From contig NZ_JBBEOG010000007.1 in NCBI RefSeq assembly GCF_037860835.1, positions 62,001 through 126,000 on the forward strand: 64,000 bases of DNA, in the 5' to 3' direction. The translations under genes and the position numbers were made by a program. Below the pieces are notes generated by a model. That model ran no database searches. It saw nothing but the letters and a program-made list of their open reading frames with translations, and had not been told where the DNA came from. This stretch comes from Aquipuribacter nitratireducens. GTDB taxonomy: Bacteria; Actinomycetota; Actinomycetes; Actinomycetales; JBBAYJ01. Of the stretch, positions 1 to 64,000 are shown piece after piece. The first letter of the stretch is position 1. The number at the start of each line of letters is the position of its first letter.

Positions 1-17
1 TGCCGCAGGCGCCGCCG

Positions 18-830
18 TCAGGCGACCTGCTCGCGGGTGCACCACCACGTGGTGCGCCCGCCGACCTTCCCGCTCGCCATGGCGGCGCCGCAGCGGGGGC
101 AGTCCTCGCCGCGACGCCGGTGGCGGATCACCTCGCCGGTGTGGACGCCGCCCTTCGACGTCGCCGAGCGGATGGCCCGTCCCAGCTCGCGGTGGAGGAC
201 GCGCAGCTCGTCGGCGTCGAGGCCGCCGGCCTCGCGTTGCGGGTCGAGCCGCGCCTGCCACAGCACCTGGTCGGCGAGGAGGTTGCCGATCCCGGCGACG
301 ACGGCCTGGTCGAGCAGGCGGGCCTTGAGCGGCGCGGTGCCCCGCCCGACCCGCTCACGGAACTCGCGGAGGCCGACCTCCTCCGCGTCGGGCCCGAGAG
401 CGTCGAGGTCGGGGTCGAGCCGGACCCGGCCGAGCCGCCGCTTGTCGAACAGCCGGAGGGCGCCGCCGTCGTCGAAGGTCACCGTGAAGCGGAACCACTC
501 CGGCTTGCCGCCGGGGCCCGTGCCGTCGGCGCCGCGCACGAGGTCCCCGCCGGTGGTGCGGCTCCCGGCGGCGTCGGTGACGTGGAGCCGGCCGGCCATG
601 CCGAGGTGGAGGCCGAGCAGCGGACCGTCGTCGGACGTCTCGCACCACATCGTCTTGCCGCGGCGCCGTGCCGCCGTCAGCGAGCGCCCGACGAGCGCCT
701 CGCGGATCTCGCCGGGCTCGTGCGGGCGGCACACCCAGTCGTCGGTGTCGTCGACGTCGCGGATGCGGCGCCCGAGGGCGCCCGCCTCGACGGTGGCGCG
801 GGCCTGCTCGACCTCCGGCAGCTCGGGCAC
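18..830 (-). CDS. Fpg/Nei-family DNA glycosylase/AP lyase
   Basis: Base-excision-repair enzyme expected to remove oxidised bases and nick the abasic site. The 270-residue product begins with the family signature PELPEVE, whose Pro2 and Glu3 form the active site. Lys59 lies in the RRGKTMW segment. The helix-two-turn-helix (about 172-191) contains GIGN. The C-terminal zinc finger starts CPRCG (C244, C247) and has C264 in WWCTREQ, but the usual fourth cysteine at 267 is Glu. The GTG start at 830 is fixed by the N-terminal signature, since Pro must follow the initiator. Fpg and Nei substrate classes cannot be told apart here. It ends 17 bases from the window edge and is followed upstream by the dienelactone hydrolase. 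Confidence 0.93.
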   Translation of the reverse strand: MPELPEVEQARATVEAGALGRRIRDVDDTDDWVCRPHEPGEIREALVGRSLTAARRRGKTMWCETSDDGPLLGLHLGMAGRLHVTDAAGSRTTGGDLVRGADGTGPGGKPEWFRFTVTFDDGGALRLFDKRRLGRVRLDPDLDALGPDAEEVGLREFRERVGRGTAPLKARLLDQAVVAGIGNLLADQVLWQARLDPQREAGGLDADELRVLHRELGRAIRSATSKGGVHTGEVIRHRRRGEDCPRCGAAMASGKVGGRTTWWCTREQVA

Positions 831-855
831 GCCCGCCGTCCCTCAGGTCGCCGGC

Positions 856-1572
856 TCAGCGCACGTTCGCGCGGAGGAACTCCACCGTCCGCGACCACGC
901 CTGCGCGGCGAGGTCGGCGTCGTAGGTGCCGAGGTGGTCCTCGTCGTTGAAGAACGCGTGGCCCGCACCCTCGTACCGGACGATCTCGACGCTGCCCTTC
1001 GCCTTCTCCTGCAGCTGAGCCTCGAGGGCGTCGACCTGCTCCGGCGGCGCGAAGCCGTCCTCGGTGCCGAAGTGGCCGAGGACGGGTGCGGTGATGCCAC
1101 CGAGGTCGACCTGGTCGTAGCCGCCGACGCCGTAGAACGGCACGGCCGCGCCGACGCGGTCGCCCTGCTGCGCGGCGAGGACGAGGACGAACCCGCCGCC
1201 CATGCAGAAGCCGACGGCGCCGACGGTCTGCGAGGTCACGGCCTCGTGGGACCGGAGGAACTCGACCGCGCCGGCGAGGTCGGTCGCCGCCTTCGTCACG
1301 GGCAGGTTCTGCATGAGCTCGCCGGCCTCGTCGGAGTCGTGGGTGGTGCGGCCGCCGAAGAGGTCGGGGGCGAGCGCGACGAAGCCCTCGCGGGCGAACC
1401 GGTCGGTGACGTCCTTGATGTGCTCGGTGAGACCCCACCACTCCTGGATGACGACGAGACCCGGACCGGACCCGCTGTCGGGGACGGCGAGGTAGCCGTG
1501 GGCGGTCCCGCCGTTGGAGGCGAAGCTGACGTTCTGGTGCGGGTTCTCGGCGCCCGCCGCGGTCTCGGTCAC
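856..1572 (-). CDS. Dienelactone hydrolase family protein
   Basis: Alpha/beta-hydrolase of 238 residues, the usual length for dienelactone hydrolases, which open enol-lactone rings in chlorocatechol and related degradation or act on other esters. The nucleophile Cys123 sits in GFCMGG, with Asp172 (GTEDGF) and His205 (GAGHAF) completing the triad. Glu44 in QEWWG is the partner that activates the cysteine in this family. The GTG start at 1572 was preferred because the open frame further upstream runs into the divergent transporter gene at 1628 and codes for unfamily-like sequence. No signal peptide, so cytoplasmic. No catechol pathway genes lie nearby, so the natural substrate is unknown. Confidence 0.9.
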   Translation of the reverse strand: MTETAAGAENPHQNVSFASNGGTAHGYLAVPDSGSGPGLVVIQEWWGLTEHIKDVTDRFAREGFVALAPDLFGGRTTHDSDEAGELMQNLPVTKAATDLAGAVEFLRSHEAVTSQTVGAVGFCMGGGFVLVLAAQQGDRVGAAVPFYGVGGYDQVDLGGITAPVLGHFGTEDGFAPPEQVDALEAQLQEKAKGSVEIVRYEGAGHAFFNDEDHLGTYDADLAAQAWSRTVEFLRANVR

Positions 1573-1627
1573 GGGCCGACGGTAGATCGAGGCGCGCGCC
1601 ACGGCACGGCGGGGGAGGCTGGACGCC

Positions 1628-3085
1628 GTGGACGGCACCACGCGCGCACCGGACGCCGGCACGGTCGCGTACGGCACCCGGCAGGGCACCGGTCTGCTGG
1701 CCGCGGTGATCCTCGGTTCGACGATCGCGTTCCTCGACTCGACCGTCGTCAACGTCGCGCTGCCGCGCATCGGGTCCGACCTCGACGCGAGCTTCGCCCA
1801 GCTGCAGTGGGTCGTGACCGGCTACACGCTCACGCTCGCGGCGTTCATCCTCGTCGGTGGCTCCCTCGGGGACCACCTCGGCCGGCGCCGGGTCTACGTG
1901 TGGGGCATCGCGGGCTTCGCCGTGACGTCGCTGCTGTGCGCCCTCGCACCGACCGCGAACCTGCTCGTCGCCGCGCGCGTGCTCCAGGGGATCGCCGGCG
2001 CGCTGCTGACCCCGGGGTCGCTCGCGGTCATCCAGGCGAGCTTCCGTCCCGCCGACCGCGGCCGGGCGATCGGCACGTGGGCGGGCATCGGTGCGGCAGC
2101 GCCCGCGCTCGGACCGGCGCTGGGCGGCTGGCTGGCGGAGCTCGACTGGCGGCTCGTGTTCCTCGTCAACCTCCCGATCGCGGTCGTCGCGCTCGTCCTC
2201 ACCGCGCGCTACGTGCCGGAGAGCCGGGACCCGGACTCCGCGCCCCACCTCGACTGGACGGGCGCTGTCCTCGCGGTCGTCGCGCTCGCGGCGCTGACGG
2301 TCGCGCTCACGGGCGCCGGGCGCGGCGAGGGCAGCGAGCTCCTCGCCTCGGCCGCCCCCGTCGCCGGGGTCGTCGCGGTGGTCGCCGGCGTCGCGTTCGT
2401 GTGGTGGCTGCGGCGGGCGAGCGCGCCGATGGTCCCGCCGTCGCTGTTCGCGAACCGCACGTTCACGGTGACGAACGTCCTGACCCTCGCGGTGTACGCG
2501 GCGCTCGGGGCGATGTTCTTCTTCCTCGTCATCCAGCTGCAGACCTCGCTCGGCTACCGCCCGCTCGTCGCGGGCCTCGCGGGTCTGCCCTCGACGCTCC
2601 TGATGGTGTTCCTGTCGGAACGGGCCGGCGCACTCACCGACCGGGTGGGGCCCCGGCTGCCGCTGGTCGCCGGCCCGCTCGTGGGCGCGGTCGGGGTCGC
2701 GTGGCTCGCGTTCGTCTCCGAGGGCGACTCGTACTGGACGGCGGTGCTGCCGGGCGTGCTGCTGTTCGGCCTGGGTCTCGTCCTCATCGTCGCGCCGCTC
2801 ACGACGACGGAGCTCGCCGCCGCGCCCGACCGGTACACGGGCACCGCCAGCGGGGTGAACAACGCCGTGAGCCGGGCAGGTGGGCTGCTCGCGGTGGCGG
2901 CGCTGCCGGGCCTCGTGGGCCTCGGGCAGCAGGACTACGCCGACCCGGAGGCCCTCACCGACGGGTACCGGGCCGCCATGCTGATCTGCGCGGGGCTCCT
3001 CGTGGCCGGTGGGCTGAGCGGCCTGCTCGTGCCCGGCCGGCTGCGCGACTGCCGCCCCGACGCGAAGGAGGTCGAGGTCCCGTGA
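1628..3085 (+). CDS. MFS transporter, DHA2 (EmrB/QacA-like) drug efflux family
   Basis: Integral membrane protein of 485 residues, predicted to have 14 transmembrane helices and to export small molecules using the proton gradient. The first helix carries FLDSTVVNVALPRI, the acidic family motif, and motif A appears as GDHLGRRRVY at about residues 83-92. A glycine-rich, proline-containing stretch follows in helices 4-5 (LTPGSLAVIQA). The GTG start at 1628 precedes a short hydrophilic leader. The stop overlaps the GTG of the next gene by 4 bases, so the transporter and the luciferase-like oxidoreductase are probably translated together. The exported substrate cannot be predicted. Confidence 0.93.
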   Translation: MDGTTRAPDAGTVAYGTRQGTGLLAAVILGSTIAFLDSTVVNVALPRIGSDLDASFAQLQWVVTGYTLTLAAFILVGGSLGDHLGRRRVYVWGIAGFAVTSLLCALAPTANLLVAARVLQGIAGALLTPGSLAVIQASFRPADRGRAIGTWAGIGAAAPALGPALGGWLAELDWRLVFLVNLPIAVVALVLTARYVPESRDPDSAPHLDWTGAVLAVVALAALTVALTGAGRGEGSELLASAAPVAGVVAVVAGVAFVWWLRRASAPMVPPSLFANRTFTVTNVLTLAVYAALGAMFFFLVIQLQTSLGYRPLVAGLAGLPSTLLMVFLSERAGALTDRVGPRLPLVAGPLVGAVGVAWLAFVSEGDSYWTAVLPGVLLFGLGLVLIVAPLTTTELAAAPDRYTGTASGVNNAVSRAGGLLAVAALPGLVGLGQQDYADPEALTDGYRAAMLICAGLLVAGGLSGLLVPGRLRDCRPDAKEVEVP

Positions 3086-4062
3086 GCGGTTCCGTCGGGA
3101 TCATGCTGCCCCGGGAGGTGGCGCCGGCCGACGTGGCGCGGGTCGCGCGCGCCTGCGAGGCGGCCGGCTTCGGCGAGATCTGGGTCGTCGAGGACTGCTT
3201 CTTCACCGGTGGGCCCACGACGGCGGCGATCGCGCTCGCCTCGACCGAGCGTGTCGTCGTGGGCATCGGGATCCTGCCAGCGGTGGTCCGCAACGCCGCG
3301 TTCACGGCGATGGAGCTCGCGACGCTCGCAGGCGCCTTCCCGGGCCGGGTGCACGCGGGCCTCGGCCACGGGGTCGCCTCGTGGATGGCGCAGGTCGGTG
3401 CCGCGCCGGCCTCGTGGCTGGGTGCGCTGCGGGAGACGACCGACGCGGTGCGGGAGCTGCTCGCCGGCTGCGAGGTCCGCACCGAGGGCCGCTACGTCGC
3501 CCTCGACGCGGTCCGGCTCGACCACCCGCCCGAGGTCGTCCCGCCGCTGAGCCTCGGGGTCCGTGGGCCACGGTCGGTCGCCCTCGCCGGGGAGGCGGCG
3601 GACGGTCTCGTCCTCGCCGAGCCGACGCCCGTCGCGTACGTCGCGTCGGCCCGTCGCCGGCTCGACGAGGCGGCGACCGGCTCGACCCGGCCGGGGGCAC
3701 GGCTGCTCACCACGTACTCGTGGGCGCTCGCCGGCGCCCACGTCGGCGACGGCGACCGTGACGAGGTGCTGCGCGGTCGGGTCCTCGACGCGCTCCGCCA
3801 CGGCGGCACCGAGGCGCACGTGGCGGACCTGCCGGGCGACGTGCGCGCGCACCTCGACGACGTCCGGTCGGGCCGTGCCGCCCTCGCCGACGACGTCCTC
3901 GACCTGCTGGTCCTGCGCGGCGACGGCGTCGCGCCCGGCATCGCGGCGCAGCACGCGGCCGGGGCCGACACCGTCGTCCTCGTCTCCCCGCGACCGGCGG
4001 ACGGCGTCGACACGCTCCTCGCGGACGTCGTGGCGCTGGCGGAGGCCGCCGGCCTGCAATAG
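3082..4062 (+). CDS. LLM-class flavin-dependent oxidoreductase (luciferase-like)
   Basis: Product of 326 residues with the bacterial-luciferase TIM-barrel pattern: an N-terminal strand (GSVGIMLPRE), an ATTA-type segment written as TERVVVGIGI, and AGAFPGRVHAGLGHG, typical of FMN- or F420-dependent monooxygenases and reductases. The GTG start at 3082 overlaps the transporter stop by 4 bases and leaves a correct-length N-terminus. The much longer open frame upstream in the same phase is not coding. Coupling to an efflux pump suggests a shared role in modifying and removing a xenobiotic or metabolite, which is inference. Which flavin cofactor it uses cannot be decided from sequence. Its 3' end abuts the truncated MarR remnant on the other strand. 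Confidence 0.9.
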   Translation: MSGSVGIMLPREVAPADVARVARACEAAGFGEIWVVEDCFFTGGPTTAAIALASTERVVVGIGILPAVVRNAAFTAMELATLAGAFPGRVHAGLGHGVASWMAQVGAAPASWLGALRETTDAVRELLAGCEVRTEGRYVALDAVRLDHPPEVVPPLSLGVRGPRSVALAGEAADGLVLAEPTPVAYVASARRRLDEAATGSTRPGARLLTTYSWALAGAHVGDGDRDEVLRGRVLDALRHGGTEAHVADLPGDVRAHLDDVRSGRAALADDVLDLLVLRGDGVAPGIAAQHAAGADTVVLVSPRPADGVDTLLADVVALAEAAGLQ

Positions 4063-4322
4063 CTGCGCCTGTCGACCAGCCCCCGCTGAAACAGGCGCGC
4101 GACCACGGGCGAGACGGCGGCCGGCGCGAGTCCGAGCCGGTGCGCGACCACGCCGAGCGGGAGCTCGGTGTCGTGCCACGACGTCGCGAGCACCGCGAGC
4201 TGCGGGTACGTGAGACCCGTGGCGCGGGCGGCGACGCGCGTGGCGGTCGCCGCGACCCGTGGCGTCAGCTGGAGCTGCTGCACGAGGTGCAGGGTCGCCG
4301 GCAGCCGCATGAGGTCGTCCAC
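4062..4322 (-). pseudogene. Truncated MarR-family regulator remnant
   Basis: From a GTG at 4322 (or ATG at 4310) the minus strand reads about 87 residues of MarR-type sequence: an N-terminal dimerisation helix, TYPQLAVLATSW, then LPLGVVAHRLGLAPAAVSPV and VARLFQRGLVDRRS, the winged-helix core. Precisely where the wing (normally DPDDRR plus a beta hairpin) should continue, the frame runs into the antisense of the luciferase-like gene and stays open only because of the high GC content. The C-terminal third of the domain is therefore missing. I read it as a decayed regulator, perhaps formerly of the efflux pair. It could still be a short expressed protein, but it lacks the second dimerisation helix. 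Confidence 0.6.
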
Positions 4323-4418
4323 TCCGCGACCGTAGGGCGGAACGGCAGGCCGCCGCGGGCGTCGTCCACAGCCTCCCGCGCCCTGGTGCGGACCGAGTGG
4401 CCGGGCCAGGATCGACGC

Positions 4419-6089
<1,671 letters not shown>

Positions 6090-6104
6090 GCGCGGCGGCG
6101 CCGC

Positions 6105-8099
6105 TCACCAGATCCGGACGCGCTGCTCCGGGTCGAGCCACAGCCCGTCGCCGGCCTGCGTGCCGAACGCCTCGTGGAACGCGTCGACGTTGCGGACGAC
6201 GTTGGCGCGGAACTCCGGCGGCGAGTGCGGGTCGACCGTGATCCGGCGACGCACCTCCTCCGGGCGCGTGACCTGCGCCCAGATCCGGCCGAAGCCGAGG
6301 AAGAAGCGCTGCTCGGGGGTCAGGCCGTCGACGACCTGCGGCTCGTGGTCGCGCAGCGAGATCCGGTACGCGTGCAGCGCGACCTCCGCGCCGCCGAGGT
6401 CGCCGATGTTCTCCCCGAGTGTGAAGGCGCCGTTGACGTGCGTGTCCGGTGCCTCCGCGGGCGCGAACGCCTCGTACTGGTCGACGAGCGCGCGGGTGCG
6501 CTCCTCGAAGCGGGCGCGGTCGTCCTCGCCCCACCAGTCGAGCAGCGCGCCGGTGCCGTCGTAGCGGGAGCCCTGGTCGTCGAAGCCGTGCCCGATCTCG
6601 TGGCCGATGACCGCCCCGATGCCGCCGTAGTTGTACGCGTCGTCGGCCTCGAGGTCGAAGAACGGCGGCTGGAGGATCGCCGCGGGGAAGACGATCTCGT
6701 TGAGCGCCGGGTTGTAGTACGCGTTGACGGTCTGCGGCGTCATGAGCCACTCGTCGCGGTCGATGGGGCCGCCGAGCTTCGCGAGCTCGCGGTCGGTCTC
6801 GGCCGCGGTCGCCCGGCGGACGTTGCCGAGCAGGTCGCCGGGCTCGATGTCGACCGCGGAGTAGTCGCGCCAGCGGACCGGGTAGCCGATCTTCGGCGTG
6901 AAGCTCGCGAGCTTCTCCTGGGCGCGGGCCCGGGTCTCCGGCGACATCCAGTCGAGGCCGTCGATGCGCTCGCGGTAGGCGGCGATGAGGTTGTCGACGA
7001 GCTCCGCCATGCGGGCGTGCGCGGCCGGCGGGTAGTGCCGCTCGACGTAGAGCTCGCCGACGGCCTCCCCGAGGACGCCCTCGACGAGGGAGACGCCCCG
7101 CTTCCACCGCTCGCGGATCTGCGGGACACCGGACAGCGTCGTGCCGTAGAACGCGAAGTTCTCCCCGACGACCTCGTCGGTGAGGTAGCCGGCGAGGGAC
7201 GTCACGACCCGCCAGCGCAGCCACGTCTTCCACTCCTCGAGCGGGATGTCGCGGAGGGCCGTCGCGAGGCCCTCGAGCGCGTCCGGCTCACCGACGACGA
7301 CCTCGCCGCGGCCGCTCTCGGGCACGCCGACGCCGTCGGCCCACGCCCGCCAGCCGGGCAGGACGGCGTCGAGCTGCTCGCCGGTGAGGAGGTTGTACGT
7401 CTTGACCGCGTCGCGGGTGGCGACGGTGTCCCAGTGGTGGGACGCGAGCCGCGTCTCGACCGCGAGCACCGTCCGGGCCGCGGCCTGCGCGGCCTCGTCG
7501 TCGGCGCCGCCGTCGACGACGCGCGTCATGGCGAGCATGCGCGCGACGTGGCCGGGAAAGGCGTCGCGGACCGCTGCGTGCTGCTCCTCCCGGTAGTACG
7601 ACTCGTCAGGGAGGCTGATGCCGCCCTGCGACAGGTGGAGGAGGTACCGGGTGGGGTCGCCCTTGTCGACCCACACGTAGGAGCCGAACGCGCCGCCGAT
7701 GCCCTCGCGCTCGAGCTCACCGAGCAGCCGGAGGAAGCCGTCGACGTCGCCGACGCCGTCGACCCGGTCGAGGACCGGGCCCAGCGGCTGCGTCCCCACG
7801 GCCTCGACGCGGTCGGTGTCCATGAAGCTCGCGTAGAGGTCGCCGACCTTCTGGGCGTTCGAGCCGTGCTCGGCCCCCGACGCCGCCGCCTCCTCGATGA
7901 TCGTGCGGACGGCCTTCTCGGCCTCCTCGCGCAGGACGTAGAAGCTGCCGTGGGCCGCGCGGTCGTCCGGGATGGTGGCCTCGGCGAGCCAGCGCCCGTT
8001 GGCGTGGCGGAACAGGTCGTCCTGCGGGCGCACGGTGTCGTCGACGTGCGCGAGGGGGCCGGCGCCGAGCTCGCTGCGGTCGGTGGTGTCCGTCGTCAC
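6105..8099 (-). CDS. M13-family zinc metallopeptidase (neprilysin/PepO-like)
   Basis: Endopeptidase of 664 residues, full length for bacterial PepO-like enzymes. The zinc site is HEIGH (His500, Glu501, His504) with the third ligand Glu563 in ENIGD. The substrate-binding NAYYNP motif and the C-terminal aromatic RIW end are also present. There is no signal peptide or membrane anchor, so unlike eukaryotic neprilysin it is probably cytoplasmic and trims peptides. The GTG at 8099 gives a normal N-terminus (TTDTTDRSELG) leading into DDTVRPQDDLFRHANGRW, the conserved start of the family. The open frame continues upstream through the response-regulator gene but is a shadow there. Confidence 0.95.
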   Translation of the reverse strand: MTTDTTDRSELGAGPLAHVDDTVRPQDDLFRHANGRWLAEATIPDDRAAHGSFYVLREEAEKAVRTIIEEAAASGAEHGSNAQKVGDLYASFMDTDRVEAVGTQPLGPVLDRVDGVGDVDGFLRLLGELEREGIGGAFGSYVWVDKGDPTRYLLHLSQGGISLPDESYYREEQHAAVRDAFPGHVARMLAMTRVVDGGADDEAAQAAARTVLAVETRLASHHWDTVATRDAVKTYNLLTGEQLDAVLPGWRAWADGVGVPESGRGEVVVGEPDALEGLATALRDIPLEEWKTWLRWRVVTSLAGYLTDEVVGENFAFYGTTLSGVPQIRERWKRGVSLVEGVLGEAVGELYVERHYPPAAHARMAELVDNLIAAYRERIDGLDWMSPETRARAQEKLASFTPKIGYPVRWRDYSAVDIEPGDLLGNVRRATAAETDRELAKLGGPIDRDEWLMTPQTVNAYYNPALNEIVFPAAILQPPFFDLEADDAYNYGGIGAVIGHEIGHGFDDQGSRYDGTGALLDWWGEDDRARFEERTRALVDQYEAFAPAEAPDTHVNGAFTLGENIGDLGGAEVALHAYRISLRDHEPQVVDGLTPEQRFFLGFGRIWAQVTRPEEVRRRITVDPHSPPEFRANVVRNVDAFHEAFGTQAGDGLWLDPEQRVRIW

Positions 8100-8149
8100 G
8101 CGGCCATGGTGCCCCATACCGGGACGGACCCCGTGGCGGCCCCGAGTCG

Positions 8150-8833
8150 TCAGGCGCCGAGCCCTCCCTCGCGCGCGCGGACGATCAGCGCCGAGCGGTC
8201 CCTGACCCCGAGCTTCGCCGTGATCGCCGCGACGGTGTTGCGGACGGTCTTGTCGGCGAGCACGAGCCGCCGGGCGACCGAGGCGTTGTCGAGTCCGCGG
8301 GCGACGAGGTCGAGCACCTCCCGCTCCCTCGCCGTCAGCTCGGGGAAGGGCACGGGCCCGCCGACGGCGGCGGTACGGGCGCCCGAGAGGTACGCGAGCG
8401 TCCGGGCGGCGACCTCGGGTCCGAGGATGACCTCCCCGTTGGCGACGGCCCGCACGGCCCGCTCGACCTCCGTCGGGCTCGCGCTCTTCAGCAGGTAGCC
8501 GCGGGCGCCGGCACGGATGGCCGCGACGAGGTTGTCGTCGTCCTCGTGCATCGTGACGACGAGGACGGCGACCTCCGGGCGCCGCCGCACGAGCTCGCGG
8601 GTCACCTCGATGCCGGTGCCGTCGCCGAGGTCGACGTCCATGAGGACGACGTCGAGGTCGGGTGTCGTCCCGGCGTCGAGCACCCCGGCGGCCTCCGTCG
8701 CGGACGCCGCCTGACCCGCGACCGTGATGCCGTCGAGGCTGCCGAGCAGGCTCACCATGCCGAGCCGGAAGACCGGGTGGTCGTCGACGACGACGACGTG
8801 CACCACCCGGCCGGCCGCGTCCCTCCCGATCAC
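8150..8833 (-). CDS. NarL/FixJ-type response regulator
   Basis: DNA-binding output of a two-component system. The receiver domain (about residues 10-125) has the acidic pair in VVVDDHP, the phosphoacceptor Asp66 in VLMDVDLGDG, Thr94 (VVTMHEDD) and Lys116 (YLLKSASP). A LuxR-type helix-turn-helix follows (ELTAREREVLDLVARG through KTVRNTVAAITAKLGV). The GTG at 8833 overlaps the TGA of the kinase gene by 4 bases (GTGA), which makes it the preferred start. An alternative GTG lies at 8842. It pairs with the adjacent kinase. Target genes are not evident in the window. Confidence 0.94.
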   Translation of the reverse strand: MIGRDAAGRVVHVVVVDDHPVFRLGMVSLLGSLDGITVAGQAASATEAAGVLDAGTTPDLDVVLMDVDLGDGTGIEVTRELVRRRPEVAVLVVTMHEDDDNLVAAIRAGARGYLLKSASPTEVERAVRAVANGEVILGPEVAARTLAYLSGARTAAVGGPVPFPELTAREREVLDLVARGLDNASVARRLVLADKTVRNTVAAITAKLGVRDRSALIVRAREGGLGA

Positions 8834-10845
8834 GCCCGCCACGGCAGCACCGCCTCCACGCGCGTCCCGCCGCCCGGGCGGGCGAGCAGCGCCAGGCTGC
8901 CCCCGACCTCCTCCGCGCGCTCCCGCATCGAGGACGTCCCGACACCGGGCAGGCTCCCCTCCGCCACCCCGGTGCCGTCGTCGTCGACGTGGACGCGCAG
9001 GTGCTCGCCCTCCCGCCGCAGCCGGACCGTGCAGCGCGAGGCGCCGCTGTGCCGGGCGACGTTCGTCACCGCCTCGACGACGATGCCGTACGCGGTGACG
9101 GCGAGCGCGCCGCGGAGCGCGGACGTCGCGTCGTCGAGATCGAGGTCGACGTCGAGGCCGCCGGTCGCGTGCCGGGCCGCGAGCTCGCCGAGCGCCGGGA
9201 CGAGGCCGAGCTCGTCGAGCGCCGGCGGGAGGAGGTCGCGCGAGAGGGTGCGGACGTCCTCGACGCGCTGGTCGAGCTCGCCCTGGAGCGCCCCGAGCAG
9301 GTCGGCGGCCGCGGCCGGGTCGTCGCGCACGACGTTGCGGGCTGCCCCGATGCCGAGCCGGATCCCGGCGAGCGACGGACCGAGGCCGTCGTGGAGCTCC
9401 CGGCGCAGGCGCCGTCGCTCGGTGAGGCGTGCCTCGGTGACCTTCTCCCGCGCGTTCTCGAGCTCGCGCGCCGCGACGGTGAGCGCCGCACCGGCGGCGA
9501 CGAGCCCCGCCAGCTCGTCGAGCACCGCGCGGGCGCGGCCGTCGAGGCGCTCCCCGGCCGGCGGGGTGACGACGAGCCGGCCGACCGGGGCACCCCGGTG
9601 CTCGAGCGGGACGCCGACCGAGTGGGGCGTCAGCTCACCCCGGCGGACCACCTCGCGTCCGTCGACGACGAGCGTGACGGCGTCGAGGCGGAGGGCGGCG
9701 ACGACCCCGTCGACGAGGGACTCGAGGAGGTCCTCGGTGGACGCGGCGGCGGCCAGCCGCGACCCGAGCCGCCGGACGGCCAGCGCGGGGTCGGCGGCGT
9801 CGCCGTGGACGAGCCGGTCGACGCGACGCTGCAGCCACAGCCGGGACGGCTGGACCGCCGCGACGACGACACCGGCGGCGACGACCGGCGCGAGGCCGGC
9901 GTCGGGCAGCAGCGCCGCGACGAGCGCGGCGACGAGGACGTACGCGACGACGAGCACCGCGGTGAGCGCGCCGGCGAGGACCGCGCGGGACAGGGCGAGG
10001 TCGAGGCCCCACAGGCGGCGTCGGAGGACGACGACCATGACCGCGCCGGGGAACAGCACCTGGCTCGCGAGGTGGAGCGAGGGGACGACGGCGAGCGGGA
10101 CCACGGTGAGGAGGAAGGGCAGGGCGATGGGCACGAACGAGAGGGCGACGGCCGCGGTGCCGAGGGCGAGCCACACGTAGGGCGCGCGCTGCCCGGGCGG
10201 CAGGGCACGGCGCCGGCGGAGGCAGCCCGCGGCCGCGAGGAGACCGACGACCACCGCGGCGAGGGTGAGGACGGACTGGACGACGAGGAGCGTCGGTGTC
10301 TCGGGCAGGAGCCGGGCGGTGAAGAGGGCGACGGTGAGCGCGGCCCCGACCGCCAGCCCGGCGCGTCCGGCCCGGTCCCCGGGCAGGGCACCCTCCTCGC
10401 GGACGAGCCACGGCAGGACGAGGAACATGCCGTACGTGCCGGGCAGCCACGCCGTGCCGGAGAGCCGCTGGAGGACGGCGTCGCCCGGCAGGCCGCCGAC
10501 GACCGAGGCCAGCTGCGCGTAGCCGTACCCGAGGGCGGCGAGCGCGCCCCCGACGGCGGCGAGTCCCATCAGTACGGCGACGACGTGGACCCGCCGCCAC
10601 AGGACGGTCGCCGCGACCGCGCCGAACACGAGGGCGACGGCGAGGTCGACGACGTAGAACAGGAGGTCCTGCTCGAGCGGCGGCCGGCCGCCGAGCAGGA
10701 GGAGGAGGGAGAGCAGTCCGACGCCCCAGGCGACGGCGACGGTCGCACCCGCGGCCCACGGCGCGCCGCCGCGCCGCCCCTCGGTGAGGGACGGCGCGGT
10801 GGTGGTGACGCCGGTGCCGGGCGTCGCTGATGTCGCGGCTGTCAT
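8830..10845 (-). CDS. Membrane sensor histidine kinase (HisKA_3/NarX-like)
   Basis: Sensor kinase of 671 residues. The N-terminal half holds about ten hydrophobic segments, so the sensing part is a multi-pass membrane domain rather than an extracytoplasmic loop. A GAF-like region (about 365-455) precedes the dimerisation helix with the phosphorylated His485 in RRELHDGLGPSLAG. The HATPase domain has an N box (VVEAVTNVARHSGA), a VDDDGTG G1 loop and a GVGTSSMRERAEE G2 loop. It starts at ATG 10845 and ends with a 4-base overlap to the response regulator gene. The signal is unknown. A TACGCT hexamer (10855-10860, minus strand) lies 9 bases before the start. Confidence 0.94.
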   Translation of the reverse strand: MTAATSATPGTGVTTTAPSLTEGRRGGAPWAAGATVAVAWGVGLLSLLLLLGGRPPLEQDLLFYVVDLAVALVFGAVAATVLWRRVHVVAVLMGLAAVGGALAALGYGYAQLASVVGGLPGDAVLQRLSGTAWLPGTYGMFLVLPWLVREEGALPGDRAGRAGLAVGAALTVALFTARLLPETPTLLVVQSVLTLAAVVVGLLAAAGCLRRRRALPPGQRAPYVWLALGTAAVALSFVPIALPFLLTVVPLAVVPSLHLASQVLFPGAVMVVVLRRRLWGLDLALSRAVLAGALTAVLVVAYVLVAALVAALLPDAGLAPVVAAGVVVAAVQPSRLWLQRRVDRLVHGDAADPALAVRRLGSRLAAAASTEDLLESLVDGVVAALRLDAVTLVVDGREVVRRGELTPHSVGVPLEHRGAPVGRLVVTPPAGERLDGRARAVLDELAGLVAAGAALTVAARELENAREKVTEARLTERRRLRRELHDGLGPSLAGIRLGIGAARNVVRDDPAAAADLLGALQGELDQRVEDVRTLSRDLLPPALDELGLVPALGELAARHATGGLDVDLDLDDATSALRGALAVTAYGIVVEAVTNVARHSGASRCTVRLRREGEHLRVHVDDDGTGVAEGSLPGVGTSSMRERAEEVGGSLALLARPGGGTRVEAVLPWRA

Positions 10846-10894
10846 GGCGAGCGCAGCGTACGGACGGCGTGGTGGTCGTGGTGCGGGAACGCGC

Positions 10895-11608
10895 TCACGC
10901 CCGCCGGTCGCCGAGGGCGAGGCCGAGCATCGTGACGAGCAGCCAGACCGGGCCGGTCATGCCGGCCATGTACTGCAGGGGGCTGATGCCGAGCAGCAGC
11001 GTGAGCCCGCCGAGCACGAGGCCGACGACCCCGAGCCAGCGGGGGACGGCCCGGTGGCGCAGCGCGGCGACGGCGACGGCGACACCGCTGATGCCCGCGC
11101 CGACCCACAGCCACGGGATGGTCCCGACCCAGTGGCCGAAGACGACCGCGGCCTCCGGCACGAGGACCTCCGGCTCACCGACCGCGAAGAGGAACTCGGT
11201 GTCGAGCCCCGAACCCATGAGGGCGGCGACCGCCACGAGAACGAGGCCGATCGCGGCGACCGGACCGGTGAGGCTGTCCGCGGGCGTCGTGGCCCGCAGC
11301 CGCCGGTGCAGTCCCGCGGCGACGACGGGGAGCAGGGCGACGGTCGCCATGGTGGTGAGGTGGAAGGCGATGAGCTGGGGGACCTGGCCGGCCATGACGT
11401 CGACGATCGCGGGGGCGTCACCCTGCACCGTGGCGTCGTAGACGGCGGTGGACATGGAGCTGGTGACGATCGTGCCGATGCCGGCCACGCCGGCGGCGAC
11501 ACCGGCCCACGCCCACCCGCGGGGACGGTGGGCGCTGTCGGCGCGCTCGGACGTCGCACCCGCGGCGCGGCCGGGGGCGGGGACGACGGGGTGTGCGGTG
11601 GTGCTCAT
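10895..11608 (-). CDS. Six-helix membrane protein of unknown function
   Basis: I do not recognise the family. The 237-residue product has a short cytoplasmic N-terminus rich in Ala, Pro and Arg followed by about six hydrophobic stretches, among them WAGVAAGVAGIGTIVTSSM, PQLIAFHLTTMATVALLPVV and WLGVVGLVLGGLTLLLGI, with short loops. Conserved-looking polar positions inside the membrane include His and Thr in LIAFHLTTM and a His-Trp pair in VFGHWVGTIPWLWVG. The ATG at 11608 is the only reasonable start. It lies 50 bases upstream of the kinase gene on the same strand and could be co-transcribed with it, perhaps supplying a signal, but this is only positional. Confidence 0.75.
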   Translation of the reverse strand: MSTTAHPVVPAPGRAAGATSERADSAHRPRGWAWAGVAAGVAGIGTIVTSSMSTAVYDATVQGDAPAIVDVMAGQVPQLIAFHLTTMATVALLPVVAAGLHRRLRATTPADSLTGPVAAIGLVLVAVAALMGSGLDTEFLFAVGEPEVLVPEAAVVFGHWVGTIPWLWVGAGISGVAVAVAALRHRAVPRWLGVVGLVLGGLTLLLGISPLQYMAGMTGPVWLLVTMLGLALGDRRA

Positions 11609-11737
11609 GGGTCTCGGGTCTCCTCGTGAGAGTCGGTGCGGACCGGGTGGTCCGCGTCGAGGAGGACTCTGCGGCGCCCGGTGTCCCGGGTCCCAGGGGC
11701 ACGGCGCCCGACCTGCCGGGCGGTCTCGCCCGGGCGC

Positions 11738-12775
11738 TCACTGCAGCGGCACCGGCGACTGCGCCCACGGCGGGCCCGGGTCCGTGCGGACCTCGACGAC
11801 CCACTTCACCCACGCGAACCCCCGCTGGTCGGGCACGACGAGCCGGACCGGACCGCCGAGCGCGACGTCGAGCGGGGCATCGGCCATGTCGGTCGCGAGC
11901 AGCAGGTCGTCGAGGCGGTCGAGGGGGAACCGGCGGGTGTACCCGGTGCTCGAGCGCACGACGACAGCCCGGTCGTCGGGGCCCGGTCGCAGCAGTGCCG
12001 CGAGCGGCACCCCCGTCCACGGCTGCTCGCTCGCCCACCCGGACGTGCAGTCGATGACGACGGTGCGGCGGACCCGGTCGGACGAGTCCGCCAGTGCCGT
12101 CACCGCGACGTCCCGCGAGCCGTCGGCGTCGTCGACACGGACCTGCCACGTCGCCGGGTCCGCGTCGGCCCTGTCAGGCGTGCTGTCGAGGAGCCAGATC
12201 GTCGGGCGGGGCCGGGCGAGCAGGTACGACCCCGTCGGTCGACGGGCCGCTCCCGGCAGGGCGAGGGCGTGCGTCGCGGCGCTCGTCGCGAGCCACAGCG
12301 CGCCGGCGCCGATGGCGAGCCCCGCGGCGCGCAGCGCGAGGCGACGGTCGAGGTCGGTCCGGCGCAGCCGCTGCCGCCGGGCGAGGGCGTGCCAGGCGAG
12401 CAGCGCGGCGACGGCGAAGCCGCTCGCGACGTGCCACCACATCGTGAGCTGCCCTCCCGCCCGGGTCGCGAGGCCCGTCGCGTGGAGGACGCCCGTCGCG
12501 AGGGCGACGACGACGAGCGCGACGAGCAGCAGCGACAGCCACCGGCTCGGCCGCCGCCGGCGCAGCCCGGTGCGGACGACCCGCTGCTTCCACGGCACGA
12601 GCAGCAGGAGGAGCAGCCCGACCGCGCCGTGGGTCGCGACGACCCAGCGGTTGTCGTCCGTCGTGACGAACCACGTGGCGAGGCCGGTCAGCAGCGCGAG
12701 GACCGTCGCGGCGAGCAGGAGGAGGTTGCTGACCCGCGGCGGCAGGCGCGAGCGCCTACCGGGGCGCGCGGTCAG
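11738..12775 (-). CDS. Membrane-anchored molybdopterin-dependent oxidoreductase
   Basis: Fusion of an N-terminal membrane domain with four hydrophobic helices, resembling cytochrome b561/DUF4405 proteins, to a C-terminal SUOX-type molybdopterin domain (about residues 180-345). His residues in VATHGAVG, LHATG and WWHVASG could bind heme. The molybdenum-ligand cysteine is in VVIDCTSGWASEQPW. The start is uncertain. No ATG, GTG or TTG exists near the expected N-terminus, but a CTG at 12775 overlaps the upstream TGA as CTGA and gives a short basic leader before helix 1. The next standard start, GTG 12856, would overlap the DUF1918 gene by 85 bases. The substrate is unknown. Confidence 0.82.
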   Translation of the reverse strand: MTARPGRRSRLPPRVSNLLLLAATVLALLTGLATWFVTTDDNRWVVATHGAVGLLLLLLVPWKQRVVRTGLRRRRPSRWLSLLLVALVVVALATGVLHATGLATRAGGQLTMWWHVASGFAVAALLAWHALARRQRLRRTDLDRRLALRAAGLAIGAGALWLATSAATHALALPGAARRPTGSYLLARPRPTIWLLDSTPDRADADPATWQVRVDDADGSRDVAVTALADSSDRVRRTVVIDCTSGWASEQPWTGVPLAALLRPGPDDRAVVVRSSTGYTRRFPLDRLDDLLLATDMADAPLDVALGGPVRLVVPDQRGFAWVKWVVEVRTDPGPPWAQSPVPLQ

Positions 12776-12975
12776 GAGCCCTGCGGGTGGTCCTCGTGGA
12801 CGACCTCCGCGTCCGGCCCCGGGAAGACGAGGCTCTCGTGCCCGTCGTCGGACCACCGCACGAGGTACGGCGGAGCACCGTCCTCGCCGCGCGCCTCGAG
12901 GATCTCCGCGTCCCGCCCGGGCGCGCCCTCCCGGTTGCTGTGGACCACCAGCCGTTCCCCGGCCTTCGCGTGCAT
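12772..12975 (-). CDS. DUF1918 domain protein
   Basis: Small protein of 67 residues that is almost entirely one DUF1918 domain: a beta-rich fold beginning KAGERLVVHSN, then RDAEILEARG, PPYLVRWSDDGHESLVFPG and a terminal DAEVVHEDH. Members are common in actinomycetes, look SH3-like, and have no known function. ATG 12975 was chosen over upstream starts because an AGGAGG ribosome-binding site stands 5-10 bases before it and the family begins there. Its TGA overlaps a CTG that probably starts the molybdopterin protein gene. Confidence 0.85.
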   Translation of the reverse strand: MHAKAGERLVVHSNREGAPGRDAEILEARGEDGAPPYLVRWSDDGHESLVFPGPDAEVVHEDHPQGS

Positions 12976-13044
12976 CGCAGCACCTCCTGCACCGTCACCC
13001 TCGACCCACTCCATGGTCGTCCCGCGGCACGGGCCCCGCAAGGG

Positions 13045-13551
13045 TCAGGCGCGGCGGCGCCGGGAGTCGATGACGCCGGTGTCGAAGCCGGCGAGGTGGA
13101 GGCCGCCGTGGAAGCGGGCGTGCTCGATCTTGAGGCAGCGGTCCATGACGACCTGGAGGCCGGCCGCCTCGGCGCGGCGCGCGACGTCCTCGTGCCACAG
13201 CCCGAGCTGCAGCCAGAACGTCCGCACCCCCTCGCCGAGCGCGAGGGTCTCGTCGAGCACTCCGGGCAGGTCCTCGTGGCGGCGGAACACGTCGACGAGG
13301 TCGGGCACCCCCGGGAGCGCGTCCAGCGACGGGTACACAGGGCGACCGAGCACCTCGCCGATGTTCGGGTTGACGAACCACACCTCGTAGGGCGAGGTCG
13401 ACAGCAGGTACGTCGCGACGAAGTACGACGCGCGCGACGGCTTGTCGGACATGCCGACGACGGCGACCGTCCGCGTGCGCCGCAGGATCGCCTGCCGCTC
13501 CAGCGCCCCGGGACCGCGCCACGTCCGCTCCTCACGGGTCGGGGCGCTCAT
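13045..13551 (-). CDS. CoA-binding domain protein (YccU-like)
   Basis: Rossmann-fold protein of 168 residues with a single CoA-binding domain: VAVVGMSDKPSRASYFVATYL forms the nucleotide loop, followed by VWFVNPNIGEVLGRPVYPSL and LVDVFRRHEDLP, the conserved core. Such stand-alone domains resemble the N-terminus of succinyl-CoA synthetase alpha but have no catalytic part. The ATG at 13551 overlaps the metY stop by 4 bases (ATGA), so the two are co-translated. Linkage of this family with metY recurs in actinomycetes from general knowledge, which suggests a role in sulfur amino acid metabolism. The role itself is unknown. Confidence 0.88.
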   Translation of the reverse strand: MSAPTREERTWRGPGALERQAILRRTRTVAVVGMSDKPSRASYFVATYLLSTSPYEVWFVNPNIGEVLGRPVYPSLDALPGVPDLVDVFRRHEDLPGVLDETLALGEGVRTFWLQLGLWHEDVARRAEAAGLQVVMDRCLKIEHARFHGGLHLAGFDTGVIDSRRRRA

Positions 13552-14849
13552 GCCGCACCCGCCGTCGACACGGCCGCGTCGAGCGCCTGGTCGAGGTCCC
13601 ACAGGACGTCGTCGACGTCCTCCAGGCCGACGCTGATCCGGACGAGGTCCGGCGACACCCCGCCCGCGGCCAGCTGCGCCTCGTTGAGCTGCTGGTGCGT
13701 CGTCGAGGCCGGGTGGAGCACGAGCGTGCGGGCGTCGCCGATGTTCGCGAGGTGGCTGCACAGCCGCACCGACTCGATGAACCGCTCCCCCGCCTCGCGG
13801 CCACCCTCGACCCCGAAGCTGAAGACGGCGCCCGGGCCCTCCGGGGTGTACCGGAGCGCACGTTCGTGGTCGGGGTGGGACGGCAGCCCGGCGTAGCGGA
13901 CCCACGCGACGCGCGGGTCGGCGTCGAGCCACTCCGCGACCCGGCGGGCGTTCGCGACGTGCTCCCGCATCCGCTGCGGCAGCGTCTCCACGCCTTGGAG
14001 GAGGAGGAACGCCGAGTGCGGGCTCAGCGTCGCGCCGATGTCGCGCAGCTGCTCGCTCCGCAGCTTCGTGAGGAAGCCGTACTCGGCGAAGTTGCCCCAC
14101 CACCTCAGGTCGCCGTAGCTGGGCACGGGCTCGGTCATGGACGGGAACTTCCCGTTGTCCCACGGGAAGCGCCCGGAGTCGACGACGACCCCGCCGAGGG
14201 TCGTGCCGTGACCGCCGATGAACTTCGTCGTCGAGTGGAGCACGAGGTCCGCCCCGTGCTCGATCGGCCGGCACAGGTACGGGGTGACGGTCGTCGCGTC
14301 GACGACGAGCGGCACCCCGTGGGCGTGGGCGACGTCGGCGAGGCCCGCGATGTCGGCGACCTCGCCGCCGGGGTTGGAGACGACCTCCGCGAAGACGAAA
14401 CGCGTCCGGTCGGTGAGCGCGGCGGCGAAGTCGGCGGGGTCGCCGCCGCGCACGAAGGTCGTGTCGACGCCGAAGCGGCGCAGCGTGACGTCGAGCTGCG
14501 TGATGGTCCCGCCGTACAGCGACGCGCCCGCGACGACGTGGTCGCCCGCACCGGCGAGCGCCGCGAACGTGACGAACTCGGCGGCCTGGCCGGACGACGT
14601 CGCGACGGCCCCGAGGCCGCCCTCGAGCGAGGCGAGCCGCTCCTCCAGGGCCGACACCGTCGGGTTGCCGATGCGGGTGTAGATGAGCCCGTACTTCTGG
14701 AGGGCGAAGAGGTTCGCGGCGTCCGCGGTGTCCTCGAAGACGAAGCTCGTCGACTGGTAGATCGGCACCGCCCGGGCACCGGTCGTGGGGTCCGGCGCGC
14801 CGCCGGCGTGCAGGGCACGGGTGCGGAACCCGAACTGCCGCTCGCTCAT
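13548..14849 (-). CDS. metY: O-acetylhomoserine aminocarboxypropyltransferase (sulfhydrylase)
   Basis: PLP enzyme that makes homocysteine from O-acetylhomoserine and sulfide (direct sulfhydrylation). The product has 433 residues, as expected for MetY. The N-terminus FGFRTRALHAG, the Tyr/Arg pair in YTRIGNPT, SSGQAA for PLP phosphate binding, and Lys209 in HSTTKFIGGHG are all present. The stretch that usually reads VVDNTFATPYL is VVDATTVTPYL here (Asp184 kept, next residue Ala). ATG 14849 matches the family N-terminus. It is divergent from the VOC gene and overlaps the downstream CoA-binding gene by 4 bases. No metX is found in this window. Confidence 0.94.
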   Translation of the reverse strand: MSERQFGFRTRALHAGGAPDPTTGARAVPIYQSTSFVFEDTADAANLFALQKYGLIYTRIGNPTVSALEERLASLEGGLGAVATSSGQAAEFVTFAALAGAGDHVVAGASLYGGTITQLDVTLRRFGVDTTFVRGGDPADFAAALTDRTRFVFAEVVSNPGGEVADIAGLADVAHAHGVPLVVDATTVTPYLCRPIEHGADLVLHSTTKFIGGHGTTLGGVVVDSGRFPWDNGKFPSMTEPVPSYGDLRWWGNFAEYGFLTKLRSEQLRDIGATLSPHSAFLLLQGVETLPQRMREHVANARRVAEWLDADPRVAWVRYAGLPSHPDHERALRYTPEGPGAVFSFGVEGGREAGERFIESVRLCSHLANIGDARTLVLHPASTTHQQLNEAQLAAGGVSPDLVRISVGLEDVDDVLWDLDQALDAAVSTAGAA

Positions 14850-14900
14850 GCGGCCCAGGGTGCCACCGCGCGGTCGCGTGACGGCGGGTGGTCCCAGCCC

Positions 14901-14906
14901 TAGTGT
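14901..14906 (+). promoter_or_regulatory. Leaderless -10 hexamer for the VOC gene
   Basis: TAGTGT ends 7 bases before ATG 14914. That spacing puts transcription start at or next to the start codon, the pattern of leaderless mRNAs in actinomycetes. Confidence 0.45.
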
Positions 14907-14913
14907 CCGCGGC

Positions 14914-15303
14914 ATGGCCCTGCACGTGAACTCCGTGACCGTCGACTCCCTCGACCCGGCCGCGCAGGCACGCTTCTGGGTGGAGGCGCTCGGCTGGCAC
15001 CTCGTCCACTCCGCCGACGACGGCAGCGCGGCCGTCATCGCGCCCGCGGCCACACGTGCGGAGGGCGGCAAGGCGTTCCCCGTCATGTTCTGGCGCGTGC
15101 AGGAGGCGAAGACGGCCGGCAAGAACCGCTGGCACTTCGACCTCGCCCCCGACGACCAGGCCGCCGAGGTCGCGCGCCTGGAGGCGCTCGGGGCGCGCCG
15201 CGCCGACATCGGGCAGGGCGGCGACGAGCACGTCACGTGGGTGGTCATGGCCGACCCGGAGGGCAACGAGTTCTGCGTGCTGGCGAGCCTGCCCTCCTCC
15301 TGA
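14914..15303 (+). CDS. VOC/glyoxalase-fold protein
   Basis: Single-subunit vicinal-oxygen-chelate protein of 129 residues with two beta-alpha-beta-beta-beta halves: VNSVTVDSLDPAAQARFWVE and, after a linker, RWHFDLAPDDQAAEVARLE ending in VMADPEGNEFCVL, a classic VOC C-terminus. Candidate metal ligands are His in RWHFDL and Glu in GNEFCVL. It resembles the glyoxalase_6 group, which includes dioxygenases, resistance proteins and many uncharacterised members, so the activity is open. ATG 14914 was chosen because family similarity starts there and a -10-like hexamer lies just upstream. Confidence 0.85.
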   Translation: MALHVNSVTVDSLDPAAQARFWVEALGWHLVHSADDGSAAVIAPAATRAEGGKAFPVMFWRVQEAKTAGKNRWHFDLAPDDQAAEVARLEALGARRADIGQGGDEHVTWVVMADPEGNEFCVLASLPSS

Positions 15304-15366
15304 GGCGGCGGACGCGCACGACCTCGGGCGCGTGACCCTAGTGGTTGCCGACCGACCGGTAAAGCC

Positions 15367-15396
15367 TTGTTCTCGTTGATCACGCGGCCCTAGGTT
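15367..15396 (+). promoter_or_regulatory. Candidate sigma-70-type promoter of the M14 carboxypeptidase
   Basis: TTGTTC (15367-15372) and TAGGTT (15391-15396) are separated by 18 bases in a locally AT-richer patch. The start codon lies 31 bases downstream behind a GAAAGGCGA ribosome-binding site. Confidence 0.4.
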
Positions 15397-15426
15397 TCGC
15401 GGATCCTCCCAGCGAAAGGCGACCGC

Positions 15427-17862
15427 ATGTCGTTCGTACCCGCGCTGTCCTCCCGACGGGCGCGTGCCGTCGTCGGGCTGACGGGCGCCCTCGTCGTCAC
15501 CGGGGCCCTGGTGACCGTCCCGTCGGCCGTGGCCGACCCGACCAACGTCCTGTCCGTCGGCGCCGCGCAGTCCCGCGACTGCGCCGCCGGACCCGCCCGC
15601 GGCGCGGGCGTCGACTCCTACACCGTGACCGCCCCGACGAGCGGCCTCGTCGAGGCCGGCATCGCGGGCAGCGGCGACTGGGACCTCGCGGTCCTCGACG
15701 CGGCCGGCGACGTCGTCGCCGCCAGCGCCGGCTTCGGCGGTCGGGAGAAGGCGACCGGCTTCGTCGACGCCGGCACCGAGCTCACGGTCCAGGGCTGCCT
15801 GCTGTCCGGGCGCCCCGGCGAGGTGACCGTCGACCTCACGTTCCTCGAGATCCTCGGCGAGCCGGAGACCTCGCAGCTCGTCACCGTCGAGACCCCGGAC
15901 CGGAAGGCCAAGGAGCGCCTGCAGGCCCTCGACCTCGACCTCACCGAGCACGGCACGCCCACGAGCATCGACGTCGTCCTCCACGGCGAGGCCGACGCCG
16001 AGGCGCTCGAGGAGGCCGGCTTCGACTACGACGTCGAGATCGCCGACCTCGGGGCGCAGTCCGCAGCCGACCGCCGCGCCGACGCGCAGTTCGCCGCCGC
16101 CAACGAGACGACGGGCCTGCCGAGCGGGCGCACCGAGTACCGGCGCCTCGCGGACTACGAGGCCGAGCTCAAGCAGCTCGTCGCCGCCAACCCCGGCCTG
16201 GTCCGCCCGATCACGCTCGAGGAGCTCACGGTCGAGGGCCGCGAGGTCCACGGCATCGAGATCACGACCGACGTCGACCGGGTCCACGACGGCAAGCCCG
16301 TCTTCCTCCACATGGGACTGCACCACGCCCGTGAGTGGCCCTCGGGCGAGCACGCCATGGAGTGGGCGTACGAGCTGCTCGACGGCTACGGCAGCGACGC
16401 CGAGATCACCGACCTCGTCGAGGAGACGCGCACGATCATCGTCCCGGTCGTGAACCCGGACGGCTTCACGATCTCCCGCGAGGCGACGACGACCGACACC
16501 TTCGGCACGTTCTCCTACGACAACAAGCGCAAGAACTGCGCGATCAGCGCCGTCACGCCGGCGCAGTTCCGCACGGGCACGTGCGCGGCGAACAACGCCG
16601 GCCGCTACCGCGGCACGGACCTCAACCGCAACTACGGCGGCCTGTGGGGCGGGCCGGGTGCGAGCACGAGCTGGTCGAGCGACACCTACCGCGGTGACGA
16701 ACCGTTCTCCGAGCCGGAGAGCCGCAACATCCAGGCGCTCGTGGCCAGCCGCTCGGTGACGACGCTCATCACCAACCACACGTACAGCAACCTGTGGCTG
16801 CGCCCGCCCGGCGTCGCCGCGACGGGTGCCCCGCTCGAGGAGCCGCTGTACAAGGCGCTCGGCGCGAAGGCGACCGCCCACAACGGCTACGCCAACATCC
16901 CGTCGTACGAGCTGTACGACACGACGGGCGGCACGGAGGACTGGGCGTTCTGGACGGCCGGCTCGATGGGCTTCACCCCGGAGATCGGCGACGAGAACTT
17001 CCACCCGGCCTTCGAGCGGGCGGTCGTCGCCGAGTACCTCGGTCTCGAGCCCGCGGCCGGTGCGGGCCTGGGCGGCAACCGCGCGGCCTACCTGGAGATC
17101 CAGCGGGCGACCGCCGACCCGGCGTACCACTCGCGCATCGTCGGCACGGCGCCCGCGGGCTGGAGCATCGAGGTGAGCAAGCAGTTCCTCACCTCGACCT
17201 CCCCGGTCGTCGGCCGCGGCGGCGAGGTCATCCAGTTCGAGGACTCGCTGTCGAGCCGCTACGACTCCACGGGCGGGCGCTTCGACTTCGCCGTCAACCC
17301 CTCGACGCGTCCCATCGTCGCCGGGCGTGACGGTCGGGAGCCGACCGCCCCGCCGCAGCCGCCCGCGACACTGGCGAACCCCGCGGGCACGCCCGGGGAG
17401 AACCGGGCGCTGTCGCTGTCCGGGCCGTACGAGACGACGACGTTCACCATCGAGGAGGGCTACGACAACGCCTTCGCCGACCTGCGGTTCACGTGGGGCA
17501 GCGCCGCCGTGGCGGACTGGGACTTCTACGTGTTCGACGCCGACGGCGACGTCGTCGGCAGCGCGGCGACGGGCGCCCAGCCCGAGGTCGTCACGCTGCG
17601 GGACCCCGTCCCCGGCGACTACACCGTCGTGGTCTTCAACTACGCCGGCGGCGTCAACGACGACTGGTCGGGCAGCGTCTCGTACCGCAACCCGACGCCG
17701 CGCGTCGTCAACGAGCCGGAGGCGTGGACCCTCACGTGCACCGACCAGCGCGGTGAGGTGAAGGCGGTCCGCGACGTCGTCGTCGCACGCGGCGAGACCG
17801 TCGACGTCGCGAACGTCTGCGCAGCGCAGAGCCGGGCGTCGAAGGCGGCCTCCCGGGGCTGA
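15427..17862 (+). CDS. Secreted M14 zinc carboxypeptidase
   Basis: Exported protein of 811 residues. A Sec signal peptide runs to about residue 37 (cleavage near SAVADP). A PPC-like beta domain follows (about 40-150), then a propeptide-like segment, then the M14 catalytic domain (about 235-545). The zinc ligands are His300 and Glu303 (HHAREW) and His451 (TNHTYSN). Arg in DLNRNY binds substrate, and Glu519 in TPEIGDE is the catalytic base. A second C-terminal beta domain (about 665-770) repeats the DWDFYVFDADG pattern of PPC domains. Its own promoter and a strong downstream hairpin suggest a single-gene unit. Extracellular peptide scavenging is the likely role. Confidence 0.94.
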   Translation: MSFVPALSSRRARAVVGLTGALVVTGALVTVPSAVADPTNVLSVGAAQSRDCAAGPARGAGVDSYTVTAPTSGLVEAGIAGSGDWDLAVLDAAGDVVAASAGFGGREKATGFVDAGTELTVQGCLLSGRPGEVTVDLTFLEILGEPETSQLVTVETPDRKAKERLQALDLDLTEHGTPTSIDVVLHGEADAEALEEAGFDYDVEIADLGAQSAADRRADAQFAAANETTGLPSGRTEYRRLADYEAELKQLVAANPGLVRPITLEELTVEGREVHGIEITTDVDRVHDGKPVFLHMGLHHAREWPSGEHAMEWAYELLDGYGSDAEITDLVEETRTIIVPVVNPDGFTISREATTTDTFGTFSYDNKRKNCAISAVTPAQFRTGTCAANNAGRYRGTDLNRNYGGLWGGPGASTSWSSDTYRGDEPFSEPESRNIQALVASRSVTTLITNHTYSNLWLRPPGVAATGAPLEEPLYKALGAKATAHNGYANIPSYELYDTTGGTEDWAFWTAGSMGFTPEIGDENFHPAFERAVVAEYLGLEPAAGAGLGGNRAAYLEIQRATADPAYHSRIVGTAPAGWSIEVSKQFLTSTSPVVGRGGEVIQFEDSLSSRYDSTGGRFDFAVNPSTRPIVAGRDGREPTAPPQPPATLANPAGTPGENRALSLSGPYETTTFTIEEGYDNAFADLRFTWGSAAVADWDFYVFDADGDVVGSAATGAQPEVVTLRDPVPGDYTVVVFNYAGGVNDDWSGSVSYRNPTPRVVNEPEAWTLTCTDQRGEVKAVRDVVVARGETVDVANVCAAQSRASKAASRG

Positions 17863-17883
17863 CCCGTCGCACCGCACGACCCA

Positions 17884-17915
17884 GGGGCCCGTCCGGCAGC
17901 AGCCGGGCGGGCCCC
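17884..17915. terminator. Hairpin between convergent M14 and lipoprotein genes
   Basis: GGGGCCCGTCCGGC and GCCGGGCGGGCCCC form a 14-base stem with one mismatch around a four-base loop. It lies 22 bases after the carboxypeptidase stop and 14 bases from the end of the convergent lipoprotein gene, so it probably stops transcription from both sides. Confidence 0.7.
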
Positions 17916-17929
17916 GTGCCGTGCCGGTC

Positions 17930-18817
17930 TCAGCTGCACGTGCGGTCGATGAGGTCCTGGAGCGGCGCGCGCTCCGGCACCGGCACCGGTACCTCCACCA
18001 GCACCGGCTCGGCGCCGCCCACCGCGACCCGCACCGGGAGCAGGTAGCCCTTCTTGTCCTCGGCGACGGCGTGGGCGTCGCAGCGGGTGACGGTGAGCAC
18101 GACGTCGAGCGCCACCGGCTCCGCTCCCCCCGCGGGCAGGGTGGCGGTGCTGCGCCCGGCGACGGTGAACAGCGTCGTCGCGCCCTCCACCCACACGGTG
18201 AGGTCGGGCGCCGCCGGGAGCGGGGTGACGTCGAGCGTGCCGCGCAGCGCCGGCTCGCCGCCGACGGGCCCCGCGTCGGTCCAGCCGGGCGTGACGGTGA
18301 GCGCGACGACGTCCGTCACGGCGAGGACGGCGCAGCGCTCGTCCCGGACCGTCGCGAGGACGTCGGCGCCCGGCGCCTGCTGCTCGGTCTCGACGGTCAC
18401 GACGTCGCTGCCGCCGGTGCCGTCGCCGAGGGTGAGGTGCGCGACGGCGGGGGCCGGGTCGGCGGGGCCGTCGCACGCCGGCTCGGCGAGGGGGACGGTG
18501 AGGTCGGCGCTCAGACCCGGCCCGATCGTCGAGTCCTTGTCCGCCTCGAGCGGGTCGGCGAACGTGTCCGACTCCAGCCGCACGTGCGTGACGTGAGCCG
18601 GGGCCTCGCCGAGGTTCGTCACCTTCACCTGCACGACGTCGCGCTGCGCGTCGCGGCGGTACTGGACGACCTCCGCGGCGAGCGAGGGCACCACCGAGGA
18701 GGCCGAGGACGGCTCGGCGGAGCCCGTCACCACCGCGACCCCCTCGTCGACAGCGCACGCCGGGAGCAGCAGGGACGCGACGGCGACCGTCGCGCCCACG
18801 GCCCGCGCTCGCCCCAT
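17930..18817 (-). CDS. Putative lipoprotein of unknown function
   Basis: The 295-residue product has a type II signal with lipobox LLLPAC (Cys21), so it should be anchored on the outer face of the membrane. The mature part is predicted all-beta, with repeated stretches such as VVQVKVTNLGEAPAHVTHVRL that resemble immunoglobulin-like or DUF-type surface domains. Cys pairs in PACDG, ERCAVL, TRCDAH and RTCS could form disulfides. I do not recognise a family. The ATG at 18817 follows a TACCAT hexamer by 6 bases, consistent with a leaderless message. It stands alone between the spermidine-synthase-like gene and the convergent carboxypeptidase. Confidence 0.8.
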   Translation of the reverse strand: MGRARAVGATVAVASLLLPACAVDEGVAVVTGSAEPSSASSVVPSLAAEVVQYRRDAQRDVVQVKVTNLGEAPAHVTHVRLESDTFADPLEADKDSTIGPGLSADLTVPLAEPACDGPADPAPAVAHLTLGDGTGGSDVVTVETEQQAPGADVLATVRDERCAVLAVTDVVALTVTPGWTDAGPVGGEPALRGTLDVTPLPAAPDLTVWVEGATTLFTVAGRSTATLPAGGAEPVALDVVLTVTRCDAHAVAEDKKGYLLPVRVAVGGAEPVLVEVPVPVPERAPLQDLIDRTCS

Positions 18818-18823
18818 GCGCGG

Positions 18824-18829
18824 ATGGTA
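18824..18829 (-). promoter_or_regulatory. Leaderless -10 hexamer for the lipoprotein gene
   Basis: On the minus strand TACCAT ends 6 bases before ATG 18817. Confidence 0.45.
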
Positions 18830-18841
18830 GGTCGGCCCCCC

Positions 18842-19756
18842 TCACCGCCACGAGGGCCGCGGCGGCGGAGGCGGCCCGGGCGCGTCGTCGTCGAGGAGCT
18901 CCCCGCCCCCGAGCCGGTCCCGGGTCGCGGCCTCGTCGAGGAGCCGGACGGGCGCGGCCGCGTCACCGTGCAGCGCCCGCGCCCAGCGGTCGCGGACGGT
19001 GTCCGGCAGCGGCACGGCGGAGGCGACGAGCAGGACGTTGCCGGTGCGGCGGCCGCGCAGCACCGACGGCTCGACGACCGCGACGACGTGGGGCAGCAGG
19101 CTGCGCACGGTCGCGACCTCCGCGCGCGCGGTCGTGAGCGCCCCGACGTCCATGAGGTTGTGCACGACGACCCCGTCCGGGGACAGCACGCGCGCGACCG
19201 CCTCGACCCACTGCCGAGTGCGGAGCCGGTGCGGCACCTGCGCGTCGGCGAACGCGTCACGGACGACGAGTCCGTAGCCGCCCGGGCGCAGCGCGGCGAG
19301 CCCGTCGCGACCGTCGACGGCGCGCACCTTGAGGTGCGGGCCCGAGCGGAGACCGAGCTGGTCGCGGACCACGTCGAGGAGCGGCCCGTCGGGATCCAGC
19401 ACGACCTGCCGGGACCCCGGCCGCACGGCCGCGACGTAGCGGGCGAGCGTCCCGGCACCGGCGCCGACGTGGACGGAGTGGACCGGGGCGCCGCTCGGCG
19501 CGAGCGCGTCGACGAGCGCCCCGACCCAGCGGACGTACTCGAAGACGAGGACCGTCGGGTCGACGAGGTCGACGTGGGACTGGGGGACGTCGTCGACGGC
19601 GAGCAGCCAACCCGGGCCGCCGGCCGGGTCGTTGACGAGGGAGGCGGTGCCCCCGGCGACGGGCCAGCGCCCCTCGACCGGGGCGGCGGCGCCGGTGCGA
19701 CGACGCGCGCTCAGGCGGGCTGCTGCCGGGCGGGCCGGCGGTCGGCGGCCACCCAC
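18842..19756 (-). CDS. Spermidine-synthase-like methyltransferase-fold protein
   Basis: Rossmann-fold protein of about 304 residues related to the spermine/spermidine synthases: VHSVHVGAGAGTLARYVAAV is the nucleotide loop, followed by VVLDPDGPLLDVV, a DAF segment (VVRDAFADAQVP) and LLPHVVAVVEPSVLRG. The aspartates needed for polyamine transfer are only partly kept, so it may bind a nucleotide without making spermidine. The start is unclear. GTG 19756 overlaps the upstream gene by 46 bases, while a CTG at 19714 overlaps its stop as CTGA and sits closer to recognisable sequence. It is probably co-transcribed with the small membrane protein gene upstream. The C-terminus is a proline run. Confidence 0.78.
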   Translation of the reverse strand: MGGRRPPARPAAARLSARRRTGAAAPVEGRWPVAGGTASLVNDPAGGPGWLLAVDDVPQSHVDLVDPTVLVFEYVRWVGALVDALAPSGAPVHSVHVGAGAGTLARYVAAVRPGSRQVVLDPDGPLLDVVRDQLGLRSGPHLKVRAVDGRDGLAALRPGGYGLVVRDAFADAQVPHRLRTRQWVEAVARVLSPDGVVVHNLMDVGALTTARAEVATVRSLLPHVVAVVEPSVLRGRRTGNVLLVASAVPLPDTVRDRWARALHGDAAAPVRLLDEAATRDRLGGGELLDDDAPGPPPPPRPSWR

Positions 19757-20019
19757 GCGGCGGCCGCGGTGATCGCGGAGACGGTGGCGACGGACGGCCA
19801 CGCGCCGATCTCGCGGGCGAGGACGTGGGAGCCGACGAAGGCGCCGAGGTACAGCGCCGACAGCCCGACGGCGGTGACGGGCCCGTGGCCGCGCCACCAG
19901 CGCACCGCGCACCACCCGCCGCCCGCGAGGAGCACGGCACCGCCGAGCTCGCGGACCCCCGTCGCCTCCGCGACGGCGAACCCGGCGACGAGGGAGCCGG
20001 CGGCGACGAGGGCGGTCAC
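19711..20019 (-). CDS. Small membrane protein of unknown function
   Basis: A 102-residue product with three hydrophobic segments (MTALVAAGSLVAGFAVAEA, AVLLAGGGWCAVRWW and WPSVATVSAITAAAAWVAA) and short loops. No family recognised. The GTG at 20019 follows a TACCCT hexamer by 6 bases, which supports this start and a leaderless message. The stop is closely coupled to the spermidine-synthase-like gene, and proteins of that family often sit beside or fused to membrane segments, so the two may act together. Confidence 0.7.
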   Translation of the reverse strand: MTALVAAGSLVAGFAVAEATGVRELGGAVLLAGGGWCAVRWWRGHGPVTAVGLSALYLGAFVGSHVLAREIGAWPSVATVSAITAAAAWVAADRRPARQQPA

Positions 20020-20025
20020 GTGTCG

Positions 20026-20031
20026 AGGGTA
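20026..20031 (-). promoter_or_regulatory. Leaderless -10 hexamer for the small membrane protein gene
   Basis: On the minus strand TACCCT ends 6 bases before GTG 20019. Confidence 0.45.
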
Positions 20032-20053
20032 CGTGGCGGCTGGAGAGGCGGCT

Positions 20054-20108
20054 GAGCGTGCACGTGTGACCGGTCGCCGCGGCGTGTCGCGGTCACCGGT
20101 GCACGCTC
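20054..20108 (-). terminator. Long imperfect hairpin after the DAO-type oxidoreductase gene
   Basis: Arms GAGCGTGCACGTGTGACCG and CGGTCACCGGTGCACGCTC pair over 19 bases with two mismatches around a 17-base loop. The hairpin begins at the stop codon of the oxidoreductase gene and precedes the promoter of the next minus-strand gene, as a terminator would. Confidence 0.65.
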
Positions 20109-21189
20109 ACCGCGCCACGACCGGCAGTCCCTCGGCCCGGTCGGTGAGGACGCCCGTCGCGACCTCGTCGGCGAGCGCCGGCCCGATCGTCCAGCCGGAG
20201 CCGCCCCAGCCGTGGTCGACGACGACGGTCCTGCCGCCGGTGCCGGCGGGGTCCAGGCGACCGACCGCGACCTCGGGGCGGACCGGACGCAGGCCCCACC
20301 ACACCCCGTCGGGATCCGGCTCCCAGTCGCGCAGGTCGGGGAAGCGCGCGCGGGCGTCGGCGAGCAGGGCGGGCACCTCGGCGAGGGCGCGCTCCCGGAG
20401 CCGGGACGGCTCGTCCCAGTCGGCGGGGTCGGTCACCGGCAGGTACGTGCCGCCGACGTGGAGGTGGTCCGGTGTCGCCGGCGACCCGCCGTGGGGGACG
20501 GTGTAGCGGGGGCGCAGCGGGTCGTCGTCGTCGACGACGGCGTGGTCGCGGTGCAGCCCGGCCGGCAGCGGACCGGTGACGAGCACCCCGAGACGGCCCT
20601 CGAGCGCGGGGTCGCCGAGCGCGTGGGCGCCGAGGCCGAGGCACGCGACGGTGACGTCGGCCGCGGCCTCGTCGTGCAGGCGCAGCAGGTCGGCGGTCGA
20701 GCGGACCGGGCGGTCGAGGTCGACGCGGCGGACCCGCGGGTCCTCGGCGAGCGCGGCCGCCCATCGTGGCAGCAGGCCGCACGTGTGCCACAGGGGCCCG
20801 GCCTCGTGGAGCAGGCCGTGGGTGTGCGGCAGGCCGTACGCGGCCGGCTCGACGACGTCCCCGCTGAACGCCACGACCGGCGCACGCTGCGACACGAGCA
20901 GCGCCCGGCCGGTCCGCACGTGCCCGGTGAGGTGGGCGTGCCGCGCGGCGAGCGCGGCCCCGACCACCGGCGAGCGCGCCGCCCAGTCCGCGGCCCGCGG
21001 GTCGGGCGAGGCGTAGCGCAGGGCGAGCCCGCCCGAGCGGGACGCGGTGGCCGCGCCCTCACGCCACACGGCCCACGTGAGCGCGACCTGCCGGCCGGTG
21101 TCGGCGGCCCGGTCGAGGAGCAGCTGGGCGTGGAGCAGGCCGGCGGCACCGCCGCCCACGACGAGGACTCGCAGGGGCGGCTCCGTCAT
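20107..21189 (-). CDS. FAD-dependent oxidoreductase, D-amino-acid-oxidase (DAO) type
   Basis: Soluble flavoprotein of 360 residues. The N-terminal Rossmann motif VLVVGGGAAGLLHA binds FAD. Further matches to the DAO fold are VTVACLGLGAHAL in the middle and DGVWWGLRPVRPEVAVGRLD followed by VVVDHGWGGSGWTIGPALA at the C-terminus, the usual second FAD contact. The order and length resemble D-amino-acid oxidase and glycine/sarcosine oxidases, but the substrate cannot be named. ATG 21189 is 6 bases after TACGGT, so a leaderless start fits. It is divergent from the GGDEF-EAL gene and ends in a long hairpin. Confidence 0.88.
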   Translation of the reverse strand: MTEPPLRVLVVGGGAAGLLHAQLLLDRAADTGRQVALTWAVWREGAATASRSGGLALRYASPDPRAADWAARSPVVGAALAARHAHLTGHVRTGRALLVSQRAPVVAFSGDVVEPAAYGLPHTHGLLHEAGPLWHTCGLLPRWAAALAEDPRVRRVDLDRPVRSTADLLRLHDEAAADVTVACLGLGAHALGDPALEGRLGVLVTGPLPAGLHRDHAVVDDDDPLRPRYTVPHGGSPATPDHLHVGGTYLPVTDPADWDEPSRLRERALAEVPALLADARARFPDLRDWEPDPDGVWWGLRPVRPEVAVGRLDPAGTGGRTVVVDHGWGGSGWTIGPALADEVATGVLTDRAEGLPVVAR

Positions 21190-21195
21190 CGCTGC

Positions 21196-21201
21196 ACCGT
21201 A
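21196..21201 (-). promoter_or_regulatory. Leaderless -10 hexamer for the DAO-type gene
   Basis: On the minus strand TACGGT ends 6 bases before ATG 21189. Confidence 0.45.
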
Positions 21202-21227
21202 GTGGGGTGACCCGCACCGGCTGGGGC

Positions 21228-21254
21228 TCAGGTCGGGGCCCCGCCTGCCGATAC
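21228..21254 (+). promoter_or_regulatory. Sigma-28 (FliA/WhiG)-like promoter of the first GGDEF-EAL gene
   Basis: TCAG (21228-21231), 15 bases, then GCCGATAC (21247-21254). The established FliA/WhiG consensus is TAAA-N15-GCCGATAA, so the -10 box matches 7 of 8 and the spacing is exact. The gene starts 34 bases downstream behind GGGGAGGG. The core CTCAGGTCGGGGCCCC is shared word for word with the site before the second GGDEF-EAL gene. Confidence 0.7.
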
Positions 21255-21288
21255 CGGGAGGTGCGACCTGGCTCCGGGGAGGGACTCG

Positions 21289-22206
21289 ATGGGCGCTTCT
21301 CCCGTGACGCCGGCGCGGACCCGGCCACGCGGCACCGTGGCGTGCGCGGTCGTCGCGGTCCTCAGCGTGCTCGCCTTCGCGACGACGTTCCTGTTCCGTG
21401 ACGCCGAGGCCGGGCAGGTCCTCCTCATCGACGTCGGCCTGTTCAACGTGCCCTACCTCGCCGCGGCCGTGGCGCTGTGGCGCACGGGCGGCGTGCCGGG
21501 CGCGGGCGGGCTGCCGTGGCGCCTCGTCGCCACCGCCCTCGTCAGCACCGTCGCCGGCAACGCGTACTACACCCTCGTCGCGGCCCACCAGGACGCGTAC
21601 GTCTCCCTCGCCGACCTCGGCTACCTCGCCTTCTACCCGCTCGGCTACGTCGCCGTCATGCTCCTGCTGCGCCAGCGGGTACGGCCGTGGCGGACCATCA
21701 TGTGGTTCGACGGCGTCGTCGCCGGCCTCGGCGCCGCGGCGGTCGCGTCGCTGCTCCTGGCGCCGGGTCTCGTCATGTCGGACGTGCCGCTCGGGGCCGC
21801 GCTCGTCTACCTCGCCTACCCCGTCAACGACCTGCTGCTCGTCCTGGTCGTGGTCGGCGGGCTGAGTCTCGTGCCGTTCCGGCAGCACACCGACCTGCTC
21901 GCCGTCGCGGCCGGCCTCACGACGTGGTTCGTCGCGGACGTGCTCTTCATCCGCGCGGAGGCGGGGACCAGCTACGTCGAGGGCGGGCTCGTCGACCTCG
22001 TCTACGTGGTGGCGGCGGCGCTGTTCGTCGTGCCCGCCCTGTTGGCCCGGCCCCGGCCGCCGGCTGCGGCCGCGCCCGGCGCCGGGGCGAGCATCGTGCT
22101 GCCCGTCACGATGGTGCTCGTCTCCCTCGTCCTCATCGGCATCAGCCTCCGCGAGGCGGGGACCGGGCTGTCGGGCTGGCTCGCGCTCGCGTCCGTGGCC
22201 GTCTAG
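21289..22206 (+). CDS. N-terminal membrane half of the split GGDEF-EAL protein
   Basis: A 305-residue open frame that is nearly all hydrophobic helices, about nine of them, with short loops and a polar Pro/Ala spacer (ARPRPPAAAAPGAG) before the last one. It would act as a membrane sensor for the cyclase and phosphodiesterase domains encoded beyond the amber codon. ATG 21289 follows a GGGGAGGG ribosome-binding site and a sigma-28-like promoter. Alone it has no recognisable catalytic function. Confidence 0.7.
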   Translation: MGASPVTPARTRPRGTVACAVVAVLSVLAFATTFLFRDAEAGQVLLIDVGLFNVPYLAAAVALWRTGGVPGAGGLPWRLVATALVSTVAGNAYYTLVAAHQDAYVSLADLGYLAFYPLGYVAVMLLLRQRVRPWRTIMWFDGVVAGLGAAAVASLLLAPGLVMSDVPLGAALVYLAYPVNDLLLVLVVVGGLSLVPFRQHTDLLAVAAGLTTWFVADVLFIRAEAGTSYVEGGLVDLVYVVAAALFVVPALLARPRPPAAAAPGAGASIVLPVTMVLVSLVLIGISLREAGTGLSGWLALASVAV

Positions 22207-22227
22207 CTGGGGCGCTCGGTCCTCACG

Positions 22228-23631
22228 ATGAAGCAGCTGCGGGAGGCCGCCGACGCCAAGCGACAGGCACGCACCGACGAGCTCACGACGCTCGCGAACC
22301 GACGGGCCCTCTTCGAGGAGTGCGACCGGCTGCTCGCGACGGCGTCGCGGGAGAACCCGCTCAGCCTCCTTCTGCTCGACCTCGACCGCTTCAAGGAGGT
22401 CAACGACAGCCTCGGGCACGCGGTCGGCGACGAGCTCCTCGTGCTGGTCGCCGGCCGCATCGAGTCCGTCGCCCGACCCGGCGACGTGCTCGCGCGCCTC
22501 GGTGGCGACGAGTTCGCGCTCCTCCTGCCCGGGACCGCAGCCCCGGACGCCGTCGCCCTGGCGCACTCGGTCCGCGACCGGGTCGCCGAGCCGTACCAGC
22601 TCGGTGCGACGCGCGTGCACGTCGACGTGTCCGTCGGGGTCGCGAGCGCGCCCTGGCCGGCCCGGGACCGCAGCGAGCTCATGCGTGCCGCGGACGTCGC
22701 GATGTACGACGCCAAGCGCGCCGACACCGCCGTCCGCGAGTTCGACGCCGACGCCTCCCGACTCGGCCGCCTCGTGCTCATGGAGGACCTGCGGCGGGTC
22801 CTCGACGACGCACCCGTGACCGCAGCCGGTCCCGGCCCGGGACGGCTCGTCGTCCACCTCCAGCCCCAGGTCCCGCTGCAGCGTCGCGAGTGGACGGTCG
22901 ACGGGGCACCGGCGGCACCGCCGATGGTCGGGGTCGAGGCGCTCGTCCGCTGGGAGCACCCGGTCGAGGGGACCCTCCTCCCCGCCGTCGTGCTCCCCCT
23001 CGCCGAGGCGACCGGTCTCATGGGGGCGCTCGCCGAGCGCGTCCTCGCCCTCGCGCTCGAGGCCTGCGCCACGTGGTGGCACCTCGGCGTCGACGTCCCC
23101 GTCTCCGTCAACCTCTCCGCCGCGAACGTCCAGGACCTCCTCCTGCCGGGCAAGGTCCACGAGGCGCTACGGCGGGCCGGACTGCCGTCGCACGCCCTCG
23201 TCGTCGAGCTCACCGAGGACACCCTCATGAGCGAACCCGCCCGGGTCGCGGAGGTGCTCCTCGCCCTGCAGCAGTCCGGCGTCGGGGTCTCCATCGACGA
23301 CTACGGCACCGGCTACGCGAGCCTCGCCTACCTCCGCGACTTCCCCGTCGACGAGCTGAAGCTCGACCGGACCTTCGTCGCGGACGTCCTCGAGAGCCCG
23401 ACGACGGCGACGATCGTCACGCACACCATCGCCCTCGCCCATGCTCTCGGCGTGCGGGTCGTCGCCGAGGGGATCGAGGACCCTGCCGTCGCGCACGAGC
23501 TGACGGGGCTCGGCTGCGAACGCGGTCAGGGGTACCTGTTCTCCCGGCCGCTGCCCACCCCGGACGTCGTCGCGTGGCTCGTCTCGTGCTCCCCGGAGCG
23601 GGCGGGAGCGGGTGTCCCCGGTCCTCGCTGA
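22228..23631 (+). CDS. C-terminal GGDEF-EAL half of the split protein
   Basis: If translated from ATG 22228 this gives 467 residues with both c-di-GMP domains intact. The cyclase has DELTTLANR, RLGGDEFALLLPG and an RxxD inhibitory site (RPGD) five residues before GGDEF. The phosphodiesterase has EAL (GVEALVRWEHP), Asn in VSVNLSA, Glu in ELTED, the paired Asp in IDDYGTGYASL, Lys in ELKLDRTFV, Glu in VAEGIED and Gln in GCERGQGY. So both activities are possible. No good ribosome-binding site precedes the ATG, so expression would depend on re-initiation or readthrough. Without the membrane half it would be soluble. Confidence 0.75.
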   Translation: MKQLREAADAKRQARTDELTTLANRRALFEECDRLLATASRENPLSLLLLDLDRFKEVNDSLGHAVGDELLVLVAGRIESVARPGDVLARLGGDEFALLLPGTAAPDAVALAHSVRDRVAEPYQLGATRVHVDVSVGVASAPWPARDRSELMRAADVAMYDAKRADTAVREFDADASRLGRLVLMEDLRRVLDDAPVTAAGPGPGRLVVHLQPQVPLQRREWTVDGAPAAPPMVGVEALVRWEHPVEGTLLPAVVLPLAEATGLMGALAERVLALALEACATWWHLGVDVPVSVNLSAANVQDLLLPGKVHEALRRAGLPSHALVVELTEDTLMSEPARVAEVLLALQQSGVGVSIDDYGTGYASLAYLRDFPVDELKLDRTFVADVLESPTTATIVTHTIALAHALGVRVVAEGIEDPAVAHELTGLGCERGQGYLFSRPLPTPDVVAWLVSCSPERAGAGVPGPR

Positions 23632-24070
23632 CCGCTCGCGGGTTCTGCCGGGGCGCGCGCGCCGGCTGGTGGCGGTCGGCGGCGCCGGAGCCGTCGCGGG
23701 CGCGGTGTCGCACGCGGCGTTCGTCGGCGGCCTCCACGTGATCCTCGCCGCTGCGGTCCGTCGCGAGGACGAGCTCGTCGTCGCGTTCCTCCTGGCCGCT
23801 GCCTCGTCGTTCCTGGTGCTGGTCGCGACCGTCCCGATCGGCACCCTCGCGGCGTACGGCACGCTGCGTCTGCTGCGCGTCAGGCGGGCCCTCCCGACCT
23901 GCCTGTCCTCGACCGTGGTGCTGGTCGTCGTGTGGAGCGCGCTGGCGCGGTGGCCCGCCGTGTGGGACAGGCTGCTCGTCGTCCACGTCGTCACCGCGAC
24001 CGTGGTCCTCGTCCTCTGCGACGCCGTCCTGACCCGGCTGCACCGGCGGGCCCCACGAGCCTCCCCGTAG
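23612..24070 (+). CDS. Small membrane protein of unknown function
   Basis: A 152-residue frame starting at GTG 23612, overlapping the end of the GGDEF-EAL gene by 20 bases. Three to four hydrophobic segments: LVAVGGAGAVAGAVSHAAFV, LVVAFLLAAASSFLVLVATV, STVVLVVVWSALARW and VVTATVVLVLCDAVL, with basic loops. The family is not recognised. Overlap with the upstream gene suggests translational coupling. An in-frame ATG is absent near the N-terminus, so the exact start is unsure. Confidence 0.55.
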   Translation: MSPVLADRSRVLPGRARRLVAVGGAGAVAGAVSHAAFVGGLHVILAAAVRREDELVVAFLLAAASSFLVLVATVPIGTLAAYGTLRLLRVRRALPTCLSSTVVLVVVWSALARWPAVWDRLLVVHVVTATVVLVLCDAVLTRLHRRAPRASP

Positions 24071-24216
24071 CGGCCGGTGCTCGCTCCACCACGCTCCGCC
24101 GTCGGCACCACTCGTCCGCGCCGATGCTTCACTGGGCAACGAATCCGCTGGTCAGACGCCTGTTGTCACAGTTGTGTAACGACGTGTCCTCGCCTCTCGT
24201 CACGAGGGCTCGGACG
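24071..24216. other. AT-richer intergenic region upstream of the haloperoxidase
   Basis: This gap contains a patch around 24121-24190 (for example TTGTCACAGTTGTGTAACGA) visibly poorer in G and C than any neighbour. It probably holds the haloperoxidase promoter. I could not place a -35/-10 pair with normal spacing. Confidence 0.4.
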
Positions 24217-25680
24217 GTGTCAGATGAGCTGCCGCCCGACGGGGGGCGGCGCTGGAGAGAGCATCGGGGGGCTGCCGTGGGCAGGTCTGCTGGTCCGTCG
24301 CGCCGTGACGCGCTTCGGGTGGGGAGCGCGGGCGTCGCGCTCGCCGTCGGTGCCGGGCTCGTCGCCCCGGCGGCCCGGGCCGCCGCCCGGCCCGTCGCCC
24401 CGCTGCTGCCCGCCCCCCTGCTGCCGGCCGACGTCGCCCACCACTGGGTCCGGGCCGCGTACCGCGCGGTGCTGCTGGAGAACCTCACCCCGCCGGCGGC
24501 CGCCCGGGCGTACTCCCGCACCGCGCTCGCGATGTACGAGGCGGTCGTCGCGGGCATGCCCGGCCACCGCTCCCTCGCCGGGCAGCTCAGCGACCTGCGG
24601 GCCGTCGGTGCCGGTGCGACGACGGGTGTCGTCACGGCGCCCGGTCGCGCGCGCCTCGACTGGCACGCCGCGCTGTCGGCGGCCGCCCACGACGTCCTCC
24701 TCGCGGTCCTGCCGCTGCGGGCTCCGGCCACGCGCCCCCACCTCGACGCCGTCCACGCCGAGGTCGTCGCCTCGCGCCGCGCCGCGGGGGTACGACCGAC
24801 GGACCTCGCGGCCTCGCTCGAGCACGGCAGCGCGGTCGCGGCCCGGCTCGCCGACTGGTGCGCCACGGACGGGCACGCGGAGGCCCTCGCGCGGCCGTAC
24901 ACCCCACCGACCGGACAGCCGTGGCTGTGGGAGTCGACACCGCCGAACTTCCGGCCCGCGATCGAGCCCTGGTGCGGCACGGTGCGCCCCCTCGTCCTGC
25001 AGCGCGGGGAGGTCGGCGCCGAGCCGCCCGTGCCCTTCAGCACCGAGCCCGGCTCCGCGTTCCACGACCAGGCGCTCGCCGTGCTCGAGCAGTCGCGGCG
25101 CAACGGCGACGAGGAACGGGCGATCGCCCGGTTCTGGACCGACAACCCCGGCTCGTTCACCCCACCGCTCGGGACGCCGACCGGGCTGCCCAGCGGTCAC
25201 TGGATGCTCGTGGCGGAGCAGGTCGCGCGCGGCCTCGACCTCGCGCTCGACGAGGCGCTCGAGGCCTACGTCCGACTCGGGGTCGCCCTCAACGACGCCT
25301 TCCTCGCGTGCTGGACCGTGAAGTACGAGACGAACCTCCTGCGCCCGGTCACGTACCTCAACCGCTACGTCGACCCCGCGTGGACGACGGTCGTCAACAC
25401 CCCGCAGTTCCCGGAGCACACGTCGGGGCACTCGGTGTCGTCGGCCGCGGCCGCGGTCGTGCTCACCGACCTGCTCGGTGAGGTCGCGTTCACCGACGAC
25501 ACCCACGCCGAGCGCGGGTACCCGGCCCGCTCGTTCACCTCCTTCGACGCCGCCGCGCGAGAGGCCGCCGTGTCCCGTCTGTACGGCGGTATCCACTACC
25601 CGCGCGGCATCGAGGCGGGTCTCGCGCAGGGGGAGGCGGTCGGCCGCCTCGTCCTCCAGCGGCTCCGCACCCGCCGCTGA
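24217..25680 (+). CDS. Exported vanadium-dependent haloperoxidase (PAP2 superfamily)
   Basis: Would oxidise halides with hydrogen peroxide at a vanadate centre, or act as a related acid phosphatase. The 487-residue product has a twin-arginine signal (SRRDALRVGSAGVALAVGAG) ending near ARAAARP, so the folded protein is exported. Vanadate-binding segments are Lys and Arg in KYETNLLRPVTY, SGHS in FPEHTSGHSVSS, and Arg plus the vanadate-linked His in SRLYGGIHYPRGIEAG. The start may instead be GTG 24277, which gives a 9-residue basic leader before the twin arginines. From 24217 the leader is 28 residues. A secreted protein gene follows 81 bases downstream. Confidence 0.88.
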   Translation: MSDELPPDGGRRWREHRGAAVGRSAGPSRRDALRVGSAGVALAVGAGLVAPAARAAARPVAPLLPAPLLPADVAHHWVRAAYRAVLLENLTPPAAARAYSRTALAMYEAVVAGMPGHRSLAGQLSDLRAVGAGATTGVVTAPGRARLDWHAALSAAAHDVLLAVLPLRAPATRPHLDAVHAEVVASRRAAGVRPTDLAASLEHGSAVAARLADWCATDGHAEALARPYTPPTGQPWLWESTPPNFRPAIEPWCGTVRPLVLQRGEVGAEPPVPFSTEPGSAFHDQALAVLEQSRRNGDEERAIARFWTDNPGSFTPPLGTPTGLPSGHWMLVAEQVARGLDLALDEALEAYVRLGVALNDAFLACWTVKYETNLLRPVTYLNRYVDPAWTTVVNTPQFPEHTSGHSVSSAAAAVVLTDLLGEVAFTDDTHAERGYPARSFTSFDAAAREAAVSRLYGGIHYPRGIEAGLAQGEAVGRLVLQRLRTRR

Positions 25681-25681
25681 G

Positions 25682-25747
25682 CGCACCACCCGCACCACCC
25701 GCACCACGGCACCACCCGTCCGCACCACCCACCCGCACCACCCGTCC
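25682..25747. repeat. Degenerate CGCACCACC tandem repeats
   Basis: Between the haloperoxidase and the next gene the sequence is built of about six imperfect copies of CGCACCACC, some extended to CGCACCACCCGTC. The strand bias (only A, C and few G, T) would make an unstructured, C-rich RNA. An AGAGGGG ribosome-binding site follows directly. Confidence 0.7.
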
Positions 25748-25761
25748 AGAGGGGACCCGTC

Positions 25762-26445
25762 ATGCGCCGCTCCACCACCACCCGCCGTCTCGGCACCGTC
25801 GCCGTCGCCGCGCTCACCGCCTTCGGGCTCGTCGCGACCGCCGGCCCCGCGCAGGCCGGGTCGATGTTCTTCTCCAAGTCGTCCGGCCGCCTCGCCCAGA
25901 TCGACTGGCTCGAGGTCGGCACGCTGCCCGGCGTGGCGGGCAACGCCCACACCGGCTTCCTCTACGTCGACGAGCTCGGCCGCTCGACCGCGTACGTCTT
26001 CGGCTTCGTGACGGACTGGGAGTGCCCCGACGGCGTCCTGCCGGAGCAGGGCGGCGGCGGGCACGGCGAGGAGCCGGTCGAGGGCGGGTGCGAGCCGGTC
26101 GGCGAGCGCTTCGTCGACGGCGGTGACGTCACCTTCACCATGGACAAGAAGCTGACGTCGGCGCGCCTCACGGGCACGCTCGTCGTCAGCGACCACGGCG
26201 GCGAGGGCGCCGTCACCCCGCCCGTCGACATCACCCTCACGGGCACGGGCTCGCAGTACACGTCGAAGATCGTCGACTCGGGTTCGTTCGAGGGGTCGAC
26301 GTACACGTACCGCTACACGTTCACCGGCCGTGAGGCCGTGGTGAGCGGGCGCATCGGGGCGATGGTCTTCGACGACGAGCCGGGTGAGACGAGCACGGCG
26401 AGCATCGGCAGCTACCGCAGCATGTCGCGCGACCGGACGCGCTGA
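25762..26445 (+). CDS. Small secreted protein of unknown function
   Basis: A 227-residue product with a clear Sec signal peptide (about 1-32, cleaved after GPAQA). The mature domain looks all-beta: GRLAQIDWLEVG, TAYVFGFVTDWEC, TFTMDKKLTSARLTGTLVVS and TYTYRYTFTGREAVVSGRIG. Two cysteines, in WECPDG and GGCEPV, flank a glycine/glutamate-rich loop and could form a disulfide. No family recognised. ATG 25762 has an AGAGGGG site 7 bases upstream. Its position after the exported haloperoxidase suggests joint transcription but no known partnership. Confidence 0.8.
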   Translation: MRRSTTTRRLGTVAVAALTAFGLVATAGPAQAGSMFFSKSSGRLAQIDWLEVGTLPGVAGNAHTGFLYVDELGRSTAYVFGFVTDWECPDGVLPEQGGGGHGEEPVEGGCEPVGERFVDGGDVTFTMDKKLTSARLTGTLVVSDHGGEGAVTPPVDITLTGTGSQYTSKIVDSGSFEGSTYTYRYTFTGREAVVSGRIGAMVFDDEPGETSTASIGSYRSMSRDRTR

Positions 26446-26475
26446 CAGACGCCACACCCCGGGGGCGCGTCCCGT

Positions 26476-26513
26476 CGGCGGGCCGGGGCTCAGGTCGGGG
26501 CCCCGGCCCGCCG
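26476..26513 (+). terminator. Perfect 13-bp hairpin overlapping the second sigma-28-like promoter
   Basis: CGGCGGGCCGGGG, a 12-base loop, then CCCCGGCCCGCCG. It lies 30 bases after the secreted-protein stop and could terminate that transcript. The -35 element of the next gene's promoter lies in its loop and half of the -10 lies in the second arm, so the same bases may serve as terminator and promoter. Confidence 0.5.
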
Positions 26514-26517
26514 ATCT
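26490..26517 (+). promoter_or_regulatory. Sigma-28-like promoter of the second GGDEF-EAL gene
   Basis: TCAG, 16 bases, GCCGATCT. The -10 box matches the FliA/WhiG consensus at six of eight positions, and 16 bases from CTCAGGTC to CCCC are identical to the site at 21227. The GTG start is only 8 bases downstream, implying a leaderless message. Confidence 0.62.
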
Positions 26518-26525
26518 GGATCATC

Positions 26526-29126
26526 GTGACCAGGTCCACGCCCCGCCGTCACCCGACGGGACTGCTCGCCGACGCCCTCACGGTCGTCGGGCTCGGCGTG
26601 GTCGTGCTCGCCCTCAGCCAGTGGGCCGTGGTCCTCGCCCCGGCGGGCAGCTCCGTCGCGGCGTGGTGGCCGGCCGTCGGAGCCGGCGTCGCCGCCGCCG
26701 TGCTGCTGCCGCGGCGGCTGCCCGCGGTGCTGCTGGCCGTGGGCCTCGGCATCCTCGCCGGCAACTGGACGGGCGGACGCCCTGTCGACCTGTCGGCCGG
26801 CTACGCCGTCGCCAACACCGCGGAGGTCGCCGTCACCGCGGCGCTGCTCCGGTTCCGCGGCCGGACCGTCGGGCTGTCGCGGCTCGCGGACCTGCCGCGG
26901 CTCGCGGCCGCGGTGGCCGCGGGAGCCGTGGTCGGCGGCGTCCTCGCCGGGGCCGCCGTCGCGGTCCTCGACGGCGGTGACCTCCTGCGGACCGCGCTCG
27001 TCGTCGTGCCGAGCCACGCGGCGGCCCAGACCCTCGCGCTGCCGATCGCCCTCGCCGCCCGGGAGCCGAGGAGCCCGCGCCGTCCGCTCGAACGCGCCCT
27101 CCAGGTCACCGTCCTCGCCCTCACGGTGCTCGTCGTCTTCGTCGTCGGCATCGGACCGCTGCCGTTCCTGCCGCTCGTCGCGATGGTGTGGGCGGCCGTG
27201 CGCCTCGGCGTGCGGACCGTCGCGCTCGAGCTCCTCGTCGCCGCCGTCGCCGCGTCGCTGCTCACGGCCGCGGGGATGGGGGCGTTCGCGCGCGCCGGCG
27301 CCGAGGTGTGGCCCGCGTCGCAGGCGCAGCTGCTCCAGGTGTACGTCATCGCCGCCGCGATGACGGTGCTCCCCGTCGCGGTGTCGGTGCGGCAGCGAGA
27401 CCGCGTCCTCGCGACCGTCCGCCGCTCGGAGCAGCTGTTCCGCGGCGGATTCACCGACGCGCTGCTCGGCATGCTCCTGCTGCGACCGGAACTCGGCGCC
27501 GACGGGTCCCGGCTCGTCGTCCTCGAGGCCAACCGCGAGGCCGAGGCCATGCTGGCCGCGGGTGCGGGCTCGCTGCGCGGGTCGCAGTGGTGCGCCCGGT
27601 TCACCCCGCCGGACCGCGACCTCCTCCTCGCCGCGGTCGACGACCTGCTGGCGGGCCGGGCGGAGGGCTGGCGGCACGAGGTGTCGACCGGAGGCGGGTC
27701 CCCCCGCTGGTTCGAGGTGGCGCTCGCCGTCGTGCGGCTCGGCCACGACGAGCCCGTCGTCGCCGTCCAGATGCTCGACGTCAGCGCCCGCCGCGAGGCG
27801 GAGATGCAGCTCGCGCACATGGCGCTGTTCGACGAGCTGACGGGCCTGCCGAACCGCGTCCTCCTCCGCGACCGCCTCGAGCAGTCGCTCGTCCGCGGCC
27901 GGCGCAGCGGGCAGCACCCCGCCCTGCTGTTCTGCGACCTCGACGACTTCAAGCAGATCAACGACACCGACGGGCACGCCGCCGGGGACGCGGTCCTCGC
28001 GGCCGTCGCGGACCGGCTCCGGGCGTGCGTCCGCGCGGAGGACACCGTCGCCCGGCTCGGCGGCGACGAGTTCGTCGTCCTCTGCCCCGACACCGACGAG
28101 GCCGGCGTCCGACGCGTCGCCGAGCGCATCGTCTCCGCCGTCACCGAGCCCCTCGACGTCACCGGGCGCCCCGCCCGCGTCCGCGTGAGCGTCGGCATCG
28201 TCCTCGCGGGCGCCGACAGCACCGCCGACACGATGATGCGCGACGCCGACACCGCGATGTACGCGGCGAAGTCCGCCGGCAAGGGCCGTTTCGTCGTGTT
28301 CGACGACGAGCACCGCACCCGCGCGGTGCGGCTCGTCCGCGTCGCGGACGACCTGCGCCGCGCCCTGCGTGCCGGGGAGCTGACGCTCCACGTCCAGCCG
28401 GTCGTCGACATCGCCGACGGGCGCGTCGTCGCCGGCGAGACCCTCCTGCGCTGGCACCACCCGGACGACGGGCTGCGGCTGCCCGGCGACTGGCTCGACG
28501 TCGCCGAGGGCGCCGGGCTCATGCCCGAGCTCGGGCGGTGGGTCCTCGAGCGCTCGTGCCGCACCGCCCGGTCCTGGCTCGACGCCCTCGGGCCCGACGC
28601 GCCCAAGGTCCACGTCAACGTCTCCGCCCGGCAGCTCGACCGGGACGAGGACCTCGCCGACACCGTCCTCGGGGTGCTCGCCCGCACGGGCCTCCCCGGC
28701 GACCGCCTCGTCCTCGAGCTGACGGAGACGGGCTTCGAGGCCGGCCGTGGGCGCCTCGCCGCCCAGCTCGACCGGCTGCGGGTGGCCGGCGTCGCGGTCG
28801 CCGTGGACGACCTCGGCACCGGGTACAGCTCGCTCGCGCGCCTCGTCGACCTGCCCGTCGACATGGTGAAGATCGACCGGGCGTTCGTCGACGCCATGAC
28901 GCGCGACCCCCGCTCCCTCGCCGTCGTCCGCAGCGTCGTCGCGCTCGGCTCCGCGATCGGCACGGAGGTCGTCGCCGAGGGCGTCGAGACCGCGGAGCAG
29001 GCCGACCTGCTGCGCCGGCTCGGCTGCCCCACCGGCCAGGGGTGGCTGTGGAGCCCGGCGCAGGAGGCCGACGCGTTCCTCGACGGCCTGCGGCAGCGCG
29101 CGGGCCTCGCGACGAGCAGCGGGTGA
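26526..29126 (+). CDS. MASE1-like/PAS/GGDEF/EAL c-di-GMP enzyme
   Basis: Membrane-bound protein of 866 residues. About eight to nine hydrophobic helices form a MASE1-like sensor (1-290), a PAS-like domain follows (about 305-425), then GGDEF (about 435-600) and EAL (about 610-860). The cyclase has DELTGLPNR, RLGGDEFVVL and an RxxD inhibitory site (RAED). The phosphodiesterase signature is ETL instead of EAL (VVAGETLLRWHHP), but Glu, Asn in HVNVSA, Glu in LELTET, DD in AVDDLGTGYSSL, Lys in MVKIDRAF, Glu in VAEGVET and Gln in TGQGW are all kept. Both activities are therefore plausible. KynA follows after 19 bases. Confidence 0.92.
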   Translation: MTRSTPRRHPTGLLADALTVVGLGVVVLALSQWAVVLAPAGSSVAAWWPAVGAGVAAAVLLPRRLPAVLLAVGLGILAGNWTGGRPVDLSAGYAVANTAEVAVTAALLRFRGRTVGLSRLADLPRLAAAVAAGAVVGGVLAGAAVAVLDGGDLLRTALVVVPSHAAAQTLALPIALAAREPRSPRRPLERALQVTVLALTVLVVFVVGIGPLPFLPLVAMVWAAVRLGVRTVALELLVAAVAASLLTAAGMGAFARAGAEVWPASQAQLLQVYVIAAAMTVLPVAVSVRQRDRVLATVRRSEQLFRGGFTDALLGMLLLRPELGADGSRLVVLEANREAEAMLAAGAGSLRGSQWCARFTPPDRDLLLAAVDDLLAGRAEGWRHEVSTGGGSPRWFEVALAVVRLGHDEPVVAVQMLDVSARREAEMQLAHMALFDELTGLPNRVLLRDRLEQSLVRGRRSGQHPALLFCDLDDFKQINDTDGHAAGDAVLAAVADRLRACVRAEDTVARLGGDEFVVLCPDTDEAGVRRVAERIVSAVTEPLDVTGRPARVRVSVGIVLAGADSTADTMMRDADTAMYAAKSAGKGRFVVFDDEHRTRAVRLVRVADDLRRALRAGELTLHVQPVVDIADGRVVAGETLLRWHHPDDGLRLPGDWLDVAEGAGLMPELGRWVLERSCRTARSWLDALGPDAPKVHVNVSARQLDRDEDLADTVLGVLARTGLPGDRLVLELTETGFEAGRGRLAAQLDRLRVAGVAVAVDDLGTGYSSLARLVDLPVDMVKIDRAFVDAMTRDPRSLAVVRSVVALGSAIGTEVVAEGVETAEQADLLRRLGCPTGQGWLWSPAQEADAFLDGLRQRAGLATSSG

Positions 29127-29145
29127 CGCGGGCACACTGTCGCCG

Positions 29146-29946
29146 ATGAGCGAGGACGCCACATCGGGGCCCCGACCCGGCAAGACGTACGGCACGTACC
29201 TCCGGGTCGACGAGCTCCTCGACCTGCAGACCCTGTCGAGCGACCCACCGGAGCACGACGAGCTCCTCTTCATCACGATCCACCAGGTCTACGAGCTGTG
29301 GTTCAAGCAGATCCTCTGGGAGCTCGACCGCGCCGTCGTCCTGCTCGGGCAGGACGAGCGCGCCCGCGCCTCCCACACCCTCGGCCGGGTCCGCACGATC
29401 GTGAAGGTGCTCGTCAGCCAGCTCGACGTCCTCGAGACGATGACGCCTCTGGAGTTCGCGTCGTTCCGCGCCCACCTCGAGTCCGGCAGCGGCTTCCAGT
29501 CCGCGCAGTTCCGGGAGGTCGAGTTCGCGCTCGGGCTCAAGGACCCGGCCGCCGTGCGCCGGGCGGAGCACGAGGCCGCGCGCGAGCGGCTGCGGCGCCG
29601 GTTGGAGGCGCCGTCGCTGTGGGACGCGCTGCTCGCGCACCTCGCCCGCACCGGCCACCCCGTCGGGAGCACCGCCCCCGGCGACGTGCCCGGCCCCGCC
29701 ACGCAGGACGCGGTCGAGGACATGCTCCTGCGGCTGTACCGGGAGGACCCGGGCGCCGCCCTGCTGTGCGAGGCCTTCACCGACCTCGACGAGGGCGTCC
29801 AGGAGTGGCGCTACCGGCACGTCAAGATGGTGGAGCGGACCATCGGCGCGAAGCCCGGCACGGGCGGCTCGGCAGGGGCGGCGTACCTGCGCACGACGAT
29901 CCGGCCCGCGTTCCCCGCGCTGTGGACGGTCAGGAGCCGGTTCTGA
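29146..29946 (+). CDS. kynA: Tryptophan 2,3-dioxygenase
   Basis: Heme enzyme that opens the indole ring of tryptophan to N-formylkynurenine. The 266-residue product shows the family core: TYGTYLRVDELLDLQ, HDELLFITIHQVYELWFKQIL with the active-site His in IHQVYELW, SGSGFQSAQFREVEF, and the proximal heme His in YRHVKMVERTIG, followed by a GTGGSAGAAYLR substrate loop. ATG 29146 is the family start. Its stop shares a base with the next ATG (TGATG), so kynA and the kynureninase-like gene are translationally coupled. No separate kynurenine formamidase is in the cluster, and cells often use an unlinked one. Confidence 0.95.
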   Translation: MSEDATSGPRPGKTYGTYLRVDELLDLQTLSSDPPEHDELLFITIHQVYELWFKQILWELDRAVVLLGQDERARASHTLGRVRTIVKVLVSQLDVLETMTPLEFASFRAHLESGSGFQSAQFREVEFALGLKDPAAVRRAEHEAARERLRRRLEAPSLWDALLAHLARTGHPVGSTAPGDVPGPATQDAVEDMLLRLYREDPGAALLCEAFTDLDEGVQEWRYRHVKMVERTIGAKPGTGGSAGAAYLRTTIRPAFPALWTVRSRF

Positions 29947-31115
29947 TGGGTGCGCTCGCGGAGCACTACCGGGCGTCGCGGGTGTCCGAGCGGCTGCTGC
30001 TGACCGGGCACTCCCACCAGGCATGGCCCGACGTCGCCCGCGACGCCCAGCTCGAGGCGTTCGACGACGCCGCGGCCCTGCTCGACGAGAAGTGGTCGCG
30101 CGCCTTCGCGAAGGCCGAGCGGGTCCGGCAGGGCTGGCTGCGTCTGCTGGGCGACGACGGCTCGGGTGTCGTCACGCTCGCCGACAGCACGCACACGCTG
30201 CTGGTGCGGCTGCTGTCGGCGTGGGACTGGGGGACCCGCCCCCGGATCGTCACGACCGACGGGGAGTTCCACTCCGCGCGCCGGCAGCTCGCCCGGCTCG
30301 AGGAGGGGTTCATCGACGTCGTCCGGGTGCCCGCCGAGCCGGTCGAGACGCTCGCCGAGCGCCTCGCCGCCGAGGTCGACGACGACACCGGGCTCGTCCT
30401 CGTCTCGAAGGTCCTCTTCGGCACGGCGCACGTCGTCCCCCACCTCGCGGCACTCGCCGCGGCCGCGCGGCGGCACGGCACCGTGCTCGTCGTCGACGCC
30501 TACCACGCGGTCGGCGCCCTCGACTGGTCGCTGGCCGACGACGACCTCCACGACGCCTACGTCCTCGGCGGCGGCTACAAGTACCTGCAGCACGGCGAGG
30601 GGGTGTGCGCGATGCGCTGGCCCAGGGGGACCACCCTGCGCCCGTACGTCACGGGCTGGTTCGCCGAGTTCGCCGACCTGTCCGCCGCACCGGCGGGGGC
30701 CGTGGGCTTCGGCGACGGCCCCGAGCGGTTCGCGGGGTCGACGTACGACCCGACGAGCCACTACCGGGCGGCCCGCGTCCTCGACTTCTTCGACGAGCAC
30801 CGGCTCACGCCCGCCCGCCTGCGCGAGGTGAGCGTCCACCAGGTCGGCCGGCTCGCGGCGGGCGTCGCGGCCCTGGACGTCGACCCGGGCGTCCTCGCCG
30901 TCGCCGTCCCGGACCCCGCGGAGCGCGCCGGCTTCCTCGCGCTGCGGACCCCGCACGCCGCCGCGCTGCAGGCGGCGCTGCTCGAGCGGGGCGTGCTCAC
31001 CGACCACCGCGGGGACGTGCTGCGGCTCGGGCCCGCGCCGTACCTGCGCGACGACCAGCTGGACGAGGCCGTCGCCCTCCTCGGTGAGTGCCTCCGGAGC
31101 CGTCCGGCAGGATGA
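29946..31115 (+). CDS. kynU: Kynureninase-like PLP enzyme
   Basis: Class V aminotransferase-fold protein of 389 residues, expected to cleave kynurenine to anthranilate and alanine. Strands VVTLADSTHTLLVRLL and RIVTTDGEFHSARRQL lead to the PLP-binding Asp in VVDAYHAVGALDW and the Schiff-base Lys in GGGYKYLQHGEG, the pattern of kynureninases. The family is divergent here and other cysteine-desulfurase-like activities cannot be excluded, but the 1-base overlap with kynA strongly supports kynureninase. With KynA it gives tryptophan to anthranilate conversion. No NAD-synthesis genes are nearby. Confidence 0.85.
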   Translation: MGALAEHYRASRVSERLLLTGHSHQAWPDVARDAQLEAFDDAAALLDEKWSRAFAKAERVRQGWLRLLGDDGSGVVTLADSTHTLLVRLLSAWDWGTRPRIVTTDGEFHSARRQLARLEEGFIDVVRVPAEPVETLAERLAAEVDDDTGLVLVSKVLFGTAHVVPHLAALAAAARRHGTVLVVDAYHAVGALDWSLADDDLHDAYVLGGGYKYLQHGEGVCAMRWPRGTTLRPYVTGWFAEFADLSAAPAGAVGFGDGPERFAGSTYDPTSHYRAARVLDFFDEHRLTPARLREVSVHQVGRLAAGVAALDVDPGVLAVAVPDPAERAGFLALRTPHAAALQAALLERGVLTDHRGDVLRLGPAPYLRDDQLDEAVALLGECLRSRPAG

Positions 31116-31119
31116 GGCG

Positions 31120-32709
31120 GTGACCACCCCGCTGCCGCAGGAGCACCAGGACGTCGTGGTCGTCGGAGGCGGTCACAACGGCCTGACGGCCGCCGCCTAC
31201 CTCGCCCGTGCGGGGCGTCGCGTGCTCCTGCTCGAGCAGGCCGACCACCTCGGGGGCGCGTCGGTGAGCGCGCGCGTGTTCCCGGGCGTCGAGGCGCGCC
31301 TGTCCCGCTACTCCTACCTCGTGAGCCTGCTCCCCCGGCAGGTCGTCGACGAGCTCGGCCTCGACCTGCGGCTGGTCCGTCGCCGCGTGTCCTCCTACAC
31401 CCCGGACCCGCGGACGGACGGGCGCACGGGCCTGCTCGTCGCCGACGACCGCGACGCGACGGCGGCGTCGTTCGCGCGGCTCGGCGCCGCCGCGGACCAC
31501 CCGGCGTGGGAGGCGTTCCACGCCGACGTCGCGCGCGTCGCGGCGGCGGTGTGGCCGACCGTGACAGGCCCGTTGCCGGCCGCGGCGGACGTCCGGGACG
31601 CGGTCGGCGCGGACCTGTGGCGCGCGCTCGTCGAGCGGCCGGTCGGCGAGGTCGTCGCGGAGCGGTTCGCCGACGACCTGGTCCGCGGTGTCGTCCTCAC
31701 CGACGCGCTCATCGGGACCTTCGCCGACCCCCTGACCGACGTGCGCGCCAACCGGTGCTTCCTCTACCACGTCGTCGGGGGCGGCACGGGCGACTGGGAC
31801 GTGCCCGTCGGCGGCATGGGCGCGGTGTCCGGGGCGCTCGCCACCGCCGCCCGGGCCGCCGGCGCCGTGCTCGCGACCGGGACACGCGTCGTCGCGCTCG
31901 ACCCCGACGGCCGGCTCACCGTCGACGCCGGCGGCTCGCAGGCCACCGTCACGGCGGACCGTGTCGTGTGGGCGGGCGCACCCGCGCACCTGGCGTCGGC
32001 GCTCGCGGCCGCCGGGGCGGCGGCGGGCACGACCGACGGCGGGTCCCCGACCGGCGGCGAACCCGTCGAGGGCGCCCAGCTCAAGGTCAACATGCTGCTC
32101 ACGCGGCTGCCGCGGCTCCGGGACGACTCCGTCCGGCCCGAGGACGCCTTCGCCGGCACCTTCCACGTCAACGAGACCGCCGAGCAGCTCGCGACCGCGC
32201 ACGCCGAGGCCGCCGCGGGCCGCGTGCCGACCGTCCCGCCGTGCGAGGTGTACTGCCACACGCTGTCCGACCGGTCGATCCTCGGACCGGGGCTCGCCGC
32301 CTCCGAGGCGCAGACGCTCACGCTGTTCGGCCTCCACATGCCGGCCCGGCTGTTCCGCGAGGACAACGAGAGAGCGCGCGCGCAGGCGCTCGAGGCGACG
32401 CTCGCGAGCCTCGACAGCGTCCTCGCCGAGCCGCTCGCCGACGTCCTCGCCCACGACCCCGACGGCCGCCCGTGCCTCGAGGTGCGGACCCCCGTCGACC
32501 TCGAGCACGAGGTGGGACTGCCGGGCGGGCACATCTTCCACCGCGACCTCGCGTGGCCCTGGGCGGAGGAGCCGGGCGACGTCGGCCGCTGGGGGGTCGA
32601 GACACCGCACGAGCGGGTGCTGCTCGGCGGGGCGGGCGCCCGGCGAGGGGGCGGTGTGAGCGGCATCCCGGGAAGATCTGCCGCCCTCGCGCTGCTGCGG
32701 CAGGCGTGA
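31120..32709 (+). CDS. Phytoene-desaturase-like FAD oxidoreductase
   Basis: A 529-residue flavoprotein of the amine oxidase/phytoene desaturase superfamily. The N-terminus has DVVVVGGGHNGLTAAAYLAR and LLLEQADHLGGAS, the two-part FAD motif. The middle has a GDWDVPVGGMGAVSGAL segment and the C-terminus GGAGARRGGGVSGIPG, which closes the FAD site. It resembles actinobacterial NAD(P)/FAD oxidoreductases of unknown substrate rather than true carotenoid desaturases. GTG 31120 lies four bases after the kynU stop, so the operon continues. A role on kynurenine or a derived compound is conceivable but not shown. Confidence 0.85.
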   Translation: MTTPLPQEHQDVVVVGGGHNGLTAAAYLARAGRRVLLLEQADHLGGASVSARVFPGVEARLSRYSYLVSLLPRQVVDELGLDLRLVRRRVSSYTPDPRTDGRTGLLVADDRDATAASFARLGAAADHPAWEAFHADVARVAAAVWPTVTGPLPAAADVRDAVGADLWRALVERPVGEVVAERFADDLVRGVVLTDALIGTFADPLTDVRANRCFLYHVVGGGTGDWDVPVGGMGAVSGALATAARAAGAVLATGTRVVALDPDGRLTVDAGGSQATVTADRVVWAGAPAHLASALAAAGAAAGTTDGGSPTGGEPVEGAQLKVNMLLTRLPRLRDDSVRPEDAFAGTFHVNETAEQLATAHAEAAAGRVPTVPPCEVYCHTLSDRSILGPGLAASEAQTLTLFGLHMPARLFREDNERARAQALEATLASLDSVLAEPLADVLAHDPDGRPCLEVRTPVDLEHEVGLPGGHIFHRDLAWPWAEEPGDVGRWGVETPHERVLLGGAGARRGGGVSGIPGRSAALALLRQA

Positions 32710-32711
32710 GC

Positions 32712-33524
32712 ATGGCGGGCAAGCGCGACTTCACCGCGCTCTACACCGCACCGGACCCGCGGCCGTACTTCACGTACTTCCGCTCGCTGGAGTACGGGGT
32801 GGTCGGTGCGGGCGCGCGCCTGTTCCGGCGACTCGTCGACGAGCTCGAGGAGACCCGCGCCGTCGCGGACGTGTGCTGCTCGTTCGGCCAGGACGCCGCC
32901 CTCCTCAACCACCGCGTGTCCGAGCAGGAGCTGTTCGACCGGTGGGCCGACCCCGACCTCGCGCGGCTCGACCACGACGCGCTCGTCGCCGCGGACCGCG
33001 CGTGGTTCGCCGAGCGCCGGCGCGACGACGCCGTCACGGTCCTCGGCCTCGACGCCTCGGTGCCGGCCGTGGAGTACGGGCTCGCCGTCGGGCTCCTCGA
33101 CGGCGGTCGCGCCGGCGACCCCGAGGCGGACCCCGACGTCGACCTGTCGGTCTTCGCACCCGTCGGCGGGGTCGTCGTGACCGGCGGCATCGGCTACGTC
33201 GGGGAGCGGACGTTCGCACGGCTCCTCGACCACACCACCGAGGTGGCGCCGTGGGTGTGCGGGCTCGTCCTCCGCTGGGTCGACCTCGGACCCATCGCGC
33301 GCATGCTGGCGGCGCGCGGCTACGACGTGCAGGTGGGCGAGCGGCACCCGGTGGTGCAGCGGCGGCTCGCCGACGACGACGAGCGCGCCGCGATGCTCGC
33401 CGGCCTGGCGGCGCTCGGCCGGCAGCCCGGCGAGCTCGAGGCCCGCGGCTACCACGCGGCGGTCCCGTTCCTCGCCGTCCCGCCCGGGCGTCGGGTGCCG
33501 TCGCTCGACCGCCTCGTGTCATGA
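32712..33524 (+). CDS. Putative SAM-dependent methyltransferase
   Basis: A 270-residue protein with a likely SAM loop, ADVCCSFGQDAALLNH, resembling the DLCCSYG variant of methyltransferase motif I. Acidic strand ends in VTVLGLDASVPAVEYG and VGGVVVTGGIGYVGERTF fit the Rossmann core. The C-terminus (RHPVVQRRLADDDER onward) is helical. It could methylate a small molecule made by its operon partners. ATG 32712 stands two bases after the previous stop, and its stop overlaps the mmuM start by 4 bases, so all three are one unit. The product homocysteine would be recycled by the next enzyme. Confidence 0.68.
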   Translation: MAGKRDFTALYTAPDPRPYFTYFRSLEYGVVGAGARLFRRLVDELEETRAVADVCCSFGQDAALLNHRVSEQELFDRWADPDLARLDHDALVAADRAWFAERRRDDAVTVLGLDASVPAVEYGLAVGLLDGGRAGDPEADPDVDLSVFAPVGGVVVTGGIGYVGERTFARLLDHTTEVAPWVCGLVLRWVDLGPIARMLAARGYDVQVGERHPVVQRRLADDDERAAMLAGLAALGRQPGELEARGYHAAVPFLAVPPGRRVPSLDRLVS

Positions 33525-34489
33525 GCACGTCCCGGTTCCGGGACGCGCTGGAGACGGGTCCGCTCACGCTCGACGGCGGCCTCGCGACGCACCTGGAGGA
33601 CCTCGGCCACGACCTCACCGACGACCTGTGGTCCGCGCGGCTGCTGCGCGACGACCCCGCGGCGCTCGTGCGCGCCCACGCCGACCACGTGGCGGCGGGG
33701 GCCGAGGTCCTCGTCACGGCCTCGTACCAGGCGAGCGTCGACGGTCTCGTCGCCGCCGGGGCGACGCCGGCCGAGGCCCGCCGCCTGATCGCGCTGTCGG
33801 TGACGTGCGCCCGGGAGGCTGCCACCGGCGCGGCGCACCGGGTGTGGGTGGCCGGGTCGCTCGGCCCCTACGGCGCCGTGCTGCCCGGGGGCCAGGAGTA
33901 CCGCGGCGACTACCTCGACGGCTCCGTCGGTGTCACCGCACGGCTGCGGAGGTTCCACGCCGAGCGGATGTCGCTGCTCGTCACCGCCGGCGCGGACGTC
34001 CTCGCGTGCGAGACGCTGCCCGGTCTCGCGGAGGTCGACGCCGTGCTCCTCGCGGCCGAGGACGTCGGCGCCGACGTGTGGGTCTCCCTCACGTGCACCC
34101 TCGACACGGCCGGCGGGCTCCGGACCCGCCGCGGGGAACCCGTCGACGCCGCGCGCCTGGCGGAGGTGGCCGCGCACCCACGGGTGGTCGCCGCCGGGGT
34201 CAACTGCTGCGAACCGGCGGCCGCGACGACGGCGGCGGAGCTGGGCGCGCGCGTCGTCTACCCGAACTCCGGCGAGACGTGGGAGGCCGCGACGCACCGG
34301 TGGAGCGGCGCCACGCAGCCTGTCGAGGAGCCGGCCGACGCGTGGCTGGCGGCGGGAGCCCGTCTCGTCGGGGGCTGCTGTCGCGTCACCCCCGCCCGGG
34401 TCCGCCTGATCGCGGCGGCCGTCCACCGGCACACGTCGACGCGAACGCGGACCTCCGGCCCACCCGTCGACACGGACCCAGGCTCCTGA
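33521..34489 (+). CDS. mmuM: Homocysteine S-methyltransferase
   Basis: Zinc enzyme of 322 residues that transfers a methyl group from S-methylmethionine or SAM to homocysteine, giving methionine. The barrel starts LTLDGGLATHLEDLG, and the three zinc cysteines are found in GVNCCEP and GGCCRVTP. VYPNSGETWE near the C-terminus is also typical. ATG 33521 overlaps the methyltransferase stop by 4 bases. Its place next to a methyltransferase suggests a local SAM-cycle function. The C-terminal tail (HTSTRTRTSGPPVDTDPGS) is unstructured and unlike the family. 26 bases separate it from pxpA. Confidence 0.93.
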   Translation: MSTSRFRDALETGPLTLDGGLATHLEDLGHDLTDDLWSARLLRDDPAALVRAHADHVAAGAEVLVTASYQASVDGLVAAGATPAEARRLIALSVTCAREAATGAAHRVWVAGSLGPYGAVLPGGQEYRGDYLDGSVGVTARLRRFHAERMSLLVTAGADVLACETLPGLAEVDAVLLAAEDVGADVWVSLTCTLDTAGGLRTRRGEPVDAARLAEVAAHPRVVAAGVNCCEPAAATTAAELGARVVYPNSGETWEAATHRWSGATQPVEEPADAWLAAGARLVGGCCRVTPARVRLIAAAVHRHTSTRTRTSGPPVDTDPGS

Positions 34490-34515
34490 CCCCCGGGTTC
34501 GAGGGGTGCGGGACC

Positions 34516-35301
34516 ATGGGGCCCGTGGACGCACCGACCATCGACCTCAACGCCGACCTGGGCGAGGGTTTCGGGGCGTGGCGGCTCACCGACGACGACG
34601 CGCTGCTCGACGTCGTGACGAGCGCCAACGTCGCGTGCGGCTTCCACGCGGGCGACGCCTCCACCATGCGACGGGTGTGCGCGGCGGCGGCGGCACGCGG
34701 GGTGGTCGTCGGCGCACAGGTGTCGTACCGGGACCTCGCAGGCTTCGGGCGCCGATTCATCGACGCCGACCCCGCCGAGCTGCTCGACGAGGTCGTCTAC
34801 CAGGTCGCCGCGCTCGCCGGGCTCGCGGCGGCCGAGGGCACGAGCGTGCGGTACGTCAAGCCGCACGGGGCGCTGTACAACGCGCTCGTCCACCACGAGG
34901 CGCAGGCGCGGGCGGTCGTCGCGGCGGTGCGGGACGCGGCGGCCGTCACCGGGACCCCGCTCCCGGTCCTCGGGCTGCCCGGTTCCGTCGTCGAGCGGCT
35001 CGCCGCGGAGGGAGGCGTCCCGTTCGTCGCCGAGGCGTTCACCGACCGCGCCTACACGCCGCAGGCGACGCTCGTCCCGCGCCGCGAGCCCGGCGCCGTC
35101 CTCGACGACCCGGCCGAGGTGGCCGCCCGCGCCGTCGCGCTCGCGACCGACGAGACCGTCACCACGCGCGAGGGCGGCACCGTCACGGTCCGCGCCCGCT
35201 CGCTCTGCCTCCACGGCGACACCCCCGGTGCCGTCGCCACGGGCCGGGCGGTGCGGGCGGCGCTCGAGGCCGCCGGCGTCACGCTCGCGCCGTTCGCGTG
35301 A
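34516..35301 (+). CDS. pxpA: 5-oxoprolinase subunit A (LamB/YcsF family)
   Basis: Works with PxpB and PxpC to hydrolyse 5-oxoproline (pyroglutamate) to glutamate using ATP. The 261-residue product begins IDLNADLGEGFGAW and has SANVACGFHAGDA, VGAQVSYRDLAGFGRR and RYVKPHGALYN, all hallmark segments, plus AEAFTDRAYTPQATLVPR and SLCLHGDTPGAV. ATG 34516 was used, and GTG 34525 is also possible. The stop overlaps pxpB by 4 bases (GTGA). The order A-B-C differs from the frequent order in which A follows B and C. 5-Oxoproline arises spontaneously from glutamine, so this is a housekeeping salvage path. Confidence 0.95.
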   Translation: MGPVDAPTIDLNADLGEGFGAWRLTDDDALLDVVTSANVACGFHAGDASTMRRVCAAAAARGVVVGAQVSYRDLAGFGRRFIDADPAELLDEVVYQVAALAGLAAAEGTSVRYVKPHGALYNALVHHEAQARAVVAAVRDAAAVTGTPLPVLGLPGSVVERLAAEGGVPFVAEAFTDRAYTPQATLVPRREPGAVLDDPAEVAARAVALATDETVTTREGGTVTVRARSLCLHGDTPGAVATGRAVRAALEAAGVTLAPFA

Positions 35302-35984
35302 GCGACCTGCGCCTCCTCCCGGCCGGCGCCCGCGGGCTGCTCGCGGAGGTCGACGGCAGCGAGGAGGTCCTCCGGCTCCACGCCGCCCTCGCGGCGGACC
35401 CGCTGCCGGGGGTCGTCGACCTCGTCCCGGCAGCGACGACCGTCCTCCTCGTGCTCGACCCCGCGACCGCCACGCCCGCGGGAACGGCCGCCGCGGTGCG
35501 CGCGAGGTGGCGGGCCGCCGGGGCCGACACCGCGCGGGCGACGGCCACGACGACGGGGCCGACGGCGACGGCGACGGCGACGGCCGACCACGACGAGGTG
35601 GTCGTCCCGGTGACGTACGACGGCGCCGACCTCGCCGAGGCCGCCGCCGCCGTCGACCTCGACCCGGCCGCCCTCGTCCGCGTCCACACGGCCACCGCGT
35701 GGGTGGTGGCGTTCTGCGGGTTCGCCCCCGGCTTCCCCTACTGCGTGGCACTGGACGGGCCCGCCCGCGACTGGCGCGTGCCGCGCCGGCACGACCCCCG
35801 TCCGCGCGTCCCCGCGGGCGCCGTCGGGCTCGCCGCGGGCTGGACGGGCGTGTACCCGCGCGAGTCCCCCGGCGGCTGGCAGCTCGTCGGGACGACGACG
35901 GCCGCCCTGTGGGACGTCGACCGGCAGCCCCCCGCGCTCCTGCCGCCGGGCACCCGGGTCCGCTTCGAGAGCGTCGGACCGTGA
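35298..35984 (+). CDS. pxpB: 5-oxoprolinase subunit B
   Basis: Cyclophilin-like (AHS1) subunit of 228 residues, recognised by VVVPVTYDGADLAEAAAAV, the HTATAWVVAFCGFAPGFPY segment with the conserved GF-PGFPY, PRVPAGAVGLAAGWTGVYP and SPGGWQLVG. It forms the PxpBC core that activates 5-oxoproline with ATP. Residues 84-97 are a low-complexity Thr/Ala run encoded by GACGGC repeats, inserted between the two halves of the protein where homologues have a short linker. The GTG at 35298 and the stop at 35984 both overlap neighbours by 4 bases. Confidence 0.93.
   Translation: MSDLRLLPAGARGLLAEVDGSEEVLRLHAALAADPLPGVVDLVPAATTVLLVLDPATATPAGTAAAVRARWRAAGADTARATATTTGPTATATATADHDEVVVPVTYDGADLAEAAAAVDLDPAALVRVHTATAWVVAFCGFAPGFPYCVALDGPARDWRVPRRHDPRPRVPAGAVGLAAGWTGVYPRESPGGWQLVGTTTAALWDVDRQPPALLPPGTRVRFESVGP
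35561..35584 (+). repeat. GACGGC microsatellite inside pxpB
   Basis: Four perfect copies of GACGGC (24 bases) encode a Thr-Ala run. The unit is a multiple of three, so copy-number change would keep the frame and alter only the linker length. Confidence 0.8.
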
Positions 35985-36883
35985 GCCTCGAGGTGCTCGC
36001 CACCGGCCCGCTCTGCACCGTGCAGGACCTCGGTCGGCCCGCGCTCGCCGGGCTCGGCGTCACCCGCTCCGGCGCCGCCGACCGCGCGTCGCTGCGGCTG
36101 GCGAACCGGCTGCTCGGCAACGACGAGGCGGCCGCGGCGCTCGAGGTCACCCTCGGCGGGCTCCGGCTCCGCGCCGTCACGCCGGTCGTCGTCGCGGTGA
36201 CGGGCGCGCCGTGCCCGGGCGCACCCGTCGACGGCGTGGTCCGGCTCGAGCCCGGGCAGGTCCTCGCGCTCGGCACCCCGACCAGCGGGGTGCGGACCTA
36301 CGTCGCGGTCGCCGGCGGGCTCGCGGTCCGCCCCGTCCTCGGCTCGCGGAGCACCGACACCCTCGCCGGTCTCGGTCCGCCCGTCGTCGCGGCCGGTGCC
36401 GTCCTCCCGACCGGCGACCCGGCGGCGCTGCCGGACGTCGAGGTCGCTCCGCGCCCCGTGCCGGCCGCCGACGACGTGCTCCTCCACGTGCACCGCGGGC
36501 CGAGGCTCGACCGCCTCGACGACGCCGCGTGGGACGCCCTCACCGGCACGGCGTGGACCGTCGCCGCCGACAGCGACCGCGTGGGCGTCCGCCTCGACGG
36601 CGCGGCGCTGCGGGCGCGGGAGGGCGTCGGGGAGCTCGCGAGCGAGGGCCTGCTGCGGGGAGCGGTGCAGGTGCCGCCGTCCGGGCGACCCGTCGTGTTC
36701 CTCGCCGACCACCCCGTGACGGGCGGGTACCCCGTCGTCGCCTACGTCGACGACGCGGAGCCGGGGCCGTGGCGCGCCGGCACGGACGTCGACCGGCTCG
36801 CGCAGGTGCGACCCGGTCAGGTGGTCCGTCTCGCCGCGGTCACGCCGACACCACCGGCGCCGCACGGAGCTGGCCGTCGCTGA
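35981..36883 (+). CDS. pxpC: 5-oxoprolinase subunit C
   Basis: AHS2-type subunit of 300 residues, partner of PxpB. Diagnostic stretches are TVQDLGRPALAGLGVTRSGAAD at the N-terminus, LANRLLGNDEAAAALEVTLGG, YVAVAGGLAVRPVLGSRSTD and, near the end, VFLADHPVTGGYPVVAYV with the conserved HPxTGGY. The GTG at 35981 overlaps pxpB by 4 bases. The last 44 bases overlap the 3' end of the convergent NAD(P)-binding gene, which is unusual for two intact genes. It closes the operon that starts at kynA. Confidence 0.94.
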   Translation: MSLEVLATGPLCTVQDLGRPALAGLGVTRSGAADRASLRLANRLLGNDEAAAALEVTLGGLRLRAVTPVVVAVTGAPCPGAPVDGVVRLEPGQVLALGTPTSGVRTYVAVAGGLAVRPVLGSRSTDTLAGLGPPVVAAGAVLPTGDPAALPDVEVAPRPVPAADDVLLHVHRGPRLDRLDDAAWDALTGTAWTVAADSDRVGVRLDGAALRAREGVGELASEGLLRGAVQVPPSGRPVVFLADHPVTGGYPVVAYVDDAEPGPWRAGTDVDRLAQVRPGQVVRLAAVTPTPPAPHGAGRR

Positions 36884-37493
36884 CGACGAGCCCGGCGAGG
36901 TAGGGGCCGAGGTCGGCGCGGGGCAGGGTGGTCCCGTGGCCGCCGCCGACGCGGTCGGCGACGCGACGCCGACCCGCCGGCGGGCCGTCGGTGAGGCGCG
37001 GCGCCCGCACGACGGTCCAGTCGACGTCGCCGGCCGCGACGACACGGGTGACGGCCTCGCGGCTGTCCTGCAGGGTGCGGGACGCGACGACCGACATGAT
37101 CGTCACGATGAGACGGTCGGCGACCCCCGGGGTGTCCCCGGGCCGGCGCACGCCGGCACCCGTCAGCCACACGAGCCGACGCCGCGGCAGAGCGCGGACG
37201 GCGTCGAGCGCGGCGGACGCCGCCCGCGTCATGAGGTCCGGCGGGGAGCCCTTCACCGGCCCGAGAGCGGACACCACGCCGTCGCACCCCGCGACGGCAC
37301 GCGTGAGGGACGCGGCGTCGGTGACGTCCGCCGTCCGGACCTCGACCCCACCCGCCGCGACGGCGTCGGCGAGGACGTCGCGCGCCTTCGCCTCGTCCCG
37401 CACGACGGCCACCACCTCGTGGTCGGACCCCCGCAGCGCGCGCACCACGTGCACGCCCGTCCGTCCGGTCGCCCCGGTCACCGCGATACGCAC
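36840..37493 (-). CDS. NAD(P)-binding atypical short-chain reductase
   Basis: Rossmann protein of 217 residues: VRIAVTGATGRTGVHVVRAL is the NAD(P) loop, then VVAVVRDEAKA, VEVRTADVTDAASL, GCDGVVSALGP and VDWTVVRAPRLTDGP, the course of NAD(P)H-binding (NmrA/YwnB-like) proteins. No Tyr-Lys catalytic pair is evident, so it may be a redox sensor or an isomerase-like reductase. It is divergent from a MarR regulator across a dense operator region and is very likely its target. The GTG at 37493 is set by the Rossmann motif. The 3' end overlaps pxpC by 44 bases. Confidence 0.88.
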   Translation of the reverse strand: MRIAVTGATGRTGVHVVRALRGSDHEVVAVVRDEAKARDVLADAVAAGGVEVRTADVTDAASLTRAVAGCDGVVSALGPVKGSPPDLMTRAASAALDAVRALPRRRLVWLTGAGVRRPGDTPGVADRLIVTIMSVVASRTLQDSREAVTRVVAAGDVDWTVVRAPRLTDGPPAGRRRVADRVGGGHGTTLPRADLGPYLAGLVVSDGQLRAAPVVSA

Positions 37494-37508
37494 CGTGCCT
37501 CCTCGTCG

Positions 37509-37563
37509 GTCCGGCTGACGTCCATTCGTCAGCCCCGCTGACGACAGTGTCAGCCGGACTGAC
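37509..37563. promoter_or_regulatory. Operator array in the MarR divergon
   Basis: Five CTGAC/GTCAG half-sites lie at 37515-37519, 37528-37532, 37538-37542, 37549-37553 and 37559-37563, three of the four steps being 10-11 bases, one helical turn. They build an outer palindrome (GTCCGGCTGAC ... GTCAGCCGGAC, 37509-37559) and an inner one (CGTCAG CCCCG CTGACG, 37527-37543). Position between two divergent starts marks it as the likely MarR binding region. Confidence 0.7.
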
Positions 37564-37584
37564 GGTGTGCGCAACACTGGTCGG

Positions 37585-38010
37585 GTGCCGGACGCCGACC
37601 CGACCCTCGCGCTCGCGCTCCTGCGCGCCGCGGACTGGTTCGACGACGCGCTCCGCGCACGCCTCTCGCGCGACGGGGTCCGGCTCACCCGCAGCCAGGC
37701 GCAGGTGTTCGCCGCGCTCGACCCCGGGGGATCCAGCATCGCGGCGCTGGCGCGCGCCGTCGGCGTGACGCGGCAGTCGATGCACCGCACGGTCGGTGAG
37801 CTCGTCGACCTCGGCCTGCTCGACGTCGGGACGGACCCGGACGACGCGCGGGCGAGCCTCGTGCGCCTCACCCGGGTCGGTGCCGCCCTCGTCCGTCGGG
37901 CCGCCCGGGAGCTGCGCGAGGTCGAGGCCGAGCTGGCACGGCGGATCGGCGCCCGGCGCGTCGCCGCGCTGCGCGACGCCCTCGCCGCGGACTGGGGCCC
38001 GGCGCCCTGA
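37585..38010 (+). CDS. MarR-family transcriptional regulator
   Basis: Winged-helix repressor of 141 residues. The helix-turn-helix is in SIAALARAVGVTRQSMHRTV, and the wing is GLLDVGTDPDDARASLVRLT, followed by the second dimerisation helix (RRAARELREVEAELARRIG). GTG 37585 is preferred because the family begins near here and it leaves the operator array free. GTG 37567 would start within four bases of the last half-site. It most likely represses itself and the divergent NAD(P)-binding gene until a ligand binds. The stop codon lies at the head of a 12-base tandem repeat. Confidence 0.9.
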   Translation: MPDADPTLALALLRAADWFDDALRARLSRDGVRLTRSQAQVFAALDPGGSSIAALARAVGVTRQSMHRTVGELVDLGLLDVGTDPDDARASLVRLTRVGAALVRRAARELREVEAELARRIGARRVAALRDALAADWGPAP

Positions 38011-38054
38011 CCCCCGTGCTGACCCCCGTCCTGACCCCCGTCCTGACCCCGGCC
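38007..38054 (+). repeat. 12-bp tandem repeat that repeats the MarR stop codon
   Basis: Four units of CTGACCCCCGTC, the first and last each with small changes. The first unit contains the MarR TGA, and since the unit is 12 bases long the next three TGA copies fall in the same frame, giving four in-frame stops in 39 bases. Confidence 0.85.
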
Positions 38055-38094
38055 CCGACGCTCGCTCCGGCCACCGAGCGGGCGACGAGCGGCC

Positions 38095-39336
38095 TCACAG
38101 CGCCCGGAACGTGACACCCGCCGCGCGCAGCCGCCGGAGGAGGACGTCCCCGAACGCCGTCGCGGGCGTCAGGACCCCGGCCCGGTCGGGCAGCCGGTCC
38201 CGGTCGTGGACGAGGGCGAGCGCGGCCTCGCCGAGCATCCGCGCCGTCGACACGTACCCGGGGTCGCCCGGCGAGCGGAGGACCGCCTCGACGACCCGGC
38301 CGCTCGTGGTCCGGGCGTGCAACCGCGCGGCGAACCAGCCCTCGTGCAGGCTCGCCTCGTCCGGACCGGTGCCGGCCTCCGGCAGCACCCGGTCGAGCAG
38401 ACGCCGCACCGGCGGCACGGCGAACGCCGCGGCCCCGGCGAGCGTGCCCGCCGCGACGGCGGCCGCCACCGGTGCGCCCACGACGCGCCCCGGCACGGCG
38501 ATCGCCTCCTCGTAACGGAACCCGCGACCGTACGACCAGCCGGTCAGGGCGTTGCTGCGGCGCACGACCCGGCTGTTGACGACCCCCATGACGTACGGCG
38601 CCAGCCAGCGTCCCGTCACCGCGTCCCACCGCACCCCCCACGGGTCGGGACCGTCCCCGGGCGGGGCGTCGACGGTGCGGTCGGGCTCGCGGGCGCGGTC
38701 GGGGCTGAGGGCGTACGGGTCGAGGGCGACCCGGCGTGCGTCCGGGTCCGACGCGAGGCGCTCGACGACGCCCTGCGCGGTTGCGACGGTCCCCCCACCC
38801 ACCCCGCCGGCGGCCCCCGTCATGAGGAACCGCGTCTCCTCGAGCCGGCCGAGTCCGTGGGCCGCGGCGGTCGTCGCGAGCAGGTGGACGCCGACGTCGG
38901 AGGGCACGGAGTCGAAGCCGCACGCGTGCACCACCCGCGCGCCGCTGTGCGCGGCTGCTGCGTGGCAGGCGTCGATGCTCGCGCGCATGAAGAGGACCTC
39001 GCCCGTGAGGTCGACGTAGTCGGTCCCGGCCGTCGCGCACGCCCGGACCAGCGGGAGACCGTGCCGCTCGTAGGGGCCGACCGTCGTCGCGACGACGCGT
39101 GTGCGGGCGGCGAGATCGGCGAGGGCGTCGTCGTCGTGGGAGTCCGCCACGAGGAGCGGGAGGTCGGCGCCGGCCGGACCCAGCCCCTCGCCCACCTGCG
39201 CGAGCCGCTCCCGCGAGCGTCCGGAGAGCGCGATCCGCGTCCCCGCCGGGGCGTGGTCGAGGAGGTAGCGGGCCACGAGCCGCCCGGTGAAGCCGGTGGC
39301 GCCGTGGACGACGACGTCGAGCTCGCGGTCGCTCAC
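38095..39336 (-). CDS. Saccharopine-dehydrogenase-like (trans-acting enoyl reductase family) protein
   Basis: Protein of 413 residues with an N-terminal NADP fold: DVVVHGATGFTGRLVARYLL, then RIALSGRSRERLAQV and VVATTVGPYERHGLPLVRAC. The stretch AGTDYVDLTGE and HACGFDSVPSDVGVHLL are typical of the group that includes mycobacterial trans-acting enoyl reductases. Those act with polyketide synthases, but no such genes lie nearby, so the role is open. GTG 39336 is 7 bases from TACCGT and matches the fold's first strand. It is divergent from the antiporter gene. Confidence 0.88.
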   Translation of the reverse strand: MSDRELDVVVHGATGFTGRLVARYLLDHAPAGTRIALSGRSRERLAQVGEGLGPAGADLPLLVADSHDDDALADLAARTRVVATTVGPYERHGLPLVRACATAGTDYVDLTGEVLFMRASIDACHAAAAHSGARVVHACGFDSVPSDVGVHLLATTAAAHGLGRLEETRFLMTGAAGGVGGGTVATAQGVVERLASDPDARRVALDPYALSPDRAREPDRTVDAPPGDGPDPWGVRWDAVTGRWLAPYVMGVVNSRVVRRSNALTGWSYGRGFRYEEAIAVPGRVVGAPVAAAVAAGTLAGAAAFAVPPVRRLLDRVLPEAGTGPDEASLHEGWFAARLHARTTSGRVVEAVLRSPGDPGYVSTARMLGEAALALVHDRDRLPDRAGVLTPATAFGDVLLRRLRAAGVTFRAL

Positions 39337-39343
39337 CCGCGCC

Positions 39344-39349
39344 ACGGTA
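39344..39349 (-). promoter_or_regulatory. Leaderless -10 hexamer for the saccharopine-dehydrogenase-like gene
   Basis: On the minus strand TACCGT ends 7 bases before GTG 39336. Confidence 0.45.
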
Positions 39350-39421
39350 GGCACGCGCGCGCCGACCGGCACCCCGTCCCCCCCGCGTGCCGCGCGCGCG
39401 TGCGGGTGCGACGCTGCGCCC

Positions 39422-40765
39422 GTGCTCGCACGGCTCCCCCTCACCACCGCCGGTCAGCTGCCCGCGCCCGAGATCACGAGCGCCGACGTCGTGTACGTCG
39501 TCGGCGGGCTCGGTCTCGTCGTGGCGGCCGCCCTGCCCCGGCTCCTGCGCGACCACCCGGTGTCGGTCGCCATGGGGTTCACCGCCGTCGGCCTGCTCGT
39601 CGGCCTCCTCCCGCTGCCGCTGCCCGAGATCGACCCGACCGCCTCCGGCGAGGTGCCGGAGCGGCTCACCGAGGTCGCCGTCATCGTCGCGATCATGGGT
39701 GTCGGGCTCGCGATCGACCGGCCGTTCTCGTGGCGTCGCTGGGGCACGACGTGGCGGCTGCTCGGCATCGCGATGCCCCTGACGATCGCGGCGGTCGCGC
39801 TCCTCGGATGGGGTCTCATGGGGCTGCTGCCGGCGAGCGCGCTCCTGCTCGCCGCCGTCCTCGCCCCCACCGACCCCGTCCTCGCCGGCGACGTCCAGCT
39901 CGAGGGCCCCAACGAGGGCGAGGACGACGAGGTCCGCTTCGGGCTCACGAGCGAGGCGGGCCTCAACGACGGCCTCGCGTTCCCCTTCGTCTACCTCGCG
40001 CTCTTCGCCGGCTCGGCCGCGGGCCTCGCGGAGTGGGGGCCCCGCTGGCTGGCGTGGGAGCTCGTCGGGAAGGTCGTCGTGGGGGTGGTCGTCGGGTACG
40101 CGGTCGGCTGGCTGCTCGCCCGGCTCGCCTTCCGCGCCCCCCGCCCGGAGTGGCGCTTCGCGGACGCGGGTGAGGCCGTCGTCGCGCTCGGGGCGGTCCT
40201 GCTGTCGTACGGCGTGGCCGAGACGGTGCAGGGCTACGGCTTCCTCGCGGTGTTCGCGACGGCCCTCGCGATCCGCCGCCACGAGTCGAAGCACCGCTAC
40301 CACGAGGTGCTGCACTCCTTCGTCCAGCAGGTCGAGCAGATCCTCACGATGGTCCTCCTCCTGCTCCTCGGCGTCGCCTCGGCGCGGGGCCTGCTCGACG
40401 ACCTCACGTGGACCGGCGCGCTCACGGGCGTGCTCCTGCTCCTCGTCGTGCGTCCGGCCGCGGGCTGGGTGTCGCTGCTCGGCGGGCAGGGCACGCGCGG
40501 GGAGCGCCTCGCGCTCGGCTTCTTCGGGGTGCGCGGGATCGGCTCGTTCTACTACCTCGCGTACGCGACGACCGAGGGCGCGTTCAGCGAGGCGGCCGAG
40601 CTGTGGTCGACGGTCGCGTTCACGGTCCTGCTGTCGGTGCTCGTCCACGGGGTGGCCGCGACCCCGGCGATGAACCGCCTCGACCTCGGCCGGTGGTCGA
40701 CGACTCCGCACCGGCGCGGCCACGGCGTGCGGGAGGCCGTCCGGAGCGCCAGGGTTCGGTCGTGA
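39422..40765 (+). CDS. Cation:proton antiporter (CPA1 type)
   Basis: Membrane protein of 447 residues with about 12 helices, predicted to exchange Na+ or K+ for protons. LLAAVLAPTDPVLAGDVQ holds the conserved TDP of helix 5, LTSEAGLNDGLAFPFVY the cation-binding ND-type motif, and FFGVRGIGSFYYLAYA the conserved GxRG region near the C-terminus. The GTG at 39422 follows GACGCT by 6 bases. The stop overlaps the zinc-peptidase gene (GTGA), so the two are translationally coupled. Only a short cytoplasmic tail follows the last helix, so regulation by a large C-terminal domain is unlikely. Confidence 0.92.
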   Translation: MLARLPLTTAGQLPAPEITSADVVYVVGGLGLVVAAALPRLLRDHPVSVAMGFTAVGLLVGLLPLPLPEIDPTASGEVPERLTEVAVIVAIMGVGLAIDRPFSWRRWGTTWRLLGIAMPLTIAAVALLGWGLMGLLPASALLLAAVLAPTDPVLAGDVQLEGPNEGEDDEVRFGLTSEAGLNDGLAFPFVYLALFAGSAAGLAEWGPRWLAWELVGKVVVGVVVGYAVGWLLARLAFRAPRPEWRFADAGEAVVALGAVLLSYGVAETVQGYGFLAVFATALAIRRHESKHRYHEVLHSFVQQVEQILTMVLLLLLGVASARGLLDDLTWTGALTGVLLLLVVRPAAGWVSLLGGQGTRGERLALGFFGVRGIGSFYYLAYATTEGAFSEAAELWSTVAFTVLLSVLVHGVAATPAMNRLDLGRWSTTPHRRGHGVREAVRSARVRS

Positions 40766-41637
40766 CGTTCCAGGAGGGTGGCCGCTTCGAGGGCGGTCGC
40801 GTCCGACGGCGCCGCGGCGGCGCGGCGGTCGCGGGAGGCGGCGGGGTCCTCGTGCTCGTCGGGGTGCTCGTCTACGCGTTCACCGGCGTCGACCTCGGAC
40901 CGATCCTGCAGGGAGCGGGCGGGGGCGGCCCGGCGCCCGTCGAGGAGGCCGTCGGCGACTGCACGGCCGAGGAGGCGAACACCGACCAGGAGTGCCGGTT
41001 GTCGGCCGCCGCGCAGTCCCTCGACGCGTACTGGACGGCCGTGCTCGCCGACGAGGGCGTCGCGCTGCCGCTGCCGTCCGTCACGGCCTTCGACGGCGCG
41101 ACGAGCACCGGCTGCGGCGCGGCGGACGCGGCGACCGGCCCGTTCTACTGCCCGCCCGACCAGGGCATCTACCTCGACCTCACGTTCTACGACGTCCTGC
41201 AGGAGCGCTTCGGCGCCTCCGACGGCCCCTTGGCGGAGCTCTACGTCACGGCGCACGAGTACGGCCACCACGTGCAGGCGGTGACGGGCACCATGGCGGC
41301 CGCGGACCGCAGCGCCGCCGGGTCCGGGTCGGGTCAGGTCCGGCTCGAGCTGCAGGCGGACTGCTACGCGGGGATGTGGGTGGGGGCCGCGGCGACGACG
41401 GTCGACCCCGACACGGGCGTCACGTTCCTCGAGCCCGTCACGGCCCCGCAGCTCGCCGACGCGCTCTCGGCCGCCGAGGCGGTCGGCGACGACACCATCC
41501 AGGCGGCCTCCGGCCGGCCCGTCGACCCCCACACGTGGACCCACGGGTCCGCCGAGCAGCGGCAGCGGTGGTTCACCGCCGGGTACGAGCAGGGCACGCT
41601 CGCGGCGTGCGACACCTTCGCCGCCGGCGACCTCTGA
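40762..41637 (+). CDS. Membrane-anchored neutral zinc metallopeptidase (YpfJ-like)
   Basis: A 291-residue protein with an arginine-rich N-terminus (RRRRGG), a single membrane helix (about 24-42) and an extracytoplasmic zinc domain. The site is HEYGHHVQ (HExxH), with the third ligand expected in RLELQADCYAGMW. Four or more cysteines (GDCTAEE, ECRLS, TGCGAA, FYCPP) suggest disulfides outside the cell. Members of this family are common but uncharacterised. The GTG at 40762 overlaps the antiporter stop. Coupling with an ion antiporter is unexplained and may only be operon convenience. Confidence 0.9.
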   Translation: MTFQEGGRFEGGRVRRRRGGAAVAGGGGVLVLVGVLVYAFTGVDLGPILQGAGGGGPAPVEEAVGDCTAEEANTDQECRLSAAAQSLDAYWTAVLADEGVALPLPSVTAFDGATSTGCGAADAATGPFYCPPDQGIYLDLTFYDVLQERFGASDGPLAELYVTAHEYGHHVQAVTGTMAAADRSAAGSGSGQVRLELQADCYAGMWVGAAATTVDPDTGVTFLEPVTAPQLADALSAAEAVGDDTIQAASGRPVDPHTWTHGSAEQRQRWFTAGYEQGTLAACDTFAAGDL

Positions 41638-41644
41638 CGCGCGC

Positions 41645-42091
41645 TCAGGCTCCCGGCGTCGCCTCGTGGCCGGGGCGGCCGCGCGTGCGCTCCCGCTCCT
41701 TCATCCGCGCCTCGAGCAGGTGCCGGCGCCCGTCGGCCAGCTCCTCCCGGGCGGTCCGCTCCCACGCGCGGAAGCGGGACCAGTAGCCGTCGTCGTACTC
41801 CTCGACGACCTGGAACGTCCACCGCCCGTCGAGGACGTTGCGGCCGAGCAGGTCCTCGCGGACCCGCGCGGCGAGGTCGTCGTGGCCGGCCTCCTCCAGC
41901 GCCTCGAGGGCCTCGCCGAGCTGGATGTCGGCCCGGCCGGACAGCCGGTGGAACTCGTAGAGGTGGCCGCGTGCGACCTCGACCGCCTCCAGCGCCTCGC
42001 TGAGCGCGCCCAGGGCGTCGACCGTCGCGTCGGACACGCCGGGAAGGTCGCGACGGGCGTCCCCCGCGTCCCCGACGTCGCCCGCGCTCAC
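41645..42091 (-). CDS. Conserved helical protein of unknown function
   Basis: A 148-residue cytoplasmic protein. After an acidic N-terminus it is predicted helical: ATVDALGALSEALEAVEVARGHLYEFHRLSG, then ADIQLGEALEALEEAGH, then the distinctive NVLDGRWTFQVVEEYDDGYW, and a basic end (LLEARMKERERTRGRPG). I recall similar actinobacterial hypothetical proteins but no function. The GTG at 42091 overlaps the stop of the PPOX gene by 4 bases, so they are co-translated. It converges on the zinc peptidase gene with only seven bases between. Confidence 0.8.
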   Translation of the reverse strand: MSAGDVGDAGDARRDLPGVSDATVDALGALSEALEAVEVARGHLYEFHRLSGRADIQLGEALEALEEAGHDDLAARVREDLLGRNVLDGRWTFQVVEEYDDGYWSRFRAWERTAREELADGRRHLLEARMKERERTRGRPGHEATPGA

Positions 42092-42513
42092 GCGCTCCTC
42101 GGCAGCATGCCGTACGCGTGCTCGGGCCGGACCCGCAGGAGGAGCCGGCGCTCGCGCACCATCTCCCGGCGGTAGTCGTCCCAGTCGGGGTGCTCCCCGG
42201 CGGCGTCGCGGTAGTAGCCGACGAGCGCCTCGACGGTCGCGTCGCCCGGGTCGGCCGCGACGGGGGTGAGCTCGGCGGTGCCGTCGATGACGACGTAGCT
42301 CCAGAAGTCGGGAGCGCTCACGTGGAGGCTCACGCGCGCGTCCCGGCGGGCGTTGCGCGTCTTCGCGCGGTCGTCGGTCACGGACACCACGAGGCAGCCG
42401 TCCTGCACGACGTGCATGACGTTGGACGACTGCGGTCGACCGTCGCGGCGCAGCGTCACGAGGACGCTGCGCCTGTGCTCGGTGGCGAACGCGAGGGCGG
42501 TCGGGAGCTCCAC
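42088..42513 (-). CDS. PPOX-class (probable F420-dependent) oxidoreductase
   Basis: A split-barrel flavin-type protein of 141 residues: FATEHRRSVLVTLRRDGRPQSSNVMHVV is the strand pair that holds the cofactor phosphate, then DDRAKTRNARRDARVSLHVS, YVVIDGTAEL and the C-terminal RLLLRVRPEHAYGM. The subfamily with this pattern usually binds F420 rather than FMN, and actinomycetes make F420, but the assignment is by resemblance. GTG 42513 is the start, and the downstream helical protein gene overlaps its stop. Possible roles are reduction of quinones or xenobiotics. Confidence 0.87.
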   Translation of the reverse strand: MELPTALAFATEHRRSVLVTLRRDGRPQSSNVMHVVQDGCLVVSVTDDRAKTRNARRDARVSLHVSAPDFWSYVVIDGTAELTPVAADPGDATVEALVGYYRDAAGEHPDWDDYRREMVRERRLLLRVRPEHAYGMLPRSA

Positions 42514-42574
42514 CCCCCCATCCTCCGGTCGGCCGTGCGTCGCCGCACCCGCGGGAACCGTCGGTGCCCGGGCC

Positions 42575-42580
42575 TACCGT
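42575..42580 (+). promoter_or_regulatory. Leaderless -10 hexamer for the DUF1905 gene
   Basis: TACCGT ends 7 bases before GTG 42588. Confidence 0.45.
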
Positions 42581-42587
42581 CCGGGGC

Positions 42588-42911
42588 GTGGCGGTGGAGC
42601 TCGCGGTCAGCGGTGAGGTGGAGCGGCTGCTCGGCGGCAGCGGGTGGCACGTGGTCCACCTCGACGCCGCGGAGTCGGCCGGGCTGGCGCCGCTCGGACG
42701 GCGCCGACGCGGGTTCGTCGCGGTGCAGGCCCGGCTCGGCACCACGACGTGGCGGTCGTCGCTCATGCCGAGCGGGGACGGGCGCCTGTTCGTCGCGCTC
42801 CCCGCGCACGTCCGGAGCGCGGAGGACGTGGAGGAGGGGGACACGGTCACGGTGCGCGTCCGGCTCGACCCGGCACGCCACGCCGTCGGCGCAGGCCCCC
42901 GCCGCTGGTAG
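42588..42911 (+). CDS. DUF1905 domain protein
   Basis: A 107-residue protein that is one DUF1905 beta-barrel: VELAVSGEVERLLGGSGWHVVHLD at the start, then RGFVAVQARLGTTTWRSSLMPSG, DGRLFVALPAHVRSAEDVEEGD and TVTVRVRLD at the end. The order and the W-x-SS-L-P motif fit the family, whose members have no established function. GTG 42588 was preferred to GTG 42564 because the domain and a -10-like hexamer fit it. It stands alone ahead of the lipoprotein gene. Confidence 0.83.
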   Translation: MAVELAVSGEVERLLGGSGWHVVHLDAAESAGLAPLGRRRRGFVAVQARLGTTTWRSSLMPSGDGRLFVALPAHVRSAEDVEEGDTVTVRVRLDPARHAVGAGPRRW

Positions 42912-42917
42912 CGCGCC

Positions 42918-42923
42918 TACGCT
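42918..42923 (+). promoter_or_regulatory. Leaderless -10 hexamer for the jelly-roll lipoprotein gene
   Basis: TACGCT ends 6 bases before GTG 42930. Confidence 0.45.
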
Positions 42924-42929
42924 GCGTCC

Positions 42930-43769
42930 GTGCGCGCTGCGTTCCGTCACGTCGTCCCCGTGGTGGCCGGTGCCGCCGTCCTCGGTCTCGCGGCCTGCAC
43001 CGGGACCGGCGGGGACCTCGTGCCGGACAGCCCCGGCAGCCCGGCCGGGACCACACCCGTCGCCACGGGCGCGGCGTCCGGCGCCGCGGCGGGGTCCCCG
43101 GCGCCGACGGACGGGCGCGCCACCGCGCGCGTCCTCGACGACTTCGCCGACCTCCCGGCCTCGGGGCTCGACGACGACGGCACGCCCGTGGGGCTGCAGG
43201 TCTTCGGGTCGCCCGACGCGGTCGTCGAGGTCGACGCCGTGACCCCGCCCGAGCCGCGTCCCGGCACCGGCGACGCCGCCGGGTCCGCGCTGGAGGTCAC
43301 CGTGACGACAGCCGAGCACGGCGGTGTCGTGCGGGTCCTCGGCGACGGCGGCTCCTGGCAGCCGGTCGACGCCACGGACTCGACCGGCCTCGGGCTGTGG
43401 TTCCTCGGCACGGGGTCGGGCGAGGTGTGGTTCGTCGACCTGCTCGACAACCGCTCCGAGGGGTCGGAGGTCGACGACGCCGGGCGCTGGACGGCGTACT
43501 TCACCGACGACACCCCCGGCTGGCGACGGCTCGCCTGGGGCTGGGACGAGCTCGAGAGGAAGGACGTCGGCAACGGGGCCCCCGACGACGGGCTCACCCT
43601 CGAGGCGGTCACCGGCTGGGCCCTCGGGGTGCTCGACACCGGTGGGGACCCGGTCACGGCGTACGTCGACGACGTCGCCCTGCTCGCCGCCGGCGGGACG
43701 GACGCACCGGCCCCACCGCGGCCGGCGCCCGCCGCGAGCCCGGACTCCACGGCGTCGGCCGCACCGTGA
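42930..43769 (+). CDS. Lipoprotein with a carbohydrate-binding-like jelly-roll domain
   Basis: A 279-residue exported lipoprotein: signal and lipobox LAAC (Cys23), a Gly/Ala/Pro-rich linker to about residue 70, then a beta domain beginning RVLDDFADLP. Strands such as GGVVRVLGDGGSWQPVDATD, GLGLWFLGTGSGEVWFVDLL, WTAYFTDDTPGWRRLAWGWD and a final VTAYVDDVALLAAGG give the shape of CBM11/CIA30-type sugar-binding jelly rolls. This is by resemblance only. The C-terminus is a Pro/Ala tail. It precedes the GH26-like glycosidase gene by 218 bases, so both may act on the same glycan at the cell surface. Confidence 0.72.
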   Translation: MRAAFRHVVPVVAGAAVLGLAACTGTGGDLVPDSPGSPAGTTPVATGAASGAAAGSPAPTDGRATARVLDDFADLPASGLDDDGTPVGLQVFGSPDAVVEVDAVTPPEPRPGTGDAAGSALEVTVTTAEHGGVVRVLGDGGSWQPVDATDSTGLGLWFLGTGSGEVWFVDLLDNRSEGSEVDDAGRWTAYFTDDTPGWRRLAWGWDELERKDVGNGAPDDGLTLEAVTGWALGVLDTGGDPVTAYVDDVALLAAGGTDAPAPPRPAPAASPDSTASAAP

Positions 43770-43987
43770 CGCCCTCGCGAGGTGCCGTGACGCGTCGCGC
43801 GTCCGGCGCAGCGGCCGGGTCACCCGCGCAGGCTCACCGGCACACGCGCAGCGTGTCCGCCGCCACCGCCGGGCCAGCGCCCCACCCCGAGGTGCACGGA
43901 CGGCGACGCGCGACGCCCGCGCAGGTGGCGGGCGGTCTGCCGGGTCGGTCGATGCTGTGACGGGGGGCGGGTGACGATGCCCCTGAC
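43770..43987 (+). other. Intergenic region before the GH26-like gene
   Basis: 218 bases with no convincing gene. It includes a small perfect hairpin (CACGCGCAGCGTG) near 43842 and G-rich runs before the GTG at 43988. No promoter could be placed with confidence. Confidence 0.4.
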
Positions 43988-45178
43988 GTGCCGCAGTCCC
44001 ACCCGTCCCGCTCCCGTGCGCCCGGCGGGCCCCGTGTCGGCGTCACGCTCCTCCTCGCCGTCGTCACCGTCGTCGTGACGCTCGTCGCCACGCCCCTCAC
44101 CGGGACGCTCCTCACGAGCGCCGAGGCCGCCCGGCGGCTGCCCGGCGCGACGCGGACGGCTGCCGGTGGCGCGACCGCCGCGACCGGCGCGACGGAGTGG
44201 ACGACCCGTGCGGTCCGCACGACCACGTCCGTCGGCCGCAAGAGGCCGGCACCGAGCCCGACCCCGAGCCCTACGCCCACGCCCACCCCGAGCCCCACCC
44301 CCACGCCCGGCCCGACCCGCATGGCGTTCGGCGTGTCCGTCCCGGGCGGTCCCACCGCGCACGCGGAGCTCGACGAGGTCGCCCGCCTCGTCGGCGAGCA
44401 GCCCGGCATCGTCCTGTCGTACGTCGACTTCACCCGACCGCTGCCGGTCGCCGAGCTCGACGCCGTGCGTGCCCGCGGCGCGGTGCCCGTGGTCACGTGG
44501 GAGCCGTGGGCCGCCGGCGCGGGCGTCGCGCAGCCGACGTACTCCCTCGCGCGTATCGCCGGCGGCGACCACGACGCCCACATCCGGGCCTTCGCCCGCG
44601 ACCTCGCCGCCTGGACGACCGCGAACCGCCAGGGCGTCCGGCTGCGCTTCGCCCACGAGATGAACGGCGACTGGTACCCGTGGGCCGAGCAGGTCAACGG
44701 CAACCGGTCGGGCGACTACGTCCGCGCGTGGCGGCACGTCCACACCCTCGTCGAGGCGTCCGGCGCCGACGTGGAGTGGGTGTGGAGCCCCAACGTGCCC
44801 TACCCGGGCTCGGCCCCGGTGGCGGGGCTGTACCCCGGGTCCGCGTACGTCGACGTCGTCGCCCTCGACGGCTACAACTGGGGCACGAGCCAGTCGTGGT
44901 CGAGCTGGCAGCAGCCCCAGGAGCTGCTGGGTCCCGGTCTCGCCGAGCTGCGGGCGGTCGCCCCGGGCACGCCGGTCCTCGTGGCCGAGACCGCGTCCGC
45001 CGAGCAGGGCGGCGACAAGGCCGCGTGGGCCGCGGAGCTCGTCCGCTACCTCGACGCGCAGCCCGACGTCGTCGGTCTCGTGTGGTTCTCCCACGACAAG
45101 GAGGCCGACTGGCGGATCGACAGCAGCCCCGCGGTCCCGACCGCGCTGCGTGCCGCCCTCGCGGCCCGGCAGGGCTGA
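43988..45178 (+). CDS. Secreted GH26-like glycoside hydrolase (mannanase family)
   Basis: A 396-residue exported enzyme. A signal-anchor helix (about 17-47) is followed by a proline/threonine linker (SPTPTPTPSPTPTPG, about 90-108) and a TIM barrel. The probable acid/base Glu is in RFAHEMNGDWYPWAEQ and the nucleophile Glu in VLVAETASAEQGG, the arrangement of GH26 beta-mannanases and related endoglucanases. EWVWSPNVPYPGS and VDVVALDGYNWG also fit. The linker points to display on or beyond the cell wall. The GTG at 43988 gives a basic N-terminus. The sigma-28-like promoter of the next operon begins 19 bases after its stop. Confidence 0.83.
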   Translation: MPQSHPSRSRAPGGPRVGVTLLLAVVTVVVTLVATPLTGTLLTSAEAARRLPGATRTAAGGATAATGATEWTTRAVRTTTSVGRKRPAPSPTPSPTPTPTPSPTPTPGPTRMAFGVSVPGGPTAHAELDEVARLVGEQPGIVLSYVDFTRPLPVAELDAVRARGAVPVVTWEPWAAGAGVAQPTYSLARIAGGDHDAHIRAFARDLAAWTTANRQGVRLRFAHEMNGDWYPWAEQVNGNRSGDYVRAWRHVHTLVEASGADVEWVWSPNVPYPGSAPVAGLYPGSAYVDVVALDGYNWGTSQSWSSWQQPQELLGPGLAELRAVAPGTPVLVAETASAEQGGDKAAWAAELVRYLDAQPDVVGLVWFSHDKEADWRIDSSPAVPTALRAALAARQG

Positions 45179-45197
45179 GCCGGGTCACCTGTTCGGC

Positions 45198-45225
45198 TCA
45201 AGCGCCGTCCCCTGCCATCCGATAC
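45198..45225 (+). promoter_or_regulatory. Sigma-28-like promoter of the partner-switch/glycosyltransferase operon
   Basis: TCAA (45198-45201), 16 bases, TCCGATAC (45218-45225). Versus TAAA-N15-GCCGATAA it matches three of four at -35 and six of eight at -10, with one extra base of spacing. The first gene starts at 45299 after a 70-base leader with an AGGAGG ribosome-binding site. Confidence 0.58.
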
Positions 45226-45298
45226 CTCGCACGGCGGCGTACCTCTGTCGCCGTCCAGGTTCCACGGTCGGAGCCGAGCAGCAGGAGGACCCGCCGCG

Positions 45299-46507
45299 AT
45301 GACGAGAACGACGGACCCGGTCGACGTCGACGAGGAGGCGCGGGTGCGCGCGCTCCGGGCCCTCGACGTGCTCGACACGCCCGAGGAGGACCGCTTCGAC
45401 CGCGTGACGCGCCTCGCCGCCGGCCTCTTCGGGGTGCCGATGGCCGCCGTCACGCTGCTGGACCGCGACCGGCAGTTCTTCAAGTCCGCGCAGGGCCTCA
45501 CGGCCGGTGCGAGCACCCCGCGCTCCGACGCCATCTGCGACGCGACGATCCAGGGCCCCGGCACGCTCGTCGTGGAGGACCTCGCGGCGGACGACCGGTT
45601 CGCCGACAACCGCTGGGTGGTCGGCGACCCCCGCGCCCGCTTCTACGCCGGGCACCCGCTGGAGACCGCGGACGGCCAGCGTGTCGGCACCCTCTGCATC
45701 CTCGACGACCGGCCCCGGTCCCTGAGCGCCGGCGAGGAGTCGCTGCTCCGGGACCTCGCGATGTGGGTCCAGCAGGAGCTCACCACCGACCGCGAGATCG
45801 GCCGGGCGGCCGCCGTGCAGCAGGGTCTGCTGCCCCGCCGCCCGCCGGTGCTGCCCGGCTACGACCTCGCCGCCGCGTGCCTGCCGTCGCGCGGGGTCGG
45901 CGGCGACTTCTACGACTGGTACTCCCTGCCGGGGACGGGACTGGGACGCGTCGCCCTGTCCGTCGTCGACGTCATGGGAAAGGGGCTGGCCGCCGCCATC
46001 ATCACGGCGACCGTCCGGGCCGTCCTGCGGAGCACCGCCCGCGCCGGCGGCCCGGCGGTCGCCCTCGACGTCGCCGCCGAGGCGCTCGCGGCCGACCTCG
46101 ACCACGCCGCGACGTTCGTCACCGCCTTCCACGCCCACCTCGACCCCGCCACCGGGCTCGTCCGGTACGCCGACGCCGGGCACGGCCTCGCGATGGTCGT
46201 GCGCGTGGACGGGGGCGTCGAGCGGCTGCGCTCCGACGACCTGCCCCTCGGTGTCGGGGCCGGGCTCACCGACGGCTTCCGGCCGCACAGCGTCGCGCTC
46301 GGGCCGGGTGACACGCTCGTGGCGTGCAGCGACGGGGTCCTCGACCTCTTCGACGGCACCCTGGCCGCCCTCGCCGACGTCGAGACCCTCGTGCGCTCGT
46401 CGGCGGAGGCCGCCGAGGTCGTCGCGCGCGTCTCGCGCCTCGCCCACCGCCGGACCCCGCCCGACGACGTCACGGTCGTCGTCGTGCGTCGGCAGGCCGG
46501 GGCGTGA
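45299..46507 (+). CDS. GAF-PP2C (SpoIIE/RsbU-type) serine phosphatase
   Basis: A 402-residue regulator that should dephosphorylate the STAS antagonist encoded two genes later. The GAF domain (about 25-165) has ALDVLDTPEEDRFDRVTRLA and PLETADGQRVGTLCILDD. The phosphatase domain (about 185-400) has the metal-binding Asp in GVGGDFYDWY and VVDVMGKG, then YADAGHGLAMVV, VACSDGVLDLFD and PDDVTVVVV. All metal residues are kept, so it is probably active. ATG 45299 has AGGAGG nearby. The stop overlaps the glycosyltransferase start by 4 bases. The ligand of the GAF domain is unknown. Confidence 0.93.
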   Translation: MTRTTDPVDVDEEARVRALRALDVLDTPEEDRFDRVTRLAAGLFGVPMAAVTLLDRDRQFFKSAQGLTAGASTPRSDAICDATIQGPGTLVVEDLAADDRFADNRWVVGDPRARFYAGHPLETADGQRVGTLCILDDRPRSLSAGEESLLRDLAMWVQQELTTDREIGRAAAVQQGLLPRRPPVLPGYDLAAACLPSRGVGGDFYDWYSLPGTGLGRVALSVVDVMGKGLAAAIITATVRAVLRSTARAGGPAVALDVAAEALAADLDHAATFVTAFHAHLDPATGLVRYADAGHGLAMVVRVDGGVERLRSDDLPLGVGAGLTDGFRPHSVALGPGDTLVACSDGVLDLFDGTLAALADVETLVRSSAEAAEVVARVSRLAHRRTPPDDVTVVVVRRQAGA

Positions 46508-48555
46508 GCGGCAGCCTCCCGCTCGACACCACGGCGCGGGGCCCGCTCACGGGACGGCTCCTGCTCGTCCGGGCCCTCGTCGTCCTCACCCTCCTGCTCG
46601 GCACCTCCTACGTCGTGTGGCGGTGGGGGTGGTCGGTGCCGTGGGAGGTGTGGTGGATCGCCGTGCCGCTCGTCGTCGCCGAGACCTACAGCCTCGTCGA
46701 CGCGTGGCTGTTCGGTGTGACGGCGTGGCGGCTGAAGCAGCGCGGCGACGCCCCGCCCGCCCCCGCGGGCGTGAGCGTCGACGTCCTCATCACGACGTAC
46801 AACGAGGACGTCGAGCTCGTCATGACGACCGCGCTCGCGGCGCAGCGGATCCGCTACCCCCACCGCACGTACGTCCTCGACGACGGCAACCGGCCCGAGA
46901 TGCGGTCGGCGGCCGAGGCGGCCGGCGTCGGGTACATCACCCGCAGCGAGGACTGGGTCGGCAAGCAGCGCCACGCGAAGGCCGGCAACCTCAACAACGC
47001 GCTGTTCGCCACCGACGGCGAGCTCATGCTCGTCCTCGACGCCGACCAGGTGCCGGCACCGGAGATCCTCGACCGCACGATCGGCTGGTTCGACGACCCG
47101 CGGGTCGCGCTCGTCCAGACCCCGCAGTACTTCACCAACGTCACCGACGCCGACCCCTTCGGCGTGCAGGCGCCCCTGTTCTACGGGCCCATCCAGCAGG
47201 GCAAGGACGGGTGGAACGCGGCGTTCTTCTGCGGCTCCAACGCGGTCCTGCGACGCGAGGCGCTCATGCAGATCGGTGTCGTCGGCTACGTCCGGCAGCT
47301 CGACCGGGCCGTTCGCGACGCCCTGCGCACCGCCGACCGCGTGCTCGCCCGCGCGGTGCGCGAGGCACGCCGGGACCCCGGCGCCGCCACGACCCTCCGG
47401 GCCCTCACGAGCGTCCGGGACGCTGCCGCCCGCGCGCGGCGACGGCTCGACGCGGGCGAGCCGGCCGGTGAGGTGACGTACGACTTCCAGCGGGCGGTCG
47501 ACGCCGCTGCGCGGGACGTCGTCGCCGACGACGTCGCCGCCCTCGAGGCGGACCTGCGCGCCATCGCCGAGATGGGCGTCGGCGCGGGCCGGCACCGCGG
47601 CGGGGGACCCGGCATCGCGATCGACGAGGAGATCGGCGAGGCGGTCGTCGACGAGGCCGCCCTCGAGCGGCTCGCCGCGCGGGAGTGGTCCCCGCTCGGG
47701 GCGCTGGAGTCCGTGCGCGCGGTCGTGCGGGCCGTCGACGTCGACCGGGCCGACGAGGCCCAGCCCGTCATGCCGATGGCGACGATCTCCGTGACGGAGG
47801 ACATGGCGACCGCCATGCGGCTGCACGCCCTCGGCTGGCGCTCGGTGTACCACCACGAGGTGCTCGCCCACGGCCTCGCGCCGGAGGACCTCGGGACGAT
47901 GCTCACCCAGCGGCTGCGCTGGGCGCAGGGGACGCTGCAGGTGATGCTGCGGGAGAACCCCCTCGTCCAGCGGGGTCTCTCGCTCGGCCAGAAGCTCATG
48001 TACTCCGCGACGATGTGGACGTACCTGTCGGGCTTCTTCGCCCTCGTCTACATCGCCGCGCCGGTGCTGTACCTGTGCGTCGGCGTGCAGCCGGTCGAGG
48101 CGTACAGCGTCGAGTTCTTCGCCCGGCTCCTGCCGTTCCTCGTCGTCAACCAGCTGCTGTTCGCCGTCGTCGGGCGCGGCATCCGCACGTGGCGCGGCCA
48201 GCAGTACTCCCTCGCCCTCTTCCCCCTGTGGATCACGGCGTGCGCGACGGCCGTGGGGAACGTCTTCTTCGGTCGGGGGCTCGGCTTCGCCGTCACCCCG
48301 AAGAACCGGCAGGCGGTCGACCGGCCGCGCTGGGACCTCGTGCGCTGGCAGCTCGTCGCGGTCGGGCTGCTCGTGGTGTCCGTCGTCGTCGGGGTGACAC
48401 GCTGGGCGCTCGGCGCCGCACCGGCGCTGGGCACGTGGGTGAACGTCGCCTGGGTGGTGTACGACCTGTTCCTGCTGAGCGTGCTGTTCCGGGCGGCCAC
48501 CTTCCGCCCCGCCGACGACCCCGACACCGCGACCACCGAAGGAGCCTCCCGCTGA
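46504..48555 (+). CDS. Cellulose-synthase-like GT2 glycosyltransferase with a large catalytic-domain insert
   Basis: Membrane processive glycosyltransferase of 683 residues, expected to polymerise an NDP-sugar and move the chain across the membrane. Two N-terminal helices precede the GT-A domain: DVLITTYNED, LDDGNRPE (Asp126-127), LVLDADQV (DAD 179-181), then TED (431-433) and QRLRW (469-473), followed by about five C-terminal helices. Between GSNAVLRREALMQIG and ATISVTEDMATA, normally about ten residues apart, lies an extra helical, charged segment of about 168 residues (259-426). No PilZ domain is seen, so c-di-GMP control as in BcsA would need a partner. It overlaps both neighbours (4 and 1 bases). 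The polymer could be cellulose or another glucan. Confidence 0.9.
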   Translation: MSGSLPLDTTARGPLTGRLLLVRALVVLTLLLGTSYVVWRWGWSVPWEVWWIAVPLVVAETYSLVDAWLFGVTAWRLKQRGDAPPAPAGVSVDVLITTYNEDVELVMTTALAAQRIRYPHRTYVLDDGNRPEMRSAAEAAGVGYITRSEDWVGKQRHAKAGNLNNALFATDGELMLVLDADQVPAPEILDRTIGWFDDPRVALVQTPQYFTNVTDADPFGVQAPLFYGPIQQGKDGWNAAFFCGSNAVLRREALMQIGVVGYVRQLDRAVRDALRTADRVLARAVREARRDPGAATTLRALTSVRDAAARARRRLDAGEPAGEVTYDFQRAVDAAARDVVADDVAALEADLRAIAEMGVGAGRHRGGGPGIAIDEEIGEAVVDEAALERLAAREWSPLGALESVRAVVRAVDVDRADEAQPVMPMATISVTEDMATAMRLHALGWRSVYHHEVLAHGLAPEDLGTMLTQRLRWAQGTLQVMLRENPLVQRGLSLGQKLMYSATMWTYLSGFFALVYIAAPVLYLCVGVQPVEAYSVEFFARLLPFLVVNQLLFAVVGRGIRTWRGQQYSLALFPLWITACATAVGNVFFGRGLGFAVTPKNRQAVDRPRWDLVRWQLVAVGLLVVSVVVGVTRWALGAAPALGTWVNVAWVVYDLFLLSVLFRAATFRPADDPDTATTEGASR

Positions 48556-48887
48556 TGGACATCGGGACCACCCGCACCGACGACGGCCTCGTGGTGGTGA
48601 GCCCCGTGGGGCGGCTCACGATGGTGTCGGCGCCGCAGCTGCGCGCGGTCGTGACCGCGTGCGTCACGACCGGCGACGCCCGCGTCGTCGTCGACATGTC
48701 CGCGGTCGAGTTCATCGACTCCTCCGGCCTGGGCGCCCTCGTCGCCGGCCTCAAGGCCGCTCGGCAGGGGGGCGGCGACCTCCGCATCGCCCGTCTGGCG
48801 CCCCAGGTGCTCACGGTCCTGCAGCTGACGAACCTCGACCGGGTCATGCGTCCGTACGCGTCGGTCGAGGAGGCCTTCGGTGGCTGA
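48555..48887 (+). CDS. STAS-domain anti-sigma factor antagonist
   Basis: A 110-residue RsbV/SpoIIAA-like protein. The phospho-acceptor Ser is in MSAVEFIDSSGLGALVAGLK, and the C-terminal VLTVLQLTNLDRVMRPYASV completes the fold. In such systems the unphosphorylated form binds the HATPase kinase and releases its target, and the PP2C phosphatase resets it. All three components are present here. ATG 48555 shares its first base with the stop of the glycosyltransferase (TGATG), placing the antagonist in translational lockstep with the enzyme. No sigma factor is adjacent, so the final target may be something else. Confidence 0.93.
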   Translation: MDIGTTRTDDGLVVVSPVGRLTMVSAPQLRAVVTACVTTGDARVVVDMSAVEFIDSSGLGALVAGLKAARQGGGDLRIARLAPQVLTVLQLTNLDRVMRPYASVEEAFGG

Positions 48888-48911
48888 GCCCGCCCGACCG
48901 GGTGGGACCGC

Positions 48912-49346
48912 GTGAGCCGGGCGGACGGCTCGCGCTCGCTCGTCACCGTCACCGACGCGGAGAGCCTCGGACGCGTCCACGAGCTGCTGGCGGGCCTGTG
49001 GCGGGACCGGCCCGAGGTGCCGGACGAGGACCGGATCGCACTGGAGACCGCCCTCGCGGAGCTCGTCGCCAACGCCGTGGAGCACGCGAGCCCCGGTCTG
49101 CCGGTGCCGATGGACATCGCCGTCGAGTGCTGGCCGGACCGGCTCGAGGCCGTCCTCCGCGACTCGGGCGTGCCGCTGCCCGCGGCCGCGCTCGCGGTCC
49201 TCACCGCCGCCGAGCCACCGGAGGTCGACCCGCTCGCGGAGAGCGGGCGGGGGCTGCTGCTCGTCCGGCTCACGATGGACGAGGTGACGTACTCCCGCGG
49301 CGCCGACGACCGCAACGTCTGGCGGCTCGTGCGTCGGCGTCGCTGA
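48912..49346 (+). CDS. RsbW-like HATPase serine kinase/anti-sigma protein
   Basis: A 144-residue single HATPase domain. The N box is ETALAELVANAVEHASPG, the G1 loop is LRDSGVPLP and the G2 loop is ESGRGLLLVRLTMDEVTY, so ATP binding is likely. It should phosphorylate the STAS protein encoded just upstream and sequester a partner. GTG 48912 is 24 bases after the STAS stop. Typical RsbW proteins hold a sigma factor, but none is encoded in the operon. The ECF factor at 49805 has its own promoter and lacks the sigma-B features such kinases bind. The gene ends facing a convergent DUF3140 gene. Confidence 0.9.
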   Translation: MSRADGSRSLVTVTDAESLGRVHELLAGLWRDRPEVPDEDRIALETALAELVANAVEHASPGLPVPMDIAVECWPDRLEAVLRDSGVPLPAAALAVLTAAEPPEVDPLAESGRGLLLVRLTMDEVTYSRGADDRNVWRLVRRRR

Positions 49347-49352
49347 CGCGTC

Positions 49353-49721
49353 TCAGCCGCCCCGCGGCGGCTGCAGCGGGTCGTGCCCGATCGTCATGAG
49401 CTCGTGGCGCCACGCCGCGTCGCCGGCCGTGGGCTCGAGGTCCTCGCGCCGCTGCGCGGTGACGCGGTCGACGACCCGGGCCATGGTCGTGACGTCGGCC
49501 TCGTCGAGGTCGGTCTTCCGCCGACCGAGGATGCGGAGCACGTGCTGGCCCGTCGACAGCCCCGGCATGTGGCCGGTCTCGTCGAGGAACGCCTCGGCGT
49601 CCTCGTCGGCGGCGCGCACCCGCAGCCAGTCGGACAGGTCCTTGCTCGTCATGTTGACGACGGTGTGGAACTGCTCCCACAGCTCGTCGAGCTCGTGGTC
49701 GTCGAGGTCGTGGCGTGGCAT
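49353..49721 (-). CDS. DUF3140 protein
   Basis: A 122-residue acidic, soluble protein of the DUF3140 family: DELWEQFHTVVNMTSKDLSDWL, then AEAFLDETGHMPGLSTGQHVL, LGRRKTDLDEADVTTMARVVD and WRHELMTIGHDP. These blocks are the conserved core, whose function is unknown. It is often found in actinomycetes and some link it to DNA-binding proteins, without direct proof. ATG 49721 has a GGAGG site 4 bases upstream. A GC-rich hairpin (49354-49373) lies in its last codons and probably ends the convergent operon too. Confidence 0.88.
   Translation of the reverse strand: MPRHDLDDHELDELWEQFHTVVNMTSKDLSDWLRVRAADEDAEAFLDETGHMPGLSTGQHVLRILGRRKTDLDEADVTTMARVVDRVTAQRREDLEPTAGDAAWRHELMTIGHDPLQPPRGG
49354..49373. 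terminator. Hairpin at the convergent ends of the HATPase and DUF3140 genes
   Basis: CAGCCGCC, loop CCGC, GGCGGCTG: a perfect 8-bp stem in the last codons of the DUF3140 gene, eight bases after the HATPase stop. Confidence 0.6.
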
Positions 49722-49792
49722 GCCTCCAGCCGTACCCGGTCCGCGGTGCCGCCATGCCCGTCGGGGGCTCCCGGAGCGTCGGCCCCCGGGTC

Positions 49793-49798
49793 TACCGT
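49793..49798 (+). promoter_or_regulatory. Leaderless -10 hexamer for the ECF sigma gene
   Basis: TACCGT ends 6 bases before ATG 49805. Confidence 0.45.
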
Positions 49799-49804
49799 CG
49801 CGCC

Positions 49805-50824
49805 ATGACGCAGGTGCTCGACGCCGACACCGACCTCGACGCCTTCCGCGGCGAGCTCACCGGCTACTGCTACCGCATGCTCGGCTCCCTGCACGACGCG
49901 GAGGACGCCGTCCAGGACACGCTGGTGCGGGCGTGGCGGGCCGCCGAGCGGTTCGAGGGGCGCTCGAGCGTGCGGTCGTGGCTGTACCGGATCGCGACGA
50001 ACGTCTGCATCGACGCCATCGGCAGCCGTTCCCGCCGGGCGACGCCACTGGAGATCGGCGGGCCGTCGGCGCCGGTCGAGACCTCGCTCGCCGACGTGCG
50101 GGCGCACGAGGAGTGGCTGGAGCCCCTGCCGTGGGGGACCGCCACCCAGGACCTCGCCGCCGACCCGGCCGAGATCACCGCGGAGCGGGAGAGCGTCCGG
50201 CTCGCGTTCGTCGCGGCCCTCCAGCACCTGCCGGCCCGCCAGCGGGCCGTCCTCATCCTCCGCGACGTGCTGCGCTGGCGCGCCGACGAGGTCGCCGCCC
50301 TGCTGGGCGTCAGCACCGCCTCGGCCAACAGCCTTCTCCAGCGCGCCCGCGCGACCCTCGCCCAGCACCACCCGGACGACGCCCGACCGCTCGACCCGCT
50401 CGACGCCCGGCACCAGGCCCTCCTCGAGCGCTACCTCGACGCGTTCGAGCGATACGACATCGACGCCTTCGTCGCCCTCCTCCACGCCGACGCCACGCAG
50501 AACATGCCGCCGTTCGCCATGTGGCTGCGCGGCGCCGACGACATCGGGGCGTGGATGACCGGACCCGGCCACGGCTGCCGGGGCTCGCGCCTGGTGCCGA
50601 CGCGCGGCGCCAACGGCAGCGCGGCCGTCGCCCAGTACCGCCGGGCGGACCCGGACGACGAGACCGCCGGCCACGTGCCGTGGGCCGTCCACGTCCTCGA
50701 GGTGAGCGACGGGCGGGTCGGCAGCATCACGTCGTTCCTCGACACCCGGCTCTTCGCCGCCTTCGGCCTGCCCGACTCGCTGCCGCACGGGGCGCCGCTC
50801 CCCCGGCCCGCCGACGGCGCATGA
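49805..50824 (+). CDS. ECF sigma factor with SnoaL-like C-terminal domain (SigG-type)
   Basis: A 339-residue RNA polymerase sigma factor. Region 2 is LTGYCYRMLGSLHDAEDAVQDTLVRAWRAAERFEG, with VRSWLYRIATNVCIDAI, and region 4 is LQHLPARQRAVLILRDVLRW then ADEVAALLGVSTASANSLLQRARATL. A C-terminal SnoaL-like fold (about 205-325: LLERYLDAFERYDIDAFVALLHADATQNMPP and on) replaces an anti-sigma factor, as in the group of SigG/SigJ-like factors. That domain probably senses a ligand or gates DNA binding. ATG 49805 is behind a leaderless-type hexamer. It is divergent from DUF3140. Confidence 0.93.
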   Translation: MTQVLDADTDLDAFRGELTGYCYRMLGSLHDAEDAVQDTLVRAWRAAERFEGRSSVRSWLYRIATNVCIDAIGSRSRRATPLEIGGPSAPVETSLADVRAHEEWLEPLPWGTATQDLAADPAEITAERESVRLAFVAALQHLPARQRAVLILRDVLRWRADEVAALLGVSTASANSLLQRARATLAQHHPDDARPLDPLDARHQALLERYLDAFERYDIDAFVALLHADATQNMPPFAMWLRGADDIGAWMTGPGHGCRGSRLVPTRGANGSAAVAQYRRADPDDETAGHVPWAVHVLEVSDGRVGSITSFLDTRLFAAFGLPDSLPHGAPLPRPADGA

Positions 50825-50830
50825 CCTGAC

Positions 50831-50850
50831 CGGCCGCGGGTACCCGGCCG
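50831..50850 (+). terminator. Imperfect hairpin after the sigma factor gene
   Basis: CGGCCGCGGGT and ACCCGGCCG can pair with a two-base bulge. It begins 7 bases after the sigma stop and ends 2 bases before ATG 50853, so it may weaken readthrough and also cover the next ribosome-binding site. Confidence 0.4.
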
Positions 50851-50852
50851 CC

Positions 50853-51419
50853 ATGTCGCGCACGAGCACCGTCTCCCAGACCCTCCACGACCTCGGCGGC
50901 GCCGCCTGGTTCGGTGGCTCCCTCATGGGTGCCGTCGGCGTCAACAGCGCCGCCGACCGCGCCGAGCCGGAGCAGCGGCTCGCCGCGTCCGGCGCCGGGT
51001 GGGGGAAGTGGGCCCCCGTCCAGGCGGCTGCGGTCGCCGCGCACACCCTCGGTGGGATCGGCCTGCTCGTGGCGAACAGGGACCGCGTCGGGCAGCAGAA
51101 AGGCGTGCTCGCGAACACGGTCGTGAAGTCGGCCCTCACGCTGCTCGCCGTGGGCGCCACCGCGTGGAGCGGTGTCCTCGGGGCCAAGGTCGGCAAGGAG
51201 CACGTGCCGGTCGAGGGCAGCACCGAGCCGTCGAGCGGCACGCCGCACGACGTCGCCCAGGCGCAGCAGCAGCTGAAGGCGCTGCAGTGGGTCACGCCCG
51301 TCCTGACCGGGGCGGTCGTCGCGCTGGGCGCGCAGCAGAGCCAGCAGCAGCGGCCCGAGAAGCAGGCGCGCGGCCGGCTCGGCCGGGTGCGGCAGGTGGG
51401 GCGCGCCGTCCGGCGCTGA
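50853..51419 (+). CDS. Conserved actinobacterial membrane-associated protein
   Basis: A 188-residue protein with one or two hydrophobic segments (WAPVQAAAVAAHTLGGIGLLVA and VVKSALTLLAVGATAWSGVLGA) and a third near WVTPVLTGAVVALGA. The start TLHDLGGAAWFGGSLMGAVGVN looks conserved. The C-terminus is basic and glutamine-rich (SQQQRPEKQARGRLGR). I recall similar uncharacterised actinobacterial proteins but no function. The ATG at 50853 is the clear start. Its neighbour downstream is a histidine phosphatase in the same direction, 77 bases away. Confidence 0.75.
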   Translation: MSRTSTVSQTLHDLGGAAWFGGSLMGAVGVNSAADRAEPEQRLAASGAGWGKWAPVQAAAVAAHTLGGIGLLVANRDRVGQQKGVLANTVVKSALTLLAVGATAWSGVLGAKVGKEHVPVEGSTEPSSGTPHDVAQAQQQLKALQWVTPVLTGAVVALGAQQSQQQRPEKQARGRLGRVRQVGRAVRR

Positions 51420-51496
51420 CGCCTGCAGGGTCGTCGCCGCCTCGTCGGGGCACGGCTCCGGTGGCGGCCGGCTCGCCGGACCGGTCGACTGGTCCC

Positions 51497-52081
51497 ATGG
51501 CCTCCGAGGACCGGACGATCACCCTGCTCCGCCACGGCGAGACCGAGTGGAGCGCCGCCCACAAGCACACCGGTCGCACCGATCTCGAGCTGACACCCGA
51601 CGGGGAGGACCACGCCCGCCGTGCCGGGGACAGCCTCGCCGGCGAGCGCTTCGCCCACGTCCTGTGCAGTCCGCTGCGGCGCGCCACCGACACGTGCCGG
51701 CTCGCCGGGCTCGGCGAGCCGGAGCTCGTCGACGACCTCATGGAGTGGGACTACGGCGAGGCGGAGGGCCGCACCACCGCGGAGATGGCCGAGGACGTCC
51801 CCGGGTGGACGGTGTGGACGCACCCGCTCGGGCAGGGCGAGCTCGTCGAGCAGGTCGGTGAACGCGCGGACCGGGTCGTCGCCCGGCTCGAGGAGCTCGA
51901 CGGTGACGTCGCCGTCGTCGCCCACGGGCACCTGCTCCGCATCCTCACCGCCCGGTGGCTGGAGCTCCCGGCGGTCGAGGGGCGCCGGTTCGTGCTCGGC
52001 ACGGCCGCGCTGTGCCGGCTCGGGTACGAGCGCGGCAACCGGGTGATCGAGCGGTGGAACGACACCGGTCACATGCGCTGA
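51497..52081 (+). CDS. Histidine phosphatase family (phosphoglycerate-mutase-like) protein
   Basis: A 194-residue enzyme with the phospho-His signature LLRHGETEWS and the second catalytic His in VVAHGHLLRILTARW, plus TDLELTPDG and VLCSPLRRATDT, the standard set of this superfamily. WDYGEAEGRTTAEMAED is the middle loop that often holds the acid. Such proteins are acid phosphatases or sugar-phosphate phosphatases, and their substrate cannot be read from sequence. ATG 51497 matches the family. It ends 33 bases from the convergent beta-lactamase-fold gene. Confidence 0.93.
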   Translation: MASEDRTITLLRHGETEWSAAHKHTGRTDLELTPDGEDHARRAGDSLAGERFAHVLCSPLRRATDTCRLAGLGEPELVDDLMEWDYGEAEGRTTAEMAEDVPGWTVWTHPLGQGELVEQVGERADRVVARLEELDGDVAVVAHGHLLRILTARWLELPAVEGRRFVLGTAALCRLGYERGNRVIERWNDTGHMR

Positions 52082-52114
52082 GCGCCCTGGCCCCCGTCGG
52101 TCGGCGCGGAGCGG

Positions 52115-53164
52115 TCAGCCCGGAGCGCGCCACGCCTCGAGCACCGCCGTGCGGATGTCGGCGGCCGGCTCGGCCATGTTGCACAGCACGACGAGGGTGG
52201 CCCCCTCCTCCGGCCAGCGCTGCGCGAGCACGTCGACCCCCGGGTCGCCACCACCGTGGCCGAAGCGCCCGTCCGGGTAGAGGATCACGCCGTAGCCCAT
52301 GCCGAAGCCGGGCGCGTCGAGCACCTCCGTGTGCCGCGTGAGGGCGGCGTCCCTCAGCCCGCCGAGCAGCGAGCCGTCCTCGAAGGCCGTGAGGAAGCGG
52401 TCGACGTCGCGCGCAGTGACGAAGGCTCCGCCGTCACCGCCCCCGACCACGGGGATGCTGAAGACGTTGCTCCGCCACGGGCCGTCGTCGCGGGGCAGGT
52501 GGCCGACGGCGACGTCCGGGCGGGCCTCGTCGGTCCGGAAGTACCCGCTGGCCGTCATGCCCGCCCGCCCGAGCACCCGCTCGGTGACGACGGCGGTGAA
52601 CGGCCGCCCGGTCACCTCCTCGACGACGGCGGACAGGAGCACGTACCCGGCGTTGGAGTAGTGGAAGCGCTCCCCGGGCGCGCGGTAGGGCGGCCGGTCG
52701 CCGTACAGCGGGAGGAAGTCGTCGGGCCGTTCCACCCGGTAGCACGGGAGGTCGCGCCACAGCGCGCCGTAGTCCTCGACGTAGCCGGGGGTGTCCTCGT
52801 CCTCCTCGGCGTAGTCGGCGATGCCGGAGGTGTGGGTGAGGAGGTGATGGACGGTGACGTCGTCGCGGAGCGTCGCGGGCCTGCGGGCCGCCGGCAGCAC
52901 GTCGACCACCCGGTCCCCGACCGTCAGCCGTCCCTCGCCCACGAGGTCGAGCACCGCCGCGGCGGTGAACATCTTCGACATCGACGCGACACCGAAGCGC
53001 GTCCGCGTCGTCACGGGCACCCCGGCGGCCCGGTCGGCGAGGCCGTAGCACCCCTCGAGCAGCGTCTCCCCCGCCACGCTGAGGAGGACGGCCCCGGACA
53101 GCTCGTCGGCCTCGGCCCGCTCGGCGAGCCGCCGGTCGAGCGCCCGCAGGGCCTCCGTCGACAT
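52115..53164 (-). CDS. Serine hydrolase of the beta-lactamase/class C fold
   Basis: A 349-residue protein of the penicillin-binding/class C esterase type. The nucleophile is in SMSKMFT (SxxK), the second motif is YSNAGY (YxN), and the third is a HGGGDPG-type loop near the C-terminus (GHGGGDPG). LLTHTSGIADYAEE is the conserved N-terminal block. There is no signal peptide, so it is likely an intracellular esterase or D-aminopeptidase rather than a secreted lactamase. ATG 53164 is 6 bases after GACCCT on the minus strand. Divergent from the LLM gene. Confidence 0.88.
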   Translation of the reverse strand: MSTEALRALDRRLAERAEADELSGAVLLSVAGETLLEGCYGLADRAAGVPVTTRTRFGVASMSKMFTAAAVLDLVGEGRLTVGDRVVDVLPAARRPATLRDDVTVHHLLTHTSGIADYAEEDEDTPGYVEDYGALWRDLPCYRVERPDDFLPLYGDRPPYRAPGERFHYSNAGYVLLSAVVEEVTGRPFTAVVTERVLGRAGMTASGYFRTDEARPDVAVGHLPRDDGPWRSNVFSIPVVGGGDGGAFVTARDVDRFLTAFEDGSLLGGLRDAALTRHTEVLDAPGFGMGYGVILYPDGRFGHGGGDPGVDVLAQRWPEEGATLVVLCNMAEPAADIRTAVLEAWRAPG

Positions 53165-53233
53165 GTGGGGAGGGTCCCGCGCGCGGCCACCGCCGTCGAG
53201 CGGTTTCCTGGTGGGCATAGGTCCGGGGCTCCG

Positions 53234-53258
53234 GACGTTCACGGGTCGTAGAAACGTC
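53234..53258 (+). promoter_or_regulatory. GACGTT inverted repeat upstream of the LLM oxidoreductase
   Basis: GACGTT (53234-53239) and AACGTC (53253-53258) form a perfect 6-bp inverted repeat with a 13-base spacer in the 112-base divergent gap, 18 bases before the GTG start. It could be an operator. Confidence 0.35.
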
Positions 53259-53276
53259 AATCATCAGGAGGCAGCG

Positions 53277-54425
53277 GTGACCGGCATCCAGCTCGGCGTC
53301 TTCAGCGTCGGCGACGTCACGCCCGACCCGACGACGGGACGGACCCCGACCCAGCACGAGCGCATCAAGGCGCTCATGGAGATCGGGAGGAAGGCGGAGG
53401 AGGTCGGCTTCGACGTCTTCGCCCTCGGCGAGCACCACGACCACCCGTTCGTGCCGTCGGCGCTCACGACGATGCACGCGTTCCTCGCGGCGCAGACCGA
53501 GCGGCTGGTCTTCTCGACGTCGATCGCCCACATCACGACGAACGACCCGGTCCACATCGCCGAGCAGTACGCGATGCTCCAGCACCTGTCGGACGGGCGC
53601 GTCGACCTCATGTTCGGCCGCGGCAACACCGGCCCGGTGTACCCGTGGTTCGGCAAGGACATCCGCGACGGCATCCAGCTCGCCATCGAGAACTACGACC
53701 TGCTCCACACCCTGTGGCGCACCGACGTCGTCGACTGGCAGGGCAAGTTCCGCACGCCGCTGCAGGGGTTCACCTCGACCCCCCGCCCGCTCGACGGCGT
53801 CCCCCCGTTCGTGTGGCACGGGTCGATCCGCTCGCCGGAGATCGCCGAGCAGGCGGCCTACTACGGCAACGGCTTCTTCCACAACAACATCTTCTGGCCG
53901 TCGTCGCACGTGCGACGGATGGTCGGCTTCTACCGCCAGCGCTGGGAGCAGTACGGCCACGGCCCCGCCGACCAGGCGATCGTCGGGCTGGGCGGGCAGG
54001 TCTTCGTCCGCCCGAACAGCCAGGACGCGGTGCGGGAGTTCCGCCCGTACTTCGACGTCGCGCCGGTCTACGGGCACGGCCCGTCGCTCGAGGAGTACAT
54101 GCGCGAGACCCCGCTGACGGTCGGCTCGCCGCAGCAGGTCATCGAGCGCACCCTGTCGTTCCGCGAGGTCGTCGGGGACTACCAGCGCCAGATGTTCCTC
54201 CTCGACCACGCCGGCCTGCCGCTCAAGACGGTCCTCGAGCAGATGGACCTCCTCGGCGAGCACGTGCTCCCGGTGCTGCGCGAGGAGTTCGCGAAGGGCC
54301 GTCCCGCGCACGTGCCCGACGCGCCGACGCACGCGTCGCTGCTGGAGAAGAAGGAGGCCGGGCTGCTGCTCCCGCGCCCCGCCCACGAGTCGGCCCGCCA
54401 GGCCGAGGAGGAGGTGTCGGCGTGA
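53277..54425 (+). CDS. LLM-class flavin-dependent monooxygenase
   Basis: A 382-residue luciferase-like enzyme of the group with CE1758-type reductase partners. Blocks include GIQLGVFSVGDVTPDP, FDVFALGEHHDHPFVPSA, VFSTSIAHITTNDPVHIAEQYA, GRVDLMFGRGNTGPVYPWFG and SPEIAEQAAYYGNGFFHNN. It is expected to use reduced FMN supplied by the next gene. GTG 53277 was chosen for its AGGAGG ribosome-binding site (53267-53272). The upstream in-frame extension has no such site. The stop overlaps the FMN reductase start by 4 bases. The oxidised substrate is unknown. Confidence 0.92.
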   Translation: MTGIQLGVFSVGDVTPDPTTGRTPTQHERIKALMEIGRKAEEVGFDVFALGEHHDHPFVPSALTTMHAFLAAQTERLVFSTSIAHITTNDPVHIAEQYAMLQHLSDGRVDLMFGRGNTGPVYPWFGKDIRDGIQLAIENYDLLHTLWRTDVVDWQGKFRTPLQGFTSTPRPLDGVPPFVWHGSIRSPEIAEQAAYYGNGFFHNNIFWPSSHVRRMVGFYRQRWEQYGHGPADQAIVGLGGQVFVRPNSQDAVREFRPYFDVAPVYGHGPSLEEYMRETPLTVGSPQQVIERTLSFREVVGDYQRQMFLLDHAGLPLKTVLEQMDLLGEHVLPVLREEFAKGRPAHVPDAPTHASLLEKKEAGLLLPRPAHESARQAEEEVSA

Positions 54426-55060
54426 CCGCCCGCCCCGCGTCGCGTCGGATCGCCGTCGTCAGCGGCGGTCTGTCGGAGACGTCCGCCACCCGACGCCTCG
54501 CCGACCGGCTCGGCGAGGCGACCGTCGCGGCGCTGGCCGCGCGCGGTGTCGCCGCCGAGGTCACGACCTTCGACCTGCGCCCGCGCGCCCACGACATCAC
54601 CAACGCGATGCTCACCGGCTTCGCGGGGCGGTCGTTGCAGGCCGACCTCGACGCCGTCCTCGCCGCGGACGGCGTCGTGGCCGCGTCGCCGGTCTACTCC
54701 GGGGCGTACACGGGGCTGTTCAAGGGCTTCGTCGACCTGCTGGGCCAGGCCGCCTTCGACGGCACGCCCGTGCTGCTCGCCGCGACCGCCGGCACCGCCC
54801 GGCACTCCCTCGCGCTCGAGCACGCGATGCGTCCGCTGTTCAGCTACCTGCGCGCGCTCACCGTGCCGACCGGGGTCTTCGCCGCGAGCGAGGACTGGGG
54901 CGGCGACGGCGAGGCGGCCGGGGCGCTGTCGGGCCGGATCGAGCGCGCGGCCGGGGAGCTCGCGGATCTCGTCGCGTCCCGCGACCCCAAGCGGGTCGTC
55001 GACGAGTACGAGAACGCGCCCGCCTTCACCGACCTCCTGGGCTCCCTCCGCACCTCGTAG
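54422..55060 (+). CDS. NADPH-dependent FMN reductase
   Basis: A 212-residue flavodoxin-like reductase: RIAVVSGGLSETSATRRLAD is the phosphate loop, VVAASPVYSGAYTGLFKGFVDLL holds the flavin contact, and VLLAATAGTARHSLALEHAMRP is the conserved second half (CE1759-type). It makes FMNH2 for the monooxygenase encoded immediately before, with a 4-base GTGA overlap. The pair is thus a two-component flavin monooxygenase. A hairpin (55104-55138) follows and probably ends the unit. Confidence 0.92.
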   Translation: MTARPASRRIAVVSGGLSETSATRRLADRLGEATVAALAARGVAAEVTTFDLRPRAHDITNAMLTGFAGRSLQADLDAVLAADGVVAASPVYSGAYTGLFKGFVDLLGQAAFDGTPVLLAATAGTARHSLALEHAMRPLFSYLRALTVPTGVFAASEDWGGDGEAAGALSGRIERAAGELADLVASRDPKRVVDEYENAPAFTDLLGSLRTS

Positions 55061-55103
55061 CTCTCGCCCGCCACGTCTGCGTTCGGACCGACGGAGGGCT
55101 GGG

Positions 55104-55138
55104 GTCGCGAGGCGGTGCGCCCGGCGGCGCATCGCGAC
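55104..55138 (+). terminator. Two-stage hairpin after the FMN reductase gene
   Basis: Outer arms GTCGCGA and TCGCGAC and inner arms TGCGCC and GGCGCA, with a small asymmetric bulge. It lies 44 bases after the reductase stop and just before the next gene. Confidence 0.5.
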
Positions 55139-55151
55139 AGACTCCGGGGGC

Positions 55152-56795
55152 GTGGGAGGCGACGGCGAGGCAGGCGACGGTGAGGTAGGCGACGGGGCGA
55201 CCGACTGGTTCCTCGACGCCGACGGGCGCGGCAACCCGGCGTCGCGCCTGCGGCCGTGGACGAGCGGCAACCGGGTCGAGCCGCTCGTGCACGGACGGAC
55301 GTACTTCCCTCGACTCGCCGACACCCTGGCCGGCGTGGGTCCCGGCGACCTCGTGCTCGTCGCCGGCTGGCGCGGCGACCCCGACGAGCTCCTGACGGAC
55401 GACGGTCCCACGGTGGGCGAGGCCCTGTCGGCCGCGGCGCGGCGGGGCGCCACGGTGCGCGGCCTCCTGTGGCACTCCCACCTCGACGCGTTCCGGCTCA
55501 CGCACGAGGAGAACCGCGGGCTCGCGCTGTCCGTGGAGGACGCGGGCGGCCGCGTGCTCCTCGACCAGCGCGTGCGGCCGTTCGGCTGCCACCACCAGAA
55601 GTTCGTCGTCGTCCGGCACGCGGGGCGGCCCGAGCGCGACGTCGCGTACGCGGGGGGCCTCGACCTCGGGCACGGCCGCCGTGACGACGACCTCCACCAC
55701 GGCGACCCGCAGACCCGTCGCTTCGCCGACGTCTACGGCCCGACACCGGCGTGGCACGACGTCCAGGTCGCGGTGTGCGGGCCCGCGGTCGCCGACGTCG
55801 AGGACTCCTTCCGGGAGCGCTGGGAGGACGACTCCCCCGTCTCGCTGCTGCTGTGGCACGTCGTGCCCGACCTCGTGCACGGGGTCGACCGCCGCGCCGA
55901 CCCGCTGCCACCGCCCCGACCCGCACCCGCGCCGCACGGCTCGTGCGCCGTGCAGGTGCTCCGCACGTACCCGCGGCGGCACGTGCGTCACCACCCGTTC
56001 GCCCCCTCGGGCGAACGGAGCGTCGCGAGGGCCTACCTCAGGGCCCTGCGCCGGGCGCGGCGGCTCGTCTACGTCGAGGACCAGTACCTGTGGTCGACGG
56101 AGGTGGCGAAGGTCTTCGCCGACGCCCTGCGCGACAACCCGCGCCTGCAGCTCGTCGCCGTCGTCCCGCGCCACTCCGAGAACGGGGGTGCCGGCGACCT
56201 CCCGATGTCCGTCGGGCACGCCCGGGCGCTGCGGCGCGTGAAGGACGCGGGCGGCAGGCGGGTCGTGGTCGTCGACCTGGAGAACGACCGCGGGCTGCCG
56301 GTGTACGTCCACGCGAAGGTGTGCGTCGTCGACGACGTGTGGGCGTGCGTCGGCAGCGACAACTTCAACCGCCGCTCGTGGACCTACGACGCCGAGCTGA
56401 CCGTCGCCGTCCTCGACGCCGCGCGCGACGAGCGGGTGCCTGCGGACCCGGCCGGGCTCGGCGACGGCGCCCGCGTGTTCGCGCGCGGGCTGCGGCTGCG
56501 GCTCATGGCCGAGCACCTCGGTCTCACCGACGCCGACGGCCGGCTCGAGCACCCCGCGGCCGCCGACCACCTCCTCGACCCCGACGCCGCGGTGCACGCC
56601 GTGCGCGCGTGCGCCGAGGAGGTGGACCGCTGGCACGGGCGCGGTCGCCGGGGCCCACGTCCGCACGGGCGGCTGCGGAGCCACCCGTGGGAACGTCCGC
56701 GGGCGTGGCAGGTGGCGCTGGGCGCCCCGGCGTACCACCTCACCGTCGACCCCGACGGGCGGCCACGCGCGCTGCGGCGCCGGGGCGGCTACTGA
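55152..56795 (+). CDS. Phospholipase D-like protein
   Basis: A 547-residue PLD-superfamily protein with two catalytic half-sites: HHQKFVVVRH (about 150) and HAKVCVVDDVWACVGSDNFNRR (about 390). VEDQYLWSTEVAKVFADAL and the repeated Trp/Asp blocks fit bacterial PLD-like phosphatidyltransferases or hydrolases. No signal peptide is seen, so the location is unclear. The N-terminus is low complexity: GDGEA, GDGEV and GDGAT from a 15-base tandem repeat. GTG 55152 lies within 8 bases of an AGACT-like hexamer but the true start might be further in, at the first conserved block (TDWFLDADGRGNP). Its end overlaps the convergent hydrolase by 7 bases. Confidence 0.87.
   Translation: MGGDGEAGDGEVGDGATDWFLDADGRGNPASRLRPWTSGNRVEPLVHGRTYFPRLADTLAGVGPGDLVLVAGWRGDPDELLTDDGPTVGEALSAAARRGATVRGLLWHSHLDAFRLTHEENRGLALSVEDAGGRVLLDQRVRPFGCHHQKFVVVRHAGRPERDVAYAGGLDLGHGRRDDDLHHGDPQTRRFADVYGPTPAWHDVQVAVCGPAVADVEDSFRERWEDDSPVSLLLWHVVPDLVHGVDRRADPLPPPRPAPAPHGSCAVQVLRTYPRRHVRHHPFAPSGERSVARAYLRALRRARRLVYVEDQYLWSTEVAKVFADALRDNPRLQLVAVVPRHSENGGAGDLPMSVGHARALRRVKDAGGRRVVVVDLENDRGLPVYVHAKVCVVDDVWACVGSDNFNRRSWTYDAELTVAVLDAARDERVPADPAGLGDGARVFARGLRLRLMAEHLGLTDADGRLEHPAAADHLLDPDAAVHAVRACAEEVDRWHGRGRRGPRPHGRLRSHPWERPRAWQVALGAPAYHLTVDPDGRPRALRRRGGY
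55158..55196 (+). repeat. 15-bp tandem repeat at the 5' end of the PLD-like gene
   Basis: GGCGACGGCGAGGCA, GGCGACGGTGAGGTA and a partial third copy encode GDGEA, GDGEV and GDG. In-frame length variation is possible. Confidence 0.7.
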
Positions 56796-57628
56796 CCCGT
56801 CGTCGAGGACCGGGCGACGGCGGGCGCCGGGTCCGGGGCGAGCGCCCCGCCCGTCGCCTCGAGCAGCACCCGGACCGTCGCCGCCGGCTCGTCCCACGGC
56901 GGCAGGTGACCGGACCGCTCGAACCACCGGACGGTCGCGCCCGGCACGGCCGCCGCCGCCCGGGCCGCCTGCTGCGGCAGGCAGAGCCCGTCCCGCCGGC
57001 CCCAGCCGAGCGTCACGCGGCGCCCGGCCACCGCACCGGCCGGGACGGTCACCGCCGGGCGCCGGCTCGCGATCCACCGCAGGCCCGGCAGGAACGACGC
57101 CGTGCGCCCGAAGCGGCGCGAGCCGTCGACGACGACGTCGCGTGGCAGCGCGACCGGTCGCGGGGACAGCGGCCGCAGCAGGAGGGCACGGGCCGCGCCG
57201 AGCGCGACCAGGTGCGGGACCAGTCCGCGCAGGACGTGGACGAGGACGGTCGCGGTCCACGCGACGAGCACGAACCACGCCCGCCCGAGCGCTCCCCAGT
57301 AGCCGCTCGGCGCGAGGGCGACGACGTGCCCGCCGTGGCCGCGGCGCAGCAGCTCGAGGACGACCTCGCCCCCCATCGAGCTGCCCACGAGGTCCGCACC
57401 CAGCAGGTCCTCCGCCGCGAGGGTCGCCTCGACGGCGTCGACGAGCGTCGCCAGGGCGAAGGGCCCGGGCAGCGGCGGCGAGTCGCCGAAACCGGGCAGG
57501 TCGAGCGTCACGACCTCGCGGTGGCGCGCGAGCGGCTCGAGCACCGGTCGCCAGCAGTCGGAGGTCGCCCCGAGGCCGTGGACGAGGACGAGGGGCTCGC
57601 CGGAGCCGTGGCGCTGGACGCGAAGCAC
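56789..57628 (-). CDS. Alpha/beta-fold hydrolase
   Basis: A 279-residue hydrolase. The oxyanion strand LVLVHGLGATSDCW, the nucleophile elbow GSSMGGEV, the acid Asp in LGWGRRDGLCLP and His in RSGHLPPWDEP form the triad and match the esterase/haloalkane-type family. An amphipathic cap lies between (GALGRAWFVLVAWTATVLVHVL), hydrophobic enough to touch a membrane. The GTG at 57628 matches the first strand. It converges with the PLD-like gene with 7-base overlap and begins 51 bases from the MBL gene end on the same strand. Confidence 0.9.
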   Translation of the reverse strand: MLRVQRHGSGEPLVLVHGLGATSDCWRPVLEPLARHREVVTLDLPGFGDSPPLPGPFALATLVDAVEATLAAEDLLGADLVGSSMGGEVVLELLRRGHGGHVVALAPSGYWGALGRAWFVLVAWTATVLVHVLRGLVPHLVALGAARALLLRPLSPRPVALPRDVVVDGSRRFGRTASFLPGLRWIASRRPAVTVPAGAVAGRRVTLGWGRRDGLCLPQQAARAAAAVPGATVRWFERSGHLPPWDEPAATVRVLLEATGGALAPDPAPAVARSSTTGQ

Positions 57629-57678
57629 CCGCCGACAGTGCGACGTCGGCCCCGGCTCCGCCAGCCGAGCGGGTCGGC

Positions 57679-58632
57679 CTAGGCGTTCGTTGACGCCTCG
57701 ACCACCAGCCGCGCGCCCGCAGTCATGAGCGTGAATGCGTCCGGCAACCGGTCCGCCACCACCCGCTGGGCCGTGAAGCCGCTGCAGTGCATCGGAGACA
57801 CCAGTCGCAGCCCTCGGTCCACCAATCCCTCCACCGTCTTGTCGATCTTCTCACGCGTGATCCCCGCGTGGGCGAGGTGGAAGCCGCCGAGGATCCCGTG
57901 CAGGCGGTCGTTGCCGGTGAGGCGGGCGGCGTGGTCGAGCGAGCTCAGCACACCGGAGTGCCCGCATGGGTCGAGCACGACCAGCCCCACGCCCGTGACG
58001 TCGACGACGAGCGTCATGTAGTCCTCGATGGGGTCCGGGCCGACCCGGCCGTCCCGCACGGACACCCGACCGACGGGCACCTCGTGCTCGAAGTCGACGG
58101 TGATGGGGATCTCACCGCTCGTCGTGATGCCGGGCGCGAGGTCGAGGGGCTCGCGCACGGCCATGACGGCTGCTCCCGCGTCCACGAGCTGCCGCTCGGT
58201 AAGGCCACGGTTGAAGTACTGGATCATGACGTCGGGTCGGCGGATGGACCGGGGCAGGAATGCCGAGGGGTGGACGACGATCGGCACCCGCCGTCCGATC
58301 GCCCCGAGCGCCGCGTAGATCCCTCCGAAGTGGTCGGGGTGGCCGTGGCTCAGCACCACCTGGTCGACCTGGGTGAGGTCGACACCGAGGACATCGGCGT
58401 TGTGGAGGATCGGGACACCGCTCATGCCCGCGTCGAAGAGGATCCGCGTCGTGCGACCGGCGGTCGTCGCCTCGAGGAGGAAGGAGATGCCGTTCTCCGC
58501 GAGCGGCGTGCCGCGCCGCGGCAGGAAGTGCTCCACCATGCCCTGCCGGGTGACGGTGGCGGAGTTCTGCATGAGCATGTCGATGTAGTTGTCGACGAGG
58601 ACGGTGACGACGAGCCGGTCACAGGTCTGCAC
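57679..58632 (-). CDS. MBL-fold metallohydrolase
   Basis: A 317-residue metallo-beta-lactamase-fold protein related to the COG1237 group, recognised by ILFDAGMSGVPILHNADVLG and VVLSHGHPDHFGG with metal ligands His96, His98, Asp100 and His101. Later ligands are in HSGVLSSLDHAARLTG and GGFHLAHAG, and the C-terminal MHCSGF. Some relatives make part of methanopterin in archaea, but here it is linked to a CoA catabolic operon, so a hydrolase role is more likely. The ATG at 58632 lies 53 bases after the thiolase gene stop, so it is probably the last gene of the operon. Confidence 0.88.
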   Translation of the reverse strand: MQTCDRLVVTVLVDNYIDMLMQNSATVTRQGMVEHFLPRRGTPLAENGISFLLEATTAGRTTRILFDAGMSGVPILHNADVLGVDLTQVDQVVLSHGHPDHFGGIYAALGAIGRRVPIVVHPSAFLPRSIRRPDVMIQYFNRGLTERQLVDAGAAVMAVREPLDLAPGITTSGEIPITVDFEHEVPVGRVSVRDGRVGPDPIEDYMTLVVDVTGVGLVVLDPCGHSGVLSSLDHAARLTGNDRLHGILGGFHLAHAGITREKIDKTVEGLVDRGLRLVSPMHCSGFTAQRVVADRLPDAFTLMTAGARLVVEASTNA

Positions 58633-58685
58633 GGTGCTCTCCTCCGGGCTGCGGTGCGGCGGGGTGGTGATCGGACGACGGATCC

Positions 58686-59828
58686 TCAGGCGGCTGCGGG
58701 CTCGCTCGACAGCACCGCGGTCGCGTGGGCGGCGAGCGTCATCCCCATACCGTGGACGAGGGAGACCGTCGCCCCGGGGACCTGTCGCCGCCCGGCCGTC
58801 CCACGCAGCTGCTGCACCGCCTCGACGACGAGGAACATCGAGAGCATCCCCGGGTGGGTGTACGACAGACCCGCGCCGTTCGTGTTGAGGGCGAGTCGCC
58901 CACCGGGTGCCACGGCGCCGCCGCTCACGAAGTCGCCCCCTTCGCCCTTCCCGCAGAACCCGAGGTCCTCCAGCAGGACCAGGAGGCTGATGGTGAAGGC
59001 GTCGTAGACGTGCGCGGTGTCGACGTCGTCGAGCGTGACACCGGCCATGGTCAGGGCCCTGCCGGCGCTCGCGGCCGCCTCGGTCGCGGTGAGGTCCGGC
59101 ATCTGCGAGACGCTGCGGTGGTTGACGGCCTCACCTGTGCCGAGCAGATAGACCGGCCGCGAGGGGAGATCACGCGCTCGATCCGCGGAGGTGACGACGA
59201 CGGCCCCTCCGCCGTCGGTCACGAGGCAGCAGTCGAGCTTGTGGAGCGGGTCCGCGATCATCCGCGACGACAGCACGTCCTCGACCGTGAGGGGCGTCGG
59301 GTACGGGGCGTCGTCGGTCAGGAGCGACCACTGGCGAGCCGAGACGGCCAGCTCGGCCAGCTGCTCGCTCGTCGTGCCGTACTGCGCCATGTGGCGCCGG
59401 GCGATCATCCCGAAGGCCCCCACAGGGTGGAGAAGCCCGTACGGCGCCTCGTAGGGCGACTGCTCGGCCATGCTCACCAGGGAGCCGGCGTCGCTGCGCT
59501 GCGTGCTCCCGTAGGCGATGACGGCGACCGAGCACAGGCCCGCCCGGATGGCAGCGGCCGCGTGCCCGAGCTGCGCGACGAACGCGCAGCCGCCGATGGC
59601 CGTCGAGTCCGTGAAGCGGGGTCGCACACCGAGGTACTCCGCCAACGTCAGCGTCGGCATCGCGTAGTAGGAGGAGGACGTGAAGAGACCGTCGACGTCC
59701 TCCAGCCGCAGGCCCGCGTCGGCCAGCGCCCGGGTGACGGCGACGGCCATCAGGCCCACGGGTGAGCGGCCCTCCGTCCTGAAGGTGTCGACCTGCGCCG
59801 CGCCGACGACCGCTGCTGCCGTGCTCAT
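58686..59828 (-). CDS. Thiolase-like (SCP-x/Ltp2-type) enzyme
   Basis: A 380-residue thiolase-fold protein. TEGRSPVGLMAVAVTRALAD, FTDSTAIGGCAFVAQLGHAA, DCCLVTDGGGAVVVTSADRA, YDAFTISLLVLLEDLGFCGKGEGG and LNTNGAGLSYTHPGM are the blocks of the lipid-transfer-protein-like acetyltransferases. The nucleophile cysteine of ordinary thiolases is not obvious, and CAF in the GGCAF segment is one candidate. Such proteins often act as retro-aldolases or thiolases with a Zn-ribbon OB-fold partner, which here is encoded immediately before with an ATGA overlap. It should release acetyl- or propionyl-CoA, or a related unit, from the pathway intermediate. Confidence 0.88.
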   Translation of the reverse strand: MSTAAAVVGAAQVDTFRTEGRSPVGLMAVAVTRALADAGLRLEDVDGLFTSSSYYAMPTLTLAEYLGVRPRFTDSTAIGGCAFVAQLGHAAAAIRAGLCSVAVIAYGSTQRSDAGSLVSMAEQSPYEAPYGLLHPVGAFGMIARRHMAQYGTTSEQLAELAVSARQWSLLTDDAPYPTPLTVEDVLSSRMIADPLHKLDCCLVTDGGGAVVVTSADRARDLPSRPVYLLGTGEAVNHRSVSQMPDLTATEAAASAGRALTMAGVTLDDVDTAHVYDAFTISLLVLLEDLGFCGKGEGGDFVSGGAVAPGGRLALNTNGAGLSYTHPGMLSMFLVVEAVQQLRGTAGRRQVPGATVSLVHGMGMTLAAHATAVLSSEPAAA

Positions 59829-60259
59829 CCGCGAGCCTCCTCCGGGTCGGTCCGTCCCGTCACCACGTCGAGGCGCAGGAGCGTGAGGTCGGGGTCGACG
59901 TCGTCGAACCCGACACGGACCCTGGCGCCGACGGCGAGGTCCGTGGGCTCCGGGACGGCGGCCAGCACGCGGAACCCCTCGTCGAGGTCCGCCAGCGCCA
60001 GCGTCAGCGGCGTGGCGAAGTGCGGGTGCGGGGCACGGTGCTGGGTGGTCCAGGAGTGGACGACCCCGCCTCCCTCGGCACGCTCCACCGTGAGGGCTGT
60101 CTCGGAGCCGCACCCGGGACACACGGTGCGGAGCGGGAAGACCACGCGGGCGCACGACGTGCAGCGCTGGAAGACGAGCTCGTGCTCGCGGAGCCGGTCG
60201 TAGAACAGGCGCTCCTCACCCCGCGGCACGAAGGCGGGCCGCGTGGGCCGCTCGCTCAC
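59825..60259 (-). CDS. Zn-ribbon OB-fold (DUF35/ChsH2-type) acyl-CoA-binding protein
   Basis: A 144-residue protein: an N-terminal helix (GEERLFYDRLREHELVFQRC), a rubredoxin-like zinc ribbon with C33, C36, C47 and C50 (CTSCARVVF and CPGCGSE), then an OB-fold domain (GGVVHSWTTQHRAPHPHF to RVRVGFDDVDPDLTLLRL). Members bind acyl-CoA and pair with thiolase-like or hydratase partners. Its stop overlaps the thiolase start by 4 bases, and it starts with GTG overlapping the dehydrogenase stop, so the complex is co-translated. Confidence 0.93.
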   Translation of the reverse strand: MSERPTRPAFVPRGEERLFYDRLREHELVFQRCTSCARVVFPLRTVCPGCGSETALTVERAEGGGVVHSWTTQHRAPHPHFATPLTLALADLDEGFRVLAAVPEPTDLAVGARVRVGFDDVDPDLTLLRLDVVTGRTDPEEARG

Positions 60260-61344
60260 CGGGCCACCGCCACGGACCGCAGCGCCCCGAGCACCGCGTC
60301 CGTCATGTCGCGGGTGGTCGCGGTCCCGGACAGGTCCGGCGTGCGGACCTCACCGTCCTCGAGCACCCGGCGGACCGCCCCGAGCACCGTCTCGCCGGCC
60401 TCCGGCTCGCCGAGGTGCTCGAGCATGAGGGCGGCGGACCAGATCTGCCCGACCGGGTTCGCGGTGCCGCGGCCGGCGATGTCGGGAGCGGAGCCGTGGA
60501 CGGGCTCGAACATGGAGGGTGCGGTCCTCTCGGGGTTGAGGTTGGCCGAGGGCGCCATGCCCATGCTCCCGACCACGACGGCGCCGATGTCGGTGAGGAT
60601 GTCGCCGAAAAGGTTCGACCCGACGACGACGTCGAGCTCGTGCGGATGGCTCACGAACCGCGCCGCCAGGGCGTCGACGTGCACGAGCCGACCGGAGACG
60701 TCCGGATGGCGGTCCATGACGTCGCGGAAGACCTCGTCCCAGAAGGTCATCGAGTGGATGATCCCGTTGGACTTCGTGGCGGACGTGAGGCGACCGCTGC
60801 GCCGCCGTGCCTGCTCGACGGCGTACTCGATGACCCGCTCGGTCCCGCGTCGCGAGAACACGGCCTGCTGCACCGCGGCCTCGTGCGGCGTGCCGGGGAA
60901 CATGCGTCCGCCGACCTGCGAGTACTCGCCCTCGGAGTTCTCCCGCACGACGAGGATGTCGATGCCGGCGCCGGTGTCGCGGAGAGGGCTGCGGACCCCT
61001 GGCAGCAGGACCGCCGGACGTAGGTTGACGTACTGGTCGAACGCCCGTCGGATGGGGACGAGCAGGCCCCACAGCGAGACGTGGTCGGGAACGGAGGGGT
61101 CGCCGACGGCGCCGAGCAGGATCGCATCGTGACGAGCGAGGAGCGCGAGGCCGTCGGACGGCATCATGACGCCGTGCTGCTGGTAGTACGCACAGCTCCA
61201 CGGGTACTCGCGGAAGTCGACGGTGAAGCCGTGCAGGGACGCGACCGCCTCGACCACCTCGATGGCTGCCGGCACGACCTCCTGCCCGATCCCGTCGCCG
61301 GGCAGCACCGCCACGGAGTAGCGCGCGGTGGGGACGTCCGTCAC
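60256..61344 (-). CDS. Tartrate/isopropylmalate-type beta-decarboxylating dehydrogenase
   Basis: A 362-residue NAD-dependent dehydrogenase of the isocitrate/IPM family: VAVLPGDGIGQEVVPAAIEV at the start, RENSEGEYSQVGGRMFPG, the Lys in TSATKSNGIIHSMTFWDE, DALAARFVSHPHELDVVV, SNLFGDILTDIGAVVVGSMGMAPSAN and EPVHGSAPDIAGRGTANP. The length and SNLFGDIL pattern fit tartrate dehydrogenases, and leucine biosynthesis genes are absent, so a catabolic role on a hydroxy-diacid or beta-hydroxy acid is likely. The GTG at 61344 overlaps the cyclase stop by 4 bases. Confidence 0.92.
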   Translation of the reverse strand: MTDVPTARYSVAVLPGDGIGQEVVPAAIEVVEAVASLHGFTVDFREYPWSCAYYQQHGVMMPSDGLALLARHDAILLGAVGDPSVPDHVSLWGLLVPIRRAFDQYVNLRPAVLLPGVRSPLRDTGAGIDILVVRENSEGEYSQVGGRMFPGTPHEAAVQQAVFSRRGTERVIEYAVEQARRRSGRLTSATKSNGIIHSMTFWDEVFRDVMDRHPDVSGRLVHVDALAARFVSHPHELDVVVGSNLFGDILTDIGAVVVGSMGMAPSANLNPERTAPSMFEPVHGSAPDIAGRGTANPVGQIWSAALMLEHLGEPEAGETVLGAVRRVLEDGEVRTPDLSGTATTRDMTDAVLGALRSVAVAR

Positions 61345-62366
61345 TTGATCGCCATGGGGTTGACGGGCGAGCCGACCGCCCGGGTGAACGGCAGCGGCGG
61401 GGCGCAGAAAAAGAAGTCGTACTGCCCGTCCTCCCGGCAGTGCGCCGCCAGCTCCTCCAGGTCGAAGATCTCCCCGATCCACAGCCCCATCCCCACGATG
61501 AAGACGCAGTGGAGGGGCTGGAACACGTCCGGGGTCTCGTTGGGGAGCACCTCCATGCCCCATGTGTCCACGGCCAGGCCGGCGATGTCGCGGCCCGCGA
61601 CCCACGGCACGCTACCCAGGCCGAGGCCGGGTGCCGGTCCACCGGCGTAGTCGCCCCAGTTGCCCTTGCGCTCGCCCATCATCCCGGTCCTGACCATGAC
61701 GAAGTCGCCTGCTCCGACGGTGACGCCGTGGGCCTGCTCGGCCGCCTCGAGGTCGTCGGCGGTGATGGCGTAGCCGGGCTCGAGGGCGTCGACGCCCTTG
61801 ACGTGCGCGATGTCGAGCAGGACCCCGCGGCCCGCCATCTGGTCGGTGGCCTGGCTGATCGCGCCGCGCCGCGCGCCCTTGCTCGTCACGGTGTCCGGCG
61901 ACAGCCCGTTGTACATGTGGCCGTCGAAGAAGATGTGGGCGAGCGCGTCCCACTGGGTCGAGGACTGCAGCGCCATGATGACGAGGTCGTCGGTGCCCCG
62001 CAGGTGCCGGTCGCGTCCGGAGTAGAACTCGTCCACCACCGTCCCCATCGAGATGTCGCCGCCGTCGCGGAACATGAGGTGGATGGGGTTGAAGCGGCCG
62101 CCGAAACCCCCGCTCACCTGTGGTCCCGTCGCGTCCATCGGGAGGGAGAGCGAGATGCGGGTCCCCGACCGGATGCACGCGGCGGCGCGCGCGACGCGTT
62201 CCGGCGTCACGTGGTTGAGGGTGCCGCGCTCGTCGTCGTCGCCCCAGCGGCCCCAGTTGGAGTACCGGCGGCTCAGCTCGCGGACGGTCTCGACGCTGGG
62301 TGTCTGCTCGGCCATGTCGGGCTCGCTTCCGTGGGTGGTGGGGACGGTCGTCCCATGGGTGGTCAT
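61341..62366 (-). CDS. Cyclase-family metal hydrolase (kynurenine formamidase-like fold)
   Basis: A 341-residue member of the large cyclase subfamily that keeps the metal-site region as SSTQWDALAHIFFDGHMYNG. RYSNWGRWGDDDERGTLNH near the N-terminus, HVKGVDALEPGYAITADDLE and GNWGDYAGGPAPGLGL match these proteins. They hydrolyse amides or lactones, and some act on N-formylkynurenine. The position in a CoA operon far from kynA suggests a lactone or amide step of the same pathway. ATG 62366 overlaps the ligase stop by 4 bases (ATGA). ATG at residue 18 is an alternative start. Confidence 0.88.
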   Translation of the reverse strand: MTTHGTTVPTTHGSEPDMAEQTPSVETVRELSRRYSNWGRWGDDDERGTLNHVTPERVARAAACIRSGTRISLSLPMDATGPQVSGGFGGRFNPIHLMFRDGGDISMGTVVDEFYSGRDRHLRGTDDLVIMALQSSTQWDALAHIFFDGHMYNGLSPDTVTSKGARRGAISQATDQMAGRGVLLDIAHVKGVDALEPGYAITADDLEAAEQAHGVTVGAGDFVMVRTGMMGERKGNWGDYAGGPAPGLGLGSVPWVAGRDIAGLAVDTWGMEVLPNETPDVFQPLHCVFIVGMGLWIGEIFDLEELAAHCREDGQYDFFFCAPPLPFTRAVGSPVNPMAIK

Positions 62367-63970
62367 CGCCCGGCCCCCGCACCGACGGCGGTGGGTCGCG
62401 TGGAGCGCGCGCCGGCGTCGTACCGCGTCCCGGCCGGGTAGTCCCCGGACCGCAGGCGGTGCTTCTCCGGCTTCGCCGTGGGCGTCTTGGGCAGGCTCGT
62501 GATCGTCTCGACGTACCGGGGGACCTTGAACGCCGCGAGGTGCTCCTCGCACCACTCGACGACCGAGACCGGGTCGACGGTGTGCCCGGGCCGGGGCACG
62601 ACGAACGCGCACAGCTCCTCGTCGGTGAGCTCCGAGGGAACCCCGATGACACCGGACTCGAGGACGTCGGGGTGGCGGTTGATGACCATCTCCACCTCCA
62701 GCGACGACACGTTCTCGCCGCGTCGGCGGACGATGTCCTTGAGGCGGTCCACGAAGAAGAACCGGCCCTCCTCGTCCTGCCACGCGCTGTCACCCGTGCG
62801 GAGCCAGCCGTCGACCAGGGTCTCCGCGGTCTTGTCCGGGTCCTTGAAGTAGCCGAGCATGAGCGCGGGGCTGCGGAGCGCGAGCTCTCCGACCTGGCCG
62901 CGCGGCAGCTCCGTCCCGTCCTCGCCGATGATCATGGCCTCCGTGAGCGGGAGCGAGGGGTCGGGGTGGGAACGGGGCACCCCCATCGAGCCGGGGACCC
63001 GCTCCCCGTCGATCGGCTCGAGCAGCCCGAACGTCGTCTCGCTCATGCCGAAGCCGGAGACGCACGCCAGGCCGAACCGCTCCTCCACCTGCATGCGCAC
63101 CTCGTGCGGCAGCGCAGGCACGCCGTACGCCACGCGGACGCAGTGGTCCCGGTCCTCCGGCGACGGGGTGCTCTTCGAGAGGATGACCGTCATCGCGCCG
63201 ATGAAGTTGAACACCGTCACGCGGTGCCGGCGCACGTCGGGCCAGAAGCGGCTCGCGCTGAAGCGCGGGGCGAGCACGAGGGCGCCCTCCGCGCCGATCG
63301 CGCCCATCGTCGAGTACGCCTGCGAGTTGATGTGGAACAGCGGCAGGCAGGCGTAGATCCGGTCCCCCTTCTCCATCCGCATCCAGTGGGGGTAGGCCTG
63401 CCCGGTGAGCACGTAGTTCCGGTGCGGCTGCATGACCCCCTTGGGTCTGCCGGTGGTCCCGGACGTGTAGATGAGGCTGATGACGTCGTCGCCGTCGATG
63501 TCGACCGCAGGCGCCGCCCCCGCCAGCGCCTCCGCGTGGGCCACGAAGTCGTCGAGCCCGTCGGCCGCACCCAGCGACATCGTCGTGCGCAGCGAGGCCG
63601 ACGAAGCACCGATGCGGTGGAACAGCTCGGCGTGCGCCGGGTCGACGAGCGCGAACGCCGCCTCGGAGTGCTCGACGAGGTAGCGGGCCTCGTCGTACTT
63701 GAAGCCGGTGTTGACCGCGACGAGGACCGCTCCGATCTTGGCGAGCCCGAGCCACGCGTGGAGGAAGCCGGGGCTGTTGTCCGCCATGAAGGCCACACGG
63801 TCCCCCTTGCGCACCCCCAGCTCGTGCCAGAGGGCGGCGGCACGGTCGACCGCGGCGTCGAAGTCCGCGTAGGACTGCTCCTCGTCCTCCCAGATGAGGA
63901 AGGGGGCCGTCGGGTTGCGCTCGGCCGTCCCCTCCAGGAACGTCCGCACGTCCAGCCGTCGCGGGTCCAT
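62363..63970 (-). CDS. Acyl-CoA synthetase (AMP-dependent ligase)
   Basis: A 535-residue adenylating enzyme that would activate the pathway's acid substrate with CoA. The P-loop-like LIYTSGTTGRPKGVM (167-180), VSGFGMSETTFGL, the YFKDPDKTAETLVDGWLRTGD block and the C-terminal RRGENVSSLEVE are complete. The last catalytic region reads PKTPTAKPEK, with Ala where many have Gly but the Lys kept. ATG 63970 is chosen for its AGGAGG site 8 bases upstream. The same frame remains open to the window edge, so an earlier start cannot be ruled out. It heads the operon within this window. Confidence 0.93.
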   Translation of the reverse strand: MDPRRLDVRTFLEGTAERNPTAPFLIWEDEEQSYADFDAAVDRAAALWHELGVRKGDRVAFMADNSPGFLHAWLGLAKIGAVLVAVNTGFKYDEARYLVEHSEAAFALVDPAHAELFHRIGASSASLRTTMSLGAADGLDDFVAHAEALAGAAPAVDIDGDDVISLIYTSGTTGRPKGVMQPHRNYVLTGQAYPHWMRMEKGDRIYACLPLFHINSQAYSTMGAIGAEGALVLAPRFSASRFWPDVRRHRVTVFNFIGAMTVILSKSTPSPEDRDHCVRVAYGVPALPHEVRMQVEERFGLACVSGFGMSETTFGLLEPIDGERVPGSMGVPRSHPDPSLPLTEAMIIGEDGTELPRGQVGELALRSPALMLGYFKDPDKTAETLVDGWLRTGDSAWQDEEGRFFFVDRLKDIVRRRGENVSSLEVEMVINRHPDVLESGVIGVPSELTDEELCAFVVPRPGHTVDPVSVVEWCEEHLAAFKVPRYVETITSLPKTPTAKPEKHRLRSGDYPAGTRYDAGARSTRPTAVGAGAGR

Positions 63971-64000
63971 CAGTCGTCCTCCTGCGTCGTCGAGCCGCAC

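Follow-up and report, generated by a model that had tools for sequence, protein, structure and literature searches.

A four-gene unit at positions 45299-49346 (forward strand) of the 64,000 nt stretch of Aquipuribacter nitratireducens DNA analysed here (the window) combines a BcsA-like polysaccharide synthase with the three proteins of an RsbU/RsbV/RsbW-like partner switch. Judging from sequence comparisons, this layout is more than chance, and we think it fairly probable that the switch is sigma-free and gates the synthase after translation, its output being the polysaccharide synthase itself, with the STAS protein docking on an insert of that enzyme. In the sigma-B scheme of Bacillus, the PP2C phosphatase RsbU, the STAS protein RsbV, which carries a phospho-serine, and the GHKL kinase RsbW occur as a gene unit; RsbW-type kinases usually bind sigma factors, and RsbV draws RsbW off sigma-B. 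The genes of the window likewise specify, in one unit, a SpoIIE/PP2C phosphatase, a STAS protein with a putative phospho-acceptor serine and a GHKL kinase, but a polysaccharide synthase stands in place of the sigma factor.

DNA reading frames and Pfam matches gave the order GAF-PP2C phosphatase, GT2 synthase, STAS protein and HATPase, all on the forward strand. The first gene (45299..46507) encodes an RsbU-like serine phosphatase with a GAF domain (50 bits) and a SpoIIE-type (PP2C) domain (118 bits). The synthase gene (46504..48555) starts at a GTG at 46504, overlapping the PP2C gene by 4 bases; its 683 aa product matches Cellulose_synt (69 bits) and Glycos_transf_2 (62 bits) and lacks a PilZ domain. 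The RsbV-like STAS protein (48555..48887; Pfam STAS, 75 bits), whose ATG at 48555 overlaps the synthase gene by 1 base, has a putative phospho-acceptor at Ser56 (codon 48720-48722). The predicted RsbW-like HATPase_c_2 serine kinase (48912..49346; Pfam, 64 bits) starts at a GTG at 48912, leaving a gap of 24 bases after the STAS gene. This order and spacing, given in a preliminary description of the region made from its letters alone, were confirmed to the base, and the absence of a sigma factor from the unit, also claimed there, was borne out by the reading frames and by Pfam. Among the frames scored, no fusion gene carrying two of the five families was found.

The structure model of the synthase aligned with BcsA with a Z score of 30.8 over 482 residues, the fold and the gating loop being as in BcsA, and the catalytic motifs DDG, DxD, TED, QxxRW and FxVTxK were present in all 86 synthases compared (80 of them from the best of 463 relatives). 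The enzyme differs from BcsA in lacking PilZ (found in 0 of the 68 relatives scanned; the model-BcsA alignment stops where PilZ starts), in its long insert before TED, in the adjoining partner switch and in the absence of a BcsB from the ten proteins of the window that were scanned. Beyond its last long helix the model has only 17 residues and shows no cytoplasmic C-terminal domain. The window synthase scored 353 bits against TIGR03030 (CelA family), below the cut-off of 699. The extra domain that had been claimed for this protein is real: 170 residues separate LRREALMQ from TISVTED, and an insert is also found in relatives (median 156 aa over the 86 loci, 80 of which are the best of 463 relatives). 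This insert (residues 257-426; 47272..47781, forward strand), which we propose from sequence as the docking site of the switch, is largely helical in the model, with three long helices (residues 251-289, 295-316 and 321-358) and a pLDDT, by ten-residue block, of 84-96 over 251-350 and lower beyond. A Pfam search with the insert alone returned a single match, under its cut-off. A weak TraB/PrgY/gumN match was seen in 13 of 68 synthases (best 1.4e-4), and a fold search with the whole synthase model gave matches filled by the core.

Conservation of the layout was followed in 86 actinobacterial loci, comprising the best 80 of 463 relatives from a scan of genome contigs, the window and five further stretches; keeping the best 80 biases this set towards close relatives and Arthrobacter/Pseudarthrobacter. 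All four genes occurred together in 81 of the 86 loci and in the exact order of the window in 73, so that the gene order, whose loss in relatives had been named beforehand as a refutation, proved to be conserved together with the gene content. The other eight complete loci have another order or orientation, which indicates that the association outlasts rearrangement. In 66 of the 78 loci measured, the STAS gene, by its model start, begins before the synthase gene has ended. A reciprocal test in 99 genomes of the order found the STAS subfamily (153-175 bits) in exactly the five genomes that contain the synthase; the next best match scored 99 bits. At three actinobacterial loci (L042, L060 and L074) an insert-bearing synthase was found without STAS or kinase genes nearby; L074 has a partial PP2C match about 6.4 kb past the synthase, outside the 7.5-kb counting distance. 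A search of phage records gave five weak matches.

Ser56 of the STAS protein was kept in 81 of 81 loci (from the best 80 of 463 relatives and the added loci), as were the Glu, Asn and His of the kinase N-box, and the GRG of the G2 box was present in 80-81 of 81. The window kinase carries the Asp of the G1 box; of the 81 kinases, 42 have this residue and 39 lack it, and for the latter kinase activity is therefore not certain. The SpoIIE domain was found in all 48 relatives scanned (48 of the 96 PP2C frames were taken). Mean identity was higher for the STAS protein (0.58) than for the kinase (0.40). In the lineage represented by loci L122-L124, a STAS protein with Ala at the phospho-site still adjoins the synthase, and the genes for the kinase and the phosphatase are gone.

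The same association was seen outside the actinobacteria. All three switch genes adjoined a more distantly related synthase in 13 of the 13 proteobacterial plasmid loci examined, out of 17 plasmid records with such a synthase (H84, H91, H94 and H96 were left out since their species were already covered); 12 of these 13 are annotated so in their records, and the Vibrio locus rests on Pfam and profile matches. These synthases have an insert of about 53-57 aa at the same place as in the actinobacterial enzyme, and PilZ was absent from the four scanned. A single cyanobacterial locus, in Nostoc, encodes a synthase with a large insert at another place. Neither STAS nor PP2C was detected in 11 control stretches (nine annotated and two unannotated), a comparison whose profiles drew in part on the positive loci; control L187 gave a weak HATPase match (28 bits). 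The gap before TED, readable by pattern, was 11 residues in seven of nine control synthases, L188 having SED and L185 no pattern. We take the HlyD-linked control synthases to be BgsA-like. Overall, the switch is tied to a cellulose-like synthase in several phyla, which suggests that some bacteria gate sugar-polymer synthesis in this way and not by the usual c-di-GMP route.

Several known switches resemble this one in part. The STAS protein SypA of the Vibrio fischeri syp locus, under the serine kinase/phosphatase SypE, controls exopolysaccharide-dependent biofilm (PMC8256260, PMC4517449); SypE is there a single kinase/phosphatase protein of an 18-gene locus, whereas the window encodes three separate proteins and one insert-bearing BcsA-like synthase. 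In SiaABCD and HsbA-HsbD of Pseudomonas a switch protein acts on an enzyme, SiaC binding the helical stalk of SiaD (PMC8457831, PMC5085249); their target enzyme is a diguanylate cyclase, while the target proposed here is the synthase. HmpUVW of Nostoc punctiforme is described in PMC8256260 without a sigma factor, as a partner switch of a locus for motility and polysaccharide whose HmpV protein is thought active when dephosphorylated; the passage on it names no synthase as its partner. BgsA of Sinorhizobium, a BcsA-like mixed-linkage glucan synthase without PilZ, is reported to bind c-di-GMP by its own C-terminal domain (PMC5567048), unlike the synthase studied here, whose model has no such domain and which is accompanied by a partner switch instead. 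None of the literature matches listed, from a search whose scope stopped short of preprints and most subscription journals, described this four-gene layout; the author of the preliminary description likewise knew of no such system.

Most of what is understood about how bacterial cellulose-type synthases are controlled concerns c-di-GMP. In the mechanism we favour, the kinase would phosphorylate Ser56 of the STAS protein and so keep it off; a signal sensed by the GAF domain (by a receiver domain elsewhere) would lead the phosphatase to strip the phosphate; and the unphosphorylated STAS protein would dock on the insert, rendering the synthase active. On the insert, STAS would take the place that c-di-GMP and PilZ hold in BcsA. 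That STAS docks there is probable, and by analogy with SypA and SiaC we infer that the sign of control would be activation. The proposal in the preliminary description that the synthase, by way of its extra domain, could be the switched target is supported, at the level of sequence, by the conserved order and content, by a STAS subfamily that tracks the synthase genome by genome, by the switch triad beside PilZ-less, insert-bearing proteobacterial synthases, and by the 6 of 30 genomes in which no sigma-B/F-type factor was found. If true, a partner switch coupled to a synthase without PilZ would offer a direct alternative to c-di-GMP that is based on phosphorylation; the targets of biofilm STAS proteins such as SypA would become testable in a four-gene system; and an RsbV/RsbW pair would no longer imply a sigma factor, affecting the annotation of many genomes. 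More tentatively, with the chances somewhat short of even, processive GT2 synthases may have another general mode of gating besides c-di-GMP and PilZ, in which a phospho-controlled STAS protein docks on a helical insert next to the active site. Such a module would need no sigma factor, would be common to Actinomycetota, Pseudomonadota and one Cyanobacteriota locus, and would provide SypA- and Hmp-like biofilm switches with the sort of target that they have lacked.

The kinase might instead be the direct regulator: the HATPase, acting as an anti-synthase, would sit on the insert until unphosphorylated STAS pulls it off. This is the classical wiring, as of RsbV with RsbW and sigma-B, but we regard it as unlikely, as the kinase is less conserved than STAS and in the L122-L124 lineage it is STAS, not the kinase, that stays beside the synthase. 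Covariation treats the two partners about equally. A first run over 81 loci gave partial correlations of 0.48 (insert-STAS), 0.47 (insert-kinase) and 0.08 (insert-PP2C). In a second run, restricted to 51 non-redundant loci and controlled by core segments of equal length, the insert (STAS 0.41, kinase 0.40) was only slightly above the best core segment (0.38 and 0.31). Covariation was dropped as evidence for the insert, which did not stand clearly above other segments of the synthase.

Gating of a sigma factor was considered first. Such a factor would be encoded elsewhere, the synthase being merely co-transcribed or one regulated gene. Sigma factors are the usual partners of RsbW-type kinases, two factors of the window genome score above the SigBFG cut-off, and more than one sigma70_r3 match was obtained in 24 of the 30 other genomes with the synthase. 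However, the remaining six have the primary factor only, with no sigma-B/F-type factor detected (this count does not cover ECF factors or genes lying on absent contigs, and the assemblies may be incomplete); further, the 30 neighbourhoods compared show no recurrent sigma gene family next to the operon, and the STAS subfamily never occurs without the synthase in the 99 genomes of the order. We consider gating of a distant sigma factor distinctly improbable. Short matches of ECF type to region 4 (20-36 bits) also occur in the six genomes, and the window has, outside the unit, a gene for an ECF-type sigma factor with a SnoaL_2 domain (49715-50824), past a DUF3140 gene on the opposite strand. The switch could also gate a diguanylate cyclase, with c-di-GMP then acting on the synthase. 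Partner switches that target a cyclase exist (PMC8457831, PMC5085249), and BgsA is a PilZ-less synthase able to bind c-di-GMP (PMC5567048); yet Pfam showed no cyclase in the ten proteins scanned at 42088-50824 of the window, and the lack of PilZ and the short C-terminal end of the synthase model leave this reading with very little probability beside gating of the synthase by STAS.

Directly upstream of the unit, on the same strand, lies a gene absent from the preliminary description (43988..45178), encoding a GH26 glycoside hydrolase (Pfam GH26, 43 bits) that is a possible accessory enzyme for the polymer. Its best PDB match was Endoglucanase H (156 bits), presumably the lichenase CtLic26A; the highest-scoring mannanase reached 37 bits. 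A beta-glucan is the probable product, and only as a guess, from the type of the neighbouring GH26, would we call it a mixed-linkage (1,3;1,4) glucan. Further upstream, a secreted protein (42930..43769, forward strand) with weak CBM11 similarity (CBM_11, 17.6 bits; cut-off 27) had no PDB match and was seen at one locus only, and its membership of the unit is uncertain. The gene clusters that recurred in the flanks of at least 4 of 30 loci were GH26, frames antisense to GH26, a GH26-like set and an ABC ATPase, the last two identified from one member each.

The four genes that the preliminary description had read as a partner-switch/synthase unit were confirmed from the DNA, including the 4- and 1-base overlaps and the 24-base gap. 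All lie on the forward strand: an RsbU-like PP2C phosphatase (45299-46507), a BcsA-like GT2 synthase with a GTG start (46504-48555), an RsbV-like STAS protein (48555-48887) and an RsbW-like HATPase kinase (48912-49346). Pfam and NCBIfam concurred on the family of each. Upstream, on the same strand, are genes for a GH26 hydrolase (43988-45178) and, beside it, a weakly CBM11-like protein (42930-43769). Downstream of the HATPase gene, a DUF3140 gene on the opposite strand is followed by a gene for an ECF-type sigma factor with a SnoaL_2 domain (49715-50824, forward strand; TIGR02960, 404 bits), 0.4 kb from the unit. The unit itself contains no sigma gene, as had been claimed.

The four-gene order was then sought in other actinomycetes, and it proved to be conserved. 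The sample comprised 86 actinobacterial loci (the best 80 of 463 relatives from a genome contig scan, the window and five further stretches) and is biased towards close relatives. The exact order PP2C-synthase-STAS-HATPase was present in 73 of the 86, and eight more (L032, L045, L048, L051, L057, L076, L077 and L084) had all four genes in a different order or orientation, giving 81 loci with all four; merging synthases less than 12% divergent reduced these 81 to 51. At L023 the stretch terminates directly after the synthase, and the full switch was not nearby at L012, L042, L060 and L074. In the L042 and L060 genomes further synthase copies adjoin STAS and HATPase genes; in the L074 genome neither of the two copies does. 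At 13 of the 86 loci a GH26 match above 400 bits lay no more than 7.5 kb from the synthase. At a separate locus, L107 (9657-11437), PP2C, STAS and HATPase genes are present, but the synthase between the first two is reduced to a remnant of ∼73 residues, possibly a decayed synthase within an intact switch.

The synthase is rare and scattered: five of the 99 genomes from the order carried it, as did 2 of 396 drawn evenly from the phylum (own genome counted in both), and it was absent from both same-genus genomes. Searched with a model built from 25 STAS proteins, these 99 genomes yielded scores of 153-175 bits only in the five synthase genomes, each time directly behind the synthase; the best match elsewhere reached 99 bits. 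A second STAS-HATPase pair, of generic type, lies on contig C5 of the window's own genome (L118, 6187-7525), its STAS scoring 91-95 bits against synthase-linked STAS models.

The synthase scored 353 bits against the CelA model, below the cut-off of 699, and the DDG, DxD, TED, QxxRW and gating-loop FxVTxK motifs were invariant in all 86 loci. A structure predicted from 68 input sequences (pLDDT 82, pTM 0.80) gave an alignment of 482 residues to E. coli BcsA (Z 30.8, 2.6 Å). The alignment ended at BcsA residue 699, and that with c-di-GMP-bound BcsA (4p00) at residue 581, in both cases ahead of the PilZ domain; no PilZ domain was detected in any of 68 synthases. Between LRREALMQ and TISVTED the window synthase carries an insert of 170 residues (median 156 over the 86 loci), modelled as three long helices (251-289, 295-316 and 321-358), with confidence high as far as residue ∼350 and then low to intermediate up to the TED motif. 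A covariation test of the insert against the switch proteins gave no specific outcome.

Across 81 loci the STAS phospho-acceptor Ser56 was invariant, the HATPase N-box was always kept, and the GRG of the G2-box was present in 80-81. The G1-box Asp was present in 42 and lost in 39, being replaced by Ala in 32, among which the 29 named loci all belong to Arthrobacter, Pseudarthrobacter or another Micrococcaceae; its loss with the N- and G2-boxes kept is unexplained for an ATP-binding kinase. Among 48 scanned of the 96 PP2C frames found, all 48 had SpoIIE, 33 GAF, nine a response-regulator receiver and a few PAS. The switch looks to combine modular input with constant output. In Serinicoccus chungangensis (L019, 8792-10010) the PP2C match is divided between two frames, by a frameshift or a sequencing error.

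Relatives with up to 41% identity were also found in plasmid records. A Sphingobium synthase used as query retrieved 17, of which 13 were examined, and all 13 proteobacterial loci contained PP2C, STAS and HATPase genes, mostly as a PP2C-STAS-HATPase run with genes for OpgC or an acyltransferase and for DUF3131 proteins close by (clusters L167, L169 and L172-L181); in Paracoccus liaowanqingii a distance of ∼7 kb separates the synthase from STAS and HATPase. No paper among the literature matches listed combined DUF3131 with the other cluster terms. Near a Nostoc relative lie STAS and PP2C genes, and its 18-kb stretch also contains a weaker match to HATPase (46.5 bits). The gap from RREA to (T/S)ED was 53-57 residues in the proteobacterial synthases (12 of 13 by pattern, the thirteenth by alignment); the Nostoc synthase (L164, 7878-9863) has an extra stretch of ∼100 residues between DDG and DxD, not before TED. 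PilZ was absent from the five synthases scanned (four proteobacterial and Nostoc), and the phospho-Ser was present in all 13 aligned STAS proteins (12 proteobacterial, one Nostoc). Since plasmid gene tables were incomplete, the controls were rechecked by profile searches. They comprised 11 stretches in all, from the surroundings of BcsA, curdlan-type and HlyD-linked synthases and of two unannotated relatives. None of the 11 had a STAS or PP2C match, and one had a weak HATPase match. The gap before TED was 11 residues in the seven readable of nine control synthases, and PilZ was found in five of eight scanned at E 0.001, four above the cut-off.

A sigma factor as target of the switch was examined in 30 synthase-bearing genomes (sets of 12 and 19, one shared). 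Six (Microbacterium kunmingense, Microbacterium SORGH_AS_1204, Arthrobacter H5, Arthrobacter Bz4, Serinicoccus chungangensis and S. sediminis) had a single Sigma70 region 3 match, the primary factor, which was also their only full-length match to the SigBFG model (130-132 bits); four comparison genomes had factors at 197-213 bits. The other 24 had additional region 3 matches, and a sigma target may therefore exist in them; the window genome has two factors above the SigBFG cut-off. No recurrent sigma family stood beside the unit in 30 neighbourhoods.

The sequence data establish which genes make up the unit, their linkage, the conserved catalytic and phosphorylation sites, the missing PilZ domain and the insert. 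With the synthase as target, the kinase would keep STAS phosphorylated, the sensor phosphatase would reverse this, and free, unphosphorylated STAS would dock on the helical insert and activate the enzyme, the likely scheme inferred here. There are precedents: SiaC acts on SiaD by binding its stalk (PMC8457831), and unphosphorylated SypA promotes biofilm, its target being given as not known (PMC8256260, PMC4517449). In one genus (L122-L124) the synthase is divergent, its insert is shortened (114 residues in L012, which is the L122 gene) and lacks the conserved RDWSPLGALESV stretch, and the STAS gene behind it encodes Ala at the phospho-Ser position; no kinase or phosphatase match was found in the stretches searched (20 kb for one, ∼5 kb for two). 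An unphosphorylatable STAS kept beside the synthase fits STAS, rather than the kinase, as the putative docking partner, in this single lineage.

The unit is predicted to operate in the manner of RsbU/V/W, which has a sigma factor in the unit whereas the window unit has none, and its enzyme in that of BcsA, whose PilZ domain is missing from the window synthase. Identity with SiaABCD was rejected because no cyclase was present among ten window proteins scanned, and with BgsA because the predicted synthase structure lacks the C-terminal domain. No paper among the literature matches listed, with preprints and most subscription journals outside the scope, described this layout.

Our best guess for the polymer is a beta-glucan. 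The best PDB match of the window GH26 protein was ‘Endoglucanase H’ (156 bits; best mannanase, 37 bits), which we take to be a lichenase; a mixed-linkage glucan is thus possible, and the GH26 neighbour hints at a mixed-linkage beta-glucan.
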